Source of the DNA: Maricaulis maris MCS10
GTDB taxonomy: Bacteria > Pseudomonadota > Alphaproteobacteria > Caulobacterales > Maricaulaceae
Reading direction: 5' to 3'
Assembly (NCBI RefSeq): GCF_000014745.1
Contig: NC_008347.1
Span: forward strand, 868,001-932,000
DNA: 64,000 bases
The translations under genes and the position numbers were made by a program. A model generated the notes under the pieces. That model did no database searches. It had not been told where the DNA came from and worked only from the letters and a program-made list of their open reading frames with translations. Position 1 is the stretch's first letter; each line of letters begins with the position of its first letter. This document shows positions 1 through 64,000 of this stretch, piece after piece.

Positions 1-459
1 GAGCAGGGGCAGGGCGCTGGCCATCAGGGCGAGAGCCTGCCCGATCAGTGCCATCGGGCGGGCACTGGCTGAAAGCGCATCTCCTGTTGATGGTCGCAGG
101 AGGTCATGCCCGTGCGTCGCCACGATCGCGGATACGGGCGCGATCAGATAGGCCGTCGGGCCGATGATGAGGAGGTAGAGGACCAGCCAGGCGCTGGCAT
201 GGGCGGCGCGGGCGAGGCGGGCCGCAAGCCCGTCGCCGCTGATCCGCATCAGGGCGATCACGCAGGCAATCACAAAGGCTGTGGCGCCAAAGCCGGCGAG
301 ACCCCGCGCCGCAGTGAGGAAGCCGTCGAACGGGGCCAGCCCGCCGGCCGAGCCGGTCCAGCGCCAGGACAGCCAGATCGCGACCGGCCCGGTCAGGCAC
401 AGGGCGAGCCGCATGAGGGCGAAACCGGTCTTCATCGGAGGTGTCATCCTGGTGTTCAT
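1..459 (-). CDS. Membrane protein of unknown function, C-terminus cut off by the window edge
   Basis: An open frame of 153 codons runs off the left edge. It starts at an ATG 13 bases after the uvrC stop, preceded by a GGAG-like ribosome site; in-frame ATGs at 447 and 435 are alternatives. The protein is very hydrophobic, with likely membrane helices near residues 14-33, 55-72, 88-112 and 135-152. Position and strand suggest cotranscription with uvrC. I do not recognise the family. It is not the phosphatidylglycerophosphate synthase that often follows uvrC in this class, because no CDP-alcohol phosphotransferase motif is visible. Confidence 0.6.
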   Translation of the reverse strand, partial: MNTRMTPPMKTGFALMRLALCLTGPVAIWLSWRWTGSAGGLAPFDGFLTAARGLAGFGATAFVIACVIALMRISGDGLAARLARAAHASAWLVLYLLIIGPTAYLIAPVSAIVATHGHDLLRPSTGDALSASARPMALIGQALALMASALPLL

Positions 460-472
460 CTCACGCACTCCG

Positions 473-2374
473 TCATTTCTGGAACCAGTCATGGATCTTC
501 CTGGCCATGGCCCTGGAAATCCCGTCAACCGCTTCGAGGTCAGCCAGGGCCGCATTGCGCACGGCCTTGGCCGAACCGAAATGGGCCAGCAGCGCCTTCT
601 TGCGAGAGGGACCGATCCCGTCAATCCCGTCGAGCGGATTGTCGGTCATCTGCTTCTTGCGCTTGGCCCGGTGGCCGCCAATGGCAAAGCGGTGGGCCTC
701 GTCACGCAGGCGCTGGAGATAGTAGAGCACCGGGTCCTTCATCGGCAGTTTGAAGGGCGGCTTGCCGGGCAGGTAGAAGGCTTCGCGCCCGGCATCGCGT
801 TCCGGTCCCTTGGCAATGGCGGCGATGGTGATGCCGGTCTCGTCGGTAATGCCCAGCTCCTCGGCGATTTCCATGACGCTCGACAATTGACCCTTGCCGC
901 CATCGATCAGCACCAGATCGGGCACCGGCGCGCCGTCATCCCGCTCTTTCAGAAGGCGCGAGAAGCGGCGCTTGAGCATCGCCTTCATCATCGCGAAATC
1001 ATCATTGGTGGCGGCGTCATCGCCCTTCATGTTGAAGCGGCGATAATGGTTTTTCTCGAAGCCCTCGGGCCCGGCGACGATCATCGCGCCGAGCGCGTTG
1101 GTGCCTTGGATATGGGAGTTATCATACACCTCGATCCGCTGGGGCAGGTCGGTCAGGTCGAAGACGCGCTGCACGCCCTTCAATAGCTGGGTCTGGGAGG
1201 CGCTTTCGGCCATCCGCCGGGCCAGGGCTTCGCGGGCATTGGTCAGGGTGCGATCGACCAGCTTGCGCTTTTCGCCGCGACGGGGCGTGTGCAGGGAGAC
1301 CTTGCGCTCGGTGCGCAGGCTCAGCGCTTCGCCCAGCAGCTCGGCCTCCTCGATCTCGTGCGATAGCAGGATCAGTGCCGGGGCCGGCTTGTCATCATAG
1401 AATTGGGCGATGAAGGCGGCGAGGACCTCGGCCGGTTCGGCCTCCATGTCATGGCGCGGGAAGAAGGACTGGTTGCCCCAGTTCTGGCCGGCCCGGAAGA
1501 AGAAAACCTGGACGCAGGACTTGCCGCCATCGCTATGCACGGCGACCACATCGGCCTCTTCCACCCCGTCCGGATTGATGCCCTGGTCAGTGGTCACCGC
1601 CGCGATGGCGCGGATCCGGTCGCGCAGCTTGGCAGCGGTCTCGAAATCCATCGCTTCGGACGCCTGCGCCATGCGGGTCTGCAAATCCTCGCGCAGGGCA
1701 TTCGAGCGTCCGCGCAGGAAATCGGTGGCCTGGCCGACCAGCTCGTCATAGGCGGCAGGGTCAATGAGATCGACGCAAGGCCCGGCGCAGCGCTTGATCT
1801 GGTGCAGCATGCAGGCCCGCGAGCGCCCCTCATAGACGCTGTCACTGCAGGTGCGGACCAGGAAGGCCTTTTGCAGCGTATTGAGGGTCTGGTTGACGGC
1901 ACCGACCGAGGCAAAGGGGCCGAAATAATCGCCCTTGGCCTTGCGCGCCCCGCGATGCTTGGTCAGCTGGGCGGCGGGGTGGTCCTTGCGGATCAGGATA
2001 TAGGGGAAGCTCTTGTCGTCGCGCAGCAATATGTTGAAGCGCGGCTTCAGCGACTTGATGAGGTTGGCTTCCAGCAGCAGGGCTTCGGTCTCGGTCTGGG
2101 TGACCACGAACTCCATTTTGCGCGTCAGGCCGATCATCAGGGCGATGCGGTTGGAATGGCCGCGCCCATTGGCATAGTTGGAGACCCGGTTCTTCAGATT
2201 GCGGGCCTTGCCGACATAGAGCACCGCCCCATCTTCCCCGAACATGCGATAGACGCCCGGCTTGGGCGGCAGGTTGCGGACATAGTCGGCGATGAGTTTC
2301 GCACCCGCCAGAGATTGCGCCGGCGCGGCGGAAGCGTCATCTATCTCACCGGATTGAGGAGTTTGCGAAGTCAT
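473..2374 (-). CDS. uvrC: Excinuclease ABC subunit C (UvrC)
   Basis: UvrC makes the dual incisions around bulky DNA lesions within the UvrABC nucleotide-excision repair complex. The 633-residue protein shows the GIY-YIG nuclease domain near residues 36-115 (GVY at 40-42, YVG at 53-55), a UVR motif in the middle, the RNase H-like endonuclease half, and tandem helix-hairpin-helix motifs at the C-terminus ([14 protein letters not shown]). Length fits the family. The ATG at 2374 is preferred over a TTG at 2425 further upstream. This ATG overlaps by two bases the ATG of the divergent reductase gene, so the uvrC promoter must lie inside that gene. Confidence 0.95.
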
Positions 2375-3140
2375 GTCGGACAGGATTGCGCTCGTTACCG
2401 GTGGCGGCAAGCGCCTGGGTGCCAAAATCGCCAGCGCCCTGGGTGCGGACGGTTGGCATGTGATCGTTCATTACAATGCTTCGGCGACTGAAGCACAGGC
2501 TGTCGCTGCTGACATCGTTGCGGCAGGAGGCTCGGCCCGGGCGGTTCAGTTTGACCTCGCCGATACCGGTGCTGTCGAAGCTTTCCTGGCTGATGTGGGG
2601 CGTGTCGACGTTCTGATCAACTCGGCCTCGATCTTCGAGATGGACCGGCCCGAAGACGTCACCCCGCAATCGCTGGAGGATCACTGGCGCATCAATACGG
2701 CGGCGCCGGTCCTGCTGGCCAAGGCAATGGCGGCGCATCACACGCAACGCGCCTCGGGCTGCGTGATCAATCTGCTCGACCAGAAACTCTTCAATCTCAA
2801 TCCGGATTTTTTCGCCTACACCCTGTCCAAGCACGCGCTTCTGGGCGCGACCACGACCATGGCGATGGCCTTCGCCCCCGCCGTTCGCGTCAATGCGATT
2901 GCGCCGGGCATCACCCTGCCATCAGGCGGTCAGAACGCGGAGGAATTTGCACGCGCCCACACGATGAACCCGATGCGCGGTGGCTCGACGCCGGACGACA
3001 TCATCCGCGCAGTGCGCTTCATCCTTGCGACGCCCTCGATGACGGGCGAGACGATCACCATTGATGGTGGCCAGCATCTCGACGCCCGCAATCGCGACGT
3101 CATGTATGCCGCCAATCCGCCGCAGGACGACGCCTCATGA
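2373..3140 (+). CDS. folM: Pteridine reductase-like SDR (FolM/PTR1 type)
   Basis: A 255-residue short-chain dehydrogenase, probably an NADPH-dependent dihydromonapterin/dihydropteridine reductase acting on folate-type pterins. The nucleotide-binding motif TGGGKRLG (residues 9-16) has the basic residue typical of pteridine reductases. The usual catalytic serine is replaced by Asp136, placed 13 residues before Tyr149 of the YxxxK motif (Lys153), the same arrangement as in PTR1. Its stop overlaps the start of folB (ATGA), which supports a pterin role. A GAGGAG ribosome site lies 11 bases before the ATG. The substrate is inferred, not shown. Confidence 0.8.
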
Positions 3141-3538
3141 GACTGGACAATGTGATCGAGAACGCACTCGCCAGCGCCTCCGGCGAGGATGTCTTCATCT
3201 ATCGGCTGGAAGGCGTGAAGCTGGATGTCGAGATCGGCATCCATGACTATGAGCGCGGCGTCAAACAGCGCGTCCTGATCGACGTCATCACCCTGGTGTC
3301 CAAGCAATGGTGCGGGTCGGATGATATCGGCACCGTGGTCGATTACGACTATATCCTGCACGGCATCAAGGCGCTGGAAACCCGCCAGTTCGACCTCCAG
3401 GAAACCTTGTGCGGGACGGTCCTGGATATCGCCCTGGAACCCGCCGTCGTCTCCGCCGCCCAGGTCACGACGCGCAAGGTCGATGCCTATGCCGATGCCG
3501 CGGCTGTCGGCCTGACGCGGTTCCGGCGGAAGGTTTAG
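3137..3538 (+). CDS. folB: Dihydroneopterin aldolase (FolB)
   Basis: FolB splits 7,8-dihydroneopterin to 6-hydroxymethyl-dihydropterin and glycolaldehyde in folate synthesis, as a cytoplasmic oligomer. The 133-residue protein carries the family core EIGIHDYERG with the substrate-binding glutamate, and a late conserved lysine in TTRKVDAYAD. It is translationally coupled to the upstream pteridine reductase by a 4-base overlap. About 15 residues precede the conserved fold, slightly longer than the minimal family. FolX-like epimerase activity cannot be excluded from sequence, but the aldolase residues are present. Confidence 0.87.
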   Translation: MRLDNVIENALASASGEDVFIYRLEGVKLDVEIGIHDYERGVKQRVLIDVITLVSKQWCGSDDIGTVVDYDYILHGIKALETRQFDLQETLCGTVLDIALEPAVVSAAQVTTRKVDAYADAAAVGLTRFRRKV

Positions 3539-3560
3539 GGCGGGGCGTTCGGTCTCCGGC

Positions 3561-3720
3561 CTTTCTTCCCCACGATGTGGGGAAGTGGGCTCAGCTTCGC
3601 GACGCGAAGCTGAGGTCGATGGGGCCCGAGCGTAGCGAGGGGGGCCATGCCGCCTCCGGCGTCACCCCTCCGTCCCGCCCTGACGGGCGCGACACCTCCC
3701 CATGAATGGGGAGGAAAAGG
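3561..3720. repeat. S-family multi-hairpin intergenic repeat, copy 1
   Basis: This copy begins CTTTCTTCCCC and ends GGGGAGGAAAAGG, with a chain of internal hairpins: a CTTCCCC/GGGGAAG pair at 3565-3585, then CAGCTTCGC/GCGAAGCTG at 3592-3613. It has the same plan as 43220-43389, with different bases in the internal stems. A partial second unit with CCTTCCCC...GGGGAAGG follows at 3731-3753. The stretch 3754-3892 shows no gene or motif I can name. Confidence 0.65.
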
Positions 3721-3892
3721 GTCCAGCAGGTCCTTCCCCTTATCGTGGGGAAGGTGCCGCGAAGGGCGGAAGGTGCGCGTGCCTTCACCTGCCGCCGATC
3801 ACCCACTCCGTCTCGCCGCTGCGCGACGAACCACCTCGCCTTGTCTGGGCGAGGATCTGGTGACCATGCTGCGCGTACCCGCGCACACCCAC

Positions 3893-4022
3893 CCATACAT
3901 CCCTTGCCGAGACGTCGCCGTATCCGGTTTTCCAGGTCAAGGGCGCCGCAGGCGCCGCTTCGCGGTTTCACCCTTGAGCTGGAAAACCGGATACGGCCTG
4001 CTGGCTGACAAGCGATGTATGG
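3893..4022. repeat. H-family long hairpin element, copy 1
   Basis: A 130-bp palindromic element. The outer arms CCATACATCCCTTG (3893-3906) and its near complement ending ATGTATGG (to 4022) enclose a perfect 19-bp inverted repeat (3917-3935 with 3979-3997) extended by GTCAAGGG/CCCTTGAG. The right side carries TGCTGGCTGACAAGCG, also present in copies at 32993-33121 and 53496-53623. It lies in the 611-base gap between convergent folB and the DUF418 gene. Confidence 0.8.
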
Positions 4023-4084
4023 CTCAGTCCGCGCGCGGGCGCGGCGCGGGGACGCCAGGTCGCAGGCGTCAGCCACCAGCCAGA

Positions 4085-4130
4085 CCCCTGACTTCCGCCC
4101 GGCCTTCGCCGGGCGTCCGTCAGGGATGAA
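4085..4130. repeat. Q-family repeat, right half only
   Basis: This stretch matches the right half of the Q elements at 24538, 33185 and 33367: CCCCTGAC, a GCCCGGC...GCCGGGC hairpin, then CATCAGGGATGA-type sequence. No left half is found beside it. It lies between the H-family hairpin and the stop of the DUF418 gene and may serve as a transcription stop. Confidence 0.6.
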
Positions 4131-4149
4131 GAGGGGCGGTAGTTGAGCC

Positions 4150-5355
4150 TCAGCTCGCCGCTTCGGCAGGCTTTCCCTTCAACAGCGGCTGCAGACCGCC
4201 ATAGGTCAGCGACCGCCACAGCCACTCCAGCGGACCGAAGCGGAAGAAGTGGAGCCAGATCGGCGACCAGATCAGCTGGACGGCCCAGACAATCAGCACC
4301 AGTTTGAACTGGTCGACCCGCTCGACCGTGCCGAACAGGCCAAGGCCCGGGGCGCCGACGAAGATGAAGGTCATGATCAGGGTCTGGCTGAGATAATTGG
4401 TAAAGGCCATCCGACCGGTCGCCGCGAACAGTTTCACGATCAGGCTGAAGACGCCGATCTTCGCCAGCAGCATGACGGTCGACGCATAGCCGAACGCCAG
4501 CACGAGGCTGCCGACATAGGTCAGTGCATTGCCGTCGGCCATCGCTTGGGTACTGAATTCGCCAACGATCATGGTCGTGGTCGATGTGTGGCAGAGCCAC
4601 CAGCCGACCGGCACGGTGATCAGGGCGAGAATGCCATAGCGCACCGAGCCCCAGCTGGCTGACAGGAAGCCGCTCTTGAACAGCGCCATGCCGATGAACA
4701 TCAGCCCGAGCGTTCGCGGACCCAGGGCAATCATCGAGAAGATCTGTCCGACCAATGCGAAGCCGGCATTCCAGGGCAGGCGGTCGACAAAACCGGCCTG
4801 ATAGGCGGTGGTCATGCCGGTCTGGAATCCGGCCATCATTTCGGCTTCCTGCGCAGCGCTGTCAGGTGAGGCGAACATCACACCAAGATAGCCGCCGCCA
4901 ACCATGATCAGCGAGGTGACGCCAATCAGCACCAGGCCCCAGATGACCAGCTTGAGCGGCGACATGCGGCGGGCCTTCACGGCCAGCATGCCGAGCAGGG
5001 CGTAGTGAACGAGAATGTCACCCCACCACAGGAAGTAGGCATGGATGGCGCCGATCGCGAGCAGCCACAACATGCGTGGATAATGCCGGCCAGTGTCCTC
5101 GCCATCGCCCGCCATCAACACGATGCCGGCGCCGAACAGGGTCGAGAAAAGGGTGACGAACTTGAAGGCGAAGAAGGTGTGGGCAAAGGCCCAGACATCC
5201 AGGTTGGCGCCGGTCAGGTCCATCTGCATGGTTGGATCATCGTAAGCGAAGGGCGTCATCGCGAAGCCCTGCACATTCATCATCAAGATGCCCAGAACGG
5301 CGATGCCGCGAAGAGCGTCAATCGAGACCAGACGGTCGGTTCTCGGTGCTGACAT
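4150..5355 (-). CDS. DUF418 family multi-pass membrane protein (YeiB-like)
   Basis: A 401-residue inner-membrane protein with about ten hydrophobic segments. The N-terminus has the family signature RLVSIDALRGIAVLGILMMN, and the C-terminal half matches the DUF418 domain, including the WLHFFRFGPLEWLWRSLTYG stretch. Members are poorly characterised and distantly related to acyltransferase-3 membrane proteins. The start has an AAGGGGGA ribosome site 5 bases upstream. It appears monocistronic, facing the folB gene across a repeat-filled gap. Function unknown. Confidence 0.85.
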   Translation of the reverse strand: MSAPRTDRLVSIDALRGIAVLGILMMNVQGFAMTPFAYDDPTMQMDLTGANLDVWAFAHTFFAFKFVTLFSTLFGAGIVLMAGDGEDTGRHYPRMLWLLAIGAIHAYFLWWGDILVHYALLGMLAVKARRMSPLKLVIWGLVLIGVTSLIMVGGGYLGVMFASPDSAAQEAEMMAGFQTGMTTAYQAGFVDRLPWNAGFALVGQIFSMIALGPRTLGLMFIGMALFKSGFLSASWGSVRYGILALITVPVGWWLCHTSTTTMIVGEFSTQAMADGNALTYVGSLVLAFGYASTVMLLAKIGVFSLIVKLFAATGRMAFTNYLSQTLIMTFIFVGAPGLGLFGTVERVDQFKLVLIVWAVQLIWSPIWLHFFRFGPLEWLWRSLTYGGLQPLLKGKPAEAAS

Positions 5356-5503
5356 TGTGTCCCCCTTGGAATTTGGCGCGCAGCATAACCAGTCTGCTGC
5401 GCTTTGTCGCCGGGATGCCGGGGCGGTTCAATCCCTCCTGCCTTGCATTCATGTCCCGCTCAGCCGGCCTGTGGCACACTCACGGTTCAAATTGGAGATT
5501 CCC

Positions 5504-6217
5504 ATGCATCGTCGAACACTCATTCTGGGCCTGGGCGCCGCGGCGCTGGCACTTGCTTCACCGGCCCGTGCCGCGCAGTTCGGATTGTCCGAACGTCAGG
5601 CCGGTGCGGGGATTCGCGAGGCGTTGGGCCAGGCCGCGCGGCTGGCAACAACCCGTCTGGGTCGCCGGGACGGGTTCAATGCGGACCCGCAGGTTCATAT
5701 CCCGCTTCCCTCTCGCGTGCGTGATGTGCAGTCCATGCTTCGCCGGGTCGGACTGTCCCGCCAGCTCGACGATCTGGAATTGCAGCTCAACCGGTCGGCC
5801 GAGGCGGCCATGCCGGCCGTGCAGACCATCTTCATCGATGCCGTGCAATCGATCACGCTGGATGATGCGCTCGGCATTGTCCGCGGTGGTGACCGCTCGG
5901 CGACGGACTATCTGGAACAGCGGACCTCGGACCCGCTTTTCGGGCTGATCCGGCCGCGCATGGCCGACACGCTCGAGGCATCGGGCGCCTATCGCACGCT
6001 GCAGCCGATCGAGGAAAGACTGGGTAATCAGGGCGGGTTTCTGGGCCGCCTGATGCGTGGCCGGTCGGACGGGCAGTCCCTGCGCGACCAGGTGACGGAC
6101 GATGTTTCGCGGCGCGCCATGGCCGGCGTCTTCCACTATGTCGGCGAGGAGGAGCGGGCGATCCGTCGCGACCCGGTCAACCGGACCAGCTCCATCCTGC
6201 GCAGCGTGTTCGGCTGA
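5504..6217 (+). CDS. DUF4197 domain exported protein
   Basis: A 237-residue protein with a signal peptide (MHRRTLILGLGAAALALASPARA, positively charged start then hydrophobic core, cleavage after ARA). The mature part matches DUF4197: GIREALGQAARLAT, then PLPSRVRDVQSMLRRVGLS and the ALGIVRGGDRSATDYLEQRT stretch. These proteins are predicted periplasmic or lipoproteins of unknown role. GGAG lies 6 bases before the chosen ATG; an upstream frame extension has no ribosome site. It stands alone between divergent and downstream genes. Confidence 0.83.
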   Translation: MHRRTLILGLGAAALALASPARAAQFGLSERQAGAGIREALGQAARLATTRLGRRDGFNADPQVHIPLPSRVRDVQSMLRRVGLSRQLDDLELQLNRSAEAAMPAVQTIFIDAVQSITLDDALGIVRGGDRSATDYLEQRTSDPLFGLIRPRMADTLEASGAYRTLQPIEERLGNQGGFLGRLMRGRSDGQSLRDQVTDDVSRRAMAGVFHYVGEEERAIRRDPVNRTSSILRSVFG

Positions 6218-6325
6218 CGCTTCGGCGACACGCCACCCTCACGACCAAGTGACCGGTGCCGGGCTGGCGTCGCGACCCGGATCCGGCAGACTGCTGCGTC
6301 AGGTGCCGGGAGGGAGTGTCTGTCG

Positions 6326-7327
6326 ATGTCGATCCGCCATTTTTCGGCCGGCCTCGCCGGCCTTGCCTTGCTGGCGGCGATCACCACGCCGGCGGGGGCG
6401 CAGCCGCGTCTCGAAGTCGATTGCGAGGCCGGCCGGGCTCATCATGTGGCGGCTCGCGGGGTTGCCTTCCTCGTCATCCATCGCGGCGCCCTTGTGTGCG
6501 AGCGATATGATCGCGGCGTCGATCCCGGAGACAGCTGGTGGCTGGCCAGTGGCACCAAGAGCTTCGCGCCGGTGATGGTCGCCCTGGCGGTCCAGGACGG
6601 ATTGCTGGAGCTGGACCAGCCGACTGCGCAGATACTGGACGAATGGGCCGACGATCCGGATCAGTCCGCCATCACGATCCGCCATCTGCTCGACCAGTCC
6701 AGCGGCCTGGCGGTCAATCCCCGCAACCGGCGACTGCCCGGCTATCAGCGGGCTGTCGATACCCGTCAGGAGTTCGAGGCTGGCGAACGCTTCCGCTATG
6801 GGGCGGTGCATTTCGAGGCGCTGGGGGAGGTGTTGCGGCGACAGCTCGATGCTGACGGGCTTGATCCGACCCCGGCCGACTATCTGCTGCGACGCTTCCT
6901 GCGCCCGCTGGGGATCGGGATTGCCGGCTGGCGCGCGGTTGACGGGCAGCCGGCCCTGTCGGAAGGCACCCGCATCTCGGCGCTGGACTGGGGACGTTTC
7001 GGACAGGCGGTGCTCGCGCGGGGACAGTTCGGTGAGATCCAGCTGGGTGATGAGGAGGTCTGGGCCGCGATGTTCGAGCCCAGCGCCGCCAACCCGGATT
7101 ATGGCCTGGGCTGGTGGCTGATCCGCCCCGACCCGGACGACTGGCCCCTGCCTTTCGTCGCGGTCGCCGCCGGAGCCGGCGGCCAGCGCCTGTATGTCAT
7201 TCCGGACCTGGAACTGGTGATCGTCCGCATGACCCGCGGCGTCATCGACGATCGTGCGACACGCGACCAGGCTTGGTCGGACCGGGACTTCCTGCGCCGC
7301 CTGATTGTCGCGCGAGACGCCGACTAG
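6326..7327 (+). CDS. Exported serine hydrolase, beta-lactamase/PBP4-like fold
   Basis: A 333-residue protein with a signal peptide cleaved after about residue 25 (PAGA-Q). Ser75-Gly-Thr-Lys78 gives the SxxK nucleophile motif, and RFRYGAVHFEALG provides the tyrosine of the second motif. It belongs to the class C beta-lactamase-related hydrolases, which include esterases and D-aminopeptidases as well as lactamases, so the substrate is not assigned. Its TAG stop shares the bases CTAG with the stop of the convergent antiporter gene, leaving no space between them. Confidence 0.8.
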   Translation: MSIRHFSAGLAGLALLAAITTPAGAQPRLEVDCEAGRAHHVAARGVAFLVIHRGALVCERYDRGVDPGDSWWLASGTKSFAPVMVALAVQDGLLELDQPTAQILDEWADDPDQSAITIRHLLDQSSGLAVNPRNRRLPGYQRAVDTRQEFEAGERFRYGAVHFEALGEVLRRQLDADGLDPTPADYLLRRFLRPLGIGIAGWRAVDGQPALSEGTRISALDWGRFGQAVLARGQFGEIQLGDEEVWAAMFEPSAANPDYGLGWWLIRPDPDDWPLPFVAVAAGAGGQRLYVIPDLELVIVRMTRGVIDDRATRDQAWSDRDFLRRLIVARDAD

Positions 7328-8313
7328 CCGCCCAGCGCTGCCCGGGCGAGGACGACGATGTAGCCGATATAACCGGCACACAGCAGGGCGCCGAGGAGGC
7401 GGCTGATTGGTTGTTTGGCAAGGATGATGCCGGCAATGACGACGCTGGCTCCCAGCATCACCCAGAAGTCGAGACCGAAGAAAGCCTCGGGTACGGGCAG
7501 TTCGCTGCCAGCCAGTGAGGCCGCAATCCCGGTCGCGCCGCCGACGGCGAAAACGTTGAAGATGTTCGAGCCGAGGACATTGCCGATGGCCAGGTCAGCC
7601 TGGCGACGGACCGAGGCCATGACGACGGTGGCCAGTTCCGGCAGCGAGGTGCCGAAGGCGACCGCGGTCAGGCCGATGATGGCTTCGTCGACGCCGAGGT
7701 CAGCGGCGGCAGCCGTACCACCGGCGACGATCATCTGGGCGCCGATGGGCAGACCCACGAGGCCGATCAGAAGCGAGCCGAGAATGGTCGGCAGGGATTT
7801 GGGCAGACCGTCCATATGTTCCAGGTCGGTCAGTTCGGCGATGGACGGATCGTCGGTCTTGCCCCGGGCCAGGAAGGCCAGCAGTGCAATATAGGCAATG
7901 ATCAGTCCGAACAGGATATAGCCTTCGGCCGCCGAAATGCTGCGGTCCCAGCTGAAGGCAATCATTATGATCGCCGAGCCGAGCGCGAAGATGGCATTGC
8001 GGCGCACGCCTGGCGTGGTCGTCGCGATCGCACCGAACATAGCCGGCAGGCCGAGAATCAGCAGGAAGTTGGCAATGTTGGAGCCGACGATATTGCCCAG
8101 CGCCAGTCCCGGTGCGCCGGACAGGGCCGACTGGATCGAGACGACGAGCTCGGGGGCCGAGGTGCCAAAGGCGATGATGGTCAGGCCGACCAGCAGCGGC
8201 GGCAGGCGCCACAAACGGGCCAGAGCGGCACCGCCGCGCACCAGCAAATCCCCGCCAAACAGCAGGAAGATGATGCCGACCAGAATCAGCGCGATATAAG
8301 CGGGAGCTGCCAT
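7324..8313 (-). CDS. Calcium/sodium antiporter, CaCA family (YrbG-like)
   Basis: A 329-residue inner-membrane exchanger with about ten helices and the two-fold inverted repeat of the family. The alpha-1 region reads TIIAFGTSAPELVVS with GNIVGSNIANF, and alpha-2 reads TAVAFGTSLPELATVV with GNVLGSNIFNVF. Both carry the acidic ion-binding residues, so an active cation/Ca2+ exchanger is likely, though the exported ion cannot be read from sequence. A 26-codon membrane peptide gene lies just upstream on the same strand and may share the transcript. Confidence 0.9.
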   Translation of the reverse strand: MAAPAYIALILVGIIFLLFGGDLLVRGGAALARLWRLPPLLVGLTIIAFGTSAPELVVSIQSALSGAPGLALGNIVGSNIANFLLILGLPAMFGAIATTTPGVRRNAIFALGSAIIMIAFSWDRSISAAEGYILFGLIIAYIALLAFLARGKTDDPSIAELTDLEHMDGLPKSLPTILGSLLIGLVGLPIGAQMIVAGGTAAAADLGVDEAIIGLTAVAFGTSLPELATVVMASVRRQADLAIGNVLGSNIFNVFAVGGATGIAASLAGSELPVPEAFFGLDFWVMLGASVVIAGIILAKQPISRLLGALLCAGYIGYIVVLARAALGG

Positions 8314-8339
8314 GTCTTGGCGGACTGTCGGTTCGCGGA

Positions 8340-8420
8340 CTAGTCGAGGCGGCGGTATTCGATGAGGTTAAGCAGGCCGAAAATGCCGGCCACGAGACCA
8401 AGAGCGATCAGAGCGTACAT
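8340..8420 (-). CDS. Very small single-helix membrane peptide (26 aa)
   Basis: A 27-codon frame, including the stop, begins with ATG 6 bases after a clear GGGGAAG ribosome site. It encodes one hydrophobic helix (residues 2-19: YALIALGLVAGIFGLLNL) followed by a charged tail EYRRLD. The gene sits 26 bases before the antiporter start on the same strand, so it could be a leader or partner peptide. I do not recognise a family. The good ribosome site and membrane-like composition are the whole of the support. Confidence 0.5.
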   Translation of the reverse strand: MYALIALGLVAGIFGLLNLIEYRRLD

Positions 8421-8498
8421 GAGAAACTTCCCCAAAACGGCGTGTAATGGCCCCGTACATAACCCGCCGACGCGGCACTGGCTAGCAGGTGTTGCGGC

Positions 8499-8969
8499 AT
8501 GAACTGGAGACAGCGTTTCGAGCCCATGGTGCGGCCATTCATGCAGGCATTCTGGCGCCTGTCACGCGGCATGACGATGGGCGTTCGCGGCATTGTCGTG
8601 CGCGCGGACGGGCACATTGTCCTCGTCCGCCACACCTATGTCGGCGGCTGGCACCTGCCGGGTGGCGGGGTCGAGCGCGGCGAGAGCATTCGCGACGCGC
8701 TGGCGCATGAATTGCGGGATGAGGCGGGTGTCTCGGTGCGCGGTGTCGAGGTGATCCAGGGCGTCCATGCCAATCACAGCCGGTTTCGGGGCGACCATGT
8801 TGTCGTGTGTGTGGTGCGGGAGTGGCAGGCGTGTGACAGCGATTCGGTCGGTGAAATCGCGGAGGTCGGCTGGTTTGATCCGGCGGCCCTGCCGCCGGGT
8901 ACCACCGCCGCGACCCGCGCCCGGATCGCGGAATACCTGGGTGAGGCCGGGATTGCCGACACCTGGTAG
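8499..8969 (+). CDS. Nudix hydrolase
   Basis: A 156-residue cytoplasmic enzyme hydrolysing a nucleoside diphosphate linked to some moiety. The Nudix box spans residues 55-77 (GGGVERGESIRDALAHELRD then EAGV); the REUxEE core reads HELRDE, so the metal-binding glutamates are kept. Residues 1-25 form a basic, amphipathic N-terminal extension. The substrate cannot be told from sequence. It is transcribed away from the antiporter gene and is followed by 235 bases with no recognisable gene. Confidence 0.85.
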   Translation: MNWRQRFEPMVRPFMQAFWRLSRGMTMGVRGIVVRADGHIVLVRHTYVGGWHLPGGGVERGESIRDALAHELRDEAGVSVRGVEVIQGVHANHSRFRGDHVVVCVVREWQACDSDSVGEIAEVGWFDPAALPPGTTAATRARIAEYLGEAGIADTW

Positions 8970-9204
8970 TCCCGCGATCCGGGAAGTTGCGGTGCACCGG
9001 ATCAGACTGACACGAAGCGAGGGGAATCGGGCCTGCCTGTCCGGTACACCGCGGGGCGCACGCTGACGACATTAGGCAGGCAGACCTGAACCCCAGCTGA
9101 CGCGCAGCGACCCATTTTTGCCCCGGATGTGGCTTCAATTGGGGACAAGTGCGGCAAAACCACTAGGATAAAGGCAACAGGGGCCTCCATCCGGACCGAT
9201 TCGA

Positions 9205-11529
9205 ATGAACACGACGCCAGCCGGCGATAGCTATCTTCGGACATCCACGGGCGATGACGAGCCGAAATCGGCCCTTCAGCGCCTGACCGATACCGATGGT
9301 TGGGTGGGGCAGGTCCTGCCCGGCCTGGTGGCTGTAACCTGCATTTTCATCGTCGCCCTCGCGGTCATGGCCGGGGAAGGGCGCTTGATGTCGTCCGCCC
9401 GCGAAACCAATCTGCGAACCCTGGAAACCGTTCTGCGGAATACCCGGCAACGCTTCGAGCTGTGGGCTCAGTCGCGTGAGAATGATGCGCGTGTCTGGGC
9501 CGAGAATGGTCGTGTGCAGGCGGCCCTTGAAGAGCTGGCGAGCCTGCCCGTACCCGCTGCGCTGGCTGCCTCTCCGCAACAGGAGTGGATGCGCGACACT
9601 GTGGGCCCGTGGCTGACAGAATACGGCTATCGGGGCTTCACCCTGATGGCCCCCAACGGGTCGACGCTGGCTTCCATGCGCGATGACGATCTCGGCCAGC
9701 CATCATTGGTGCTCGATCTGGTCAATGCCAGCCGGCTGGCGTCGGCCGGCGTTGTTTTGACCCGTCCGCATATCGTCGACGTGATTGATTCCACCGACTC
9801 CGCCGCCAGGGCGGTAGACGAGGAAATCCTCATGTACGCCGTTGCCACGGTTCGCGATGGCGACGAGTTGTTGGGGTATCTGGCGCTGCGGATCGATCCC
9901 CTGTCCGAATACACGGCGACATTCCGGGTCGGCCGGACCGGCGTGTCCGGCGAAACCTTTGCCATCGACAGTGAAGGGCGTCTGCTCACCGAAACCCGCT
10001 ATGGCGAGGAATTGGTCGAAGCCGACCTCCTGGTCGCCGGTCATCCGTCGATCCTGCACGTCGAGATCCGCGATCCGGGCGTCGATGTCACCATGGGCGG
10101 CATTCCGGCCCGTCCCTATGCCGACTGGCCCCTGACCGAAGCGGCGCTCGGTGTGACAACCGAAGGGCAGGGTCACAACCTGCAAGGCTATCGCGACATG
10201 CGCGGTGTGCTGGTGATGGGCGCCTGGGATTGGGATCCGGCCCGCGATATCGGCATCATCACCGAGGTTGAACTGGGTGAGGCCATGGCTGGCGCCAACC
10301 AGGCACGGGCGGTGCTCCGGGTCTTTGCCGTCGCCATGGCCCTGTCCTTCATATTGCTGGCGGTGCTGTTCAGCGCCCATCGGTCAATCACCCGCCGCAG
10401 GGCGCTGGCGACGCATGAGGCCAATCAGCGCCTGTCGCAAATCCTGATGACGGCCGCGGAAGGGATTTACGGCATCGATGGCGATGGCGTGGTCACATTC
10501 ATCAACCCGCGTGCCTGTTCGATGCTGGGTTATCGAGAAGACGAGCTTATCGGCAAGACCATGCATGCCATCGTGCATCATTCGCGTCGCGACGGTTCCT
10601 TGTTCCCGCGCGAAGAATGCTCGATCCATTGCGCCGGCGTTCCGGCGGAATCGCCGGATGGGGACGTGTTCTGGACCAAGAATGGCCAGCCCATCCCGAT
10701 CGAGTCGGCCTCCTCGCCGATCGACCCGAACGACAAGTCCATCGGTGCGGTGGTGACCTTCCGGGATGTCACAAATCGCAAGCGCGACGAGCTGGCCCTG
10801 CGCCGCTATGCCCAGGAACTGAAGCGCTCCAACTCCGAATTGCAGGAATTCGCCTACGCCGCTTCACACGATCTCCAGGAGCCGCTGCGCAAGATCCAGG
10901 CCTTTGGCGAGCGCTTGAACAACAAGTGCTATGACGCGCTGGACGAAACAGGGCGGCACTATCTGGAACGCATGGTCGACGCCTCGACCCGCATGCGGCG
11001 ACTGATCGATGACCTGTTGAGCTATTCGCGGGTCAATTCGAAAACCACCAATTTCCTGGCAGTCGACCTGTCGGCTGTCGTTGCCGATGTCCTGTCCGAC
11101 CTCGAGCCGCGGATTAACGCTGAAGAGGCCAAGATTCGGGTCAGCGACCTGCCGGCCATCGAGGCCGACCCGGGCCAGATGCACCAGCTCTTCCTCAACC
11201 TGCTGGCCAATGCCCTGAAATTTCGCAGGCCTGGCGTGCTGCCATCGATCTCGATCGAAGGCAGCGTTGAAGTGGGCGAGAATGGCGCCATGGCGCGCAT
11301 CGCCGTGGCCGACAATGGTGTCGGATTCGAGCCGCGCCATGCCGAACGGATTTTCGGCATGTTCGAGCGTCTGCACGGTCGGGACGAATTTGACGGGACC
11401 GGGGTGGGTCTGGCCACCTGCCGCAAGATCGCGGAACGTCATGCCGGCGAATTGACGGCCTGGGGCGAGCCGGATGCCGGTGCCGTGTTCACACTTCTCC
11501 TGCCGGTCCGGCAGGGCAGTGCAATGTAG
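9205..11529 (+). CDS. Membrane sensor histidine kinase with periplasmic sensing domain and PAS
   Basis: A 774-residue kinase. It has a first membrane helix near 36-56, a periplasmic region of about 310 residues resembling a double Cache sensor, a second helix near 369-391, a PAS domain near 400-520, then a dimerisation/phosphoacceptor domain with His555 in AASHDLQEPLRK and a HATPase domain with ADNGVGFEP and GTGVGLATCRK. The phosphoacceptor type is that seen in phytochrome-like kinases. A second kinase and a single-domain regulator follow at once, so the three probably form one pathway. The ligand is unknown. Confidence 0.9.
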   Translation: MNTTPAGDSYLRTSTGDDEPKSALQRLTDTDGWVGQVLPGLVAVTCIFIVALAVMAGEGRLMSSARETNLRTLETVLRNTRQRFELWAQSRENDARVWAENGRVQAALEELASLPVPAALAASPQQEWMRDTVGPWLTEYGYRGFTLMAPNGSTLASMRDDDLGQPSLVLDLVNASRLASAGVVLTRPHIVDVIDSTDSAARAVDEEILMYAVATVRDGDELLGYLALRIDPLSEYTATFRVGRTGVSGETFAIDSEGRLLTETRYGEELVEADLLVAGHPSILHVEIRDPGVDVTMGGIPARPYADWPLTEAALGVTTEGQGHNLQGYRDMRGVLVMGAWDWDPARDIGIITEVELGEAMAGANQARAVLRVFAVAMALSFILLAVLFSAHRSITRRRALATHEANQRLSQILMTAAEGIYGIDGDGVVTFINPRACSMLGYREDELIGKTMHAIVHHSRRDGSLFPREECSIHCAGVPAESPDGDVFWTKNGQPIPIESASSPIDPNDKSIGAVVTFRDVTNRKRDELALRRYAQELKRSNSELQEFAYAASHDLQEPLRKIQAFGERLNNKCYDALDETGRHYLERMVDASTRMRRLIDDLLSYSRVNSKTTNFLAVDLSAVVADVLSDLEPRINAEEAKIRVSDLPAIEADPGQMHQLFLNLLANALKFRRPGVLPSISIEGSVEVGENGAMARIAVADNGVGFEPRHAERIFGMFERLHGRDEFDGTGVGLATCRKIAERHAGELTAWGEPDAGAVFTLLLPVRQGSAM

Positions 11530-11556
11530 CTGGATGCAAGCCACGCGGGACATGAG

Positions 11557-12516
11557 ATGAGTGATCGCGACCCTGCGTTCTATCGATACGCCCCGATCCT
11601 GATCGGTCTGGCGGCAGGCGTGCTCGGGCTGGTGTTGATCGTGGCCGCCTTGTCAACGCCAACACCGCAATTGCCGGAGCTGGTTTTGCTGGGTCTGGGC
11701 GTGATGGCCACGGTGGCGCTGGTCGCCGTCGCCGCTGAGGGCCTCCGCCGGGCGACCCGTCACCGCCGCGCTGCCGCGGTTCTGGAGCGGCGATTGGACG
11801 ATGTCGCCCTGTTCGCGGTCGCCGCACGGCATGACCTGCGGGAGCCCTTGCGCAAGATCATCACATTTGGAGAACGTCTGCGGGAGAGCCTTGGGCCCGT
11901 GCCGGATGCCCATCAGGATCGATATGCCGAGCGCATGTCGGATGCGGCCGAGCGCATGCAGGGCCTGCTCGACGAATTGAGTGTCCACAGCCGCATCAAT
12001 GACAGTCCGCTGGTGACGGAAACCTTCTCGACCGGCGCAGAGCTGGCGGACATGGTCGAGAGTGCCGGTGGGAAACTGTCGGCCTGCGGTGGTTCGGTCA
12101 CCCTGGGTACGCTACCGGATATCGCAGCAGACCGGGCCCAGTTCCGTCTCGTCGCCGAAATATTGCTCGACAATGCGATCCAGTATGCCGATGCAACGCG
12201 CCCCTTGGCCGTGGCGTTTGATGGCATGGAGCGACCGGACGGCAGCGTGGAAATTCGCATCCGTGATAACGGAATCGGGTTCGATCCGGACCATGGTGAG
12301 CGCATATTCGAACCGTTGGTGCGGTTGCATTCGCGCGATGCCTATCCCGGAACGGGTATTGGCCTCGCCACGGCAAGAAAGATTGCCGAACGCCATGGCG
12401 GGCAGCTGATTGCACAGGGAGAATCCGGAAATGGCGCGACCTTCACCTTGATCTTGCCGCGGCAAAAGGCGAGTTTGTCTCAGGACGATCCCAAATCAAC
12501 GCTCCAACCGGGTTGA
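11557..12516 (+). CDS. Short membrane-anchored sensor histidine kinase
   Basis: A 319-residue kinase with two N-terminal membrane helices (about 13-31 and 38-60) joined by a very short loop, so it has no sizeable external sensor. His92 lies in AARHDLREPLRK, and the ATPase domain shows RDNGIGFDPD and GTGIGLATARK. The phosphoacceptor region closely resembles that of the upstream kinase, suggesting duplication with loss of the sensor. It starts 27 bases after the upstream stop. It may sense membrane state or act as a phosphate-flow partner; this is inference. Confidence 0.87.
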   Translation: MSDRDPAFYRYAPILIGLAAGVLGLVLIVAALSTPTPQLPELVLLGLGVMATVALVAVAAEGLRRATRHRRAAAVLERRLDDVALFAVAARHDLREPLRKIITFGERLRESLGPVPDAHQDRYAERMSDAAERMQGLLDELSVHSRINDSPLVTETFSTGAELADMVESAGGKLSACGGSVTLGTLPDIAADRAQFRLVAEILLDNAIQYADATRPLAVAFDGMERPDGSVEIRIRDNGIGFDPDHGERIFEPLVRLHSRDAYPGTGIGLATARKIAERHGGQLIAQGESGNGATFTLILPRQKASLSQDDPKSTLQPG

Positions 12517-12526
12517 GGCTGTCATC

Positions 12527-13009
12527 ATGAGCGACGAAAACCGGCTTTTTACGATTCTGATGGTCGACGACGATCCGGATGACCGCCTGCTGTTCAAGGA
12601 AGCGTGTGAGGAAGTGCGTCTGCGCAACCCGCTCGATTTCCTCGAGAATGGCGAACAGCTGGTTGATTACCTCAAACGGCGTGGGGCCTATGAGGATCTG
12701 GCCGGGTCACCATTCCCGGGCATAATCCTGCTCGATCTCAACATGCCCCTGAAGGATGGCCGCGAGGCACTTGAGGAGATCAAGGCTGATGCAGAGCTGC
12801 GCCACATTCCGATTATTGTGCTGACCACGTCCAAGGACGAGGATGACATCCTGTCCAGTTACGGGCTGGGTGCGTCGTCCTACATCGTCAAGCCGATCTC
12901 GCTGGATCGCCTGATGCGCGTCGTCAATTCGATCGGCGAATATTGGGTCCAGATTGTTGAAGTTCCGTCGACCGACGGCGAAAATGCCGACGATCCGGAC
13001 GACCTCTGA
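12527..13009 (+). CDS. Single-domain response regulator (Rcp1-like receiver)
   Basis: A 160-residue receiver without an output domain. Acidic pocket residues lie in VDDDPDD (13-19), the phosphoacceptor is Asp70 in ILLDLNMP, the switch is Thr100/Thr101 and Lys122 lies in VKPIS. The long alpha-4 region and FLENGEQLVDYL are typical of the Rcp1 class that pairs with phytochrome-type kinases. It follows the second kinase with a 10-base gap, so it is the likely shared target. Without an effector domain it must act by protein contact or in a phosphorelay. Confidence 0.92.
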   Translation: MSDENRLFTILMVDDDPDDRLLFKEACEEVRLRNPLDFLENGEQLVDYLKRRGAYEDLAGSPFPGIILLDLNMPLKDGREALEEIKADAELRHIPIIVLTTSKDEDDILSSYGLGASSYIVKPISLDRLMRVVNSIGEYWVQIVEVPSTDGENADDPDDL

Positions 13010-13106
13010 CCGGTTTCCGGTTTCCCCGAGCAGGCGAATTTGCTAGCTTCCGGTTCGGCCGGGGGGCGAAGTCGGATCTGCGAGATCCGTAATTCGGGGA
13101 ATAGAT

Positions 13107-13445
13107 ATGAAACACCTTCTTGTGGCCGGACTGGCCTTTACCCTTCTGGCATCGCCGGCGCTGGCCGAGGGCATGAGCAATGCCATCGGGCACGCCGTTC
13201 GCGTGACCGATGGCGGCCAATCCTTTGATGCCTGGTTCAACGCCGATGGCAGCTATAGCGACACCCGTGGCGTCACCGGCACCTGGACCTATCAGGGCCA
13301 GCTGTGCATCCAGGTCACGACCGAAAACGGATCCAGTGAAAATTGTGGCCCGTGGAATGAGAGCCTCGCCGCCGGAGAGAGCTGGGTCACCAATGGCTGG
13401 TCAGATGATGGCCGTTCGCTGACGGTGCAGATTGTCGACGGCTGA
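13107..13445 (+). CDS. Small exported protein, unknown
   Basis: A 112-residue protein with a signal peptide (residues 1-20, cleavage after ALA). The mature part is acidic, rich in Trp, Gly and Ser, with two cysteines (QLCIQ and ENCGP) that could form a disulphide. The pattern VTDGGQSFDAWFNADGSY...GTWTYQGQLC suggests a small beta-rich domain. A GGGGAATAG ribosome site precedes the ATG. It follows the two-component genes but with a 97-base gap, so linkage is uncertain. Function unknown. Confidence 0.7.
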   Translation: MKHLLVAGLAFTLLASPALAEGMSNAIGHAVRVTDGGQSFDAWFNADGSYSDTRGVTGTWTYQGQLCIQVTTENGSSENCGPWNESLAAGESWVTNGWSDDGRSLTVQIVDG

Positions 13446-13610
13446 CAGGCCGGTCTGACTGCCGTTTGAATGGCAAAGGTGCCGGTCGTGACGCGCGACC
13501 GGTACCCCGGCCATTTCGCGCCTCAAGCGACTGCAGGCGACGGTGACTTTCTTTCGGGCTAAAATCCCGTTCACCGGTCGCCTGAAACGGGCGGCAATGA
13601 GGGGAAGATC

Positions 13611-14261
13611 ATGTTGATTGCGCGTTTGTCCAGGATTTCCGCGACGCTTTTCGTGTCGATGGTCATGGCCATGGTCATGCTGGTTGTGTTGTGGTTCTAC
13701 GCGGCTGACTGGCTCAGCTGGGTGCAGGATGGCGCCGACCTGATCGAAGACCTCATCGCCTCGATCCCGCTTGAGCCGCGCTACAATAATTTCGTTCGCC
13801 TCTTCGCCAGTGACGACAAGATCGTACTGCTGATCTTCACCGTCATCGCCCGTATCCTGCTGGCCCTTGTCGGTAGCACCTTCACGGCCCTGACCGGCGG
13901 CAATGACCGCTACAAGGTCAAGGAACCGGGGCTGATCAGCCAGGTCTCGTCGATGATGGCGACGCTCTTCCTGTCCTTCGTGGTGGCGATCATCATGCTG
14001 GCTGTGATCTCGATCGCGGCCGAAGGCCTGCTGCAAAGCCTGCTGGATGCCGCCGACTGGGTCGAGGACCAGCTGGCCCGTCTGCCGATCGGTGGGCGCT
14101 GGCGGGCGGGTGTCCGCTTTGCGGTCTCCGACGACAAGATCGTGCTGTTATTCTTCACCATCATCGCGCGCCTGTTGATCGCCATTGTCGCGACCGGCTT
14201 CACCCGCGCGGTCGGCGGCAAGCCCGAGATCGTCGCCCCGAAAGCGAAGGCCCAGGCCTAG
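13611..14261 (+). CDS. Membrane protein made of two tandem repeats
   Basis: A 216-residue membrane protein with about four helices. Residues near 9-98 and 104-197 are two copies of one unit: each has a helix, an acidic amphipathic stretch (ADLIEDLIASIP against ADWVEDQLARLP), an arginine-bearing segment, then the shared SDDKIVLLxFTxIAR helix ending in a glycine pair. GGGGAAG lies just before the ATG. The stop shares CTAG with the stop of the convergent esterase gene. I do not recognise the family. Confidence 0.75.
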   Translation: MLIARLSRISATLFVSMVMAMVMLVVLWFYAADWLSWVQDGADLIEDLIASIPLEPRYNNFVRLFASDDKIVLLIFTVIARILLALVGSTFTALTGGNDRYKVKEPGLISQVSSMMATLFLSFVVAIIMLAVISIAAEGLLQSLLDAADWVEDQLARLPIGGRWRAGVRFAVSDDKIVLLFFTIIARLLIAIVATGFTRAVGGKPEIVAPKAKAQA

Positions 14262-15268
14262 CGGGACAGTCTCTCCGCCAGGAAGGGCAGCGAGACATCC
14301 ATCCGGTAATCGATCGAGGAATGGGTGTCGGGGAATTCCTCATAGCGGTGCTCGACGCCGAGCTCGGTCAGCTTGGCCGTCATGCGGCGGGCGCCGTAGA
14401 GCAGGTTGTACTGGTCGATATCGCCGCAATCGATCATCAGCGCCTTGAGCTGTTTGAGGCCTTCGCCGTGACGCTCGACCATGTCCAGCGGATCCCATTT
14501 CATCCATTCGGCCCAGCGCTCCGGGATGATTTCGCACGTGTCCATGGTGACCGGCAGGCTCATGCCCAGATATCCGCGCGGGTCGGGGTCGTAAGTGGCG
14601 CCCATCGCCAGGGTCATCAGCGCGTGAAGGTCGTCGCCGGAGACTTTCGGGGCCGCTTCGAAGGCCTCCATGAAGCTGCGGATCGTGCCGCCATGCTTGT
14701 CGATGCGGCGCAGGGTGTGGGCGAAATCCGACGCGAAGGAGAGCTCGAAACCCATATCGCCGGAATGGCAGACCGCTCCGGCCCAGATGTCCGGATGGAT
14801 CATGGCGTGCATGATGGCGCCATAACCGCCGGATGACTTGCCGAACACGCCGCGATGGCCGGTGCCGCCACAGCCGAAGCGGGTCTCGATGGCCGGCAGC
14901 ATTTCCTCGACCAGGAAATCGTCCCAGTTTCCCATCGCGGCCGAGTTGACATACTGGTTGCCGCCAAGCCGCGTGAAACAGTCGGGGAAGGCAATCACCG
15001 CCGGTTTCATCACGCCGGTCGCGATCAGGCGGTCGGCCCGTTCGGGCACGTTCTCGCCGAAATTCTTCCAGGCCACATGACCCAGACCCGAGCCGGTAAA
15101 CCCGACCAGGTCGACCAGAAGCGGAAGGCCGCTGCCGTCATGCCCGTCCGGGATATAGACATCGACGCGCCGCCGCAGGGGTTCACCCAGCCGATTATTG
15201 GCAATTGCCTCGCTGTCGACGAACATTGTGTGCAGCTGGCCCTTGGGCGTGGTGTGGTCGCTGTGCAT
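14258..15268 (-). CDS. Esterase of the alpha/beta-hydrolase fold (enterochelin esterase-like)
   Basis: A 336-residue cytoplasmic-looking hydrolase without a signal peptide. The nucleophile elbow reads GVFGKSSGGYGA, giving the GxSxG-like serine, and the C-terminal FPDTHSSIDYR holds the likely catalytic histidine. The fold matches the Esterase/D-family that includes enterochelin and S-formylglutathione hydrolases. The ATG at 15268 is chosen because GGGGAG lies 7 bases upstream; the frame stays open further upstream without a better site. The substrate is not predictable. It diverges from the phosphoribosyltransferase gene. Confidence 0.78.
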   Translation of the reverse strand: MHSDHTTPKGQLHTMFVDSEAIANNRLGEPLRRRVDVYIPDGHDGSGLPLLVDLVGFTGSGLGHVAWKNFGENVPERADRLIATGVMKPAVIAFPDCFTRLGGNQYVNSAAMGNWDDFLVEEMLPAIETRFGCGGTGHRGVFGKSSGGYGAIMHAMIHPDIWAGAVCHSGDMGFELSFASDFAHTLRRIDKHGGTIRSFMEAFEAAPKVSGDDLHALMTLAMGATYDPDPRGYLGMSLPVTMDTCEIIPERWAEWMKWDPLDMVERHGEGLKQLKALMIDCGDIDQYNLLYGARRMTAKLTELGVEHRYEEFPDTHSSIDYRMDVSLPFLAERLSR

Positions 15269-15365
15269 GATCAGTCTCCCCGGTCGATTGGCGGCCAGAC
15301 TAGGATGCGTCGCGGGCCTGGCAAATGCTTGAGCTGCGACGACAATGCGGACAGGTCTTTCATCC

Positions 15366-15944
15366 ATGAGTGACACCAAGCACTACATCTCGGCCAACGC
15401 CCTGCTGGAAGACAGTTTCCGACTGGCGCGCCAGATTCTGGACAGTGGCTTTTGTCCGACACATATCGTCGGCGTCTGGCGCGGCGGCGCACCAGTCGGC
15501 ATCGCCGTTCAGGAATACCTCGCCCAGTGCGGGCTGGAGACCGACCATATTGCTATCCGCACGGCGTCTTACACGGGGATTGACGAGCAGGACCGCAATG
15601 TCCGGGTCTATGGCGAGGGCTATCTGGTCGATACCCTGAGCGCTGAAGACCGCCTGCTGATTGTCGATGATGTCTATGACAGTGGCCGCTCGATCGCGGC
15701 CCTGCTGCAGGTCTTGCGCGCCAAGTGCCGCCGCAACTTTCCCGAAGATGCCCGTATTGCCACTGTCTATTACAAGCCCCTGCGCAACACGACCGATCTC
15801 ACGCCGGATTACTATGTGCACGAGAGTGATGCATGGCTGGTCTTCCCGCATGAAATTTGCGGCCTGACAGCGCAGGAGCTGGCGGCCAAGGGCCTGCCGG
15901 CCGATCTTCTTCCTGCCCCGGTCGGGATAGCGCCGGCATCATGA
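15366..15944 (+). CDS. Phosphoribosyltransferase (hypoxanthine/xanthine type)
   Basis: A 192-residue enzyme joining a purine base with PRPP. The PRPP-binding motif reads LLIVDDVYDSGRSI, VGVWRGGAPVG forms the pyrophosphate loop, and WLVFPHEI resembles the base-binding hood of xanthine/hypoxanthine enzymes. The ATG at 15366 is used in preference to an upstream in-frame site at 15345. It overlaps the next gene by four bases (ATGA). Purine salvage is the likely role; the exact base is uncertain. Confidence 0.82.
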   Translation: MSDTKHYISANALLEDSFRLARQILDSGFCPTHIVGVWRGGAPVGIAVQEYLAQCGLETDHIAIRTASYTGIDEQDRNVRVYGEGYLVDTLSAEDRLLIVDDVYDSGRSIAALLQVLRAKCRRNFPEDARIATVYYKPLRNTTDLTPDYYVHESDAWLVFPHEICGLTAQELAAKGLPADLLPAPVGIAPAS

Positions 15945-16354
15945 CCCGACCCGTCCCGCTCCTGTACTGGATCGCTCTCGTCCTGCTGGTGCTGGAAACG
16001 GGCTATGGCTTGTGGAATGTCGCCATCGACCTGATCATCCGGGCCTTCCCGGCCAGCCATCAATACATGGACCCGGCGCTGGTGGACTTCATCCAGTCAG
16101 TCAGCTGGTTGCAGGAACTGGTTTTCTTCCTCGGTATCGCCGCAGCCTGTGCGGCGGTCTGGCTGTATCTTGACCGGTCGATCTGGGTGCTCGCGGTCTA
16201 CGGCGCCAATGTCTTCCTGACCAAGGCAGACTGGCTGATTTCCGGTTTCAGCGGCGTCGAAATCTTTGCCATGAGCGGCTATGTCAGCCTGATGTATCAG
16301 ACAGTCCTGATGGGCCTGCTGATATGGTTGTCATACCGTGAGACGCTTGAATGA
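15941..16354 (+). CDS. Four-helix membrane protein, paralogue of the next gene
   Basis: A 137-residue membrane protein with four hydrophobic segments (about 5-25, 47-70, 78-98, 108-130). It is translationally coupled to the phosphoribosyltransferase by an ATGA overlap. It shares a layout with the protein at 16581-17039: a VDFI-x-SV motif after the first loop, a helix, a basic turn, then AD/DW-LIS and a final helix. No family is recognised. The likely origin is local duplication. Confidence 0.65.
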   Translation: MTRPVPLLYWIALVLLVLETGYGLWNVAIDLIIRAFPASHQYMDPALVDFIQSVSWLQELVFFLGIAAACAAVWLYLDRSIWVLAVYGANVFLTKADWLISGFSGVEIFAMSGYVSLMYQTVLMGLLIWLSYRETLE

Positions 16355-16580
16355 GCTGGCGCTGTCCATCGCCAGACCGTGCGCTCGGCTCCCGATTGGC
16401 GGGCCCGGTTGAACTACCTCGTCAGGCCGCCGGGCTGGAGCCATGATGGTCTCCATACCACCACCGCGGACCTTGTGGCACAGGCAGAAGCGACGCAATT
16501 GCCTGACGGGACCACAACCGGGTAACCGTGGCCCGCTTATTACTGTACGGCTTGCGGCATGTATTGCTAAGGTCGCGCGC

Positions 16581-17039
16581 ATGAAGAATCACACGCTGGA
16601 CCTGTCAGGCACTTCCGCCCATCGCGCCGCCATCGGCCTGATGTCGATCGGTGTGTTGTATTGCCTGGGCTGGCTGGGGATCGAGGTCGCCGTCCGGACC
16701 CTGCCGCAGACCCATTCAGCGCTCGGACCGCAGATTGTTGACTTCATCCTGTCAGTCGAGCCGATCCAGCAACTTGCCTATCTGTTCGGCGTGGTCGGTT
16801 TCCTGGCCAGCTATGGATGGCTGCTACGCAAGAGCCGCAAGGCGTTGCCGGCTTATTATGCCGGCGCAACGGGGTTCACGCTCGACTGGGTGATGTCGAG
16901 GGCACAGGGCGATACGCTTCTGGATGCAGCCGGCTATGTTGTGATCTTTTATCTGGGCGTCCTGTTCCTTGCCCTCGTCCTGGCCCTGCCGCGACCGGTA
17001 CGGGCAGGCGGCGATGACACGGGTCCGCCGCGCACCTGA
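16581..17039 (+). CDS. Four-helix membrane protein, paralogue of the upstream gene
   Basis: A 152-residue membrane protein with four helices, related to the protein at 15941-16354 (VDFILSV here, VDFIQSV there; DWVMS here, DWLIS there). The ATG at 16581 is chosen because the hydrophobic domain begins soon after; upstream in-frame sequence is not membrane-like. A 226-base gap with no gene separates the two copies. The tail after residue 140 is polar and disordered-looking. Function unknown. Confidence 0.62.
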   Translation: MKNHTLDLSGTSAHRAAIGLMSIGVLYCLGWLGIEVAVRTLPQTHSALGPQIVDFILSVEPIQQLAYLFGVVGFLASYGWLLRKSRKALPAYYAGATGFTLDWVMSRAQGDTLLDAAGYVVIFYLGVLFLALVLALPRPVRAGGDDTGPPRT

Positions 17040-17888
17040 TCAGTTTTCGTCCAGCCCGATGTCGAAATTGGGTGCCGAATGGGTCAGTGCGCCCACCGAG
17101 ATCACGTCCACACCGGTTTCGGCAATGCCACGCACGGTATCGAGATTGACCCCGCCAGAGGCTTCAAGCGTCACCTTGCCCTTCGCAGAGGCGACGGCGG
17201 CCCGCAAATCATCCAGCGGAAAATTATCGAGCAGGACGCTCTCCGCTCCGGCGTCGATGGCGGCGTCCAGCTGGCTGAGCCTGTCCACCTCGACGGCAAT
17301 CCGCGTCATGTGGCCGGCACTCTTGCGCGCCGCCTCAACGGCTTCACGCACACCGCCACACACGGCGACATGATTGTCCTTGATCAGGATGGCGTCATCG
17401 AGGCCGAAGCGGTGCAGCGCACCGCCGCCGGCCTGCACGGCCTGTAGTTCAAAAGCGCGAAAGCCCGGCGTGGTCTTGCGGGTGTGGGCGATCCGGGCGC
17501 CGGTGCCCTCGACCGCATCGACATAAGCCCGCGTGAAGGTCGCAATCCCGCTCATACGGCCCATGAAATTGAGCAGGATGCGCTCGGCGGCCAGCAGGCC
17601 GCGGGCGCGACCGGTCACGGAGATCAGCACATCGCCCGGCTTCACCGTGTCGCCGTCGTCCATCTGCGGGCTGACCAGGGCTTTGGGATCGCATTGCCAG
17701 ATTGCCGCCAGCGCCGGCTGGAAACCGCAGACCACCCCGGCTTCGCGCGCATTGACGTAGAATTTCGCTTCGGCCTTGGCCGGAATGCAGGCCAGCGAGG
17801 TGACATCACCGCGACCGCCCTGGTCCTCGGCAATGGCGCGGGCCACGGCGTCATTCACCACATGGCGGGGCAGGGGCATGATCGGCAT
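17040..17888 (-). CDS. nadC: Quinolinate phosphoribosyltransferase (NadC)
   Basis: NadC converts quinolinate and PRPP to nicotinate mononucleotide, the last step of de novo NAD precursor synthesis. The 282-residue protein shows AIAEDQGGRGDVTSLACIP at the N-terminus, HTRKTTPGFRAFELQAVQAG with the catalytic region, IKDNHVA, and the C-terminal ASGGVNLDTVRGIAETGVD phosphate-binding part. It is third in nadABC, starting 10 bases after nadB. The ATG at 17888 is used; ATG 17879 is a close alternative. The operon is probably controlled by the operators upstream of nadA. Confidence 0.95.
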   Translation of the reverse strand: MPIMPLPRHVVNDAVARAIAEDQGGRGDVTSLACIPAKAEAKFYVNAREAGVVCGFQPALAAIWQCDPKALVSPQMDDGDTVKPGDVLISVTGRARGLLAAERILLNFMGRMSGIATFTRAYVDAVEGTGARIAHTRKTTPGFRAFELQAVQAGGGALHRFGLDDAILIKDNHVAVCGGVREAVEAARKSAGHMTRIAVEVDRLSQLDAAIDAGAESVLLDNFPLDDLRAAVASAKGKVTLEASGGVNLDTVRGIAETGVDVISVGALTHSAPNFDIGLDEN

Positions 17889-17898
17889 GGCGGTCGTC

Positions 17899-19542
17899 CT
17901 ATTCAGCCGGTCCGGTGAGGGCGGCGGGCGCCAGCTCCGGTGCGGCAAGATCGTTGAGGCGCAGCGCGCTATGGTGCGCCTCCTTGAGTGTTTGTGGGCA
18001 ATCGCTGCGGAAATGACCACCCCGGCTTTCACGCCGTTTCAGCGCGCCCGTCACGATGAAGCGCGCCGCGATCAGCGCATCCGCCTCGCCATGCTCGCGC
18101 CGCATCGCATCGATCAGCGCCGCCAACTCGGACAATCCGGCCTCGCTACGCTCCACCCCGCAATGGCGCGACATGGCCTGGCGCAGGCGCAGGAGGGCGA
18201 GGGGAGGCAAGCTCGGTGCAACCCACTGACTATCCACCGTCATCCCCCGGCTTGTCCGGGGGACCTCAGCCATAGGGTTGACCATGATATTCGGGGTGCG
18301 GCTGTCCGGGCCCTTTTGTCGACCGTCCAGTCGAGGTCCCCCGGACAAGCCGGGGGATGACGGATGGTGTTCGTCCGGTGCCGCAAGCCGACGCGCAAAC
18401 CTGGCCGCACTCACCAGCCCCTCGGCCAGCGAATTGGACGCTAGGCGATTGGCGCCGTGCAAGCCTGTCGCGGCGCATTCGCCGATCGCGAACAGGCCGG
18501 GCACCGAGGTGCGGCCATCAATATCGGTTGCGACGCCGCCCATATGGTAATGCGCGGTCGGGGCAACCGGGATCGGCTCGATACGCGGATCGATGCCGGC
18601 GCGCTGGCAGGCGGCGAAGACCGCCGGGAAGCGCTCCGGGAAGGCCTCGCCCACCGCCTCGCGGCAATCGAGGAAAGCGCCTTTTCCTGACGCGTTCTGG
18701 CGATGTACGGCGCGGGCGACGACATCGCGCGGGGCCAGCTCGGCATCGTCGTGGATCGCTTTCATGAAACGATGGCCGGTCTGGTCGACCAGGATGGCCC
18801 CTTCACCGCGCAGGGCTTCGGTGCACAGGGGTGCCGGATCGAGGCCGGCATTGAGCGCGGTCGGATGGAATTGCACGAATTCCGGGTCACGGATCACCGC
18901 GCCCAGACGCGCTGCCATCGCCATGGCCTGGCCTTGCGCGATCGCCGGTGTGGTGGTCAGCGCGAACAGGCCGCCTGCGCCGCCCATGGCAAGCAGGGTG
19001 GCGCCAGCCTCGATGGATTGAATCTGGCCATCCGGGCCTTGCGCAATGGCACCGGTGCAGGCGGAGGAATCGCCGGTCAGCGCGACCGCCTTCCAGCCAT
19101 CACGGATCTCGATGTGAGCGGCGGCGCGTACCGCCTTGATCAGTGTCGCCATGATCGCCGCGCCGGCACCATCGCCCTTCACCCGGGCGACCCGGGGCCG
19201 CGAATGCGCCGCTTCGCGGGACAGCGACCAGTCCGCGCCCTCGCGCTCAAACGGCGCGCCGAGTGCCGCCAGTTCCGCCACTTCCGCCGCTGCGCCTTCG
19301 GAAAGGGCGAGCGCGGCCTCGCGATCAACCAGCCCAGCCCCTGCAGCAATCGTGTCCCGCGCATGCAGCTCAGCACTGTCATCCGCCGCCAGAGCCGCCG
19401 ACACCCCGCCCTGCGCCCAACCGGACGCGGCGCCGTCACCCAGCGGTGCGCCGGTGAGCAGAACCACAGGCCGCGGGGCGAGCTTGAGAGCCGCCCAGAG
19501 TCCGGCAATGCCAGCGCCACAGATGAGGGTGGGGTGGGTCAT
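17899..19542 (-). CDS. nadB: L-aspartate oxidase (NadB) carrying an in-frame repeat insertion
   Basis: NadB oxidises L-aspartate to iminoaspartate with FAD, feeding NadA. The 547-residue protein begins with the FAD motif ICGAGIAGLWAAL, has HYHMGGVATDIDGRT and GLHGANRLASNSLAEGL, and ends with the helical domain. Residues of about 394-436 are encoded by a 127-bp P-family palindromic repeat (18237-18363) lying between the flavin/capping core and the C-terminal helices. Removing it leaves about 504 residues, the usual size. The frame stays open through the repeat, so the protein is probably active with an extra Pro/Gly/Arg-rich linker. nadA ends 5 bases upstream. Confidence 0.93.
   Translation of the reverse strand: MTHPTLICGAGIAGLWAALKLAPRPVVLLTGAPLGDGAASGWAQGGVSAALAADDSAELHARDTIAAGAGLVDREAALALSEGAAAEVAELAALGAPFEREGADWSLSREAAHSRPRVARVKGDGAGAAIMATLIKAVRAAAHIEIRDGWKAVALTGDSSACTGAIAQGPDGQIQSIEAGATLLAMGGAGGLFALTTTPAIAQGQAMAMAARLGAVIRDPEFVQFHPTALNAGLDPAPLCTEALRGEGAILVDQTGHRFMKAIHDDAELAPRDVVARAVHRQNASGKGAFLDCREAVGEAFPERFPAVFAACQRAGIDPRIEPIPVAPTAHYHMGGVATDIDGRTSVPGLFAIGECAATGLHGANRLASNSLAEGLVSAARFARRLAAPDEHHPSSPGLSGGPRLDGRQKGPDSRTPNIMVNPMAEVPRTSRGMTVDSQWVAPSLPPLALLRLRQAMSRHCGVERSEAGLSELAALIDAMRREHGEADALIAARFIVTGALKRRESRGGHFRSDCPQTLKEAHHSALRLNDLAAPELAPAALTGPAE
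18237..18363. repeat. P-family palindromic element inserted inside nadB
   Basis: A 127-bp element with perfect 31-bp inverted ends (18237-18267 and 18333-18363, beginning CCGTCATCCCCCGG). It shares TCCGGGGGACCTCAGC, CCAGTCGAGGTCCCCCGG and GGGATGACGG with the P copies at 50783 and 51310, while its hairpin bases and loop differ. It is read through in frame by nadB. Its length is 3n+1, so two extra bases, perhaps a 2-bp target duplication, would be needed to keep frame. Confidence 0.9.
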
Positions 19543-19547
19543 GTCCC

Positions 19548-20657
19548 CTAAATCGCCACCAGATCCACACGCTTTTCCGGCTTGGTCGGGTCAAAGCTGG
19601 CAGGCTTGTCCGGCTTGGGCAGGTCGAGCATGGCCTGGACGGAGGCGCGGGCGCCTTCGATCACATCGTCGGGGACGGTGACTTCATGCTGTTCCAGACG
19701 CAGGCAGTCATAGATGTTTTCCAGCGTGATCCGCTTCATGTGCGGGCACAGATTGCAGGGGCGGATAAACTCCACCTCGGGCACATCGGCGGCGACATTG
19801 TCGCTCATTGAGCATTCGGTCAGGAGGACGGCCTTCATGGCCCCTGAATCCTTGGCCCAGTCGGCCATGGCGGCGGTCGAGCCGGCGAAATCGGCGGCCT
19901 GGACGACCTCCAGCGGGCTTTCCGGGTGGGTGATGATGACCACGCCGGGATGGGCGTCGCGCAGGTCCTGGATGTCCTGCGCCGTGAATAGCTCATGGAC
20001 CTCGCAGGCGCCGGCCCAGGTCAGGATTTTGACATCGGTCTGGGCGGCGACATTCTTGGCCAGATACTGGTCGGGCAGGAGGATGACGGTATCGCTGCCC
20101 AGGCTCTCGACCACCTGCACGGCATTCGACGAGGTGCAGCAGATATCGCACTCAGCTTTGACGTCCGCCGAGGTGTTCACATAGGTCACGACCGGCACGC
20201 CGGGATAGGCCGCCTTGATGCGGCGCACATCCTCGCCCGTGATCGAGCTCGCCAGCGAACAGCCGGCGCGGGTGTCGGGGATGAGGACGGTCTTTTCCGG
20301 GGCCAGCACCTTGGCGGTCTCCGCCATGAAGTGGACGCCGGCCTGGACGATGATGTCGGCGTCGCTCTCTGCCGCCATGCGGGCGAGGGCGAGGCTGTCA
20401 CCCATCAGGTCGCCAACGCAGTGGAAAATATCGGCCGTCATGTAGTTGTGGGCCAGGATGACCGCGTTTTTTTCTTTTTTCAGCTGGTTGATGGCGTGGA
20501 TGAGGGGGGCCTTGGCGGGCCACTCCATCGGCGTCACGACATGGCTGACCTTGGCGTAGAGGTGGTCCGTGGCGGCCTTCACCTCGTCCGTATACGCCAG
20601 TTCGGGCCGATCCTGTTCTAAGCCCGCAAGCGTGCCGTCAAAGTTCATCCGGTCCAT
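19548..20657 (-). CDS. nadA: Quinolinate synthase (NadA)
   Basis: NadA condenses iminoaspartate with dihydroxyacetone phosphate to quinolinate using a 4Fe-4S cluster. The 369-residue protein has the three expected cluster cysteines, Cys133 (RAGCSL), Cys219 (WAGACEVHE) and Cys305 (NLCPHMK), and the AHNYMTADIFH motif. The ATG at 20657 is chosen because a GAGGG ribosome site lies about 5 bases upstream; an ATG at 20687 falls inside an operator palindrome and lacks such a site. It is the first gene of nadABC, preceded by a strong promoter with three operators. Confidence 0.95.
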   Translation of the reverse strand: MDRMNFDGTLAGLEQDRPELAYTDEVKAATDHLYAKVSHVVTPMEWPAKAPLIHAINQLKKEKNAVILAHNYMTADIFHCVGDLMGDSLALARMAAESDADIIVQAGVHFMAETAKVLAPEKTVLIPDTRAGCSLASSITGEDVRRIKAAYPGVPVVTYVNTSADVKAECDICCTSSNAVQVVESLGSDTVILLPDQYLAKNVAAQTDVKILTWAGACEVHELFTAQDIQDLRDAHPGVVIITHPESPLEVVQAADFAGSTAAMADWAKDSGAMKAVLLTECSMSDNVAADVPEVEFIRPCNLCPHMKRITLENIYDCLRLEQHEVTVPDDVIEGARASVQAMLDLPKPDKPASFDPTKPEKRVDLVAI

Positions 20658-20671
20658 TTTTCCCTCACTTT

Positions 20672-20686
20672 TGCTCAAATCGAGCA
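20672..20686. promoter_or_regulatory. Operator 1 of the nadABC operon (TGCTC-N5-GAGCA)
   Basis: A perfect palindrome TGCTC-AAATC-GAGCA just upstream of the nadA ribosome site, overlapping a possible earlier ATG. It matches the two copies at 20744-20758 and 20778-20792. The protein at 22327-23295 is a NadQ-type regulator and the natural candidate to bind here. Confidence 0.75.
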
Positions 20687-20743
20687 TATCTGGGGTCTGA
20701 AAAGGGGCGATGGCTGGAGGGCCATCACCCGGAACGTGGCTTA

Positions 20744-20758
20744 TGCTCGAAATGAGCT
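20744..20758. promoter_or_regulatory. Operator 2 of the nadABC operon
   Basis: TGCTC-GAAAT-GAGCT, with one mismatch in the last base of the palindrome. It lies downstream of the predicted -10 box, so a bound repressor would block elongation or promoter clearance. Its centre is 34 bases from operator 3 and 72 from operator 1. Confidence 0.7.
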
Positions 20759-20771
20759 TAACCGTGACACA

Positions 20772-20800
20772 GATATATGCTCACTGTGAGCATTGTACAA
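20772..20800 (-). promoter_or_regulatory. Predicted sigma-70 promoter of nadABC with operator 3 in its spacer
   Basis: On the minus strand a -35 box TTGTAC (20800-20795) and a -10 box TATATC (20777-20772) are separated by exactly 17 bases. The spacer holds the perfect palindrome TGCTC-ACTGT-GAGCA (20778-20792). Binding there would exclude RNA polymerase, which supports repression of NAD synthesis. The expected transcript leader is about 110 bases long and contains operators 2 and 1. Confidence 0.7.
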
Positions 20801-20804
20801 GGTC

Positions 20805-21056
20805 CTAGAGCAAGCTGGTGGCGACTGTTGCCGATGCGGCGCTATAGCCCACCGCACCAAGTGCAAGGGCCGGCACAATCAGGCGCCAACGTACGCGTCG
20901 CTGGCCGGTGCAGAACAACGCGACCATGACGAGGAGAGCCGCAGCGGCTCCCATCCATCCGAAAACCGAGAACTTGATGGCGAGAAGGGCCAGAGCGACG
21001 GCGATGCACAGGATGCCCGCGCGCACAAAATCAGAAAAATCCAAACGCTCAGACAC
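20805..21056 (-). CDS. Small membrane protein, unknown
   Basis: An 83-residue protein with three hydrophobic segments (about 13-28, 29-45 and 55-80) and an acidic N-terminus. A GTG start at 21056 is chosen because GGGGGA lies 4-5 bases upstream; longer readings bring in a Cys/Arg-rich stretch that is not protein-like. It ends 5 bases before the nadA promoter, so nadABC is unlikely to be cotranscribed from its promoter. Family not recognised. Confidence 0.5.
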   Translation of the reverse strand: MSERLDFSDFVRAGILCIAVALALLAIKFSVFGWMGAAAALLVMVALFCTGQRRVRWRLIVPALALGAVGYSAASATVATSLL

Positions 21057-21161
21057 GTTGTCCCCCAACAACACAGAAGCCAATCTCAGATAGTCAAATA
21101 CCCTGTCACCAGCGAAACGGCAATATCTACAGTGGCGACACACGGTGATGGGGCGTGGTCT

Positions 21162-21833
21162 TCAAAACGGAGCGGGGCTTTCAAAGCTCACCGGTGCGCC
21201 ACCATCGGGATGGCGGAAACCCAGCTGCTGCGCGTGCAGGCACAGGCGATCGCTGGCTGTCAGCGCCGCGGGCGGCGCGTAAAGATTGTCGCCCAGTATC
21301 GGGTGGCCCAGAAACAACATGTGAACGCGTAGCTGGTGGCTGCGTCCGGTCAGCGGGCACAGGCGCACGCGGGTCACGCCGTCGGCGATGTCCATCACCT
21401 CCCAATCGGTCACGGCGTTGCGGCCACGGTCATGGCAAATCATCTGTTTTGGCCGGTTGGGCCAGTCAGTGATGATGGGTTGGTCAACACGGCCGGACCG
21501 GCCGGTCATCTCGCCCTGGACGCGCGCGACATAGGATTTGGACGTCATCCGTTTTTCGAACTGCTTGCCGATATGTGCCTGGGCATGCGTTGTCAGGGCC
21601 AGCACGATGACCCCGGACGTGTCCATGTCCAGGCGGTGGATGATACGCGCGGTCGGGAATTCAGCACGGGCCCGCGCTTCCAGGCAGTCAGCGCGCTCCG
21701 GCCTGTTACCGGGCACGGTGAGCAGGCCGGACGGCTTGTCGACAACCAGGATGTGATCGTCGGCATGGATAACCGGCAGCGCGCCGGCGGGCGGCGGCGA
21801 ATAGACGAAAGGGCGGGGCGTGTCACCGGGCAT
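21162..21833 (-). CDS. RluA-family RNA pseudouridine synthase
   Basis: A 223-residue enzyme isomerising uridine in rRNA or tRNA. The catalytic motif HRLDMDTSGVIVLA contains the essential aspartate, followed by the family's KSYVARVQG and the C-terminal GRSHQLRVHMLFLGHPILGD. It lacks an S4 domain, as in RluA itself (23S rRNA U746/tRNA U32) rather than RluC or RluD; the exact target is inferred from length only. It is a single gene, with short gaps on each side. Confidence 0.9.
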   Translation of the reverse strand: MPGDTPRPFVYSPPPAGALPVIHADDHILVVDKPSGLLTVPGNRPERADCLEARARAEFPTARIIHRLDMDTSGVIVLALTTHAQAHIGKQFEKRMTSKSYVARVQGEMTGRSGRVDQPIITDWPNRPKQMICHDRGRNAVTDWEVMDIADGVTRVRLCPLTGRSHQLRVHMLFLGHPILGDNLYAPPAALTASDRLCLHAQQLGFRHPDGGAPVSFESPAPF

Positions 21834-21896
21834 GGGCCGGGTCCATACAGGGATTTGCGCCGGCTGACGCGGACAGGCTGCAGAGGCGGTTAGTGC

Positions 21897-22253
21897 TCAG
21901 CGGTCCGGATCGGCCTCACCATCGCCGCTTTCACCCGCTTCAGCTTCGGAACCGAAACCGGTGAGCAGCTGCACGCCCTGGGTCGTCGTGGCTTGAAGGA
22001 CGGTGTTGGCATTCTGCTGGGCTGCGGTCGCGTTATGTGCCGGTTCGCTGTCAGCAGGCATCGCGTCCGCAGAATAGAGATTGCCCATGCTGACAGCCGG
22101 CGCCTCGCCGAGAACCTCGGTATTGGCCTGGCTGACGCTGTCGGTGATCTGCGAATTGACCGGCGTGTTGACGTTGCTGTCCTGCGCATGGGCGGCGACG
22201 GACAGACCAAACGCGGCCGTCACGGCAAGGATGAGTTTGATGGCATGGGTCAT
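21897..22253 (-). CDS. RebB-like protein with a signal peptide
   Basis: A 118-residue protein. Residues 1-24 are a signal peptide (AVAAHA-Q). The core NSQITDSVSQANTEVLGEAP, then MGNLY, AHNATAAQQNAN and ATTTQGVQLL, matches the RebB family, whose founding members build the coiled R-body ribbons of Caedibacter. No second Reb gene lies nearby, and the acidic tail after residue 100 is unusual. An export signal argues against a cytoplasmic R-body. GAGGGAAACC precedes the ATG. The true role is unknown. Confidence 0.75.
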   Translation of the reverse strand: MTHAIKLILAVTAAFGLSVAAHAQDSNVNTPVNSQITDSVSQANTEVLGEAPAVSMGNLYSADAMPADSEPAHNATAAQQNANTVLQATTTQGVQLLTGFGSEAEAGESGDGEADPDR

Positions 22254-22326
22254 GAAGGTTTCCCTCGGTGTCTTCTTTCAGACTGGCCGGGAAAGCTTCC
22301 CATCCACTTAAATCAGCGGGAAAATT

Positions 22327-23295
22327 CTAGCCATCACGCAAGCGCGGCGCGGACAGGCCCAGCGAGGGCAGGCCGGCGAGCGCTTCGCGGCGGTAGCGGA
22401 ACAGCTCGGCTGGTCGGCCACCGGTGGCGCTTTCCACCTTGCCGGTGCCGTCGACAAAGCCGGAGCGATCCAGGGCGCGGCGGAAATTCTGCTTGTGCAG
22501 GCGATAACCGACGATCGCTTCGACGACTTGTTGCAGCGCCGAAAGAGTGAAGACCTCGCCCATCAACTCGAACACGACCGGGCGGTATTTGATCTTGCCG
22601 CGCAGGCGCGAGATTGCGGTCGCCAAGATGCGGCGATGGTCTGACGCCATTGCCTGACCCAGTCCTGGCGCAACCAGGGTCTGTTCGGTCTGGCCATCGC
22701 GGGCGGCTTCCTCGACCAGGCCGGCCTCATAGAGCAGCTCATAGCGGTCCAGCGCCCGGCCTTCCTGCCAGCCGCCGGGATTGAGGCCGAAGCATTGCTT
22801 GATCCGGTCATGACAGGAGGCGCGGCGACCCGGCCCGCCAGCCTCGTCCGCCCAGGCCGACAGGCGCGGCAGGATCTGGCTGTCGATGATTTCGGGGCGA
22901 CCGTCGCGCCAGTCTTCCCAGGGAAAGAAGCGATACCAGCCACGCCACTGGCCACCACCCTCGGGCGGGTCGGAGACATTGGGCGTCAGCGCCAGATAAC
23001 CAATCGAGATGATGCGGTCATCTTCCGAGCCGGTCATCGCCGCCACCGGCGCTTCGCGACCCCGGTCGCCGAAGGTGTAGAGCTGTTCGACATAGCCCAG
23101 CTGGAAGCGGGCCTGCTCGTCGACCCAGCGTCTCAGGCCGATCTCCAGCGTGCGGTGCTCGGTCGGGTCGAAGGGACCGAAGGGCAGGGCTTCGCCGCCG
23201 CCCGGCTGGGGCACGATCAGGACTTGCGGCACATCGCCATCGACCGCCAGGATGACCGCGTTGAGGCCGACGGAGAGGGCGAGGCCGGCTGTCAC
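22327..23295 (-). CDS. nadQ: NadQ-type regulator (COG4111: Nudix-like domain plus winged helix)
   Basis: A 322-residue protein. The N-terminal 200 residues resemble a degenerate Nudix fold (no intact GX5EX7REUXEEXGU box), a plausible NAD-metabolite sensor. The C-terminal part has the NrtR-like winged helix: ISRLRGKIKYRPVVFELMGE, FTLSALQQVVEAI, and HKQNFRRAL then GRPAELFRYR. This is the architecture I recall for NadQ, a repressor of NAD synthesis in alphaproteobacteria. The operators upstream of nadA are its likely targets; none is seen before this gene. Its GTG start overlaps the stop of the HD-domain gene (GTGA). Confidence 0.8.
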   Translation of the reverse strand: MTAGLALSVGLNAVILAVDGDVPQVLIVPQPGGGEALPFGPFDPTEHRTLEIGLRRWVDEQARFQLGYVEQLYTFGDRGREAPVAAMTGSEDDRIISIGYLALTPNVSDPPEGGGQWRGWYRFFPWEDWRDGRPEIIDSQILPRLSAWADEAGGPGRRASCHDRIKQCFGLNPGGWQEGRALDRYELLYEAGLVEEAARDGQTEQTLVAPGLGQAMASDHRRILATAISRLRGKIKYRPVVFELMGEVFTLSALQQVVEAIVGYRLHKQNFRRALDRSGFVDGTGKVESATGGRPAELFRYRREALAGLPSLGLSAPRLRDG

Positions 23296-23921
23296 TTGCG
23301 GCCGGCTTCAAATGAGGCCAGCACGGCCTCGAAACGGTCGAGGAACAGGATCTGGGCCTGTTTGACGGGCAGCGGCTTGATGGCGATCTCCAGTCCGGCC
23401 GGGGGACGGCCGAAGAATTTCACGGATTCGTCGTGGCTGAAACCGGCGATCTGGGTGGCTTCGAAATAGGCACAGATCACATCGGCCCGCTTGATCTTGC
23501 GCTTGACCTCTACAGGCAGTTTCGGCGGCAGGCCGAAACGCAACTGGATCGCGGCTTCCAGCCGGTCCTCGAAGGCGCGATAATTGACGCCCAGAGCCGC
23601 CTTGAACGGGCTGATCATGTCGCCGATCACATATTCCGAGGCATCGTGAAGCAGGGCCGCCACGCGCCATTTGTCCTCGATGCCCGGATAGAGAAAGTCG
23701 AGGATCTCCAGCACCACGACCGAGTGTTCGGCGACCGAGAAGGCATGGTCGCCAGAGGTCTGACCATTCCAGCGCGCGACGCGGGCCAGGCCATGGGCGA
23801 TATCCTCGATCTCGACGTCAAAGGGTGACGGATCCAGCAGATCCAGGCGCCGTCCGGAAATCATCCGCTGCCAGGCACGCGGGGCTTCTTTGGTCTTTGT
23901 CTTTTGGGCAGCAGCGGGCAT
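23292..23921 (-). CDS. HD-domain phosphohydrolase (YfbR-like)
   Basis: A 209-residue metal-dependent phosphohydrolase. The HD signature is spread over AFSVAEHSVVV (first His), ALLHDASEYVIGD (His-Asp) and a later aspartate in RADVICAYFE, as in the YfbR group of 5'-nucleotidases. It is cotranscribed with and translationally coupled to the NadQ-type regulator, so its substrate may be a nucleotide of NAD metabolism; that link is inference. The first 20 residues are Lys/Ala-rich and probably flexible. Confidence 0.83.
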   Translation of the reverse strand: MPAAAQKTKTKEAPRAWQRMISGRRLDLLDPSPFDVEIEDIAHGLARVARWNGQTSGDHAFSVAEHSVVVLEILDFLYPGIEDKWRVAALLHDASEYVIGDMISPFKAALGVNYRAFEDRLEAAIQLRFGLPPKLPVEVKRKIKRADVICAYFEATQIAGFSHDESVKFFGRPPAGLEIAIKPLPVKQAQILFLDRFEAVLASFEAGRK

Positions 23922-24097
23922 GTCTCATCCATCTCGTCAGCATCTTGCGGGCAGGGGAGATAGCAGAGAAGCGTGGCCGGGACCAATCCTGCCGCCGCTT
24001 TGTTCACAGCTCCTGTGCCGCCATGCCGCACCGCTTTTGATTGACCCGGGCCGAATTCCGGCGCGAAATACCCCTATCAAAACAAGGGAGACAAAAG

Positions 24098-24472
24098 ATG
24101 AGTCTGACACGTGTGGTCCTGCGGCTCGGCCGCAACCCCAAAGCCGGCTTCCCTGACGGCGATGACACTCATGGCTATGTCGTGGTGGCGCCCCTCGACA
24201 AGGACGGCAAGCTGGATATCGAGTTGTGGCGCGCCAACAAGTCCGACTGCACCGTCGACCGCTTTTCGCCTGACCCGGCCGACAAGGCCGATGGCTGGCT
24301 CTCACACCGGGGCAGTCACTGGTTCTTTCGCTATGATGAAGAGGATGAGGGTCCGGACGAGCCGGTCTATCGGCTCGGCGATCACACCCTGCGTGTCGGC
24401 GAGTATCTCACCATCCACGAAGCCGATGGCGATGATTTGACCTATCGGGTGACCGAGGCCTTGCCGGTCTAG
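24098..24472 (+). CDS. Conserved-looking small protein, unknown
   Basis: A 124-residue acidic soluble protein without a signal peptide or membrane segment. AAGGGAG lies 8-9 bases before the ATG at 24098, which decides the start over an upstream in-frame ATG. It is rich in Asp/Glu with aromatic strands (WLSHRGSHWFFRYDEEDEG), suggesting a compact beta-rich fold. It diverges from the HD/NadQ operon with a 176-base gap and is followed by a Q repeat. I do not recognise the family. Confidence 0.65.
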   Translation: MSLTRVVLRLGRNPKAGFPDGDDTHGYVVVAPLDKDGKLDIELWRANKSDCTVDRFSPDPADKADGWLSHRGSHWFFRYDEEDEGPDEPVYRLGDHTLRVGEYLTIHEADGDDLTYRVTEALPV

Positions 24473-24537
24473 GCGGCGTCCTGCGCCAGCCGCGCGCCCA
24501 GCGCCTGGGTTTGATGAGGGATAGGACCCCCACGCGT

Positions 24538-24656
24538 TTGTCATCCCCGCTGGACGTCCGGCGCAGGCCGGACGCAAGGCGGGGACCAACATGTTGCTAC
24601 CAGCTAGGCCCCTGACTTGCGCCCGGCCTTCGCCGGGCGTCCATCAGGGGTGACAA
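24538..24656. repeat. Q-family double-hairpin repeat, copy 1
   Basis: The element is bounded by TTGTCATCCCC and GGGGTGACAA. The left half folds as GTCCGGC-GCAG-GCCGGAC inside a CCCCGC...GCGGGG stem, and the right half as GCCCGGCCTTCGCCGGGC inside CCCCTGA...TCAGGGG. The same plan is seen at 33185-33304 and 33367-33485, with half copies at 4085 and 60092. It lies in the 288-base gap between two convergent genes. The remainder, 24657-24760, shows nothing I can name. Confidence 0.8.
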
Positions 24657-24760
24657 GGAAGTGAGCGCACGACACAAAAAAATGGGAGCAGGCATAGTCA
24701 ACCCGCCCATCCTGGGTCAGTCCGGCCAATGGTGCCGCGCGTTGAACAGGACTGTTCCCG

Positions 24761-25732
24761 CTACTCCTCCGCCACCACCGCCAGCGTCGACAAGTCCGGG
24801 CTGATAGCCAGGCGGGTGACGCCGGTCAGCCAATCAATGGCGCCGATTGGCTCCCAGCCGCCCCAGGCACGCCAGACCAGCTGACCTTCATGCACGGCGA
24901 TGAAGGTGATGCGATCATCCGGCAGGATGGCGACCGCGAAATCCTGGCTGGCGCCGGGCAGTGCGAACATTTCACGCAGTTCGCCGGTCTGGGTGTTGAG
25001 TGCGTGGACCGTATGGACACCGGCCTCGTCGGCCAGGGTCACATATAGCGCCGGGCCGCGACCGGCCCGGAAAAAACTGCGTCCCGGATTGTCGGCGATG
25101 TGGGTGACGGTTTCGGGCGTCGTCGTCCGATCGATCAGCTGCAGCGTCATTGGCTCGCCCAGGTGGAAGACCGCCACGGCGCTCATGTCACCGGAAAACC
25201 CGTAATAGCCGACCGGTGCCAGCGCTTCGGCGGGCTCGCGGTCGCTATTGTCGGGATTGGCCAGATAGGCATTGCCGGCATAACCACCCGGCGGCTGGTA
25301 GATATAGCTGAGGCGTCCGTCCGGCGCGATGCGGGGGGAATACTCGCTCTCGCCGGGCGTTTGCGTCACCGGCATTGTTTCGCCGCTGGCCAGGTCGAGG
25401 TGCCAGATATCCGTCTCGCCGGTCTCGTCGTCCGCCGTGTAGAGCAGGCCGCCATTGTCTGTGAAGAAGGGCTGGTTGTCATAGCCGGGACGGGTCACGC
25501 CACCCAGGCTGGCACCGAGAACCGGGGCTTCACCGGACCAGTCCAGCGCGAACAGGTAGATGTCGGTGCCGGGCGGGCTCGCGGCTTCTTCCTCGGCGAC
25601 CTCCTGCTCGGGGGTGCCAATATCTGCCATGTCATCGGGCGTGGCCGGGTCTGCGTCCGGCATTGCTTCGTCCTGGGCAGGCGAGCAGGCGGCCAGCGCG
25701 GCGATGGTGATCAGACTCAGCCAGGTCTTCAT
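24761..25732 (-). CDS. Lipoprotein with a predicted beta-propeller
   Basis: A 323-residue protein with a lipobox (LAAC, Cys16), then an acidic Asp/Glu/Pro linker to about residue 55, then repeated strands of TolB/WD40 type (GGLLYTADDETGETDIWHLD, SPRIAPDGRLSYIYQP, LAISPDLSTLAVV). It is probably anchored in the outer or inner membrane, facing the periplasm. Its start overlaps the stop of the upstream FabH-like gene (ATGA), so the two are coexpressed. The binding partner is unknown. Confidence 0.75.
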   Translation of the reverse strand: MKTWLSLITIAALAACSPAQDEAMPDADPATPDDMADIGTPEQEVAEEEAASPPGTDIYLFALDWSGEAPVLGASLGGVTRPGYDNQPFFTDNGGLLYTADDETGETDIWHLDLASGETMPVTQTPGESEYSPRIAPDGRLSYIYQPPGGYAGNAYLANPDNSDREPAEALAPVGYYGFSGDMSAVAVFHLGEPMTLQLIDRTTTPETVTHIADNPGRSFFRAGRGPALYVTLADEAGVHTVHALNTQTGELREMFALPGASQDFAVAILPDDRITFIAVHEGQLVWRAWGGWEPIGAIDWLTGVTRLAISPDLSTLAVVAEE

Positions 25733-26847
25733 GGGCGTTTCCTCACAGCAGCGGCGCCGACTCCATATCCGGCTCCGAAGGCGCACATGACGCCGGTTTC
25801 ACCAACGGCCATGTCGTCGGAATGCATCTCGAAATTCATGACCACCGACGATGAGGACGTATTGCCGTATTCGTGCAGGATGGCAGGCGCATTATCGTCG
25901 GTACGGTCGCGATCGAGGATGCGTTTTGCGATCATGTCGACCATGCGGATATTGGCCTGGTGCAGCCAGGTGCGGCGCACGTCTGCCGGAGCGAGATCAA
26001 TCCCCTCCATCATCCGGCGGGCGACCTGCGGGGCAAAACCGACCACATCCTTGAAGACCCGGTGGCCGTCCTGGTCGAGATGGGGCGCGAAATCGGGATC
26101 GACGGTCCGTTCGGCGATATTGATGAAGCCGTAATCCGAGCGCAGGGCCGAGGACCACTTGTTTTCGGCATGGGTGCCGATCACATCCCAGCCGCCCGGC
26201 TTGCCGTCATCGGCCTCGACAATCATGGCCGCCGAAGCGTCGCCAAAGATGAAGTGTACCTCGCGCCGCGAATGGACATTGATGCAGGTCATCAATTCCG
26301 GCGAGCAGACGAGGATGCGCCGGGCCTGCCCGGATCTGATCATGCCATTGGCCATATGCAGCCCGTACAGCGCCGAGGCGCAGGCCATGGTCATGTCGAA
26401 GGAGAAACCTGTGGCGCCGATCGCTTCCTGGATTTCACAGGCGACCGCCGGGAAGTTTCGCTGTTGGGCCGAGGAGGCGACGATGACACCGTCAATATCG
26501 CTGCCGTCATAGCCGGCCTTGTCCAGTGCAATACGAACCGATTTGAGCGCGAACTCGGCCTGGGTCGAGACCTCGTCTATGGCGCGAGGCGGAATGCGCG
26601 GTGTCATCGCATCTATGTCGAGAATGCCGGATTTTTCATAGACGTGCCGGCGTTCGATGCCGGACGCACCCTTGATGAACTCGCTGGAGGACAGCGGAAC
26701 TTCCTCGACCTCGCCAGCGGCAATGGCGGCCGCGTGCTCAGTGTTGAAGCGGGTCGCCCAGGCATTGTAGCTGGCCACGAGCTCGTCATTGCTGATGACA
26801 TTGTCGGGGACCCAGTATCCCGTCGATCGGATGAGGCTGTTTTTCAC
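25729..26847 (-). CDS. FabH-like 3-oxoacyl-ACP synthase III, paralogue 1
   Basis: A 372-residue condensing enzyme with the full triad Cys156 (MACASAL), His296 (WLHQANI) and Asn329 (YGNTSSSS). The size and the N-terminal IRSTGYWVPDNVISNDELV match the group that includes, from memory, Pseudomonas PA3286, which primes fatty-acid synthesis from an acyl-CoA. A GTG start at 26847 is chosen by alignment with the paralogue at 30207-31322; the ribosome site is weak. It is coupled to the downstream lipoprotein gene. The acyl substrate is unknown. Confidence 0.85.
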   Translation of the reverse strand: MKNSLIRSTGYWVPDNVISNDELVASYNAWATRFNTEHAAAIAAGEVEEVPLSSSEFIKGASGIERRHVYEKSGILDIDAMTPRIPPRAIDEVSTQAEFALKSVRIALDKAGYDGSDIDGVIVASSAQQRNFPAVACEIQEAIGATGFSFDMTMACASALYGLHMANGMIRSGQARRILVCSPELMTCINVHSRREVHFIFGDASAAMIVEADDGKPGGWDVIGTHAENKWSSALRSDYGFINIAERTVDPDFAPHLDQDGHRVFKDVVGFAPQVARRMMEGIDLAPADVRRTWLHQANIRMVDMIAKRILDRDRTDDNAPAILHEYGNTSSSSVVMNFEMHSDDMAVGETGVMCAFGAGYGVGAAAVRKRP

Positions 26848-27089
26848 GGCGTTGGACTCTGTTCTTGTCCTTGATGTGACCAGCCTAAAGCATGATTGCC
26901 ATCGATCAATCCGCGCTGTCATTGCACGGATGATGCGTGGTCGCCTCGAAAACGGGCAGGCGTGCACAATTTCGTGGCGGGCTGCTGCCAATCTCGGCAA
27001 AACCTCTCTGGAAAGTCGACTCCCGGCGATTCCCCGGCCTAGCTCTTCGCGATCGCAACAAACAACAAGCGCCGTTTCGGGAGAGCCCC

Positions 27090-28298
27090 ATGGATAGTGG
27101 CAATAATGCCTGGATCCTGACATCCACCGCCCTCGTCCTGTTGATGACATTGCCGGGGCTGGCGCTCTTCTATGGCGGTATGGTCCGGCGCAAGAATGTG
27201 CTGTCGACCCTGATGCAGAGCCTGGGTGCGGCCGCGGTCGTGACCGTGCTGTGGGCGCTTGTCGGCTATTCCCTGGCCTTCTCGGACGGTGGTGCGGCCA
27301 ATAGTTTCGTCGGTGGCCTCGGACGGCTTGGCCTGTCCGGGATCCTGCCCGACACGATGTCCGGAGATCTGCCGGAAAACCTCTTCCTGATGTTCCAGCT
27401 GACCTTTGCCATCATCACCGTCGCGATCATCGCCGGTGCGGCGGTCGAGCGGATCAAGTTCTCGGCCTTCATGGTGTTTGGTGCCGCCTGGCTGATCCTG
27501 GTCTATGCCCCGATCTGCCACTGGGTGTGGGGCGGCGGCTTCCTTGGCGAGGCGGGCGTACTCGACTTTGCCGGCGGCGCGGTCGTGCACATCAATGCCG
27601 GTGTGGCCGGCCTGGTGCTGGCCAAATTCCTCGGGCCGCGCAAGGGCTATCCGGGCAGCAATCTGGCGCCGGACAATCTGGTCCTGACCGTGATCGGCGC
27701 CGGCCTGCTGTGGGTAGGCTGGTTCGGCTTCAATGGCGGCTCCGCCCTGGCAGCTGACGGCGCTGCGGCCCATGCCTTTGTGACCACCCAGATCGCGGCC
27801 GCCAGTGCTGTGCTGGTCTGGATCGGCCTGGAATGGATCCTGCGCGGCAAGGCCAGTGTTCTGGGCGCGGCATCGGGGGCCATTGCCGGCCTCGTCGCCA
27901 TCACTCCGGCGGCCGGCTTCGTGCCGACCTGGTCGGCTTTCATCATCGGTGCCGGCGGTGCTTTCGGGGCCTATTGGGGTGTGACTGCACTGAAGAAGGT
28001 CCTCAAGGTCGACGACACGCTGGACGCGTTCGGCCTGCACGGTGTGGGCGGCCTTGTTGGCGCAATCCTGACCGGTGTCTTCGCGTCTGAAGCGATCGGT
28101 GGCGCAGGCGGCGCGATCGAAGGCAACTGGATGCAGGTCTGGACCCAGACCTGGGGTGCATTGGCTGCCGCGATTTACTGCGGCGTGGTCACAACTGTCA
28201 TACTTTTCGTGCAATCCAAGATCATGCCCATGCGCGTCGACGAGGAAGGCGAGATTTCCGGCCTCGACACCACGCTGCACGGCGAGTCAGTTGGTTGA
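27090..28298 (+). CDS. amtB: Ammonium transporter (Amt family)
   Basis: A 402-residue channel protein with 11 membrane helices conducting NH3/NH4+ across the inner membrane. It has the AFYGGMVRRKNVLST-type N-terminal region, both pore histidines (GGAVVHINAGVAG and FGLHGVGGLVGA), and the family's NGGSALAADGAAAHAFVTTQ segment. No signal-like N-terminal extension is needed with the ATG at 27090, which follows GGGAG. No PII gene (glnK) adjoins it, which is unusual. A strong terminator follows at 28372. Confidence 0.93.
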   Translation: MDSGNNAWILTSTALVLLMTLPGLALFYGGMVRRKNVLSTLMQSLGAAAVVTVLWALVGYSLAFSDGGAANSFVGGLGRLGLSGILPDTMSGDLPENLFLMFQLTFAIITVAIIAGAAVERIKFSAFMVFGAAWLILVYAPICHWVWGGGFLGEAGVLDFAGGAVVHINAGVAGLVLAKFLGPRKGYPGSNLAPDNLVLTVIGAGLLWVGWFGFNGGSALAADGAAAHAFVTTQIAAASAVLVWIGLEWILRGKASVLGAASGAIAGLVAITPAAGFVPTWSAFIIGAGGAFGAYWGVTALKKVLKVDDTLDAFGLHGVGGLVGAILTGVFASEAIGGAGGAIEGNWMQVWTQTWGALAAAIYCGVVTTVILFVQSKIMPMRVDEEGEISGLDTTLHGESVG

Positions 28299-28371
28299 AT
28301 TTGACGGCTAGCGCTTAGCCGACACACATCTTTCGTCCTGGCCTGTCCTCCCCGGCCTGTGACGTATACTT

Positions 28372-28423
28372 GGCCCGGCCCGTCGCCCCTGTTCGCAGGG
28401 GTTGGCGGGCCGGGCCTCTTTTT
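28372..28423 (+). terminator. Rho-independent terminator after amtB
   Basis: An 11-bp GC stem GGCCCGGCCCG/CGGGCCGGGCC (28372-28382 with 28406-28416) encloses a second hairpin CCCCTG-TTCG-CAGGGG and is followed by CTCTTTTT. It lies about 70 bases after the amtB stop and fits a factor-independent stop. Confidence 0.85.
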
Positions 28424-28472
28424 AGGTGGCGTTATCATTTTTGTATGGTTCGTATTCGCCTGTGTGTACAGG

Positions 28473-28562
28473 CTACAGGCCGCTCAGCACGACCACAAAC
28501 CCGACCCAGACGACCGCGTCGAGGGTATTGGATGCAAATTCGAATAAATCCGTACGACGCAT
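28473..28562 (-). CDS. Very small membrane peptide (29 aa) with a strong ribosome site
   Basis: A 30-codon frame, including the stop, starts with ATG 6 bases after AGGAGAG. The peptide has an RRTD start, an amphipathic piece, then a hydrophobic helix (residues 16-27, VVWVGFVVVLSG). It faces amtB from the opposite strand, across the terminator. A hairpin built on GCGACA-AAAAC-TGTCGC lies about 40 bases upstream at 28596-28624 and could affect its leader. I do not recognise a family. Confidence 0.5.
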   Translation of the reverse strand: MRRTDLFEFASNTLDAVVWVGFVVVLSGL

Positions 28563-28765
28563 GATATCTCTCCTGTGTGTGTGCACAGAATGCGGCGGCC
28601 GGGCGACAAAAACTGTCGCCGGGCCGGAGCCAACCCGGCATGGGGGGAGGCGGCACTGGTGGTCAATGACGGAGCCTGTTACCTCTCGGCAGCGGAGTCA
28701 CGGGACGCAGGTCCGTTTCGGCGCAGCGGGCATTCGGGCAGTGAGGCAAATCTGGGGGTCTTCAA

Positions 28766-30202
28766 ATGTGGCGTTGTCTGGCACTCTTGGTCATTCCTTT
28801 CCTGACGGGGGCAGCCCAGCCGCAGGCGGAACCACAATCAGACCCCGTCGAGGTCTTTCTCGACGACGCCATGCCGGCTGCGGCTGCGCCCGGTGTGGCC
28901 TGGGCCATTCTCGATAATGGCGAATGGCGCAGCGGCGGGCGCGGCGAGCTGGTCCTGGGCCGAGGCCAACCGGTCACCGGTGACACGCCTTTCCCGCTCG
29001 GCTCGATCTCGAAGAGTTTCACGGCGCTTGCCATCATGCAGCTGGTCGAAGCGGACCGGCTGGAGCTGGATGGCGCCATTGCCGATTATCTGGATGTGTT
29101 CGCCGGGCAGTCCGGCGCCGCGATCACGATCCGGCAATTGCTGAGTCATACCAGCGGCTACTCGACGCTGCAGGGAAATCAGTCCCACGCGGGTCTGGCC
29201 GAGGATCGCGATGACGTTTCCGTCCGCGTCCGCCACCTGGCCATGTCGGGCCCTGCCGGGCCTGTCGGCAGCCGCTGGCAGTATTCCAATGCCAACTACC
29301 TCATTCTCGGTGCGCTGATCGAGACCGTCAGTGGCCTGGAGTACGGCGCCTATGTCGAAACCCGGATCCTCGAACCGCTGGGCATGGACGACAGCTTCGT
29401 GGGCGGCAGCGATCGCGGGGCGCACCGTGTCGTCGCGACCGGCCATAATCCCTGGTTCGGCGGCCGACGCCCGGTTGCTGTTTCCGACCAGCCGTCCGGA
29501 CGCGCCATGGCACCCGCTGGAGGCGTGGTGGGCAGCGCCGCTGATGTGGCCCGGTATCTGACGATGATGATGAATGGTGAGGATGACCTGATCACCGCCG
29601 GGAACAAGGCCGTGATGCTGCAGCCCGCCAATGCAGTCTCACCGCATTACGGCCTGGGCTGGTTTCTCGATGCCGAGGCCGATGCGGCCTTCCATACCGG
29701 GCTGGTACCGGGCGTCGAAACCATTGCTGTCCTGTCGCGATCCCGGCAGCGGGGCGGGGTTGCCCTTGTGAATGCCAATGGCGGCATGGGGTTTGCCGTG
29801 ACCGGCGAGATCCTCGCGGGCATGAGCGCCCTGGCCCTGGGCGAGGCGCCCGGACCGGCCGGTCGCCATCTGGGGCCAAAGAGCCTCTATCTCATGGTGC
29901 TGGTCCTGCCCGTGATCTTCCTGGCCGGGATCATCACCGCTTGGCTGCGCCGGGACGGACTGCGGGCGAAGTCGGGGGTGCTGGGGGCTTTCAGCCTGTA
30001 CTTCCCGGTTCTGGCGACCGGGGCGATGGCCTTTGTGTTCCTGGACCTGTTGCCAAAGCTGTTTGGTGCCACGCTGATGGGAATCAATCCCTATCAGCCG
30101 GACATGGTGATCCTGCTGCTGGCCAGCTCCGTGACCGGTCTCGGCTTTGCCGTGTTCAGACTGATCCTGGCCCACACTGGCCCAGGCCGGTCGGCCGCCT
30201 GA
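28766..30202 (+). CDS. Serine hydrolase (beta-lactamase family) with C-terminal membrane helices
   Basis: A 478-residue protein with a signal peptide (residues 1-17), a PBP/class C beta-lactamase-like domain to about residue 370 and three membrane helices at the end (about 373-393, 407-428, 442-465). Ser80-Ile-Ser-Lys83 is the nucleophile motif, WQYSNANY the second, and FHTGLVPG supplies the third. This layout is typical of membrane-anchored peptidases/esterases acting in the periplasm. Substrate unknown. The stretch 28563-28765 upstream holds a GC hairpin but no further gene. Confidence 0.82.
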   Translation: MWRCLALLVIPFLTGAAQPQAEPQSDPVEVFLDDAMPAAAAPGVAWAILDNGEWRSGGRGELVLGRGQPVTGDTPFPLGSISKSFTALAIMQLVEADRLELDGAIADYLDVFAGQSGAAITIRQLLSHTSGYSTLQGNQSHAGLAEDRDDVSVRVRHLAMSGPAGPVGSRWQYSNANYLILGALIETVSGLEYGAYVETRILEPLGMDDSFVGGSDRGAHRVVATGHNPWFGGRRPVAVSDQPSGRAMAPAGGVVGSAADVARYLTMMMNGEDDLITAGNKAVMLQPANAVSPHYGLGWFLDAEADAAFHTGLVPGVETIAVLSRSRQRGGVALVNANGGMGFAVTGEILAGMSALALGEAPGPAGRHLGPKSLYLMVLVLPVIFLAGIITAWLRRDGLRAKSGVLGAFSLYFPVLATGAMAFVFLDLLPKLFGATLMGINPYQPDMVILLLASSVTGLGFAVFRLILAHTGPGRSAA

Positions 30203-30206
30203 AGCC

Positions 30207-31322
30207 CTACAGCTTCTCGACGAAGACCGTACCGGCCGAATAGCCCGCCCCGAAGGAGCAGATCAGCCCCTTTTCGCCGGCCTCGAAACCGTCATGGTGG
30301 CGGTGGAAGGCGACAAGGGAGCCGGCACCGGCGGTGTTGGCAAACTCGTCGAGGATGACCGGGGCTTCGTCTTCCGTGAAGTCGCGGCCGAAGACCTTTT
30401 TCGCCACCATCATGTTCATGTTGATATTGGCCTGGTGCAGCCAGAGGCGTTTCATCTGGTCCGGCTTGAGACCGAAATTGCCCATGTCGGAGAGAATCAT
30501 CTCGGCGACCATCGGGCACACTTCCTTGAAGACCTTGCGGCCCTCCTGCACGAAATAGCGGTCCTCGAAAGCTGGCGCCGGCTCTTCCGAGGCATTCAGG
30601 AAGCCGAAATTCGAGCGGATATTGTTGGAGAATTTGGTCATCAGATTGCGACCGATGATCTTCCAGCCCTGACCGCCGGCGACATCCTCATGCTCGATCA
30701 GCATGGCCACGGCGACATCACCGAAGATGAAATGGCTGTCGCGGTCGCGGAAATTGAGCTGCGGCGTGGTGATTTCCGGCGTTACGACGAGAACCGATTT
30801 GGCCATGCCGGTCTCGATCATGTTGACCGCATTGATGATGCCGAACGTGCCCGAGGAGCAGGCGACGGTCATGTCGAAGCCGAAGCCCTCAATGCCCAGC
30901 GCATCCTGGATCTCGATCGCCATCGACGGGTAGGTGCGCTGCATCGAGGTGGCCGAGCAGATCACCGCATCGACATCGGCGGCGTCGCGGCCTGCGGTTT
31001 CCAGGGCCTCCTTGGCCGCGGCGACACCCGCTTCGGCCATCAGCGAGAGTTCGTCATTGGCGCGGGGCTTGGCCCGGGGACGCATGCGGGTGATGTCCAG
31101 CACGCCTTCCTTGTCGATCGTGTAGCGCGACTTGATTCCGGATGCCTTCTCGATGAAACCGGAAGAGGACGGATTTTTCGCCTCGACTGCGCCGCGCTCG
31201 ATGGCGTCGGCATGCTCGGCATTGTAGTGCTCAACATAAGCGTTGTAGCAGGCGACGAGTTCGTCGTTGGAGACGGACTCTTCAGGAGTCCAAAGACCGG
31301 TCGACCGGATTACCGCGCTCAT
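30207..31322 (-). CDS. FabH-like 3-oxoacyl-ACP synthase III, paralogue 2
   Basis: A 371-residue condensing enzyme with Cys155 (VACSSGTFG), a catalytic His (LWLHQANINMN) and Asn (FANTAGAGS). It resembles the protein at 25729-26847 over its whole length, including IRSTGLWTPEESVSNDELV. The ATG at 31322 has GGAG 8 bases upstream; a GTG at 31331 would sit too close to it. Being a second copy 4 kb away with amtB and a hydrolase between, it may have diverged in acyl-chain preference. It diverges from adhC. Confidence 0.85.
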   Translation of the reverse strand: MSAVIRSTGLWTPEESVSNDELVACYNAYVEHYNAEHADAIERGAVEAKNPSSSGFIEKASGIKSRYTIDKEGVLDITRMRPRAKPRANDELSLMAEAGVAAAKEALETAGRDAADVDAVICSATSMQRTYPSMAIEIQDALGIEGFGFDMTVACSSGTFGIINAVNMIETGMAKSVLVVTPEITTPQLNFRDRDSHFIFGDVAVAMLIEHEDVAGGQGWKIIGRNLMTKFSNNIRSNFGFLNASEEPAPAFEDRYFVQEGRKVFKEVCPMVAEMILSDMGNFGLKPDQMKRLWLHQANINMNMMVAKKVFGRDFTEDEAPVILDEFANTAGAGSLVAFHRHHDGFEAGEKGLICSFGAGYSAGTVFVEKL

Positions 31323-31483
31323 ATACTTCACTCCGAAACGGGTATGTCAGGGCGCGCAACTTAGTGGCTGCACCAAGGCCCGTCACCTGCACAGCTGCGC
31401 ATGCCTGTCACGCGAGGCTTTGACGCCGGGACAGAGCAATGCGAGACCTTGGTTTCAAGCCATTGGTTCGGGGAGATTGATCC

Positions 31484-32590
31484 ATGAAGACACGTGCCGC
31501 CGTCGCCTTTGAAGCGGGCAAGCCGCTGGAGATTGTCGAGGTTGACCTGGAGGGTCCCAAGGCCGGTGAAGTCCTGGTCGAGATCAAGGCGACCGGTATC
31601 TGCCACACCGATGAATTCACCCGCTCCGGTGCCGATCCGGAAGGGGCCTTTCCGGCGATTCTGGGCCATGAGGGCGCCGGCATTGTCCGCGAGGTCGGGC
31701 CGGGCGTGAAAGATCTCAAGGTCGGCGACCATGTCATCCCGCTCTACACGGCCGAGTGCCGGGAGTGCGAATACTGCCTCAATCCCAAGACCAATCTGTG
31801 CCAGAAGGTGCGCGCCACCCAGGGCCAGGGCGTGATGCCGGACGGCACCTCGCGCTTTTCCTACAAGGGCGAGAAAATCCTGCACTATATGGGCTGTTCG
31901 ACCTTTTCGAACTTCACCGTCCTGCCGGAGGTCTCGCTCGCCAAAGTCCGCCAGGACGCGCCCTTCGACAAGATCTGCTATATCGGCTGCGGCGTGACGA
32001 CCGGCATTGGCGCGGTGATGTTCACCGCCAAGGTCGAGCCCAACTCCACCGCCGTCGTCTTCGGTCTGGGCGGGATCGGCCTCAATGTGATCCAGGGCCT
32101 CAAGCTGATCGGCGCACGACAGATTGTCGGCGTCGACACCAATCCTGCCAAGCAGGACATCGCCCGCCAGTTCGGGATGACCGATTTCGTCAATCCGAAG
32201 GACCATAAGGACCTGGTCGGCCATCTCGTCGAGCTGACCTGCGGCGGCGCGGATTATTCGTTCGAATGCATCGGCAATGTCGAGGTCATGCGGGCGGCGC
32301 TGGAATGCTGCCACAAGGGCTGGGGCGAGAGCATCATCATCGGCGTCGCCCCCGCCGGCGCCGAAATCCAGACCCGCCCCTTCCAGCTCGTCACCGGCCG
32401 CGTCTGGCGCGGCTCCGCCTTCGGCGGCGCCAGGGGCCGCACCGATGTGCCCAAGATCGTCGACATGTACATGGAAGGCCGCATCGATATCGACAGCCTG
32501 ATCACCCACAAACTCAAGCTGGACGACATCAACAAGGGCTTTGATTTGATGCACGCCGGGGAGAGTATTCGGGCTGTGGTGGAGTATTAG
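31484..32590 (+). CDS. adhC: S-(hydroxymethyl)glutathione dehydrogenase / class III alcohol dehydrogenase
   Basis: A 368-residue zinc dehydrogenase oxidising S-hydroxymethylglutathione, the adduct of formaldehyde, to S-formylglutathione with NAD+. Catalytic zinc ligands include Cys40 (GICHTDEF) and His62 (GHEGAG); the structural zinc is held by Cys92, Cys95, Cys98 and Cys106. The NAD motif is [15 protein letters not shown] precedes the ATG. The partner hydrolase fghA is normally adjacent, but here a small gene, repeats and a toxin-antitoxin pair intervene. Confidence 0.94.
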
Positions 32591-32592
32591 GG

Positions 32593-32961
32593 GTGCGCTT
32601 CCGATGGCTTGTCGGCATTGGTCTGGTCCTGGTGCTCGCCGGTGCCTTGATGTGGGGCAACAGCATATTGTTGATGTTTGCGTCCATGGATCGGGAGCCG
32701 ACGCCCGCTTTGTTCGCGAGCGCGGAAACTCTTTCCGCTGAGCACGTGGAAGCCGTTATTGCGGCGCGTTATCCCATCGGGCTGGAACGCGCCGATCTCG
32801 TGGCGCGACTTGAGGCGGACGGTTTTTCAATCGCGGCTCCCGGACGAGCAAATATGGTTTGGGACTCCGGGGTCTGCTTGACCATGATTGCGGTGGACTG
32901 GATCGAGGCAGAGGGGCGGCTCACCGAAATCGGCTCCCGGCTGGATTGGGGATGTCCGTGA
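32593..32961 (+). CDS. Small membrane-anchored protein, unknown
   Basis: A 122-residue protein starting with GTG 2 bases after the adhC stop, so probably translated from the same message. Residues 4-32 form a membrane helix or uncleaved signal; the rest is soluble, with two cysteines (SGVCLTM and DWGCP). EHVEAVIAARYPIGLERADLVARLEADGF looks like a small helical module with an EGR-like turn. Family not recognised. It ends just before a 628-base repeat-rich gap. Confidence 0.55.
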   Translation: MRFRWLVGIGLVLVLAGALMWGNSILLMFASMDREPTPALFASAETLSAEHVEAVIAARYPIGLERADLVARLEADGFSIAAPGRANMVWDSGVCLTMIAVDWIEAEGRLTEIGSRLDWGCP

Positions 32962-32992
32962 TCTGCCATTCGCGCCCCCGGCCCACACCCCA

Positions 32993-33121
32993 CCATAAAC
33001 CGCTTGCCGGGAGTTCGCCGTCTCCGCTTGTTCAGGTCAAGGGGTATACCCGCTTCGCGGCCCCTCGGGCCCTTGACCTGAACAAGCGGAGACGGCCCGC
33101 TGGCTGACAAGCGATTTATGG
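32993..33121. repeat. H-family long hairpin element, copy 2
   Basis: A 129-bp palindrome with outer arms CCATAAACCGCTTG and CAAGCGATTTATGG and a perfect 27-bp inner inverted repeat (33017-33043 with 33070-33096). Compared with copy 1, bases in one arm have changed together with their partners: GCCGTCTCCG/CGGAGACGGC here, GCCGTATCCG/CGGATACGGC there. It opens the 628-base gap between the small membrane protein and the antitoxin, otherwise filled by two Q repeats. Confidence 0.85.
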
Positions 33122-33184
33122 ACAGCTCTGTGCGCGCGTGGCGCAAAGGCACAGAAAGCCAAGCGTGGGACAGCACCCACACCC

Positions 33185-33304
33185 TTGTCATCCCCGCTGA
33201 ATGTCCGGCGAAGGCCGGACGCAAGGCGGGGACCTAACTCTTTGCAACAACATGGGTCCCTGACTTTCGCCCGGCCTTCGCCGGGCGTCCATCAGGGATG
33301 ACAA
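33185..33304. repeat. Q-family double-hairpin repeat, copy 2
   Basis: Bounded by TTGTCATCCCC and GGGATGACAA. The left hairpin is GTCCGGCGAAGGCCGGAC and the right is GCCCGGCCTTCGCCGGGC. It is nearly identical to copy 3, which follows 62 bases later in the same direction. Confidence 0.85.
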
Positions 33305-33366
33305 CATGTTTGTGTTGAGGGAAAGCGCCCCGGCGCACTAAGGCAAGCGCGCACGGCACCAAACCC

Positions 33367-33485
33367 TTGTCATCCCCGCTGAATGTCCGGCGAAGGCCGG
33401 ACGCAAGGCGGGGACCCAACTGCATGCAATCATATAGGTCCCTGACTTTCGCCCGGCCTTCGCCGGGCGTCCATCAGGGATGACG
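33367..33485. repeat. Q-family double-hairpin repeat, copy 3
   Basis: The same structure and orientation as copy 2, with differences mainly in the linker between the two hairpins. Together the two copies form a direct repeat pair upstream of the toxin-antitoxin genes. The right end reads GGGATGACGAA. Confidence 0.85.
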
Positions 33486-33559
33486 AACGTATTGCGGACA
33501 GCGCTTTGCGTCCCGTAGCGCGGCGGGTCACGGGGCTCCCTTCCGCACGCCCCATCAAA

Positions 33560-33579
33560 ATGATATCATCCTGCTATCA
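33560..33579. promoter_or_regulatory. Probable operator of the toxin-antitoxin operon
   Basis: A perfect palindrome ATGATATCAT (33560-33569) overlaps a wider pair TGATA (33561-33565) and TATCA (33575-33579). It ends immediately before the AGGAGGT ribosome site of the antitoxin, where ribbon-helix-helix antitoxins usually bind to repress their own operon. Confidence 0.55.
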
Positions 33580-33589
33580 GGAGGTGCCG

Positions 33590-33823
33590 ATGGGCCAGGT
33601 GATCATTCGCAATCTCGACGACGCGGTTGTTACGAGTCTGAAGCGGTTGGCAGCCAAGGATGGCAAATCGCTGGAACAATTCCTGCGTGACGTGCTCGCG
33701 GACGCGTCCCGCCGCGACCGGGAAGGTTTCTTCGAGTTCGCCAAGGGCATGCGCGAAAGGGGGACACCGTCTGATCTCGATCCGACCGATCTCATTCGCA
33801 AGGACAGGGATGAGGGGCATTGA
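33590..33823 (+). CDS. FitA-like ribbon-helix-helix antitoxin
   Basis: A 77-residue protein. The N-terminal VIIRNLDDAVVTSLKRLA is the ribbon-helix-helix DNA-binding segment of FitA/VapB-type antitoxins, and the acidic/basic C-terminal half (RDREGFFEFAKGMRERG) is the toxin-binding tail. A near-consensus AGGAGGT lies 5 bases before the ATG. The stop overlaps the TTG start of the toxin, giving tight coupling. Neutralisation of the PIN toxin and autorepression at the palindrome upstream are expected from the family. Confidence 0.85.
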   Translation: MGQVIIRNLDDAVVTSLKRLAAKDGKSLEQFLRDVLADASRRDREGFFEFAKGMRERGTPSDLDPTDLIRKDRDEGH

Positions 33824-34248
33824 GGCCCGTCATTGTCGACGCCTCGGTCGCTGTTAAGCTCTTCCTGCCGGTTCCCGGGTATGAAAAGGCGATCGCCGCA
33901 GCCCACATGTTTGAGCTGCAGGCGCCGCGCCTCATTTTCGCTGAAACGGGCAATGCGCTCTGGCAATATGTCCGCCACAAGCAGACCACGGTCGAAGATG
34001 CCTCGACGGCCTTGCTCAAGCTCGCCGGTCTTGTGGCGCAGCCCGACGAAACGGGCCTGGCGGCGTTGGCCGTGGAAATGGCCTGCGAACTGGACCACCC
34101 GGTCTATGACTGTACCTATCTCGCCCTCGCCAATCGGAATCATCGCCCGATACTGTCTGCCGACAAATGCATGCTGTCTCTCGCCCGCGACCGTCTTGGC
34201 CTTGAAACCATTCCGCTCGACAGCATAAACCCGGAGCCATCCTCGTGA
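33820..34248 (+). CDS. PIN-domain toxin (VapC/FitB-like ribonuclease)
   Basis: A 142-residue PIN nuclease. Acidic residues expected to bind Mg2+ are Asp7 (IVDASV), Glu42 (FAETGN), Asp97 (VYDCTYLALA) and Asp115 (LSADKC). It starts with TTG overlapping the antitoxin stop, and its own stop overlaps the GTG start of fghA. Such toxins cleave tRNA or rRNA when free of antitoxin. The unusual point is the coupling of a metabolic gene directly behind it. Confidence 0.87.
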   Translation: MRPVIVDASVAVKLFLPVPGYEKAIAAAHMFELQAPRLIFAETGNALWQYVRHKQTTVEDASTALLKLAGLVAQPDETGLAALAVEMACELDHPVYDCTYLALANRNHRPILSADKCMLSLARDRLGLETIPLDSINPEPSS

Positions 34249-35090
34249 CCCTGACCCCTATCTCAAGCTGGGCCTCTTTCGGCGGCACCTTGTCCGTCCA
34301 TGATCATGACAGCGAGGCCTGCAATGGGCCGATGCGTTTTGCGGTCTACACCCCGCCCCAGGCCAGGACCGGGCCGGTGCCGGTGGTCTGGTATCTCTCT
34401 GGTCTGACCTGCAACTGGTCCAATGTGATGGAGAAGTCCGGCCTGCAACGCGTCGCCAGTGAGCTCGGGCTGATGGTGGTGGCGCCGGACACCTCGCCGC
34501 GCGGCCAGGATGTTGCCGATGATGAGGGCTATGATCTGGGGCAGGGCGCGGGCTTTTATCTCGACGCGACCGAAGCGCCCTGGGCGCCGCATTTTTCAAT
34601 GGAAACCTATGTCACCCAAGAGCTTCCGGCCCTGGTCGCTGCCCATTTCCCCGCCGACATGACGCGTCAGGGCATTATGGGCCATTCCATGGGCGGACAT
34701 GGTGCGCTGACGCTCAATTTCCGCCATCCGGGCCGCTATGCCTCGGTCTCGGCCTTCGCGCCCATCGTTGCGCCGACGAAAGTGCCGTGGGGACAGAAGG
34801 CGCTGAAAGCCTATCTCGGCGATGAATGCCCGGCCTGGGGCGAGCATGATGCCTGCGAACTGGTCAGGCGCCAGCCGACCGACCAGATGATCCTGATCGA
34901 CCAGGGCGGGGCCGATCAATTCCTCGACGAGCAATTACGCCCCGAGCTGTTCGAGGCGGCCTGCCGGGAAGCAGGCCAACCGGTCACCGTCCGCCGCCAT
35001 CCCGGCTATGACCATTCCTACTGGTTCATCGCCAGCTTCATCGAGGATCATCTGCGCCATCACGCCAGGGCGCTGGGCGTCGGCGACTGA
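34245..35090 (+). CDS. fghA: S-formylglutathione hydrolase
   Basis: A 281-residue esterase releasing formate and glutathione from S-formylglutathione, the step after AdhC. The nucleophile is Ser148 in GHSMGGHGAL; YLSGLTCNWSNVMEKSG is the family's oxyanion region and HPGYDHSYWF holds the catalytic histidine. It starts with GTG overlapping the toxin stop (GTGA) and has no ribosome site of its own, so its expression probably depends on the toxin-antitoxin operon. This differs from the usual adhC-fghA pair. Confidence 0.93.
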   Translation: MTLTPISSWASFGGTLSVHDHDSEACNGPMRFAVYTPPQARTGPVPVVWYLSGLTCNWSNVMEKSGLQRVASELGLMVVAPDTSPRGQDVADDEGYDLGQGAGFYLDATEAPWAPHFSMETYVTQELPALVAAHFPADMTRQGIMGHSMGGHGALTLNFRHPGRYASVSAFAPIVAPTKVPWGQKALKAYLGDECPAWGEHDACELVRRQPTDQMILIDQGGADQFLDEQLRPELFEAACREAGQPVTVRRHPGYDHSYWFIASFIEDHLRHHARALGVGD

Positions 35091-35094
35091 GCCG

Positions 35095-35337
35095 TCAGAA
35101 CGGATCGCGACGGTAATCATCCGGGTTTTCGACGCGGTGGCGCGGGCGCATTTCCTCGTCGCCATCGCCGTCATCGCAAATCCATTCACCGGGCGCGGCA
35201 GGGTCGTGCGGGCCGGCGGGGCGACACTCGCCGGCACCCATCTCCGCCGCTGACGGCAAATTGGGATCTCGCCCCTTTTCCAACCAGGCACAGCCGGACA
35301 GGAGTGAGGCAGACAGAACAAACAGAACAAGGCGCAT
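35095..35337 (-). CDS. Small lipoprotein, unknown
   Basis: An 80-residue protein with a lipoprotein signal (LLSGC, Cys at about residue 16 from the ATG at 35337). The mature part is short, acidic and Pro-rich, with two more cysteines. A longer in-frame start at 35373 lacks the signal-peptide geometry. It converges on fghA with only 4 bases between stops. Family not recognised. Confidence 0.6.
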   Translation of the reverse strand: MRLVLFVLSASLLSGCAWLEKGRDPNLPSAAEMGAGECRPAGPHDPAAPGEWICDDGDGDEEMRPRHRVENPDDYRRDPF

Positions 35338-35550
35338 GACAACGCTCCAATGCGGGCTCCCCAGCCGGCGCATGGGGGGAGTTTAGCGGGTGGGGAGGTG
35401 CGGGCAAGAGTGTCTTGGACGGGCGTCCCCTGGGGCGCCAGCGTTCGAGAGTCTCTACAAGCAAGAGCCGATGCCTCCCTGGACTTTGCAAAACTTCCCC
35501 TGCGAGCCGATCCGGCGCATCATCGGGAATGTTGCAAGGCTGGGGGATAG

Positions 35551-36165
35551 ATGATGATGCGGACATTCCTGACGGCGGGACTAATGGCTCTGATATCAGC
35601 CTCTGCCCAGGCGCAGCTGCAGCCCTATTATTGCCCGGACCCGGGCGATGTCTGGGTTGTGGAAACCGAATTCCCGGACGCGCCGGGCTGGCGTCATGCG
35701 GCGCGGGTGCGCGGCAATGATCTGGATGGCTCCGATAGGATGCGGCGTCCGATCCCGTCCGGACGGATCACGGCGCGTCCCGCCACCGGCCCGCGCGGCC
35801 AATCCTCGACGCCGACCGAAAACCGGCCGCTTGTTGCGCCCATGCTGACGCATGACCGTGCGGTCAGCATTCGCGAGAGCACCGATCCGAACAGCCGGGA
35901 CCTGCCGCCGGTCATAGCCGTGCTCGACTGGGTCCGCGTGGAAACGCGGTCGTCCAGCCTGGTCTGCCGCTATAGCCTGGATGATGGTGCGAGTTATGGC
36001 CGTCATGCCACGGTGAGCATCCCGATCAATCGCCGTGACTGCCTGCCGCTGCACACCAACACCGCCTGGAGTTATGACAGCAATGCCGGCGGTGAAGTCT
36101 GCAATGAGGCGCGGACAAGCTGCCAGTTCTACTGCTCGGCCGAGCGCGTGCTCGAGAGCTGGTAG
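35551..36165 (+). CDS. Cys-rich exported protein, unknown
   Basis: A 204-residue protein with a signal peptide (cleavage after AQA, about residue 22). The mature part has seven cysteines, with PYYCPDPGD early, LVCRYSLDDG in the middle and EVCNEARTSCQFYCSAE at the end, suggesting disulphides in the periplasm or outside. A basic, Pro/Thr-rich linker spans about residues 60-95. GGGGG lies just upstream of three consecutive ATG codons. I do not recognise the family. Confidence 0.65.
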   Translation: MMMRTFLTAGLMALISASAQAQLQPYYCPDPGDVWVVETEFPDAPGWRHAARVRGNDLDGSDRMRRPIPSGRITARPATGPRGQSSTPTENRPLVAPMLTHDRAVSIRESTDPNSRDLPPVIAVLDWVRVETRSSSLVCRYSLDDGASYGRHATVSIPINRRDCLPLHTNTAWSYDSNAGGEVCNEARTSCQFYCSAERVLESW

Positions 36166-36185
36166 GGGCGGAGGCTCCTTTTTTA

Positions 36186-36232
36186 CCCGTCATCCCACGG
36201 TGACCGCGAAGCGGGTGTCCGGGGGATGACGG
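36186..36232. repeat. Short P-like palindrome
   Basis: A 47-bp version of the P ends: CCCGTCATCCCACGG on the left, CCGGGGGATGACGGG on the right, with a GACCGCGAAGCGGGTGTC middle. It lacks the GAGGTC/GACCTC core and loop of full copies. It sits after a run of six T residues that follows the exported protein gene. Confidence 0.6.
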
Positions 36233-36264
36233 GAAAAGCAGAATGACAGGCGCCCATTCACTCA

Positions 36265-36364
36265 CCATTTTTCCCGGACGCGCCTGCGCGATCCGGGACC
36301 GACGGTCAGCTTTGAGCCTGCCGGAAGCATGCGTTGGTCCCGGGTCTTCGCCCGGGAAAAATGG
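36265..36364. repeat. T-family palindromic element, copy 1
   Basis: Bounded by CCATTTTTCCCGG and CCGGGAAAAATGG, with an inner pair GGGACCGACGG...GGTCCCGGG. The same plan is found at 59922-60043. Its right end has been multiplied into a tandem array (36350-36409). Confidence 0.7.
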
Positions 36365-36409
36365 GCCCGGGAAAAATGAGCCCGGGAAAAATGGGCCCGG
36401 GGAAAATGG
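36350..36409. repeat. Four 15-bp tandem repeats at the end of the T element
   Basis: Four consecutive units of GCCCGGGAAAAATGG or a close variant (the second ends in A, the fourth has GGGGAAAA). They begin within the right terminus of the T element and end 10 bases before the stop of tag. They look like copies of the element's terminus rather than an independent satellite. Confidence 0.85.
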
Positions 36410-36419
36410 AGGTGATTCC

Positions 36420-36998
36420 CTATCGCACCAGCGCCTTCACCGCGGCATGCCGCGGGCAACCGGTTTCGTGATCATTGACCATCCCGACCGCTTCCATGAA
36501 AGCATAGACAATCGTCGGCCCGACAAACTTGAAACCCCGCTTCTTGAGGTCTTTCGAGATCGTCTCGGACAGCGCCGTCTTGGTCGGCACGTCTGACAGG
36601 CTGGCATAGCTGTTCTGGATCGGCTCGCCGCCGACAAAGGCCCAGAGATAATCGGCGAAGTCCTCGCCGTTTTCGCGCATGGCGATATAGGCCTGCGCAT
36701 TGCCGATAGCGGCCTCGATCTTGGATTTTGAGCGGATGATGCCGGGATCGGCCAGCAGGCGTTCGCGGTCGGCGTCGGTGTAGGCGGCGATACGGTCCGG
36801 GTCGAAACCGTCAAAGGCGAGACGCATCGTGTCGCGCTTGCGCAATATGGTGATCCAGGCGAGGCCGGCCTGGAAACCGTCCAGCATCAGTTTTTCCCAC
36901 AAGGCGCGGCTATCATATTCCGGCACGCCCCATTCGGTGTCGTGATACTCGGCATAGATCGGATCGGGCGAATTCACCCAGGCGCAGCGCTGGTTCAT
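36420..36998 (-). CDS. tag: DNA-3-methyladenine glycosylase I (Tag)
   Basis: Tag excises 3-methyladenine from alkylated DNA. The 192-residue protein shows RCAWVNSPDPIYAEYHDTEWG at the start and HETGCPRH at the end, giving the Cys/His and His/Cys zinc-binding pairs of the family; the base-binding region lies in between (LDGFQAGLAWITILRKR). The ATG at 36998 is preferred over a GTG at 37025, since AAGGA lies just upstream and the family starts here. It appears monocistronic. Confidence 0.94.
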   Translation of the reverse strand: MNQRCAWVNSPDPIYAEYHDTEWGVPEYDSRALWEKLMLDGFQAGLAWITILRKRDTMRLAFDGFDPDRIAAYTDADRERLLADPGIIRSKSKIEAAIGNAQAYIAMRENGEDFADYLWAFVGGEPIQNSYASLSDVPTKTALSETISKDLKKRGFKFVGPTIVYAFMEAVGMVNDHETGCPRHAAVKALVR

Positions 36999-37099
36999 GG
37001 ATGGGTCCTTGTGGTCGTCGGACACAATCCAGCGTGATTAGCGCGGCCTGCCAAGCCAGACGTGCAGGCCCGGCCGGAAAGGCTGGCCGCGAGTCGGTA

Positions 37100-38587
37100 T
37101 CAGACCAGCGCCGAGGCGGCGGTCTGGAGATTGCGGGTCGCGCTGTCGATGGATCGGCTGGTCTCTGCAAACTCGGCGATGCCGTCATTGATCGAGGCCA
37201 CGCCGTTGGCGACTTGCTGCATGCTGGCGGACAGTTCCGAGGTGACCGATGTCTGTTCCTCGGTGGCTCCGGCGACCGAGGTGGTGACCTCATCGATCTC
37301 GCTGATTGTGGTGCTGATCTGGTCGATCGCGCTGACCGCCTGGGCGGTCGAATTGCGCATGGTCTCGATCTGGTCCGAGATCTTGCCGGTCGCCGACGCG
37401 GCTTGATTGGCCAGTTCCTTGACCTCCGAGGCAACCACCGCGAAGCCCTTGCCCGCCTCACCGGCCCGGGCCGCCTCAATAGTGGCGTTGAGGGCGAGCA
37501 GGTTGGTTTGCTCGGAAATACCGTTGATCAGGGCAACAACATCGCCGATCGACTTGGCGCTCTCCGACAGCCCGCTGACGATCTCATTGGTCACACGCGC
37601 CGTTTCCACGGCATTGGCGGTGACTTCGGTGACGCGGCCCAATTGCTGGGTGATCTCGCCGGCGGCGGCGGCCAGCTCCTCGATGCCGGCTGCGATTTCC
37701 TGCACGCCCATGCTGGCCTGCTGGCTGGTTGCCGACATTTCGGTCGAACGATTGGTCGACTGGGTGACGCTGGCCGCGATGCCGGTGATGTCGCGTTCGA
37801 CTTCCTGCAGGGCATCTTCCCGGGCGTGGCGACGTTCGACATCGGCGGTGATGTCGGTGGCGAATTTTACCACTCTCAGGATTTTGCCGGTTGGGTCGAG
37901 GATCGGATTGTAGCTGCCCAGGATCCAGATCGACTTGCCGCCCTTGCCCACGCGGCGAAACTGGTCAGACACGAACTCGCCCGCATTCAGCTTGGCCCAC
38001 AGACCGCGATATTCGTCGCTGTCGCGTATCTCGGCCTTGACGAACATGGCGTGTTTCTGGCCGATGATTTCGGCTTCCTGGTAGCCCATGGTCGACAGGA
38101 AGGCGGGATTGGCGCTGATGATCGTACCGTCCAGCTCGAACTCGATGACGGCCTGGGTCCGGCTGATGGCTTCCAGCTTGCCCTGCTGGATGAAGTGGCG
38201 GGTTTTCTCTTCGGTCACATCGGTCGCGAACTTGATCACCTTGCGCACAGAGCCGTCATCCGCAAAGACCGGGTTATAGGTGGCGCGGATCCAGACTTCG
38301 GAACCGCCCTTGCCGAAGCGCTTGAACTCGTCGGAGACGTGTTCACCGGCGGCCAGCTTGTCCCAGAAGGCTGTGTAGGCCGGGCTCGCTGTCTCCTCGG
38401 GGGCAACGAAGATGCGGTGGTGCTGGCCCCTGATCTCATCCAGTCGATACCCGGTCAGCGCCAGAAAATTCTGGTTCGCTGTCACGATGTGACCATCGGG
38501 CCGGAATTCGATGATCGCCATGGAAGTATCGAGGGCAGACATGATGGCCTGGGATTCGGATGAATTCTTCAGAATGGAACCAAACAT
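37100..38587 (-). CDS. Soluble methyl-accepting chemotaxis protein with two PAS domains
   Basis: A 495-residue receptor without membrane helices. PAS domain 1 spans about residues 18-125 and PAS domain 2 about 140-250; both share the [19 protein letters not shown] / [19 protein letters not shown] pattern, so they arose by duplication. The rest is the signalling coiled coil, with the tip [20 protein letters not shown]. No C-terminal methylesterase-binding pentapeptide is seen. It is probably a cytoplasmic redox, ligand or energy sensor. The ATG at 38587 is chosen over TTG at 38590. Confidence 0.9.
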
Positions 38588-38613
38588 CAATACTACCCTG
38601 TGTTGATTAGCGC

Positions 38614-38635
38614 TTATTCATTTGAGCCTGAATAA
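38614..38635. promoter_or_regulatory. Inverted repeat upstream of the chemoreceptor gene
   Basis: TTATTCA-N8-TGAATAA, a perfect 7-bp palindrome, lies 27 bases before the receptor ATG in an AT-rich stretch (38580-38700) that stands out in this GC-rich window. It could be a regulator site or part of the promoter; no binder is identified. Confidence 0.4.
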
Positions 38636-38770
38636 GGTTTAAAGGTCATAATGAAGGGTTAATTTTATGGTTATTCTCCAGGTTATACTTATAGATAGCT
38701 CGGGTGCCGTTGCGACCTGAGGTGCGAGCTTCCGACCTCCCGGACCCGGCCAGAAGGACCTGTGCTTGAT

Positions 38771-39592
38771 CTAGACTTTCGGCGCGGCTTCCAGATCGGC
38801 CCAGAACTCGTCCGGGACGACGATATTGGCTTCCTGGCCGTCGGCTTCGCAATAATGCTCGGCGGCGCGCAGGCGGTCGAGGCGGGCGAGGATGACGGCG
38901 TGGTGTCCGCTGGCTGACGAGATGGCGCCGACCGTGGTCGGTCCGGCCATGACGGCGGTGCCGGGCGGCGGGGCTTCGGCGGCGAAGGTCGCGGGCAGGG
39001 AGCGCTTGCGGATGGTGCCGCGGCGCTTCATGCGCGAGACGACTTCCTGGCCGATGAAGCAGCCTTTCTTCCAGCCGACACCGCCGAAAGCGTCCAGATT
39101 GACATCGGTGGGGAAGACATCCGCCTCGCCATAATCGCGACCAAAGGCCGGGATGCCGGCCTCGATCTCGATCATGTCGAGGGCGCGCGTTTCGCTGGCC
39201 GCCTCACCGAGGCCGCGATGGACCCGTCCGCCCAGGCGCGGGTCCTCGCAGCTGCCCGGAAATGGCGTGGTTGACCACAGGGCGAGGATATTGGTGTTGA
39301 GGACAATCTCGGCCCTGGCCCGCAGCTTGAACATTGTCAGTCGCTTCAGGAGGCCGTCGGCGGCGCCGGCCGGCACGTCCAGCCAGACCGTGTCGCCGTC
39401 GGCAAACATCATGAAATCGACCAGGATCTTGCCTTGCGGGGTCAACAGGGCGCCGGGCCGACAGGTGCCGGCGGACAGCGTCTGCACATCGGCGGTGATC
39501 AGGCGTTGCAGCAGGTCGCGGGCATCCGGACCGGAGACCGACATGATCTGGCGGTCGGGCAGGGCGAAGGGCAGGGAGGCGGGCTGGTTCAT
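38771..39592 (-). CDS. ygfZ: YgfZ-family folate-binding protein (GcvT-like)
   Basis: A 273-residue protein that helps build or repair certain iron-sulphur proteins. It has the GcvT-like fold and the family signature KGCFIGQEVVSRMKRRG with conserved Cys178. There is no aminomethyltransferase partner nearby, as expected for YgfZ. It diverges from the GT9 gene with 65 bases between starts, so both promoters lie in this short gap. Assignment is by the signature and length. Confidence 0.9.
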   Translation of the reverse strand: MNQPASLPFALPDRQIMSVSGPDARDLLQRLITADVQTLSAGTCRPGALLTPQGKILVDFMMFADGDTVWLDVPAGAADGLLKRLTMFKLRARAEIVLNTNILALWSTTPFPGSCEDPRLGGRVHRGLGEAASETRALDMIEIEAGIPAFGRDYGEADVFPTDVNLDAFGGVGWKKGCFIGQEVVSRMKRRGTIRKRSLPATFAAEAPPPGTAVMAGPTTVGAISSASGHHAVILARLDRLRAAEHYCEADGQEANIVVPDEFWADLEAAPKV

Positions 39593-39657
39593 GGCCCCGA
39601 TATGGCATTGCGTCCGTCTCTGGCCAAGCCCTTCGCGTCGCGCTATCTGCGGTGTCC

Positions 39658-40614
39658 ATGCAACGCGTCCTCTTCATCACATCGACCCGGATCGGTGACG
39701 CCATCATCAATTCCGGCGTCCTCGACCATCTCGTGCGCACCCGCCCCGAGGCGCAGTTCACGATTGCCTGCGGCCCGCTGGCTGCTTCGCTGTTCACCGA
39801 GACGCCGCGCCTCGAGCGCATCATCGTGATGCGCAAGAAGAAAGCCGGCCTTCACTGGTGGGATTTGTGGCGTGAGACGGTCGACGTGAAATGGGACCTT
39901 GTCGTCGATCTGCGCTGTTCCGGCACGGCCTGGTTCCTGCGCGCCAAGGAGCGCCGCATTCTCCAGCAGAGCGTCGTGCCGGTACCCAAGGTCGAGGAAG
40001 CCGCCAGCGTGCTCAAGCTGGTCCCGGCGCCCGACCCCAAGCTCCATTTCTCCGACGCCGTGCGGGCCGAAGCAGAGGCGCGCGTGCCGGGCGACGGCCC
40101 TTATCTGGCGATCTGCCCGTCGGCCTCGTGGATTTTCAAGGTCTGGCCGGCCGAGAGATTTGCCGAATTCATCCTCCGCTTCACCGGGCCGGACGGAGTG
40201 ATGCCGGGCGCGCCGGTTGTGATGCTGGGCGGTCCGGGAGACGAGCTCTACGCCCAGCCCATCTTCGATGCCCTGCCCGAGACCGAATTCATCGACCTGC
40301 TGGGCCTCGGCCTGCCCGAGACCGCCGCCTGTCTGGAGCGCTGCCGCCTCTATGTCGGCAATGATAGCGGGTTGATGCACATGTCGGCCGCGGTTGGCAC
40401 ACCGACGCTGGGCCTGTTCGGCCCGTCCGATGATCGCTGCTATGCGCCCTGGGGGGCGCACACCGATGCCGTGCGCGGACCGGCGACGTTCGAGGAAATT
40501 GACAGCGCCCATGATGACCGCCGCAAGGCCTCGACCAGCCTGCTGGCGGACCTGAGCGTGGATAGCGTGTATGATGCCGCCAAGGCGCTTTATGAGAGGA
40601 CTGCGAGATCATGA
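39658..40614 (+). CDS. Glycosyltransferase family 9 (heptosyltransferase-like)
   Basis: A 318-residue GT-B enzyme, probably transferring a heptose or similar sugar to lipopolysaccharide core at the inner membrane. It shows VLFITSTRIGDAIINSG at the start, CPSASWIFKVWPAERFAEF in the middle, and NDSGLMHMSAAVGTPTLGLFGPS in the donor site. The ATG at 39658 is taken over a GTG at 39652. Its stop overlaps the start of the dihydroorotase-like gene (ATGA). The acceptor is unknown. Confidence 0.87.
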   Translation: MQRVLFITSTRIGDAIINSGVLDHLVRTRPEAQFTIACGPLAASLFTETPRLERIIVMRKKKAGLHWWDLWRETVDVKWDLVVDLRCSGTAWFLRAKERRILQQSVVPVPKVEEAASVLKLVPAPDPKLHFSDAVRAEAEARVPGDGPYLAICPSASWIFKVWPAERFAEFILRFTGPDGVMPGAPVVMLGGPGDELYAQPIFDALPETEFIDLLGLGLPETAACLERCRLYVGNDSGLMHMSAAVGTPTLGLFGPSDDRCYAPWGAHTDAVRGPATFEEIDSAHDDRRKASTSLLADLSVDSVYDAAKALYERTARS

Positions 40615-41948
40615 GCCAGACATTCGATGTGATCCTCAAGGGCGGCGAGATCGTCAATCATGACGGCCGCGGCCATGCCGATATCGGCATCATTGACGGC
40701 AAGACCGCGGCGATCGGCGACCTGTCGCAGGCTTCGGCCGGCGAGGTGGTCGACTGTTCCGGCCTGATGGTCCTGCCGGGCGTGATCGACACCCAGGTCC
40801 ATTTCCGCGAGCCGGGCATGGAGTGGAAGGAAGACCTGCAATCGGGGTCATTGTGCGCGGTGATGGGCGGCGTCACGGCGGTGTTCGAAATGCCGAACAC
40901 CAATCCCACCACCACCGTGCCGGACATGCTGACCGACAAGCTGGCCCGGGCGAAGAACCGCATGCATTGCGACCACGCCTTTTATGCCGGCGCGACCAAT
41001 GAGAATGCCGACATATTGCCCGAGATGGAGCGCATGCTGGGCTGTTGCGGTGTGAAAGTCTTCATGGGCGCTTCGACCGGCTCGCTGCTGGTGGCGGATG
41101 ATGAGGGCGTGGAACGGGTCCTGCGCGCGATCAAGCGCCGCGCCGCCTTCCATTCCGAAGACGAGTACCGCCTCGCCGAGCGCCGCGAACTGGCCGTCGA
41201 GGGCGACTGGACCAGCCACCCGCATGTGCGCGATGCCGAGGCCGCCATCATGTCGACCAAGCGCCTGGTGCGGCTGGCCCGCAAGACCGGCAAGCGGATC
41301 CACGTGCTGCATATTTCGACCGCCGAGGAAATGGACTTCCTCGCCGAGCATCGCGACATCGCCTCGGTCGAGGCGACACCGCAGCACCTCACCTTGGAAG
41401 GCCCCGAAATCTATGAGCGCATCAAGGGCCGGGCCCAGATGAACCCGCCCATGCGCGATGCCCGCCACCGGGCCGGGCTGTGGCGCGGCATTCAGCGCGG
41501 CATTGTCGATGTGATCGGCTCCGACCACGCGCCGCACACGCTGGAAGAGAAAGCCAAGCCCTATCCGCAAAGCCCGTCCGGCATGCCCGGCGTGCAGACG
41601 CTGGTCCCGGTCATGCTCGATCATGTAAACGCCGGCCGCCTGAGCATTGAACGCTTTGTCGACCTGACCTCGGCCGGCGCCCAGCGCATTTTCGGCATTG
41701 CCGGCAAGGGCCGCATGGCGGTCGGCTGGGATGCCGATTTCACCCTGGTCGACATGAAGCGCAAAGAGACCATCACCGATGCCTGGTCGGCGTCGAAGTC
41801 CGGCTGGACCCCGTTTGACGGCATGTCGGTCACCGGCTGGCCGGTCGGCACGATCATTCGCGGCCGTTCGGTGATGCGTGATGGCGAGCTTGTTGCATCG
41901 GGCAAGGGCGAACCGGTGCGCTTCATGGAAGCCCTGCCGCACGACTGA
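40611..41948 (+). CDS. Dihydroorotase-like amidohydrolase (PyrC type I)
   Basis: A 445-residue metal-dependent amidohydrolase, annotated by family as dihydroorotase (ring closure of N-carbamoyl-aspartate in pyrimidine synthesis). PGVIDTQVHFREPG has Gln62 where the first zinc histidine of HxH normally stands; His64, the carboxylated Lys149 (VKVFMG), HVLHIST and GSDHAPH are kept. I recall related alphaproteobacterial proteins with this Gln, so it may be a subfamily trait. It is coupled to the GT9 gene by ATGA, an odd pairing for a pyrimidine enzyme. Confidence 0.83.
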   Translation: MSQTFDVILKGGEIVNHDGRGHADIGIIDGKTAAIGDLSQASAGEVVDCSGLMVLPGVIDTQVHFREPGMEWKEDLQSGSLCAVMGGVTAVFEMPNTNPTTTVPDMLTDKLARAKNRMHCDHAFYAGATNENADILPEMERMLGCCGVKVFMGASTGSLLVADDEGVERVLRAIKRRAAFHSEDEYRLAERRELAVEGDWTSHPHVRDAEAAIMSTKRLVRLARKTGKRIHVLHISTAEEMDFLAEHRDIASVEATPQHLTLEGPEIYERIKGRAQMNPPMRDARHRAGLWRGIQRGIVDVIGSDHAPHTLEEKAKPYPQSPSGMPGVQTLVPVMLDHVNAGRLSIERFVDLTSAGAQRIFGIAGKGRMAVGWDADFTLVDMKRKETITDAWSASKSGWTPFDGMSVTGWPVGTIIRGRSVMRDGELVASGKGEPVRFMEALPHD

Positions 41949-41985
41949 TGGCCTGATACCGACGGCCCGACAAAGGAAAACACGC

Positions 41986-42378
41986 ATGACCACGACCATC
42001 CTCACCGCCATCGCCCCGGGCGAGCTGATCGACAAGATTACCATCCTGCGCATCAAGTCCGAACGTATCGAGGACGAAGCCAAGCTGAAGAATGTCCGTA
42101 CCGAGCTGGGCATTCTCAACGAGACGCTGGCGAAGGACGTGCCGGCCAGCGATGAGCTGTCGCGCCTCGACGCGGCGCTGCAGAGCGTCAATGAAGAGCT
42201 CTGGGTGATCGAGGATGATATCCGCGATTGCGAGCGGGCCGGCGATTTCGGTCCGGAATTCATCCGTCTGGCCCGCGCCGTCTATGTCACCAATGACAAG
42301 CGCGCGGCGCTGAAAAAGGAGATCAATCTCCTGCTCGGCTCCAACATCGTCGAAGAGAAATCCTACGCCGCCTATTGA
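41986..42378 (+). CDS. DUF6165 family protein
   Basis: A 130-residue helical soluble protein beginning with GELIDKITILRIKSERI, typical of the DUF6165 family often found near glycosyltransferase and LPS genes. Heptad-like charged helices suggest a coiled coil. AAAGGA precedes the ATG at 41986; longer upstream readings are not protein-like. It lies between the dihydroorotase-like gene and a HAD-like gene on the same strand, probably in one operon. Function unknown. Confidence 0.8.
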   Translation: MTTTILTAIAPGELIDKITILRIKSERIEDEAKLKNVRTELGILNETLAKDVPASDELSRLDAALQSVNEELWVIEDDIRDCERAGDFGPEFIRLARAVYVTNDKRAALKKEINLLLGSNIVEEKSYAAY

Positions 42379-42455
42379 GTTGAGCCGCCCGGGTCTGTAA
42401 GCGGGCGGGCATCCGGCGGCGCCTGTCGCCTGCCGACACCGCACAAGGACTGCCC

Positions 42456-43217
42456 GTGGAACGCCAGAGCTTCTATTTCTTCGATATCGACGAAAACATC
42501 CTCCATTTGCCGACGCGCATTCACCTGCTCAACACGATGACCGGTGAAGAACGCGCCATGCGGCAGCACGAGTATGAAGACATCAAGGCCTATCTCGGCG
42601 TGCCGGGCCTGTGGGAAGACTGGGCCGATCCGCCGGCCCGTGCCTATCGCGAGTTTGCCGATGGCAAGGACCGCAATGGCGAGGAATACCTGCTGCGTGA
42701 TGTGCGCCGGGCCATGGATTCCTCGGGGTGGAAAGGCCCGTCCTGGGAGATATTCAAATACGCCGTGCTCAAGCGGCGCCCTGTCGCCATCGTCACGGCG
42801 CGCCAGCATTCGCGCGAGATCATCGAGGCGGCGCTGCAGCTGATTGTCGAGGCCGGACACTTGCCCGAGACACCGAATTTCCTCGCCATCTATCCCTGCT
42901 CGAACCCGGAAATCCGTGACGAGCTGGGTCCGCACCTGACCACGGCCGGCCTCAAGCGCCGTGCCATCCGCCAGTGCGTGGAAAAGGGGCTGGACGAGTA
43001 TGGCCGTGACCTGCCGCACTCCTTCGGCATGTCGGATGATGATCTCAAGAATGTCGACCTGATCACCTCGGCCATGCTTGAGGCGAAACTGGATTATCCC
43101 GACAAGCGCTTCTTCGTCATCTCCACCAATCGCCGCCGCCATGTGAAAATGGAAATCCTGCCGCCCCACAAGGACGAGGAAAAACTCCGCGCCGCCGAGG
43201 ACGACTGGTACGGATAG
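42456..43217 (+). CDS. HAD-like hydrolase, unknown substrate
   Basis: A 253-residue protein starting with GTG after AAGGAC. The N-terminal FFDIDENIL provides Asp10 and Asp12, the DxD nucleophile pair of HAD phosphatases; RPVAIVTARQHSREII is the second motif and the late DDDLKNVDLI may hold the acidic third motif. A middle insertion (residues about 45-90) forms a cap. It is probably cotranscribed with DUF6165. A surface-polysaccharide role is suggested only by neighbours. Confidence 0.7.
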   Translation: MERQSFYFFDIDENILHLPTRIHLLNTMTGEERAMRQHEYEDIKAYLGVPGLWEDWADPPARAYREFADGKDRNGEEYLLRDVRRAMDSSGWKGPSWEIFKYAVLKRRPVAIVTARQHSREIIEAALQLIVEAGHLPETPNFLAIYPCSNPEIRDELGPHLTTAGLKRRAIRQCVEKGLDEYGRDLPHSFGMSDDDLKNVDLITSAMLEAKLDYPDKRFFVISTNRRRHVKMEILPPHKDEEKLRAAEDDWYG

Positions 43218-43219
43218 GT

Positions 43220-43389
43220 TTTCTTCCCCGACATTGTTGGGGAAGTGGGCCGATGCGCAGCATCGGGTCGAAGGGGCCGGCGCAGCGCGCCGGGGGCGTT
43301 CGCGATAACCTGACTATCAGCCGCGCATTTGCGCGGCACCCCTCCTCCGCTACGCGGTCCCCCTCCCCGGCAGGCCGGGGAGGAAAAAG
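43220..43389. repeat. S-family multi-hairpin intergenic repeat, copy 2
   Basis: It begins TTCTTCCCCGACATTGTTGG and ends GGGGAGGAAAAAG, with inner hairpins CGATGC-GCA-GCATCG and CCGGCGC-AGC-GCGCCGG. The plan matches 3561-3720 although the stem bases differ. It fills the gap between the convergent HAD-like and permease genes. Confidence 0.7.
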
Positions 43390-43392
43390 ACC

Positions 43393-44574
43393 CTAGTCGC
43401 TCCGGTGCACCGTCAGCAGCGGCACATAGGCCGAGCGGATGGCCGGGACGAGGCCGCCGAGGAAGCCGATGATTACGGCCATTGTCATGCCGGCGAGCAC
43501 TGATCCACCGGTCACGGCGAAGGAGAACACCACCTGGGTGAAACCTGAGCCCAGCGTCGAGGCCGAGACACCGTTGAAGGCCAGATAGATCGCGCCGGCA
43601 CCGAGCAGTCCGCCGATTGCGGCCAGGACGAGCGACTCCACCATGGTGCCGACGGCAGCGGCAAAGCCGGAAAAACCGATGGCGCGCAGGGTGGCGATCT
43701 CCCGCATGCGTGTGTCCACCGAGGAGTACATGGTGTTCCACGCGCCGGCGAGGGCGCCAATGGCCATGACGATGGCGAGCGGCCAGCCCACAAATTCGAT
43801 CAGGACGGCCGTGCCGCCAGCCTGACCGGCAAAGAAGTCGGTCTCGCTTTGAATGTCCAGATTGAGGCGCGGCTCGTTTTCCGCATAGGCCTGCAGGTCC
43901 TCGATCGCGTCGGGCGAAGTCAGACGGGCGCGGATGGACTGGACGCCTGTACCGCGATTGTAGAGGTTCTGGATGACGGCGATGTCGGCCCAGATCTCAC
44001 TGTCGAACACCGAGCCACCAGTCGAGAAAATGCCGACCACCACCCATTCATTCGGGCCCAGGCGGATGGTTTCTCCGAGATCGAAATTGGAGAACTCGCG
44101 GACCACGCCGGCGCCGACGACCAACTCGTTGGTGCCGGTCTCGAACATGCGACCCTCGAGCATCTCGAAGCCTTCGCGCAGACGCAGGGCCTGCTCGCCG
44201 ACACCGCGCAGGGGCAGGTTGGCCTCGGTTTGTGACGAGCGCTTGATGCCGTCGACGATGACGAAAAGCTCACCCGAAACCAGCGGGACCCCGTCAGCGT
44301 CGCGGGCGATGCCGGGCGCTTCCTCGATCAGGCGGACCTGGCTGGAGGCGAGACCGGAATTGAGTTCGGCCTGTGAGCCGCCACGCAGCATGACGGCAAC
44401 ATTCTCCGAGCCGGTACCCTGCAGGGTCGCCCGGAAACCGTTCGACATGGCGAGAAAGCCCAGCAACACACCTGTGACCAGCGCGATCGAGATGATGGTC
44501 GCCAGAGACAGCCCGGCGCGCTGGGGGATTGAGCGCAGGTTCAAAAGGGTGACAGCGCCGATTTGGTTGAACAT
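43393..44574 (-). CDS. ABC transporter permease, FtsX/MacB type (second permease)
   Basis: A 393-residue inner-membrane protein with one helix near residues 18-40, a periplasmic domain of about 230 residues, and three helices at the C-terminus (about 270-295, 315-335, 355-378). The MREIATLRAIGFSGFA motif is the FtsX-type coupling segment. It starts 10 bases after the first permease stop. Together with the ATPase and adaptor upstream it should form a tripartite exporter for a lipid, peptide or small molecule. Confidence 0.87.
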   Translation of the reverse strand: MFNQIGAVTLLNLRSIPQRAGLSLATIISIALVTGVLLGFLAMSNGFRATLQGTGSENVAVMLRGGSQAELNSGLASSQVRLIEEAPGIARDADGVPLVSGELFVIVDGIKRSSQTEANLPLRGVGEQALRLREGFEMLEGRMFETGTNELVVGAGVVREFSNFDLGETIRLGPNEWVVVGIFSTGGSVFDSEIWADIAVIQNLYNRGTGVQSIRARLTSPDAIEDLQAYAENEPRLNLDIQSETDFFAGQAGGTAVLIEFVGWPLAIVMAIGALAGAWNTMYSSVDTRMREIATLRAIGFSGFAAAVGTMVESLVLAAIGGLLGAGAIYLAFNGVSASTLGSGFTQVVFSFAVTGGSVLAGMTMAVIIGFLGGLVPAIRSAYVPLLTVHRSD

Positions 44575-44584
44575 GACGCGTCCC

Positions 44585-45742
44585 CTATTGATTGCTGAGC
44601 GCGGTGATGATCTTCACGCGCTGGGCATTGATGGCCGGGACAATCCCGGTGAGCAGGCCGAGCAGGACAGCCAGTCCCACCCCACCCCAGAAGACCATGG
44701 CCGACAGGGCAAAGCCGGGCAGGAAGGCCGCCAGGAAGCCGGCGACCGCATTGATCAACAGATGGGCCAGGCCAAGCCCGAGCAAACCACCGACCAGGCT
44801 CAGCATGACCGACTCGGCGAGCACCATGCGGAAGATGCGTGGCGCCGGGAAGCCGAGGGTTTTCATCACGGCAATCTCGCCGGTGCGCTCATTGATCGCG
44901 GTCACCATGGTGAAGCCGACAATGATCAGGATGGTGGTGAAGGCCGAGCCGACCACGAATAGCAGGATCAGGGCGATATTGCCGAACTGGTTGGCAAAGG
45001 CCTCATTGAAGGCGGCCTCGGTGGTTGTTTCGGTCTCGGCGGGGGAGTTGGCGAACATCTCATCGACCGCCCGTGACACCTGTTCGTTCAGCGACGCGTC
45101 GGTTGTGTTGATGATCAGCCAGCCGACCTGGTCGGTGTTGAAGGCCAGTGCTTCGTTGTAATAGTCGTAGTGGAACAGGGCGTAATTGGCCGGCACCTTG
45201 TCGTCTTCGGCGTCGAAGATGGCGCAGATGTTGAATTCCCAGCTCGCCGAGCCATCGGTCTTTTGCCAGATATTGGACAGGAGCGGGATGGTATCGCCGA
45301 CCGACCATCCGTACATGGCGGCCAGATCGGTCCCGACCAGCAGGCAGTCGCGGGTCTCCAGAAAGGCCTGGCGTTGCTCCGCCGGCATTGTCAGTTCCGG
45401 ATAGGCCGTCAGATAGGTCTCCGGGTCGACGGCAAAGGTCTGAACCTGCTGGGTGGGGTCCTGGTAATAACCGCCGAACCAGTTGGCCTGGCTGACATTG
45501 TCAACGCCATCGAGGGCCGAAACCCGGGTCCAGTAGGCGTAGGGCATCGAGACCGTGAAATTGATCCGGTTGACGGTGATCAGCCGGTTGTCAGCCGCCA
45601 CGGCCCCGCCCGATGTCCAGACCGAATAGAAGGCGCCGAGCACGCCGAAGATCAAAAAGGCGATCAGGATCGACAGGGTCAGCAGGATCGCCCTCAGCTT
45701 TTTGCGGAAGAGGTTCTTCCGGATCAGCGTGAGATCATTCAT
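44585..45742 (-). CDS. ABC transporter permease, FtsX/MacB type (first permease)
   Basis: A 385-residue permease with the same plan: a helix at about 15-37, a periplasmic domain, and three C-terminal helices with TGEIAVMKTLGFPAPRIFRM as coupling segment. It differs from the second permease in the periplasmic domain, so the pair likely forms a heterodimer, as LolC/LolE do. Its start overlaps the ATPase stop (ATGA). Confidence 0.88.
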   Translation of the reverse strand: MNDLTLIRKNLFRKKLRAILLTLSILIAFLIFGVLGAFYSVWTSGGAVAADNRLITVNRINFTVSMPYAYWTRVSALDGVDNVSQANWFGGYYQDPTQQVQTFAVDPETYLTAYPELTMPAEQRQAFLETRDCLLVGTDLAAMYGWSVGDTIPLLSNIWQKTDGSASWEFNICAIFDAEDDKVPANYALFHYDYYNEALAFNTDQVGWLIINTTDASLNEQVSRAVDEMFANSPAETETTTEAAFNEAFANQFGNIALILLFVVGSAFTTILIIVGFTMVTAINERTGEIAVMKTLGFPAPRIFRMVLAESVMLSLVGGLLGLGLAHLLINAVAGFLAAFLPGFALSAMVFWGGVGLAVLLGLLTGIVPAINAQRVKIITALSNQ

Positions 45743-46434
45743 TGCGCCGGCTCCTGCGCCTGTTCGACGAAGCGGCCCTTGTCCAGATGCAGTTCGCGGC
45801 GGGCGTATTTGGCAGCCGAAGGGTCGTGCGTGACCATCACGATGGTCTTGCCGAGTTCCTTGTTGAGCAGCTGCAACGTCTCCAGGATTTCATCAGCCGA
45901 GACGCGGTCGAGGTCACCGGTCGGCTCGTCGCAGAGCAGGACTTTGGGATCGGCGACAATGGCGCGGGCGATGGCAACGCGCTGTTGCTGGCCGCCGGAG
46001 AGCTGGCGCGGCCGGTGGCCCTTGCGATCGGCCAGGCCAACAATGTCCAGCGCCGTGGCGACGCGTTCCTTGCGCGCCTTGCCGGACAAATTGGTCAGCA
46101 GGAGCGGCAATTCGACATTCTGCGCTGCGGTCAGCGTCGGCATGAGATTGTAGAACTGGAAGATGAAGCCGACATTCTGTGAACGCCACTTGGCCAGCTT
46201 GCCCTCGGACAGCTTGTCGACCCGCACGCCCTCGCAATCGACCGATCCGGAGGAGGGCCGGTCGATGCCGCCGAGAAGGTTGAGAAGTGTGGTCTTGCCG
46301 GAACCGGACGGACCCATGATCGCCATGAAGTCACCCTGGGGGATCGACATGGTCAATTCCTCGAAAATCGTGATCGACTCCTTGCCGCGCGTATAGCGTT
46401 TGGACAGGTCGGTGAGGGTGTAGAGCGATGTCAT
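45739..46434 (-). CDS. ABC transporter ATP-binding protein (LolD/MacB type)
   Basis: A 231-residue ATPase with Walker A GPSGSGKTTLL, the Q-loop, signature LSGGQQQRVAIARA and Walker B KVLLCDEPTGDLD. It belongs to the LolD/MacB/FtsE subfamily that powers FtsX-type permeases. It is followed directly by the two permeases and preceded by the membrane-fusion protein, 100 bases upstream. The cargo is not predictable. Confidence 0.92.
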   Translation of the reverse strand: MTSLYTLTDLSKRYTRGKESITIFEELTMSIPQGDFMAIMGPSGSGKTTLLNLLGGIDRPSSGSVDCEGVRVDKLSEGKLAKWRSQNVGFIFQFYNLMPTLTAAQNVELPLLLTNLSGKARKERVATALDIVGLADRKGHRPRQLSGGQQQRVAIARAIVADPKVLLCDEPTGDLDRVSADEILETLQLLNKELGKTIVMVTHDPSAAKYARRELHLDKGRFVEQAQEPAQ

Positions 46435-46534
46435 CGGCAGTTCCTCGTTCGGCTGGCCGTCGCGCTCGTAGCGGGGCGTCGGCGGTCTCGTTCAAGCGTG
46501 CAGCAAAGAAGCTGCTTTGTAAATCAAAGTTCTT

Positions 46535-47563
46535 TTACTCGACGAAAATGACGCGTGACGCCATGTCCGGAAGGATGCGGCCGTCGCGTTCGTCAAAGGC
46601 AACGCGGACGGTGATGGTGGCGCGGGCGCGGTCGGCGGTCGGGATGATGGCCTCGACATGGGCGCGAATGCGCCAGTCGGGATAGGCATCGAGGCGCGCC
46701 TCGACCCGCTGGCCGGGCGTCACGCGACCGATCTGGCCTTCATTCACATCGACCTCGATTTCCAGCGACTCCATGTCGACCAGCGTCGCCACACCGGTCC
46801 GCGTGAAACCGCCACCGGCGGAGCCGGGAAAGAGGATTTCACCAACCTGGGCATTCTTGGCGATGACAATGCCGGTAAAGGGCGAGCGCACGATATGGCG
46901 GTCGATCAGGTCTTCCTGGGCACGCACCTGGGCGGCGACGGCCTGGTAGTCGGCGCGGGCGGCTTCGATCTGGGCGGTCAGGCTTTCAAACTGGGTGCGC
47001 GCTGCCGTGACGGCGGCTTCGGACCCGATCTCGCGCTCGGCGAGGGTGCGGGCCCGTTCCAGCACCCGCTGGGCCTCGGCCAGCTGGGCAATCAGCGAGT
47101 GCGGTCGCGCTGCGGCGGCATTGCGCTGGGCGATCAGGAGGTCGAGCTGGATACGGGCGCGGGTATCGTCCAGACGGGCCAGGATCTGGCCCTCTTCGAC
47201 GCGGGCCCCTTCCTCGACCAGGAGTTCGGAAATCCGGCCGGTGATCTCGGCCGATACTGTCGCCTGGCGCCGGGCGACGATATAGCCGGTCGCCACCAGG
47301 CCGGAACTGCGCGGCGTGGCGCGGGCCGGTGTGGCAGCCGCTTCAGCCGGCGTCTCGGCGGCGGGGGCGGGTGTTTCCACGGCAGCGACGGGTTGCGGTG
47401 CCGGCGCGGTGCTGCGGGTCAGATACCAGGTCGCACCAGCCGAAACTGCGGCGAAGAGCAGGGCGATCACCAGCGTGGTGACAATCGACACACCGCCGCC
47501 GGAGCTGTCGCCCCCATCACGATCTATACTCAAAGATTCCAGTTGTGACCGGCGATCTGACAT
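46535..47563 (-). CDS. HlyD/MacA-type periplasmic adaptor (membrane-fusion protein)
   Basis: A 342-residue protein with one membrane helix (residues 26-46), a Pro/Ala/Thr-rich linker to about 88, then a lipoyl half-motif, a coiled-coil hairpin (about 140-215) and beta-barrel domains. ATVSAEITGRISELLVEEG and VRSPFTGIVIAKNAQVGEI are the two lipoyl halves. It should bridge the two-permease ABC exporter to an outer-membrane channel; no TolC-like gene is in the window. It is first gene of the exporter operon. Confidence 0.9.
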   Translation of the reverse strand: MSDRRSQLESLSIDRDGGDSSGGGVSIVTTLVIALLFAAVSAGATWYLTRSTAPAPQPVAAVETPAPAAETPAEAAATPARATPRSSGLVATGYIVARRQATVSAEITGRISELLVEEGARVEEGQILARLDDTRARIQLDLLIAQRNAAAARPHSLIAQLAEAQRVLERARTLAEREIGSEAAVTAARTQFESLTAQIEAARADYQAVAAQVRAQEDLIDRHIVRSPFTGIVIAKNAQVGEILFPGSAGGGFTRTGVATLVDMESLEIEVDVNEGQIGRVTPGQRVEARLDAYPDWRIRAHVEAIIPTADRARATITVRVAFDERDGRILPDMASRVIFVE

Positions 47564-47674
47564 CTTGTCCCCTCATGCATCCCGCGATCCATCCTTACCG
47601 CGACTTCATGACAATGGGAACGGGACGGATGGGGAGCCAATCCCGCCATCGACGGGGCCGTGCCGGATTAGCCC

Positions 47675-47887
47675 TCACTCCTCGTCGAGGTAGAACAATT
47701 CCTCGACGCTGACTTTCAGCGCAGCGGCCAGTTTGAGAGCCAGCACGGTGGAGGGGGTAAAAACCCGGTTTTCCACCGTGTTGATCGACTTGCGCGTCAC
47801 CCCGACCGCCTCGGCCAGTTGCGCCTGGGTCAGGCCGTGGCGGGCCCGCATCTCCTTCAGCCGGTTGCCGAGGGCGGAGGGGCTCAC
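47675..47887 (-). CDS. XRE-family transcriptional regulator
   Basis: A 70-residue single-domain helix-turn-helix protein (GLTQAQLAEAVGVTRKSINTVE; recognition helix about 28-38) of the short YgzD-like group. It starts with GTG overlapping the stop of the membrane protein gene (GTGA). Such pairs usually have the regulator control its own operon; a promoter with repeated GTAAC sites lies upstream of the membrane protein gene. The signal is unknown. Confidence 0.9.
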   Translation of the reverse strand: MSPSALGNRLKEMRARHGLTQAQLAEAVGVTRKSINTVENRVFTPSTVLALKLAAALKVSVEELFYLDEE

Positions 47888-48351
47888 GCCGCCTCCTCCT
47901 CATCGCCCTCGCCGCCGCGGCCCAGCAGGACGAAAGTCGCCAGCGGGGTGAAGATACCGATGATGAGCAGCGCCCGGATGGCAATCGCGGCCGAGAAATC
48001 GATGAGCAGGTCGGCTGCCAGCAGCAGCGAGATGGACCCGATCAAAACCATGAAGCCGGTGCGGATGGCGATGCGCTGGTTGTGGCAGAACAGCTCGTCC
48101 TGGATCACCGACTGGGTCCTGGTGCGGCTGACCTTGCTGGCATAGAGGAGAAACAGGACGGACGCCGCTGCCCAGCCGATCGCGCCGACCAGCAGGGGGA
48201 TCAGGATGAACAGGTCCTGGGGCGCGTCGCTCCAGCCCAGCTCGAGCCCGATGTCCTGGGCCAGCTGGGCGCCCTGCCACAACAGGAAGGAGAGCGCCGC
48301 CAGGCCCAGTGTCCGGTCGCGCTGTCGGATCAGCTTGTTGATGTCTGCCAT
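47884..48351 (-). CDS. Four-helix membrane protein paired with the XRE regulator
   Basis: A 155-residue membrane protein with helices at about 15-33, 45-70, 95-118 and 125-146 and an acidic tail. GAGGGAG lies before the ATG. It is translationally coupled to the XRE regulator, a common pairing for small stress or quorum-type sensors, where the membrane protein may hold or inhibit the regulator. The function is unproven and the family is not recognised. Confidence 0.75.
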   Translation of the reverse strand: MADINKLIRQRDRTLGLAALSFLLWQGAQLAQDIGLELGWSDAPQDLFILIPLLVGAIGWAAASVLFLLYASKVSRTRTQSVIQDELFCHNQRIAIRTGFMVLIGSISLLLAADLLIDFSAAIAIRALLIIGIFTPLATFVLLGRGGEGDEEEAA

Positions 48352-48382
48352 GATTTTCTCCCTCGATGACTGATGCCTATGT

Positions 48383-48411
48383 TACCTACACGTTACATCG
48401 AGGGTAGTCAA
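48383..48411 (-). promoter_or_regulatory. Promoter of the membrane protein/XRE operon with repeated GTAAC boxes
   Basis: On the minus strand TTGACT (48411-48406) and TAGGTA (48388-48383) are 17 bases apart. On the plus strand GTTAC occurs at 48381-48385 and 48392-48396 and GTGAC at 48413-48417, spaced 11 and 21 bases, that is about one and two helical turns. They overlap the -10 box and spacer, so an autorepressor could bind here. Confidence 0.6.
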
Positions 48412-48532
48412 GGTGACATGTGCATTCGGCGCTGCCCGATCCTCTGCATCGTCCTGTGATGCGAGGTGCAGGAACAGTCCTGGCGTGATGAATTGGGAGG
48501 CGGGGGTGCCGGGCGTCGACGCCTGACGACGC

Positions 48533-49021
48533 TCAGTCGAAATAGGCCGCGCGCATCATTTCCGACAGGTCCCGGCCCCGGTGAGCCAGGGCGCGGCGTT
48601 CGGCATCGGCTTCTAGGCCGCAGCGGGTGCGATAGCGTTGCTGGGCGCGGTAGCCATCATTGAAACCCTCGATCAGACGGTCGCGCCAGCGACGGTCATC
48701 GGCGGCCTCCATGGCCAGCAGCTCGACCATCTGTTCGCGCCATTGCTGGTCGTCCGGACCGCCGCAGGCAAAGGCCAGATAGTGCAGCTCGCCCAGCGTG
48801 TAGGCCAGATAGGGCAGGGTCCGTTCGAGATCGAGCTCCTCGCGGATCTCGTCACTGATGCCGTCGTCCCGGCCGGGCTGGATGCGGGCGGCTTCATTTG
48901 TCTCCGCGACAGCAACCGGTTCCGGGCGGGCAAAGCTGCGCGGCTTCTGGGCCAGGGCCGGAGCCGCCAAAAGGGTCACCAGGACAGACATGGAGATGAG
49001 CGCGCGCATGGCGCGCATCAT
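48533..49021 (-). CDS. TIGR02301 family exported protein
   Basis: A 162-residue protein with a signal peptide (cleavage after ALA, about residue 24). The core [20 protein letters not shown] and [16 protein letters not shown] matches the alphaproteobacterial TIGR02301 family of unknown function; the two cysteines may pair. Its start overlaps the Nudix gene stop, so it ends the Nudix/VOC operon. Confidence 0.8.
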
Positions 49022-49488
49022 GGCACGGATTGTGGCGCGCTCAAGGCGGCGACAATGTCGCGGGCCCGGCCGATCACATCACGGGTCCGGTCCCATTTGG
49101 TCCGCGCGATGGCCTCGTGATAGGGGAAGAATTGCGCCTCGGTGACATCATCCGCCGCGACCGGTTCGCCGCCGGTCCAGACGCCGGCGAAGTCGACCAG
49201 CAGATAATGCCAGTCGCCCGGCTGGCCCGGCTCGCGCAGGCCGATACTGTCGATGACATCGATCAGGCCGACAATGCGTGCCGTGGTGCCGGTCTCCTCG
49301 GCCAGTTCGCGCAAGGCCGCTTCGGCGGCGGTCTCGCCATATTCGATCTTGCCGCCGGGCAGCGACCACTGGCCCTCATAGGGCGGCTTGCCGCGCCTGA
49401 TCAACAGGACGTCATCGCCGCGAAAGACCACCATGCCGGCGCCCGGCACGGGCTGGCGGCGGGTCAGGTCAGGGCCGGACGTTGTCAT
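49018..49488 (-). CDS. Nudix hydrolase (ADP-ribose pyrophosphatase-like)
   Basis: A 156-residue enzyme with a complete Nudix box, [20 protein letters not shown] followed by TGT, and SLPG just before. The C-terminal [19 protein letters not shown] is seen in ADP-ribose/sugar-nucleotide pyrophosphatases. It overlaps the VOC gene start region and the TIGR02301 start by four bases each (ATGA). The substrate is not fixed; cleaning up of oxidised or toxic nucleotides is possible. Confidence 0.88.
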
Positions 49489-49898
49489 TCGTCCGGATCG
49501 TTGGCGGCGTCCATGGCAGCGGCGGGATCATATTTTCCATTGGGCGACCAGATGGCCAGCTCATTGCCGCTGGGATCGGTGAAATGGAAACGGCGGCCAC
49601 CGGGGAAGTCCTCGCGATTGATGATCGTTCCGCCGGCCTCTTCAACGCGCACTTCGGCGGCGAGGATATCCTTGGCCTTGAGGATGATCAGGCAGCCGAC
49701 TGCGAAGGGCTTGTCCTCGAGCCGCAAGCCGCCATCCAGCCCGGCATTCTCGAAGGCGGCATAGGCCGGTCCGAAATCGATGAAACTCCAGCCGAAAGCG
49801 CCGGCATAGAAGGCCTTGGCGGCCTCCATGTCGGTGACCGGTATCTCGTTATAGTCGATCTTGAGAATGGCTTCGTTATCGTTCACTTGGCTGTCCAT
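49485..49898 (-). CDS. VOC-family protein (glyoxalase/bleomycin-resistance fold)
   Basis: A 137-residue protein of the vicinal-oxygen-chelate fold ([21 protein letters not shown], and [19 protein letters not shown] at the C-terminus). Either the ATG at 49898 or a GTG at 49886, which overlaps the bdhA stop, could start it; the overlap pattern of neighbours favours the GTG. It lies between bdhA and the Nudix gene in one operon. Substrate unknown. Confidence 0.8.
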
Positions 49899-50683
49899 CC
49901 GCCGTCTACGCTGATCCAGGAACCATTCATATTGGCCCCGGCATCGGAGACAAGATAGAGCAAAGCGCCGGCGAGCTGCTCATAGGTGACGAATTTTTTG
50001 GTCGGCTGGGCCGCCAGCATGACATCGCGCACGACTTCATCCTCGGTAATCCCGCGCGCCTTGGCCGTGTCGGCGATCTGGTTTTCCACCAGCGGCGTCT
50101 TCACATAGCCCGGACAGATCGCATTGCAGGTGATGCCATCCTCGGCCAGCTCCAGGCCCAAAGTCTTGGTGAAACCCATCACCCCATGCTTGGCCGCGAC
50201 ATAGGCCGATTTGAACGGCGAGGCGACCAGACCGTGGGCCGAGGCGAGATTGACGATCCGGCCTTTTCCCTGGCGCTTCATGACCGGGATCGCCGCCTTG
50301 GCCGCATGGAAGACCGAGGTCAGGTTGATGGCGATGATGGCGTCCCATTTCTCGGCCGGGAAATCCTCGACCGGCGAGACGTGCTGGATGCCGGCATTGG
50401 ACAGGAGGATGTCCAGGCGCCCGAATTCACGCTCGGCCGAGGCAACCATGTCGGCGATCTCGTCCGGCTTGAGCATATTGGCCGGATGGTAGCGCACCTC
50501 GACCCCATGATCGCTGGCGATCTTGGCTCGCAGGCTCTCGATCTCGCTCGCATCACCCAGCCCGTTGAGAATGATGTGACAGCCATTGGCCGCCAACGCC
50601 TCCGCCATCGCCGCCCCAATCCCGCTCGTCGAGCCGGTAATAATGGCCACCTGGCCCGTGAGATCAGTGCGAATGGAAGACAT
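49883..50683 (-). CDS. bdhA: 3-hydroxybutyrate dehydrogenase
   Basis: A 266-residue SDR oxidising D-3-hydroxybutyrate to acetoacetate with NAD+, used in polyhydroxybutyrate or ketone-body turnover. It has TGSTSGIG, the NAG motif (LSNAGIQHV), catalytic YVAAK (AYVAAKHGVMGFTKTLG) and the family's ICPGYVKTPLVENQI and AQPTKKFVTYEQLA, which distinguish it from other SDRs. The next gene (VOC) begins within its last codons. Confidence 0.92.
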   Translation of the reverse strand: MSSIRTDLTGQVAIITGSTSGIGAAMAEALAANGCHIILNGLGDASEIESLRAKIASDHGVEVRYHPANMLKPDEIADMVASAEREFGRLDILLSNAGIQHVSPVEDFPAEKWDAIIAINLTSVFHAAKAAIPVMKRQGKGRIVNLASAHGLVASPFKSAYVAAKHGVMGFTKTLGLELAEDGITCNAICPGYVKTPLVENQIADTAKARGITEDEVVRDVMLAAQPTKKFVTYEQLAGALLYLVSDAGANMNGSWISVDGGWTAK

Positions 50684-50782
50684 GAACCACCTATCAAGTT
50701 TGCGCTCGCCGCAAGAGACGGGATGGCGGCGGGGAGGTCAAGGGGTGGGGGCTTTCTTCCCCATGGGAAGGCGCTCTCCATC

Positions 50783-50931
50783 CACCGTCATCCCACGGTC
50801 GCGGCGCGCCGCGATCCGGGGGACCTCAGCGCTGGGGGCGCCGGGTGAAACGGGGAAGCTCGTGCGCAAGGCCCACCGGCCAGTCGAGGTCCCCCGGATG
50901 ATCGCTGCGCGCTCACCGTGGGATGACGGTG
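50783..50931. repeat. P-family palindromic element, copy 2 (left of GIY-YIG gene)
   Basis: A 149-bp element with ends CACCGTCATCCCACGG and its complement CCGTGGGATGACGGTG, core pairs GGGGGACCTCAGC and CCAGTCGAGGTCCCCC, and a loop with GGTGAAACGGGGAAGCTCG. It is nearly identical, in the same direction, to 51310-51456. It ends 7 bases before the stop of the GIY-YIG gene. Confidence 0.9.
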
Positions 50932-50938
50932 GGGAGAG

Positions 50939-51268
50939 TTAGAGTTTGAGGCCAGGGTTGGGCGGTACGGCCCAGAGTTCGTCCCAGAGATCACGCCAGT
51001 GTGGATTGCGGTCCTCTATGAGATTGACCTTCCAGCGGCGCGGCCATTTCTTGATCCGCTTCTCGCGGCGGATGGCCTCGACGATAACGCCGTGCGGTTC
51101 CCACCAGACCAGGCTCGTGCATTTGTATTTGCGGGTGAAACCGGAAGCGCTCCCATCCTTGTGCTGCCGGACCCGCCAGAGGAGGTTGGCCGTCACACCG
51201 GTATAGAGCGGCCCATCATACCGGCTGGCCATCATGTAGACGGCAATCGTGCCTTCCCGGTCTTCCAT
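50939..51268 (-). CDS. Small GIY-YIG (URI) endonuclease
   Basis: A 109-residue protein of the COG2827-type GIY-YIG family. VYMMASRYDGPLYTGVT supplies the two strands (VYM and YTG), RVRQHK the catalytic arginine helix, and EAIRREKRIKKWPRRWK the helix with the metal-binding glutamate. No DNA-binding extension is present. The ATG at 51268 is used although no clear ribosome site precedes it; a TATAAAT stretch lies just upstream. It is flanked on both sides, in direct orientation, by almost identical P palindromes. Confidence 0.85.
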   Translation of the reverse strand: MEDREGTIAVYMMASRYDGPLYTGVTANLLWRVRQHKDGSASGFTRKYKCTSLVWWEPHGVIVEAIRREKRIKKWPRRWKVNLIEDRNPHWRDLWDELWAVPPNPGLKL

Positions 51269-51309
51269 GCAATTTATAGTAGTGCAAAACTTGTTCGCAC
51301 TCAATCGAT

Positions 51310-51456
51310 CGTCATCCCACGGTCGCGGCAAAGCCGTGATCCGGGGGACCTCAGCGCTGGGAGCGCCGGGTGAAACGGGGAAGCTCGTGCGCGCAAGGCC
51401 CACCGGCCAGTCGAGGTCCCCCGGATGCCCGCTGCGCGGTCACCGTGGGATGACGG
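51310..51456. repeat. P-family palindromic element, copy 3 (right of GIY-YIG gene)
   Basis: A 147-bp element matching copy 2 almost base for base, with differences mainly in the first hairpin (GGTCGCGGCAAAGCCGTGATCC here, more GC in copy 2) and a two-base GC change in the loop. It lies 42 bases upstream of the GIY-YIG start and ends 9 bases before the yaaA stop. Confidence 0.9.
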
Positions 51457-51464
51457 TGGGGAGA

Positions 51465-52256
51465 TTAAGCCGCCTTCTTCCCCGCCGCAGCTGGCTGCGG
51501 CCTTGTGAACAGCAAATCCCCTTCGCTCGAGCCCTCCGCTTCAAACCGGTAGCCGCCGAGGTCGAACTTGACCAGGTCGGCCGGGTCGGTGATGCGGTTT
51601 TCGATGGCCCAGCGGGCCATCATGCCGCGGGCCTTTTTGGCGAAGACCATGAGGGCGCGCAGCTGGCCGTCCTTTTCTTCCTTGAAGGTTGCGGTGATGA
51701 CGCGGCCCTTCAGCGCCTTCCTGTCGACGGCCTTGAAATACTCGTTCGAAGCCAGGTTGAGGATGACCGGTTCGGCGGCCTCGGCCTGGAGGCCGTTGAG
51801 CTCCTTGGCGATCCGGTCGCCCCAGAAATCATACAGGCTCTCGCCGCGGCGTGTGTGCAGCTTGCGGCCCATCTCCAGGCGGTAGGGGTGGATGGCGTCG
51901 AGTGGTTTCAGGGCGCCATACATGCCCGACAGGATGCGCAGATGGCTTTGCGCCCAGTCGAGATCCTCGGCCGAGAGCGTGTGCGCCTCGAGCCCGCGAT
52001 AGACCTCGCCATTGAAGGCGAAGGCGGCCTGTTTCACACCCGGCTGATCGGCGTCAAAGGCCTGGAAGCGTTCGCGATTGAGGCGGGCGAGATCATCATT
52101 GATCTTCATCATCGCCTTGATTTTCGGGGCCGTCAGCTGACGCGTCGTCTTCGACAGGATCCGCGTCTCGCCAATCAGGTCCGGCGTGGTCGCCAGCAGG
52201 TCGCGCCCGACGGCGTCGAAATTCATGTTCTTGGCGGGCGAAAGCAGAATCAGCAT
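51465..52256 (-). CDS. yaaA: YaaA family peroxide stress protein (DUF328)
   Basis: A 263-residue protein of the YaaA/DUF328 family, which binds DNA and lowers free iron or oxidative damage during peroxide stress in E. coli. It shows MLILLSPAKNMNF at the start, LSGMYGALKPLDAIHPYRLEMG, and NLASNEYFKAV. The ATG at 52256 has AGGAGAT 7 bases upstream, which favours it over an upstream in-frame start at 52277. The Lys/Ala tail after residue 250 is unusual. Confidence 0.92.
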   Translation of the reverse strand: MLILLSPAKNMNFDAVGRDLLATTPDLIGETRILSKTTRQLTAPKIKAMMKINDDLARLNRERFQAFDADQPGVKQAAFAFNGEVYRGLEAHTLSAEDLDWAQSHLRILSGMYGALKPLDAIHPYRLEMGRKLHTRRGESLYDFWGDRIAKELNGLQAEAAEPVILNLASNEYFKAVDRKALKGRVITATFKEEKDGQLRALMVFAKKARGMMARWAIENRITDPADLVKFDLGGYRFEAEGSSEGDLLFTRPQPAAAGKKAA

Positions 52257-52361
52257 GGACAATCTCCTTGCCGACAAAGATAGGGCCCGGGCGGGCGCGT
52301 TGCCAGTGGCCCGCCGCCCGCTTTGGTTGTACCCTGCAGTCGCGATGCAGGGGAGACCGTG

Positions 52362-53432
52362 ATGTCCTTCTTCTATGATCTCGACCGGTCAGATCCGGTC
52401 CAGCGCCGGGTGGCGGCCAATCTGGTCCGGTTGGGCGATGCGCTGACCGACGAAACCCTCCCGAAGACCGTCGATGATACCCTCTTGCTCGCGACCTGGA
52501 ATATCCGCGAGTTCGACAGCCCGGCCTACGGCCTGCGCGGTGTCGAGCCCTATCACTATATCGCCGAGATCATCTCCCGCTTCGACCTCGTCGCGATCCA
52601 GGAAGTGCGGCGCGATACCGAGCCGCTGGAAAAACTGCGCCGCCTGCTCGGGCGTTGGTGGAAATACCTGGTGACCGATGTCACCGGCGGCTCCGAGGGC
52701 AACAAGGAGCGCATGGCCTTCCTCTATGACAGCCGCAAGGTGCGCTTTGGCGGGCTGGCCGGCGAGGTCGTGATCCCGCCGATCGAGACCCGCGATGAAA
52801 ACCGCAAGCTGGTCTATACGCCGTCAAAGCAATTGGCCCGCACGCCCTATCTGGTCGGCTTCGAGACTGGCTGGTTCAAATTCATGCTGTCGACGGTCCA
52901 TATCGTCTACGGCGAGAGCAAGGCGGATGACCCCAAGCGGGAGGCGGAAATCAGGGCGATCGCCCGGTTCATGGCGGCGCGCGCCAAGGAAGATCATGCC
53001 TGGGCCGAGAACCTGATCCTGCTGGGAGATTTCAACATTTTTGATCCCGGCGACGTCACCTTCAAAGCCTTGACGGAGGCCGGCTTCGTCATTCCCGAAG
53101 GCCTGCAGCAGGTCACCAATGTTGGCAAGGAGGAGCGCTTTTTCGACCAGATGGCGTTCATGACGCCAAACCTGCGCAAGGACCAGATCCTGGCGTCCGG
53201 GGCTTTCAATTTCTATGACCATGTCTACCGCCCGGAGGATGAGGCGACCTATATTTCCGACATGGGTGACGCCTATGGCACCACCTCGTCCGGCAAGCCG
53301 CGCGGCAATAAATCACTCTATTACAAGACCTATTGGCGGACCCATCAGATGTCTGACCATCTGCCGCTCTGGGCGGCGCTGAAGGTTGATTTCGGTCGTG
53401 ACTATCTGGACCGGCTGGCGGGCAGTGGCTGA
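52362..53432 (+). CDS. Endonuclease/exonuclease/phosphatase family protein
   Basis: A 356-residue hydrolase of the EEP fold with LLATWNIREFD, AIQEVRRD, LLGDFNIFDPGD and SDHLPLWA as the four active-site motifs with Asn, Glu, Asp and His. AGGGGAGAC precedes the ATG at 52362. The Gly/Lys-rich loop SSGKPRGNKSLYYKTYWR may bind nucleic acid. It could act on DNA, a nucleotide or a phosphoinositide; no more can be said. Single gene. Confidence 0.85.
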   Translation: MSFFYDLDRSDPVQRRVAANLVRLGDALTDETLPKTVDDTLLLATWNIREFDSPAYGLRGVEPYHYIAEIISRFDLVAIQEVRRDTEPLEKLRRLLGRWWKYLVTDVTGGSEGNKERMAFLYDSRKVRFGGLAGEVVIPPIETRDENRKLVYTPSKQLARTPYLVGFETGWFKFMLSTVHIVYGESKADDPKREAEIRAIARFMAARAKEDHAWAENLILLGDFNIFDPGDVTFKALTEAGFVIPEGLQQVTNVGKEERFFDQMAFMTPNLRKDQILASGAFNFYDHVYRPEDEATYISDMGDAYGTTSSGKPRGNKSLYYKTYWRTHQMSDHLPLWAALKVDFGRDYLDRLAGSG

Positions 53433-53495
53433 CGAATAATCGGGGCAGGCGCCAATCGTCTCCCTCTACGCCCCGCGCTTCCGGCACAAACCCCG

Positions 53496-53623
53496 CCATA
53501 AACCGCTTGCCGAGAGACCGCCGTATCCGGGTCTTCAGGTCAAGGGCCCGTCGGGCCGCTTCGCGGTTTCACCCTTGAGCTGAAGAAGCGGATACGGCCT
53601 GCTGGCTGACAAGCGATCTATGG
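53496..53623. repeat. H-family long hairpin element, copy 3
   Basis: A 128-bp palindrome with outer arms CCATAAACCGCTTG and CAAGCGATCTATGG and an inner 19-bp pair (53520-53538 with 53580-53598, two mismatches). TGCTGGCTGACAAGCG is identical to the other copies. It fills the gap between convergent genes; nothing else is seen in the rest of 53433-53705. Confidence 0.85.
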
Positions 53624-53705
53624 ACAGCTCCGCGCAGGAGCGCCGCGGTCATGACCGAATAACCGTTGGCTCTACCGATACCTGAAGGGCCAGCCCCAGC
53701 AATCG

Positions 53706-55151
53706 CTACAGCAAGACCCGCGGATTCATGATCCCCTTCGGATCGAGCGCGGTCTTGATCGCTCGCATCACCGCGACATCGACCGGTTTGCGGGCGGCCA
53801 GTTCGGCGCGTTTCAAAATGCCGATGCCGTGCTCGGCCGAGATCGAGCCGCCGAAGCTGTCGACGAGGTCATAGACCAGGCGCGAGAGCGGGGCGGCCTG
53901 GGCGATGAAATCATCATCGGCACCGGTTTCGCGGGCGGCGACGTTGAAATGGACATTGCCGTCGCCGACATGGCCAAAGGCGATGACCAGTGCGCCGGGA
54001 AACGCCGCTTCGACAGCTGTCGTCGCCTGGGCCATGAAGGCCGGCATTTTCGAAACCGGGATCGAAACATCGTGCTTGACCGCCTTGCCATGGGCCCGTT
54101 CGGCCTCGGCGATGGTCTCGCGCAAGCGCCAGAAGTCATGGATCTGGCTGTCATTTTCGGCGATGGCGGCATCGGCGATGAGACCGGCCTCAAAGCCCTG
54201 ACCCAGCGCATCTTCCAGCGTCTCGCGCGCGCCGTTGGCGCGGCCGAAACTCATTTCACACACCACATACCAGGCGTGTTCGCCTTCCAGCGGATCGCGG
54301 GTTCCGGGGACGTGTTCCAGCACCATGTCCAGCGCCATGCGCGGCATCAGTTCAAACGCCGTGACGGCGCCGCCGGAGACCTGTTTGGCGAGGCCGAGGA
54401 ATTTGACCGCATCCTCGGCGCTGGCAAGACCGCAAAAGGCGACCTCCATGCGGGCCGGGCGCGGAAAGAGCTTCAGGGTGGCCGCCGTGATGATGCCCAG
54501 CGTGCCTTCAGCGCCGATCAGCAATTGCTTGAGATCATAGCCGGTATTGTCCTTGCGCAGGCCGGTGAGGCCAGACCAGATCGTGCCGTCGGGCAGGACG
54601 GCCTCCAGGCCCAGAACCAGTTCGCGGGTCATGCCATAGCGCAGCACATGCACACCGCCGGCATTGGTCGAGATCAGCCCGCCAATCATCGCCGAGCCTT
54701 GCGAACCCAGCGAGAGCGGGAAGAGGCGGTTATGGTCGGCGGCCAGGGTCTGCAGGTTTTCCAGCACGCAGCCGGCCTCGACCGTCATTGAGTCATTGTC
54801 GACATCGACCTCGCGCACGCCGGTCATGCGCTTGAGCGTCAGCAGCACTTCGCCCATCGGCGTCGCGGCACCGCACAGCGAGGTATTGCCGCCCTGCGGT
54901 GTGATGGCGACACCGGCCTCGTGACACAAGCGGACACAGGCGGCGACTTCCTCGGTATTGGCCGGTTTCAGAAGGATCGGCGTCGCGCCCTGATAGCGGC
55001 CGCGCCAGTCGGCAATGTGCGGGGCGAGTTCATGCGCGTCCTGCGACCAGCCCTTGGGACCGAGGACCTGCTTGAGCTGGGCGGTGAGGCTGTCGGGCAG
55101 GGCTCGGGCGGCGGGTGTCTGGGTCGCGGTGACGGTTTCGGTAACAGGCAT
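53706..55151 (-). CDS. FAD-dependent D-2-hydroxyacid dehydrogenase (GlcD/D2HGDH-like)
   Basis: A 481-residue flavoprotein oxidising a D-2-hydroxyacid such as D-2-hydroxyglutarate or D-lactate. The N-terminal FAD-binding domain has PQGGNTSLCG and GSQGSAMIGGLISTNAGG; the C-terminal domain has FGHVGDGNVHFNVA and SAEHGIGILKR, with metal-binding histidines. The exact acid and electron acceptor are unknown. A Sua5 gene follows upstream on the same strand, 27 bases away, so they may be cotranscribed. Confidence 0.88.
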   Translation of the reverse strand: MPVTETVTATQTPAARALPDSLTAQLKQVLGPKGWSQDAHELAPHIADWRGRYQGATPILLKPANTEEVAACVRLCHEAGVAITPQGGNTSLCGAATPMGEVLLTLKRMTGVREVDVDNDSMTVEAGCVLENLQTLAADHNRLFPLSLGSQGSAMIGGLISTNAGGVHVLRYGMTRELVLGLEAVLPDGTIWSGLTGLRKDNTGYDLKQLLIGAEGTLGIITAATLKLFPRPARMEVAFCGLASAEDAVKFLGLAKQVSGGAVTAFELMPRMALDMVLEHVPGTRDPLEGEHAWYVVCEMSFGRANGARETLEDALGQGFEAGLIADAAIAENDSQIHDFWRLRETIAEAERAHGKAVKHDVSIPVSKMPAFMAQATTAVEAAFPGALVIAFGHVGDGNVHFNVAARETGADDDFIAQAAPLSRLVYDLVDSFGGSISAEHGIGILKRAELAARKPVDVAVMRAIKTALDPKGIMNPRVLL

Positions 55152-55178
55152 GGCGGGCAGGTCCGGTTGGTCGATGGG

Positions 55179-56162
55179 TCAGATCAGGTCGTCTTTTGGC
55201 GCGGCGGCGCGTTGCAGCCGGTCATTGATGGCTTCACCCAAGCCTTCATCGGGGATGGGCGCAACCGCAATTCGTGTGGCGCCGCGGGCGTCGAGGGTCC
55301 GCAGGGCGGCGAAAAGACCGGTCGCGGCCTCGGCGAGGTCGCCGGTCTCCGACAGGTTGAGGTCGCCGGAAATGGTGCCAAAGCCCAGCAGGACTTCACC
55401 GGGCTGTGCCGTTTCAGCGCCCAGTCGCATGGCCGCATTCGGCGCGTAATGGCTTTTCATCATGCCGGGGGCGAGCAGGGCCTCGCCATCGCCGGCATCG
55501 GCCAGCCGGCCGGTAATGGCCTCGATCTGGCGCCGGGCCAGCCCGCCCGGCCGCAACAAGGTCGGCGTGCCGCCCAGGAGGGCGATGACGGTTGATTCCA
55601 GCCCGACCGGGCAGGCGCCGCCATCGAGGATGAGGTCAATCCGGTCACCCAGGCCTTCGGCGACATGGGCGGCGGTGGTCGGGCTGACAGCGCCGGACGG
55701 GTTGGCGCTGGGGGCGACAAGGGGGCCGTCAAAGGCCCGGATCAGGGCCTGGGCGGCGGCATGGCGCGGCGCGCGCAGCGCGATCGAGTCGAGGCCGGCA
55801 TTGGCGATGTCGGCGATCGGCGCGTCCGGGCGTTTGGGCAGGACAAGGGTCAGCGGGCCGGGCCAGAAGCTTTCGGCCAGCTGGTCGGCCAGATCGGGCC
55901 AGCCGGCCAGCCGCCAGGCCATGTTGGGGCCGGCAACATGGGCGATCAGCGGGTTGAAGCGCGGCCGTCCCTTCGCTGCATACAGGCGCGCCACGGCATC
56001 AGCATTGCCGGCATCGGCGGCGAGGCCATAGACCGTCTCGGTCGGCATGGCGACAAGGCCGCCGGCCTTGAGGATGGCCACGGCCTCCTCTATCACGGCC
56101 GGATCGCTGGCCGGTTTGATCGGGGCGGGTTTGCTCAAGGCGGGTTGCATGGGGGCGCTCAT
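55179..56162 (-). CDS. Threonylcarbamoyl-AMP synthase (Sua5/YwlC)
   Basis: Sua5 makes threonylcarbamoyl-AMP for the t6A modification of tRNAs reading ANN codons. The 327-residue protein contains the YrdC domain (AMPTETVYGLAADA, AAKGRPRFNPLIAHV, LVAPSANPSGAVSP) and the extra C-terminal Sua5 domain (residues about 235-325). An N-terminal Pro/Lys stretch (1-20) is variable. It lies upstream of, and probably with, the GlcD-like gene. Function assigned with high confidence from the YrdC motifs. Confidence 0.93.
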   Translation of the reverse strand: MSAPMQPALSKPAPIKPASDPAVIEEAVAILKAGGLVAMPTETVYGLAADAGNADAVARLYAAKGRPRFNPLIAHVAGPNMAWRLAGWPDLADQLAESFWPGPLTLVLPKRPDAPIADIANAGLDSIALRAPRHAAAQALIRAFDGPLVAPSANPSGAVSPTTAAHVAEGLGDRIDLILDGGACPVGLESTVIALLGGTPTLLRPGGLARRQIEAITGRLADAGDGEALLAPGMMKSHYAPNAAMRLGAETAQPGEVLLGFGTISGDLNLSETGDLAEAATGLFAALRTLDARGATRIAVAPIPDEGLGEAINDRLQRAAAPKDDLI

Positions 56163-56212
56163 GGCGATGAGCTACTCCCCAATTCGCCTGTCATGCAAGC
56201 CCAAGCCGCAAG

Positions 56213-56761
56213 TCAGTCCGCCGCATCCGCTTCAATATGGAGAACCATCGAAACTTCGGCGGCGGCCGAGCCCCAGCTCGATCCACCCACGCCGAACTCG
56301 GAGCGGATGATGACGAAGCTGGCATCGGCGACGGCGCGGCCGTCGGCGATGTCGAGCGTGAAGGGCATCACCAGTTCACGCTCGGTGCCCCGTATGGTCA
56401 TCACGCCATGGGCCTCATAGCCGGTATCGGTGGCGCGGATATCGTCGGAGACAAAGCTCGCCGTCTCGTAGTCGGTCGGGTTGAGACCGGCATTGGACAG
56501 CATGCTGTCATCCATCTGGCGATTGCCGGTCGAGCCACTGGCCGTCGTCACGCTGGCAATGATGCGGGCTGCGTCGAGATCGGCCGGATCGAGCGTGATC
56601 TCGGCCGTCCAGCTGTCGAATTCGCCTGACACCGAACCGCCGGAGACGGTGGTCTCGAAACCGACCGATGAGACGTCAGGGTCGATGGTCCAGTCCTGGG
56701 CCATTGCCGGCACGGTGAGGGCGGCCAGCGCGGTCAGGGCAATGAGGGTTGTACGCAACAT
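56213..56761 (-). CDS. YceI-family periplasmic protein
   Basis: A 182-residue protein with a signal peptide (cleavage after AMA, about residue 21). The mature part has the YceI lipocalin fold for isoprenoid or lipid binding: WTIDPDVSSVGFETTVSGGSVSGEF, DSMLSNAGLNPTDYETASFVS and the final SEFGVGGSSWGSAAAEVSM. It is last in a YceI/b561/YceI operon, only 5 bases after the cytochrome gene. It probably carries a hydrophobic molecule in the periplasm. Confidence 0.9.
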   Translation of the reverse strand: MLRTTLIALTALAALTVPAMAQDWTIDPDVSSVGFETTVSGGSVSGEFDSWTAEITLDPADLDAARIIASVTTASGSTGNRQMDDSMLSNAGLNPTDYETASFVSDDIRATDTGYEAHGVMTIRGTERELVMPFTLDIADGRAVADASFVIIRSEFGVGGSSWGSAAAEVSMVLHIEADAAD

Positions 56762-56766
56762 GGACG

Positions 56767-57345
56767 TCAGCCTTTCAGGAAGGGGATCATGCGGGCCATC
56801 AATCCATCCTTGTTGATGAACTGGTGCTTAAGGGCTGCGGCGACGTGCAGGCCGGTCAGCACGAAAATGGCCCAGCCACCGGCCCCGTGCAGGCTGGCGG
56901 AGATGGACTGGAAACCTTCGGTCTGCGGGACCGGGAGTTTGGGCAGGACGAGATCGGGATTGTTGAACAACAGGGTCGGTGGCTCAGCGGCCGAGGCGGC
57001 GATCAGGCCGCCCAGCGGCATGCCGATCATGATGGCGTAGAACGCCCAATGGGTCCCGGTCGCGGCCAGTTGTTCCCAGCGCGTCATGCCGTCGGGCAGG
57101 CCGGGCCCCGGATGGGTGAGCCGCCAGGCGAGGCGGGCCAGCGACAGAAACAGGACCAACAGGCCGGTCGTCTTGTGGGCGTTATAGGCGAACTGGACCT
57201 CACCAATCGAGACATCCTCGCCCGCAAACAGGGCGTGTTTGAGATCTTCCATGTGCCAGGCATAGAAGACCATGCCGATCAACATCGCCGCGATGACCCA
57301 GTGCAGGGCGATAGCGACGCCTGTGTAGCGTGTGGTGGTGCTCAT
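56767..57345 (-). CDS. Cytochrome b561
   Basis: A 192-residue, four-helix, dihaem inner-membrane cytochrome. Haem ligands are the conserved histidines in ALHWVIAAML, YNAHKTTGLLV and LHGAGGWAIFVLTGLHVAAALKH. Such proteins shuttle electrons between quinol and a periplasmic acceptor, often next to YceI genes. Here it is flanked by two of them within one operon (gaps of 1 and 5 bases). Confidence 0.92.
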   Translation of the reverse strand: MSTTTRYTGVAIALHWVIAAMLIGMVFYAWHMEDLKHALFAGEDVSIGEVQFAYNAHKTTGLLVLFLSLARLAWRLTHPGPGLPDGMTRWEQLAATGTHWAFYAIMIGMPLGGLIAASAAEPPTLLFNNPDLVLPKLPVPQTEGFQSISASLHGAGGWAIFVLTGLHVAAALKHQFINKDGLMARMIPFLKG

Positions 57346-57346
57346 C

Positions 57347-57955
57347 TCAGTCTTCCTCTCTCAGGAATTCGGCTTCGATCAGGATACGCACGGTCGGGCC
57401 GACAATGCTGTGTGGCAAATTGCCGACATTGAACATGTCGCGGTCCAGGTGTCCGTCGGCGCTGAAACCCAGAGCCGGGCGCCCTTCAAGCCAGTTGGTC
57501 AGCCCGCCATTGAAGGTGACGTTGAGCGTGACCGGATTGGTGACCCCATTCAGGGTCAGCTCACCCGTGACCTGGCCGGTAGTCTCACCCGTCACGTCGA
57601 TCTGCGTTGTGCGGAACAGGATCTGTGGATGCTGGCCGGCATTCAGCCAGTCGGACGCCAGATCGGCGTCGAAGTCCGGATCGCCGGTGGAGACGGACGC
57701 CGTCTCGATGATTGCCGTCATCCGGGCAGTCCCGGGCGCCGCCGGATCGAAATCCAGCGTCGCGTCGAAGTCATCGAAGCGGCCCGTATACCAGCTCAGC
57801 CCCATATGCTGCACCTGCCAGGTGAGGCTGGCATGACCCGGATCGAGCGACCATTGCCCGGCGGGCAGGCGCTGCGGGTCGGTTGTCGGCGTCAGGCAGG
57901 ATGCCAGCAAAAGGGCAGTCATCGGGGCCAGGAGGCGGAGCAGACGGGTCATCAT
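57347..57955 (-). CDS. YceI-family lipoprotein
   Basis: A protein of about 202 residues with a lipobox (LLLASC) and the YceI fold: WSLDPGHASLTWQVQHMGLS, DPDFDADLASDWLNAGQHPQ, and GFSADGHLDRDMFNVG. Start codons at 57964, 57955 and 57952 are possible; the second is used. Gap to the cytochrome gene is a single base. It begins the operon and lies back to back with the acyl-CoA dehydrogenase gene. The bound lipid is unknown. Confidence 0.85.
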   Translation of the reverse strand: MMTRLLRLLAPMTALLLASCLTPTTDPQRLPAGQWSLDPGHASLTWQVQHMGLSWYTGRFDDFDATLDFDPAAPGTARMTAIIETASVSTGDPDFDADLASDWLNAGQHPQILFRTTQIDVTGETTGQVTGELTLNGVTNPVTLNVTFNGGLTNWLEGRPALGFSADGHLDRDMFNVGNLPHSIVGPTVRILIEAEFLREED

Positions 57956-58108
57956 TGCCACCATATGACGGCATTGGCCGTCGCGATAAAGCCACACCTT
58001 GCGCCGGGATGGGCATTTCACTGTTTCCGGATTCGCATCATGCGGGCGAGACGCTATGTTCCCCTCCGCACAAGAAATGCCGAACAGGCAGTCACAAGGA
58101 GGTTGGTC

Positions 58109-59866
58109 ATGTCCTATCGCGCCCCGCTCGATGAGATGCGTTTCACACTGGAAGAAGTGGCTGCCGTTGAAGGCCTGAAGGCGACTGGCGCCTTTCCGGA
58201 TTTTTCCGCCGATCTGACTGTCGCGATCCTCGATGAAGCGGCGAAGCTGGCCGAGAATGTATTGGCGCCGCTCAACAAGGTCGGTGACGCCGAACACTGC
58301 AAGCTGGCCGATGACAAGGTGACCACGCCGACCGGCTTTCCCGAGGCCTACGCGCAATTCGTTGAAGGTGGCTGGCAGGGTCTGCAATTCTCGACCGACA
58401 ATGGCGGCATGGGCTTGCCGCGGGCGCTGGGCGTGACGGTGCTGGAAATGATCCAGGGATCCAACCTGTCCTTCGGCCTCGGCCCGATGCTGACCTATGG
58501 CGCCATCGAGGCGCTGATCGAGCACGGCACCGATGAGCAAAAGGCGATGTATCTGCCCAAGCTGATCACCGGCGAGTGGTCGGGCACAATGAACTTGACC
58601 GAGCCGTCGGCGGGTTCCGATGTCGGCGCATTGCGCACCAAGGCCGAACCCAATCCGGATGGCAGCTGGGCCATCTCCGGCCAGAAGATCTTCATCACCT
58701 GGGGCGATCACGACTGCGCCGAGAACATCATCCACCTGGTGCTGGCCCGCACGCCGGGCTCGCCGGACGGCACCAAGGGCATCTCGCTCTTCATCGTGCC
58801 GAAAGTCCTGCCCGACGGTTCGGCCAATTCGCTCAAGGCGATTGGCCTGGAACACAAGCTGGGCATTCATGGTTCGCCGACTTGCACCATGGAATATGCC
58901 GGTGCGACCGGCTGGCTGATCGGCGGCGAGAATGCCGGCATGCGCTGCATGTTCACGATGATGAACTCGGCCCGCCTCAATGTTGGTGTCCAGGGTGTCG
59001 GCATTGCCGAGCGCGCCTACCAGCAGGCACTGGCCTATGCGTCCGACCGCAAGCAGGGGCGTGCCATCGATGCCGAGGGACCGGCGCCGCACGCCATCAT
59101 CCATCATCCCGACATCAAGCGGACCCTGTCCCTGATGAAGGCCAAGATCGCTGCCGCCCGCGCCATCTGCGTCTCCTGCGCGGTGGCCGCCGACCTCGCC
59201 TATCATGGCGATGAGGACGAGGAAAAAGCTGCTGCCAAACGGCGCGAGGAACTCCTGACGCCGATCGCCAAGGCCTGGTCGACGGATGTCGGTGTCGAGG
59301 TTGCCTCGGCCAATATCCAGGTCCATGGCGGGATGGGCTATATCGAGGAAACCGGCGCCGCCCAGCACCTGCGCGATGCCCGCATCACCCCGATCTATGA
59401 AGGCACCAACGCCATCCAGGCCATCGACCTGGTCGGTCGCAAACTCTCCATGGCCGATGGCGCGGCTTTCGATGAGCTATACGCCGATATCGACCAGACT
59501 ATCGAAAGCTGCCTGACATCCTCCCATCCCGACCTTCCGCCGCTCGGCGAGCGTCTGCGCGACAGTCTGGAAGCCCTGCAGGAGGCGGCGGACTGGCTGG
59601 CCGAGGCCGACATGAAGGACCGCCTGGCCGGCGCCACGCCTTTCCTCACCCTGGCCGGGGAAACGGTCGGCGGTTGGCTGTTGTGTGTTGGTGCCGTCTC
59701 TGCCCGTCGCCGCCAGAAGGAGAATGTCGGTGATCCGGCCTTCGCCGCCCAGCGCATCGCCCTGGCCAATTTCTACGCCGAAGCGGTGATGACCCTGGCC
59801 CCCTCGCGTGTCGATGACATCACCATGGGCGCCGACATGATCGACGAGGTCGGGTTCGGGCTTTAG
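58109..59866 (+). CDS. Acyl-CoA dehydrogenase (FadE-like, long form)
   Basis: A 585-residue flavoprotein for the first step of beta-oxidation. It has the long form with an extra C-terminal domain of about 120 residues. MNLTEPSAGSDVGALRT is the FAD/substrate motif, GQKIFITWGDHD the second, and AITPIYEGTNAIQAIDLVGRK-like sequence holds the catalytic glutamate. AAGGAGG lies before the ATG. A lone gene here; the acyl chain specificity is unknown. Confidence 0.94.
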   Translation: MSYRAPLDEMRFTLEEVAAVEGLKATGAFPDFSADLTVAILDEAAKLAENVLAPLNKVGDAEHCKLADDKVTTPTGFPEAYAQFVEGGWQGLQFSTDNGGMGLPRALGVTVLEMIQGSNLSFGLGPMLTYGAIEALIEHGTDEQKAMYLPKLITGEWSGTMNLTEPSAGSDVGALRTKAEPNPDGSWAISGQKIFITWGDHDCAENIIHLVLARTPGSPDGTKGISLFIVPKVLPDGSANSLKAIGLEHKLGIHGSPTCTMEYAGATGWLIGGENAGMRCMFTMMNSARLNVGVQGVGIAERAYQQALAYASDRKQGRAIDAEGPAPHAIIHHPDIKRTLSLMKAKIAAARAICVSCAVAADLAYHGDEDEEKAAAKRREELLTPIAKAWSTDVGVEVASANIQVHGGMGYIEETGAAQHLRDARITPIYEGTNAIQAIDLVGRKLSMADGAAFDELYADIDQTIESCLTSSHPDLPPLGERLRDSLEALQEAADWLAEADMKDRLAGATPFLTLAGETVGGWLLCVGAVSARRRQKENVGDPAFAAQRIALANFYAEAVMTLAPSRVDDITMGADMIDEVGFGL

Positions 59867-59921
59867 GAGCGTATCTTTTCCTCCCTGCATGGTGGAGAGA
59901 AAAATCGCCTTCCATCCCCCT

Positions 59922-60043
59922 ACATTTTTTCCGGAGGCGCGCCGCGCCATCCGGGACCGACGGGAGACTCATCGCTTGCCAGACAGGCCAGTCGGTCCCG
60001 GCTCTCCGCCCCGCTTTTGCGGGGCTGCGGCCGGGAAAAACGG
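59922..60043. repeat. T-family palindromic element, copy 2
   Basis: Begins ACATTTTTTCCGGAGGCGCG and ends GCGGCCGGGAAAAACGG, with GGGACCGAC...GTCGGTCCC as inner arms and a CCCCGC-TTTT-GCGGGG hairpin. Matches the T element at 36265. It lies between the acyl-CoA dehydrogenase gene and the convergent DUF4870-like gene. Confidence 0.7.
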
Positions 60044-60091
60044 GTTTGAATTGCGGAGGCGGTAGAGGCACGGCTGAGAAACGTAGCGCTT

Positions 60092-60142
60092 GCCCCCGCC
60101 TTGCGTCCGGCCTTCGCCGGACATGCAGCGGGGATGACAAGC
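60092..60142. repeat. Q-family repeat, inverted half copy
   Basis: The reverse complement of the left half of the Q element: CCCCCGCC TTGCGTCCGGCC, then TTCGCCGGACATGCAGCGGG and GATGACAAG. No partner half lies next to it. The remaining bases to 60154 show nothing nameable. Confidence 0.65.
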
Positions 60143-60154
60143 TTGATCTGGGCC

Positions 60155-60538
60155 TCAGACAAACATCGCGTCGGCGTCCGGGTGGCCGCGTCCGTCGAGG
60201 AGGCGGATCAGGCCGACGACGCCGCGGACGAGGACCCACAGCCAGATCAGGGCCAGGCCGATCAGGCCGAAGGGTGACAGGATCACGGTCATGATCATGA
60301 AGGTGCACACGATGATGCCCAGCACAGCCGTCCAGAATGACTTGATCTGATAGGTGTAGTGCGATTGCAGCCAGTGCGGCGCCCGCTCGCGGCGGGCATA
60401 GGCGATGATCACCGCCAGGATGGTGGAGATGCCGATGATGTTGCCGATCAGGAACAGGACATAGTTCAGCCCGGCGAAAAGCTTGTCGTCGCGGTCTGAA
60501 GCGTGGCTGTTGCCGGGTTCGATGATCGTCTCTGACAT
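60155..60538 (-). CDS. Small membrane protein, DUF4870-like
   Basis: A 127-residue protein with three hydrophobic helices (about 23-44, 62-84 and 88-110). The RERAPHWLQSHYTYQIKSFW segment between them resembles the DUF4870/Tic20-like family of membrane proteins with unknown function. AAGGAGA lies 8 bases before the ATG at 60538; an upstream in-frame start lacks this. It faces the acyl-CoA dehydrogenase gene across repeats. Confidence 0.75.
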   Translation of the reverse strand: MSETIIEPGNSHASDRDDKLFAGLNYVLFLIGNIIGISTILAVIIAYARRERAPHWLQSHYTYQIKSFWTAVLGIIVCTFMIMTVILSPFGLIGLALIWLWVLVRGVVGLIRLLDGRGHPDADAMFV

Positions 60539-60736
60539 GATGCAAATCTCCTTGTCGGCCAACTTGCCAGACCGGGAGCTGCGGTCCAAGCGGGAAGCCG
60601 TCCGGGTCAATCCCCTGCGTCCCGCGTGCCACGCTGTCAGCTTAAAATTCCGTCATTGGCAGGCGGGCTTCTTGGTAATGGCGCGAATTCGACGTATCGA
60701 AGTGGCTTGTTTGTCAGGTCAGGTCCTGTTCAGCCA

Positions 60737-60958
60737 ATGTTAGGCAGAATACTCGATATCTTGATCCCGGTTTTGCTGCTGGGCGGGTTGCTGGCCTATC
60801 TGGCCCTTATGGCGATCGGATTACTGAGCGGTTGGCATCTGCCCTATCCGGCCAGTTTCTGGTGGCTCGCGGCGACCGGATGCCCGGCACTGGGCGTGGC
60901 ATTGATTTATTGGCGGGGCCAGTCGGATGGACCTGCCCTGCAAGGGGAAGAGACATGA
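60737..60958 (+). CDS. Small membrane protein, unknown
   Basis: A 73-residue protein with two hydrophobic helices (about 4-30 and 38-58) and a polar tail. The ATG at 60737 is chosen because the membrane domain starts at once; upstream sequence is not protein-like. Its stop overlaps the YbjQ gene start (ATGA), so the two are coexpressed. No family is recognised. Confidence 0.6.
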   Translation: MLGRILDILIPVLLLGGLLAYLALMAIGLLSGWHLPYPASFWWLAATGCPALGVALIYWRGQSDGPALQGEET

Positions 60959-61275
60959 GCCTGATCGTCACCATGGGTGAGACCGTTCCGGGTCGCGAGA
61001 TCGACCGAGTGGTCGGCCTGGCCCGCGGCAATGTCGTGCGGGCCCGCTTTTTCGGCCGTGATTTCATCGCCGGACTGCGCAATCTGGTCGGCGGCGAAGT
61101 CCCCGAATACACCAATCTTCTCTCGGAATCGCGCGAACAGGCGCTCGACCGCATGGCGAAACATGCCGAAGAGCTGGGCGCCGACGCCATCATCTCCGTC
61201 CGCCTGACCACATCATCGGTCATGGAAGGCGCCGCGGAAATCCTCGCCTACGGTACGGCTGTCAAACTGAAATGA
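60955..61275 (+). CDS. YbjQ family protein (DUF74)
   Basis: A 106-residue protein of the YbjQ/DUF74 family, pentameric in known structures and sometimes called heavy-metal binding on weak grounds. The motif SREQALDRMAKHAEELGADAI and ISVRLTTSSV is conserved. It is coupled by four-base overlaps to a small membrane protein upstream and to the signal peptidase gene downstream (ATGA in both). Function unknown. Confidence 0.87.
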   Translation: MSLIVTMGETVPGREIDRVVGLARGNVVRARFFGRDFIAGLRNLVGGEVPEYTNLLSESREQALDRMAKHAEELGADAIISVRLTTSSVMEGAAEILAYGTAVKLK

Positions 61276-62036
61276 GTCCTTTGATGAAGCGTCTTGCGGG
61301 CCGTGCGGCCGATGAAATCATGGAAACCGTGCGGTTCATCGGCGGTGTCGTCGCCGTCTGGCTGGGTCTTGTGACCTTCGGCTTTGCGGCCTTCCACATC
61401 CCGTCGGAAAGCATGCAGCCCTCGCTGGAAGTCGGCGATCGGGTGCTGGTGTCCAAATGGGCCTATGGCTATTCCGTTCACTCCCTGCCGCTGGGGATTG
61501 GCTATGTGCTGCCCGACAGCTGGAATGGCCGCATCGGCTGGTCGCAGCCGCGCCGTGGTGATGTCGTGGTCTTCCGCGACGAGAACCAGACGCCGCCGCG
61601 AAACCTCATCAAGCGCGTCACCGGTGTGGCCGGTGATGTGATCGAAGTGCGCGAAGGCCGTCTCTACATCAATGGCGAGGTCGCGCCGCGCATGCTGGAA
61701 GATATCCGCACCTATCGCGAGGACCGGACTGGCCAGCCGGTGACGGTAAGCCATTATACCGAGATCCTGCCGGGCGATCGCGATCATCCGATCTATGAGC
61801 GGACCGACGATTATCATCTGGACGATTTCGGGCCGGTCACGGTGCGTCCGGGGACTGTCTTTGTGATGGGCGACAATCGGGACGCCTCCAGCGACAGCCG
61901 CGCCTCCGGCGGGCCGGGCTTTGTGCCGCTGGAAAATGTCGTCGGCCGGGCCGAGACAGTCCTGTTCACGCTGGAAAGCTGTCGCCGCGAGCAGGGGCTT
62001 TATTGCCCGCGCGGCCGGGTCTGGGGCGGGCTGTAG
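61272..62036 (+). CDS. lepB: Signal peptidase I (LepB), catalytically complete copy
   Basis: A 254-residue membrane protease removing signal peptides outside the inner membrane. After one N-terminal helix (residues 20-42) it has Ser47 in IPSESMQPSLEVGD (nucleophile) and Lys114 in NLIKRVTGVAGD (general base), then VFVMGDNRDASSDSR. It is the first of two tandem copies; the second starts 3 bases after its stop. It is the likely housekeeping enzyme, unless another copy exists elsewhere. Confidence 0.93.
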   Translation: MSPLMKRLAGRAADEIMETVRFIGGVVAVWLGLVTFGFAAFHIPSESMQPSLEVGDRVLVSKWAYGYSVHSLPLGIGYVLPDSWNGRIGWSQPRRGDVVVFRDENQTPPRNLIKRVTGVAGDVIEVREGRLYINGEVAPRMLEDIRTYREDRTGQPVTVSHYTEILPGDRDHPIYERTDDYHLDDFGPVTVRPGTVFVMGDNRDASSDSRASGGPGFVPLENVVGRAETVLFTLESCRREQGLYCPRGRVWGGL

Positions 62037-62039
62037 GCC

Positions 62040-62669
62040 ATGTGGCGCTGGGTTGCGGGTCTGGGTCTGATTGTTTTCGGCCTAGCCTCCAGCCTGTTCT
62101 CCAGCCTGGCCCTGTTTTCCACGCAGGCGATGAGCATGATGCCGGCCGTCGAGCCCGGACAGCGTTTCATCGTCAACAAGCTGGCCTATGGCTACAGCAC
62201 GGTCAGCCTGCCGCTGGTCGGTACCCGGCTTGATCCGAACAGGCTGGTTGCCGGACCGGCGCCGCGGCGCGGTGATATCATCGTTTTCCTGGACACGACG
62301 CAGAGCCCGGCGCGGACGATTGTCAGCCGCGTCGCTGCCGTGGCGGGTGACGAAGCCGCCTATGATGGTGGGCGCCTTGTCATCAATGGCGATTATGTCC
62401 AACGCGACGCACTCGGCCCGGAGACGCTTGTCACCCGGGGCAGGCCACAACAGGTGACCCGATATCGCGAAACGCTTCCCGGTGGCATGTCACACGAGAT
62501 TTTCGAGCTGGGTGATGAAGGACCGATGGATCAGACCTGGCCCGTTACCGTGCCGGAGGGCCATGTCTTCGTGCTTGGCGACAATCGGGATCAATCTCGT
62601 GACAGTCGCGCTCCGGGCGGCCCGGGCATGGTCCCGCTGGCGCGCATTCTGGGTCGTGTCAGCGACTAG
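62040..62669 (+). CDS. Signal peptidase I paralogue lacking the catalytic lysine
   Basis: A 209-residue LepB-like protein with a single N-terminal helix. The nucleophile Ser32 is present (AMSMMPAVEPG) and VFVLGDNRDQSRDSR is conserved, but the position of the catalytic lysine is Ser96 (TIVSRVAAVAGD where the first copy has NLIKRVTGVAGD). The AGC codon is clear. It may be inactive, regulatory, or use another base. It shares an operon with the complete lepB. Confidence 0.87.
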   Translation: MWRWVAGLGLIVFGLASSLFSSLALFSTQAMSMMPAVEPGQRFIVNKLAYGYSTVSLPLVGTRLDPNRLVAGPAPRRGDIIVFLDTTQSPARTIVSRVAAVAGDEAAYDGGRLVINGDYVQRDALGPETLVTRGRPQQVTRYRETLPGGMSHEIFELGDEGPMDQTWPVTVPEGHVFVLGDNRDQSRDSRAPGGPGMVPLARILGRVSD

Positions 62670-62732
62670 TCTGGCGCCAGCTCCGGCACCGCTCTAGTCT
62701 CTTCCCAAATCACTCAATCGGGGAGAGGGCGC

Positions 62733-63605
62733 ATGAGCCTCAAGGGAAAGACGATTTTCATCACCGGCGCTTCGCGCGGGATTGGTCTGGCCATTGGCGA
62801 GCGCTGTGCCCGTGATGGCGCCAATATCATCATCGCCGCCAAGTCCGACACGGTCGATCCGCGTCTCGAGGGCACGATCCACACTGCCGCCGCGGCGATC
62901 GAAGCAGCCGGCGGACAGGCGCTGGCGGTCAAGTGTGATATCCGTGACGAAGCCCAGGTCGAAGCGGCAGTGGAGGCCGGGGTCGAGCGCTTTGGCGGTA
63001 TCGACGCCGTTATCAACAATGCCTCCGCCATCTATCCGCGGCCGACGGCTGACGTACCGATGAAGCGCTATGACCTGATGCATCAGGTCAATGGCCGCGG
63101 CACTTTCCTGACCACGCAGAAATGCCTGCCGCATCTGATGAAGGCGGAAAACCCGCACATCATCGCCCTGGCGCCGCCGCTCGACATGCGCGGCCTGTGG
63201 TTCGGACCGCACGTCGCCTATACCTCGGCGAAATACCAGATGAGCCTGTGCATCCTGGGCTGGGGCGAGGAGTTCAAGGGCAAGATCGGCGCCAATGCGA
63301 TCTGGCCGCGTACTGCGGTCGCCACCGCCGCGATCTCGAACGTTTTGGCCGGCGAAGAGGCGATGAAGAGTTGCCGCAAGCCGGAAATTCTCGCTGACAC
63401 CGCCTATGCCGTCCTCAACAAGCCGGCGGCGAGCTTCACCGGCAATTTCATCATCGATGACAGCTTCCTGTGGGATGAGGGCGAGCGCGATCTCGACAAG
63501 TATTCCTACGATCCGTCGATCGAGCTCCTGCCCGACTTCTTCGTGCCGGAAGAGCCGGCTGCGCCTCCGGGCGTGAAGATCATGGCGATCCCGGCGGCAC
63601 ACTGA
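62733..63605 (+). CDS. SDR-family oxidoreductase (HSDL2-like)
   Basis: A 290-residue short-chain dehydrogenase resembling the N-terminal domain of HSDL2 proteins. It has TGASRGIG, NNASAIYPRP, and YTSAK (AYTSAKYQMSLCILGWGEE). The position where HSDL2 has the catalytic serine (LSPPL) reads LAPPL here, so the Ser is Ala. GGGAGAGG precedes the ATG. The substrate is unknown; a lipid or acyl-CoA role is suggested only by family. Confidence 0.87.
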   Translation: MSLKGKTIFITGASRGIGLAIGERCARDGANIIIAAKSDTVDPRLEGTIHTAAAAIEAAGGQALAVKCDIRDEAQVEAAVEAGVERFGGIDAVINNASAIYPRPTADVPMKRYDLMHQVNGRGTFLTTQKCLPHLMKAENPHIIALAPPLDMRGLWFGPHVAYTSAKYQMSLCILGWGEEFKGKIGANAIWPRTAVATAAISNVLAGEEAMKSCRKPEILADTAYAVLNKPAASFTGNFIIDDSFLWDEGERDLDKYSYDPSIELLPDFFVPEEPAAPPGVKIMAIPAAH

Positions 63606-63666
63606 GCCGGCTCGCGACAATCCCCGGTCATTGCTCCAGGCCCCGATTTGGCGCAAAACGGACGCA

Positions 63667-64000
63667 ATGACCGACACTTTCCTCACCATGGCCTATGCCA
63701 TCGCCGCCGGATCGATCGGCTTTGCGCTGGCCATCGCGCTGACCCGTGGCGGTCAGCGCGGCGACCGGTCCTTGTATTTTTGCCTGGCGCTGATCGCGCT
63801 GCTGGCACATGTGCTCGGCCAGCTGGTCATTGTCACGGGCGCCTACCGCTATGCGCCGCACCTGGTCGGGGCTGACCTTGTGTTCAAGATGGTGCTGGGC
63901 CCGGCGGTCTACTTCTTCGCCCGTGCCCTGATGTCGACGGATAAGCCGCGTTTTGGCGGCTTCGACTGGCTGGTGCTGCTCGGCCCGGTGCTGGTCCTTG
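63667..64000 (+). CDS. Membrane protein, N-terminal part only (possibly AraC-type regulator with membrane domain)
   Basis: An open frame of 111 codons runs off the right edge. The visible part has hydrophobic helices at about 5-25, 35-55, 70-88 and one at the end, with short polar loops. This resembles the membrane half of AraC-family regulators with seven-helix domains seen in this class, but no DNA-binding domain is in view. The ATG at 63667 follows the SDR stop by 61 bases. Confidence 0.55.
   Translation, partial: MTDTFLTMAYAIAAGSIGFALAIALTRGGQRGDRSLYFCLALIALLAHVLGQLVIVTGAYRYAPHLVGADLVFKMVLGPAVYFFARALMSTDKPRFGGFDWLVLLGPVLVL

Follow-up and report, generated by a model that had tools for sequence, protein, structure and literature searches.

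What role does a small GIY-YIG nuclease gene play between two nearly identical palindromes in Maricaulis maris MCS10, and could its product be what spreads them? The gene lies in the window analysed here, a stretch of 64,000 nucleotides corresponding to positions 868001-932000 of the single-contig genome (3,368,780 bp). It occupies 50939-51268 on the minus strand (330 bp, encoding 109 amino acids plus the stop codon) and belongs to a subtype with a REKRIK-like motif. It is flanked by two REPIN-like palindromes on the plus strand: P1 at 50783-50931 (50786-50928 from tag to tag), in which two inverted REP-like hairpins carry CGTC outermost, and its direct copy P2 at 51310-51455 (tag to tag). P1 and P2 are 93% identical, have the same orientation and both contain CGTCATCC; each has the layout of a REPIN, i.e., two REPs inverted around a short spacer. 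With the PF01541 match described below, this bears out the first-pass annotation, which had placed a small GIY-YIG gene between two almost identical direct P elements. Its gap of 7 bp to P1 is correct, and its gap of 42 bp to P2 is recounted as 41 bp. The stems of both palindromes are interrupted, so neither passes the strict hairpin test (stem of 8-9 bp, loop of 4-5 nt and CCA tail). By eye, the short upstream region at 51269-51309 (minus strand) features an AT-rich motif, TATAAATTGCATG, over the start codon that is common to nucleases of several clades within the genus. An AT-rich, TGCAATTATAAATTGCATG-like palindrome is also observed at the start codon of Maricaulis nucleases of different clades (51266-51290 of the window, L071, L076, L080, L084, L088 and L089); it is a possible promoter or operator.

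The window protein matches the PF01541 profile with 47.9 bits against a cut-off of 22.6, and its AlphaFold model, which covers 98 residues, has a mean pLDDT of 91.5. The nearest solved folds are those of the UPF0213 proteins BH0048 (1zg2) and EF2693 (1ywl), of Slx1 and of the GIY-YIG domain of UvrC, none of them with an E-value below 0.001. The UPF0213 proteins are the best solved relatives by both sequence and fold and are similar in length, but they are distant, with identities of 28% (1zg2) and 25% (1ywl). In an alignment of 22 rows, R25 and E62 are invariant and Y4, Y15 and N81 nearly so; we take these five to be the catalytic residues. Profile, fold and conserved residues all place the protein in the GIY-YIG superfamily. 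The dN/dS values of the gene against relatives are about 0.12, 0.12 and 0.18, a fourth comparison being saturated; therefore, selection maintains the protein, and the gene is under purifying selection. Its nearest named relative, among the best 80 of 393, is the nuclease of M. maris DSM 4734 (96% identity).

Related palindromes are found elsewhere in the window without the gene. The first-pass annotation had reported the same family inside nadB and, shortened, at 36186, and both copies are real. The former is a CGTC REPIN at 18238-18362 (plus strand) with two inverted hairpins (18238-18264 and 18336-18362) that passes the strict test for stem (8-9 bp), loop (4-5) and CCA tail; the minus-strand ORF at 17899-19542, read as nadB, remains open for 547 amino acids through it with the frame kept. 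This in-frame insertion resembles those of Rickettsia palindromic elements. The shortened P is a single hairpin at 36187-36226 or 36187-36230 (plus strand), depending on where its end is placed. REPINs of another family, which flanks a second nuclease at genome position 971613, are located at 24538-24656 (end placed by eye), at 33185-33304 and, 182 bp further on, at 33367-33486, all on the plus strand.

The genome of M. maris MCS10 matches PF01541 at eight places, which comprise six small proteins with the REKRIK-like motif, one protein read as UvrC and a 221-amino-acid frame that lacks the subtype motif. By eye, palindromes adjoin all six subtype nucleases, four of them on both sides as direct copies and two on one side, and a repeat score of the flanks agrees with this reading; beside UvrC and the 221-amino-acid frame, no palindromes are found in the stretches read. 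About five palindrome families, again by eye, flank these nucleases. Among this genome and 60 relatives, 50 of the 61 genomes have nuclease matches at E<=1e-8, with 0 to 8 per genome. The genus set, consisting of 40 stretches and the window, contains 44 genes at E<1e-15; with two genes at contig edges dropped, 42 genes from M. maris MCS10, the genus and two members of the order remain. Their left and right flanks have a common direct repeat with a score of at least 60 in 26 of 42 cases, compared with 2 of 647 control pairs taken from these stretches. A palindromy score of at least 30 is found for 20 of 88 flank sides near the genes vs. 4 of 401 far from them, and this simple score fails to pick up the family located at 2232878 in the genome; repeat sharing and tagged hairpins are therefore used as measures.

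The linkage extends to many genera. The scan of named genomes covers the best 80 of 393 relatives, and 81 genes. By title, most of these relatives are Alphaproteobacteria, with others from Lysobacter, Dyella, Massilia, Desulfobacterales, Zixibacteria and Chloroflexi; a large share of the whole set consists of metagenome bins, so that some taxon labels may be wrong. At 80 named loci, the 53,278 bp closest to the genes (up to 350 bp away) contain 114 hairpins with a CGTC or TGTC tag (2.14/kb). The next zone, from 350 to 1000 bp, has 12 in 100,069 bp, and the zone from 1 to 3 kb has 38 in 296,806 bp (0.128/kb). Repeats common to both flanks, direct or inverted, with a score of at least 50 are found for 49 of 80 nuclease genes (one of the 81 being dropped) and for 4 of 588 controls. 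When all 256 four-base tags are scanned near the 81 nucleases, GTCA, TGGA and CGTC lead; TGTC is enriched too, as are TGGA and TGGG, which are complements of the tail (TCCA in the case of TGGA). The tag GTAG shows no enrichment there (1 near, 4 near with a stricter test). Judged by tag, stem, loop and CCA tail, the flanking repeats are REPs of the CGTC consensus. A REP lies within 400 bp in 51 of the 81 genes, and in 51 of 81 the flanking REPs have the stem of 8-9 bp, the loop of 4-5 nt and the CCA tail. Where the closest REPs of those 51 genes lie within 60 bp, they are arranged as REP> gene <REP in 16 cases and in the reverse order in three; the tag of the upstream REP is outermost in 25 cases and innermost in four, while that of the downstream REP shows no clear preference (20 vs. 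15). The flanked unit that the first-pass annotation described takes the form REPIN-nuclease-REPIN in Maricaulis, and the commonest layout elsewhere is REP> gene <REP, in which the gene lies inside a single inverted REP pair. One such unit, in G072, has a tag-to-tag length of 355 bp and contains hardly anything besides the reading frame, and a gene-less REPIN of the same REP is found elsewhere in that genome.

Other genes seldom have such neighbours. With predicted genes of at least 100 amino acids as controls, 45 of 78 named nucleases, 24 of 29 from the class and 14 of 41 from the genus have a REP that passes the strict test no more than 150 bp away, the 29 class genomes being the best-scoring of 137 with M. 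maris MCS10 left out; the corresponding numbers for other genes are 9 of 147, 0 of 5 and 17 of 328. REPs on both sides are found for 29 named, 19 class and 5 genus nucleases and for 0 of 480 controls. Because the named Maricaulis records and the genus genomes overlap, distinct genes were recounted and phylum loci added, which gives a strict REP within 150 bp of 96 of 156 nucleases vs. 27 of 435 controls, REPs on both sides of 62 of 156 vs. 0 of 435, and the layout REP> gene <REP for 38 of the 156. The 60 of 156 distinct nuclease genes that have no strict REP within 150 bp count against the explanation proposed below, and the strict test undercounts because it misses interrupted stems such as those of the window's own P. 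Intergenic location alone is ruled out as the cause, as 41 of 73 intergenic regions beside a nuclease contain a REP vs. 14 of 162 elsewhere at the named loci. In the phylum, 17 of 23 genes from the first 22 loci returned have a REP within 150 bp, with densities of 2.69/kb near and 0.17/kb far; one phylum locus (L275) is the same gene as L104. A plasmid collection has 21 records that match the nuclease, and in four of the six examined strict CGTC REPs lie beside the gene. The gene of Neisseria gonorrhoeae (L301, 2114-3695) is inside an array of 16 dRS3-like CGTC hairpins, with its nearest pair arranged as <REP gene REP>, and those of Aeromonas caviae, Rhizobium sp. CIAT894 and Shinella sp. have the layout REP> gene <REP; the Neisseria and Aeromonas records are chromosome-sized. 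Beside the genes of Sinorhizobium meliloti and Rhizobium sp. K1/93, the strict test finds no REP, and CCTC-type hairpins are seen nearby by eye, in K1/93 on one side only. Phage records yield no nuclease match. The first-pass annotation had asked whether P copies flank other GIY-YIG genes; genes of this subtype do adjoin palindromes, both the six of M. maris MCS10 and others at the genus, named, class and phylum loci, and the association between the nuclease and CGTC REPs is well supported.

The partnership is also specific. Among 43 genes (41 from Maricaulis and two from the order), which give 854 non-syntenic pairs out of 903, nuclease identity and similarity of the flanking repeats are correlated (Spearman 0.489), and none of 2000 permutations reaches so high a value. 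Non-syntenic nucleases with an identity of at least 0.8 have common repeats in 18 of 18 pairs, and those below 0.5 in about 4%. Between different genomes, with identities rounded to two decimals, repeats are common in 15 of 16 pairs at or above 0.8 and in 16 of 472 below 0.5. Within the same genome, the numbers are 4 of 4 at or above 0.8, 2 of 3 at 0.6-0.8 and 1 of 36 below 0.6, so that relatedness of the hosts alone is insufficient to explain the pairing, and host confounding is weakened as an explanation. In M. maris MCS10, two nucleases that are 83% identical have one common repeat family (score 55); one unlike pair, only 45% identical, also has common repeats (score 53), which counts against the rule. 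Matched pairs of nuclease and REP are thus well supported, and the matching of enzyme and REP by co-evolution that defines REPtron/RAYT systems is found here as well. The first-pass annotation had proposed a partnership between P and the nuclease; the linkage stands, and P is only one of about five nuclease-flanking families by eye, so that the partners are better described as a nuclease subfamily and a CGTC-REP superfamily in matched pairs.

Empty sites, for which the first-pass annotation had called, are found at orthologous positions, together with solo-REPIN and REPIN-gene-REPIN states. The window site was read by eye in 14 of 19 genus genomes (all except G006, G007, G011, G013 and G015). 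M. maris MCS10 and G018 have P-gene-P there, and G014 has REP-gene-REPIN. In G016, where the left flank matches that of MCS10 up to the element, a solo P is found; G010 and G001 have partial or different repeats, and no CGTC REP is seen by eye in G002, G003, G004, G005, G008, G009, G012 and G017. The nuclease gene is also present at this site in G013. At the second site (genome position 971613; eight genomes), MCS10 and G010 have REPIN-gene-REPIN, G016 has a solo REPIN and G018 a collapsed half, and nothing is found in G015, G014, G012 and G001. At the third (978422), the unit is present in MCS10 and absent in G006 and G010, and a tblastn scan of the G018, G015 and G016 stretches returns one weak match of 18 amino acids, in G018. 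At the fourth, a P-type unit is present in G006, and MCS10, G018, G015 and G016 have other REPINs with no profile match there. Insertion polymorphism at orthologous sites is therefore well supported. The solo REPINs of G016, at two sites, are what the uninterrupted target of a homing endonuclease would look like, but deletion through recombination between direct REPINs predicts them too; the solo state fits both gain by insertion and loss by such recombination. In the stretches L071 (5682-6901) and L088 (6090-7123), a REPIN-gene-REPIN-gene-REPIN tandem is seen in G010, and a remnant resembling a gene end lies between REPINs of the same family in MCS10. Separately, an intergenic site beside yaaA is occupied in many Maricaulis genomes by conserved sequence that includes a short frame beginning with ATGTTTCGGTTTCCGAAA or something similar (L215, L216, L217-L220, L222, L224 and L225); this sequence is apparently missing there in MCS10.

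The first-pass annotation had also asked whether the numbers of palindromes and nucleases correlate, and REP-rich genomes are indeed enriched for the nuclease. Searched with the nuclease profile, 137 of 387 genomes of the class and 117 of 397 of the phylum have a match. At least 8 REPs are found in 65 of the 137 nuclease-positive and 17 of the 250 nuclease-negative class genomes (Fisher p ~3e-20), as counted with the covariance model R1, which represents a single REP type and was derived from nuclease-flanking REPs, with mostly 19 REP candidates scored per genome and with related genomes that are not independent. The 56 of the 137 nuclease-positive genomes in which R1 has no match and the 17 REP-rich nuclease-negative genomes count against the explanation proposed below. 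A covariation count on the REP alignment is unusable as evidence because the sequences had been selected as hairpins. For P itself, matching pieces (E<=1e-6, some palindromes being counted on both strands) number 17 in MCS10, 23 in G006 and 42 in G010, and 9 of the 19 genomes searched have any. G010 is a clear exception to the link between nuclease and P: its P copies lie in tandem arrays, yet its three nucleases are 91-93% identical to those of other types, and it has two Y1_Tnp matches. In L235, L237, L238, L239 (G010) and L242 (G018), P-like REPINs form tandem arrays whose units are longer, about 215 or 350 bp, and a tblastn search of the P-like tandem arrays of G010 and G018 finds no nuclease. 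The RAYT-type Y1_Tnp domain (PF01797) has no match in the genome of MCS10, and a RAYT is therefore rejected as the mobiliser there, whereas in G010, with its two matches, one may be at work; across the 61 genomes it is found in 12 at E<=0.001, vs. 50 with the nuclease at E<=1e-8. The gene linked to REPs is thus not a Y1 HUH transposase gene but one of PF01541.

The most economical reading would be that the nuclease moves its own repeats. We propose, with a probability of roughly 0.6, that gene and palindromes form a two-part selfish element, in which a GIY-YIG nuclease of one domain is paired with a CGTC-tagged REP family of its own. As an autonomous element it would be arranged REP> nuclease <REP, or REPIN-nuclease-REPIN in Maricaulis, and the gene-less REPINs would be its non-autonomous copies. 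The nuclease may identify its REP family by hairpin and tag and cut there, perhaps when the hairpin is single-stranded or cruciform during replication; host repair would then place a copy of the REPIN, or of the complete unit, in the break or at a new position. As hydrolysis of DNA by GIY-YIG enzymes involves no covalent intermediate, strand transfer of the RAYT type, with its covalent DNA intermediate, is not expected of this enzyme, a point against the proposal. The suggestion of the first-pass annotation that the nuclease spreads the palindrome thus gains from linkage, pairing and polymorphism; the spread itself we infer, with G010 and the 17 of 250 nuclease-negative genomes as exceptions.

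The main rival holds that REPINs spread by other means and that the nuclease, a homing-type endonuclease with dispersed REPINs as its target, copies its gene into cut REPINs when these are repaired from a REPIN-gene-REPIN donor. The GIY-YIG fold is known from homing nucleases, the gene sits between REPs of its own family, and two sites have solo-REPIN and REPIN-gene-REPIN alleles; with GIY-YIG homing endonucleases, the system has in common the catalytic domain, a gene inside its candidate target and empty and full alleles. Such homing would leave unexplained the nuclease enrichment of REP-rich genomes and, as no Y1 transposase is found in MCS10, what else spreads REPINs there. The system also differs from those endonucleases in that no intron or intein was noticed, the protein has a single domain and the target would be a dispersed repeat family. 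We regard homing as unlikely, yet as a serious contender. A second rival would have the REPINs moved by another enzyme and carrying, or inserting beside, a nuclease with a different job such as repair or defence. REPIN-rich sites without a nuclease do exist, G010, with its many P copies and two Y1_Tnp matches, has no P-type nuclease, and three COG2827 genes of Caulobacter crescentus are discussed as possible repair genes in the available part of PMC1839093, where one of them (CC3518) is reported with an SOS box, a hint of damage-induced expression. Neither cargo nor a landing site would account for pairs that are matched even within one genome, or for REPs on both sides of so many nuclease genes and of none of the controls, and we consider this rival improbable. 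That the palindromes serve as terminators or mRNA stabilisers of the nuclease gene agrees with their place at the gene ends, but the same families occur elsewhere without the gene, are polymorphic in presence and are matched to nuclease type, which makes such a role hardly credible.

The proposed two-part element is best read as a REPIN/RAYT-like system with an unrelated enzyme, and the likeness to REP elements and RAYT transposases drawn by the first-pass annotation is apt. As far as the accessible descriptions of REPIN/RAYT systems (REPtrons, TnpA-REP; Bertels and Rainey 2011, Corneloup 2021) go, both have inverted REP pairs, a small enzyme gene flanked by its own REPs, matching of enzyme and REP, and dispersed gene-less copies; they differ in the enzyme, GIY-YIG (PF01541) here and HUH Y1 (PF01797) there, and in the tag, CGTC/TGTC here and GTAG there. 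The repeats themselves resemble the CGTC REPs described in the accessible text of Di Nocera et al. (2013, PMC3733652) in tag, stem (8-9 bp), loop (4-5 nt), CCA tail, paired units and occurrence mainly in Alphaproteobacteria. That text, which reports no associated transposase genes for them, includes Neisseria dRS3 and Rickettsia RPE-4 and RPE-6 among them and closes on their mobiliser as an open question; a linked nuclease gene is added here. In the parts available, GIY does not occur in PMC3733652 (endonuclease occurs once), neither GIY nor any word beginning with nuclease occurs in the RepRanger paper (PMC12306157), and the Bradyrhizobium small-ORF paper (PMC5082802) does not mention GIY. 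Among the literature matches listed, which are mostly at the level of title and abstract and lie outside bioRxiv and most subscription papers, none links GIY-YIG to REPs.

For a widespread class of bacterial repeats whose spreader is missing, the nuclease is a strong candidate for that role. We give somewhat better than even odds to the broader proposal that this GIY-YIG subfamily is the dedicated mobiliser of CGTC REPs, including the dRS3-like REPs of Neisseria and those of rhizobia, and would thus constitute a second, independently evolved mobility system for REPINs that works by hydrolytic cutting and host repair rather than by HUH transposition. A matched nuclease for each repeat family gives the question of the CGTC-REP mobiliser a named enzyme and a direct test. 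If the proposal is true, a nuclease unrelated to transposases would stand behind one of the two large REP superfamilies recognised in the available text of PMC3733652, the one that includes Neisseria dRS3 and two Rickettsia palindromic elements.
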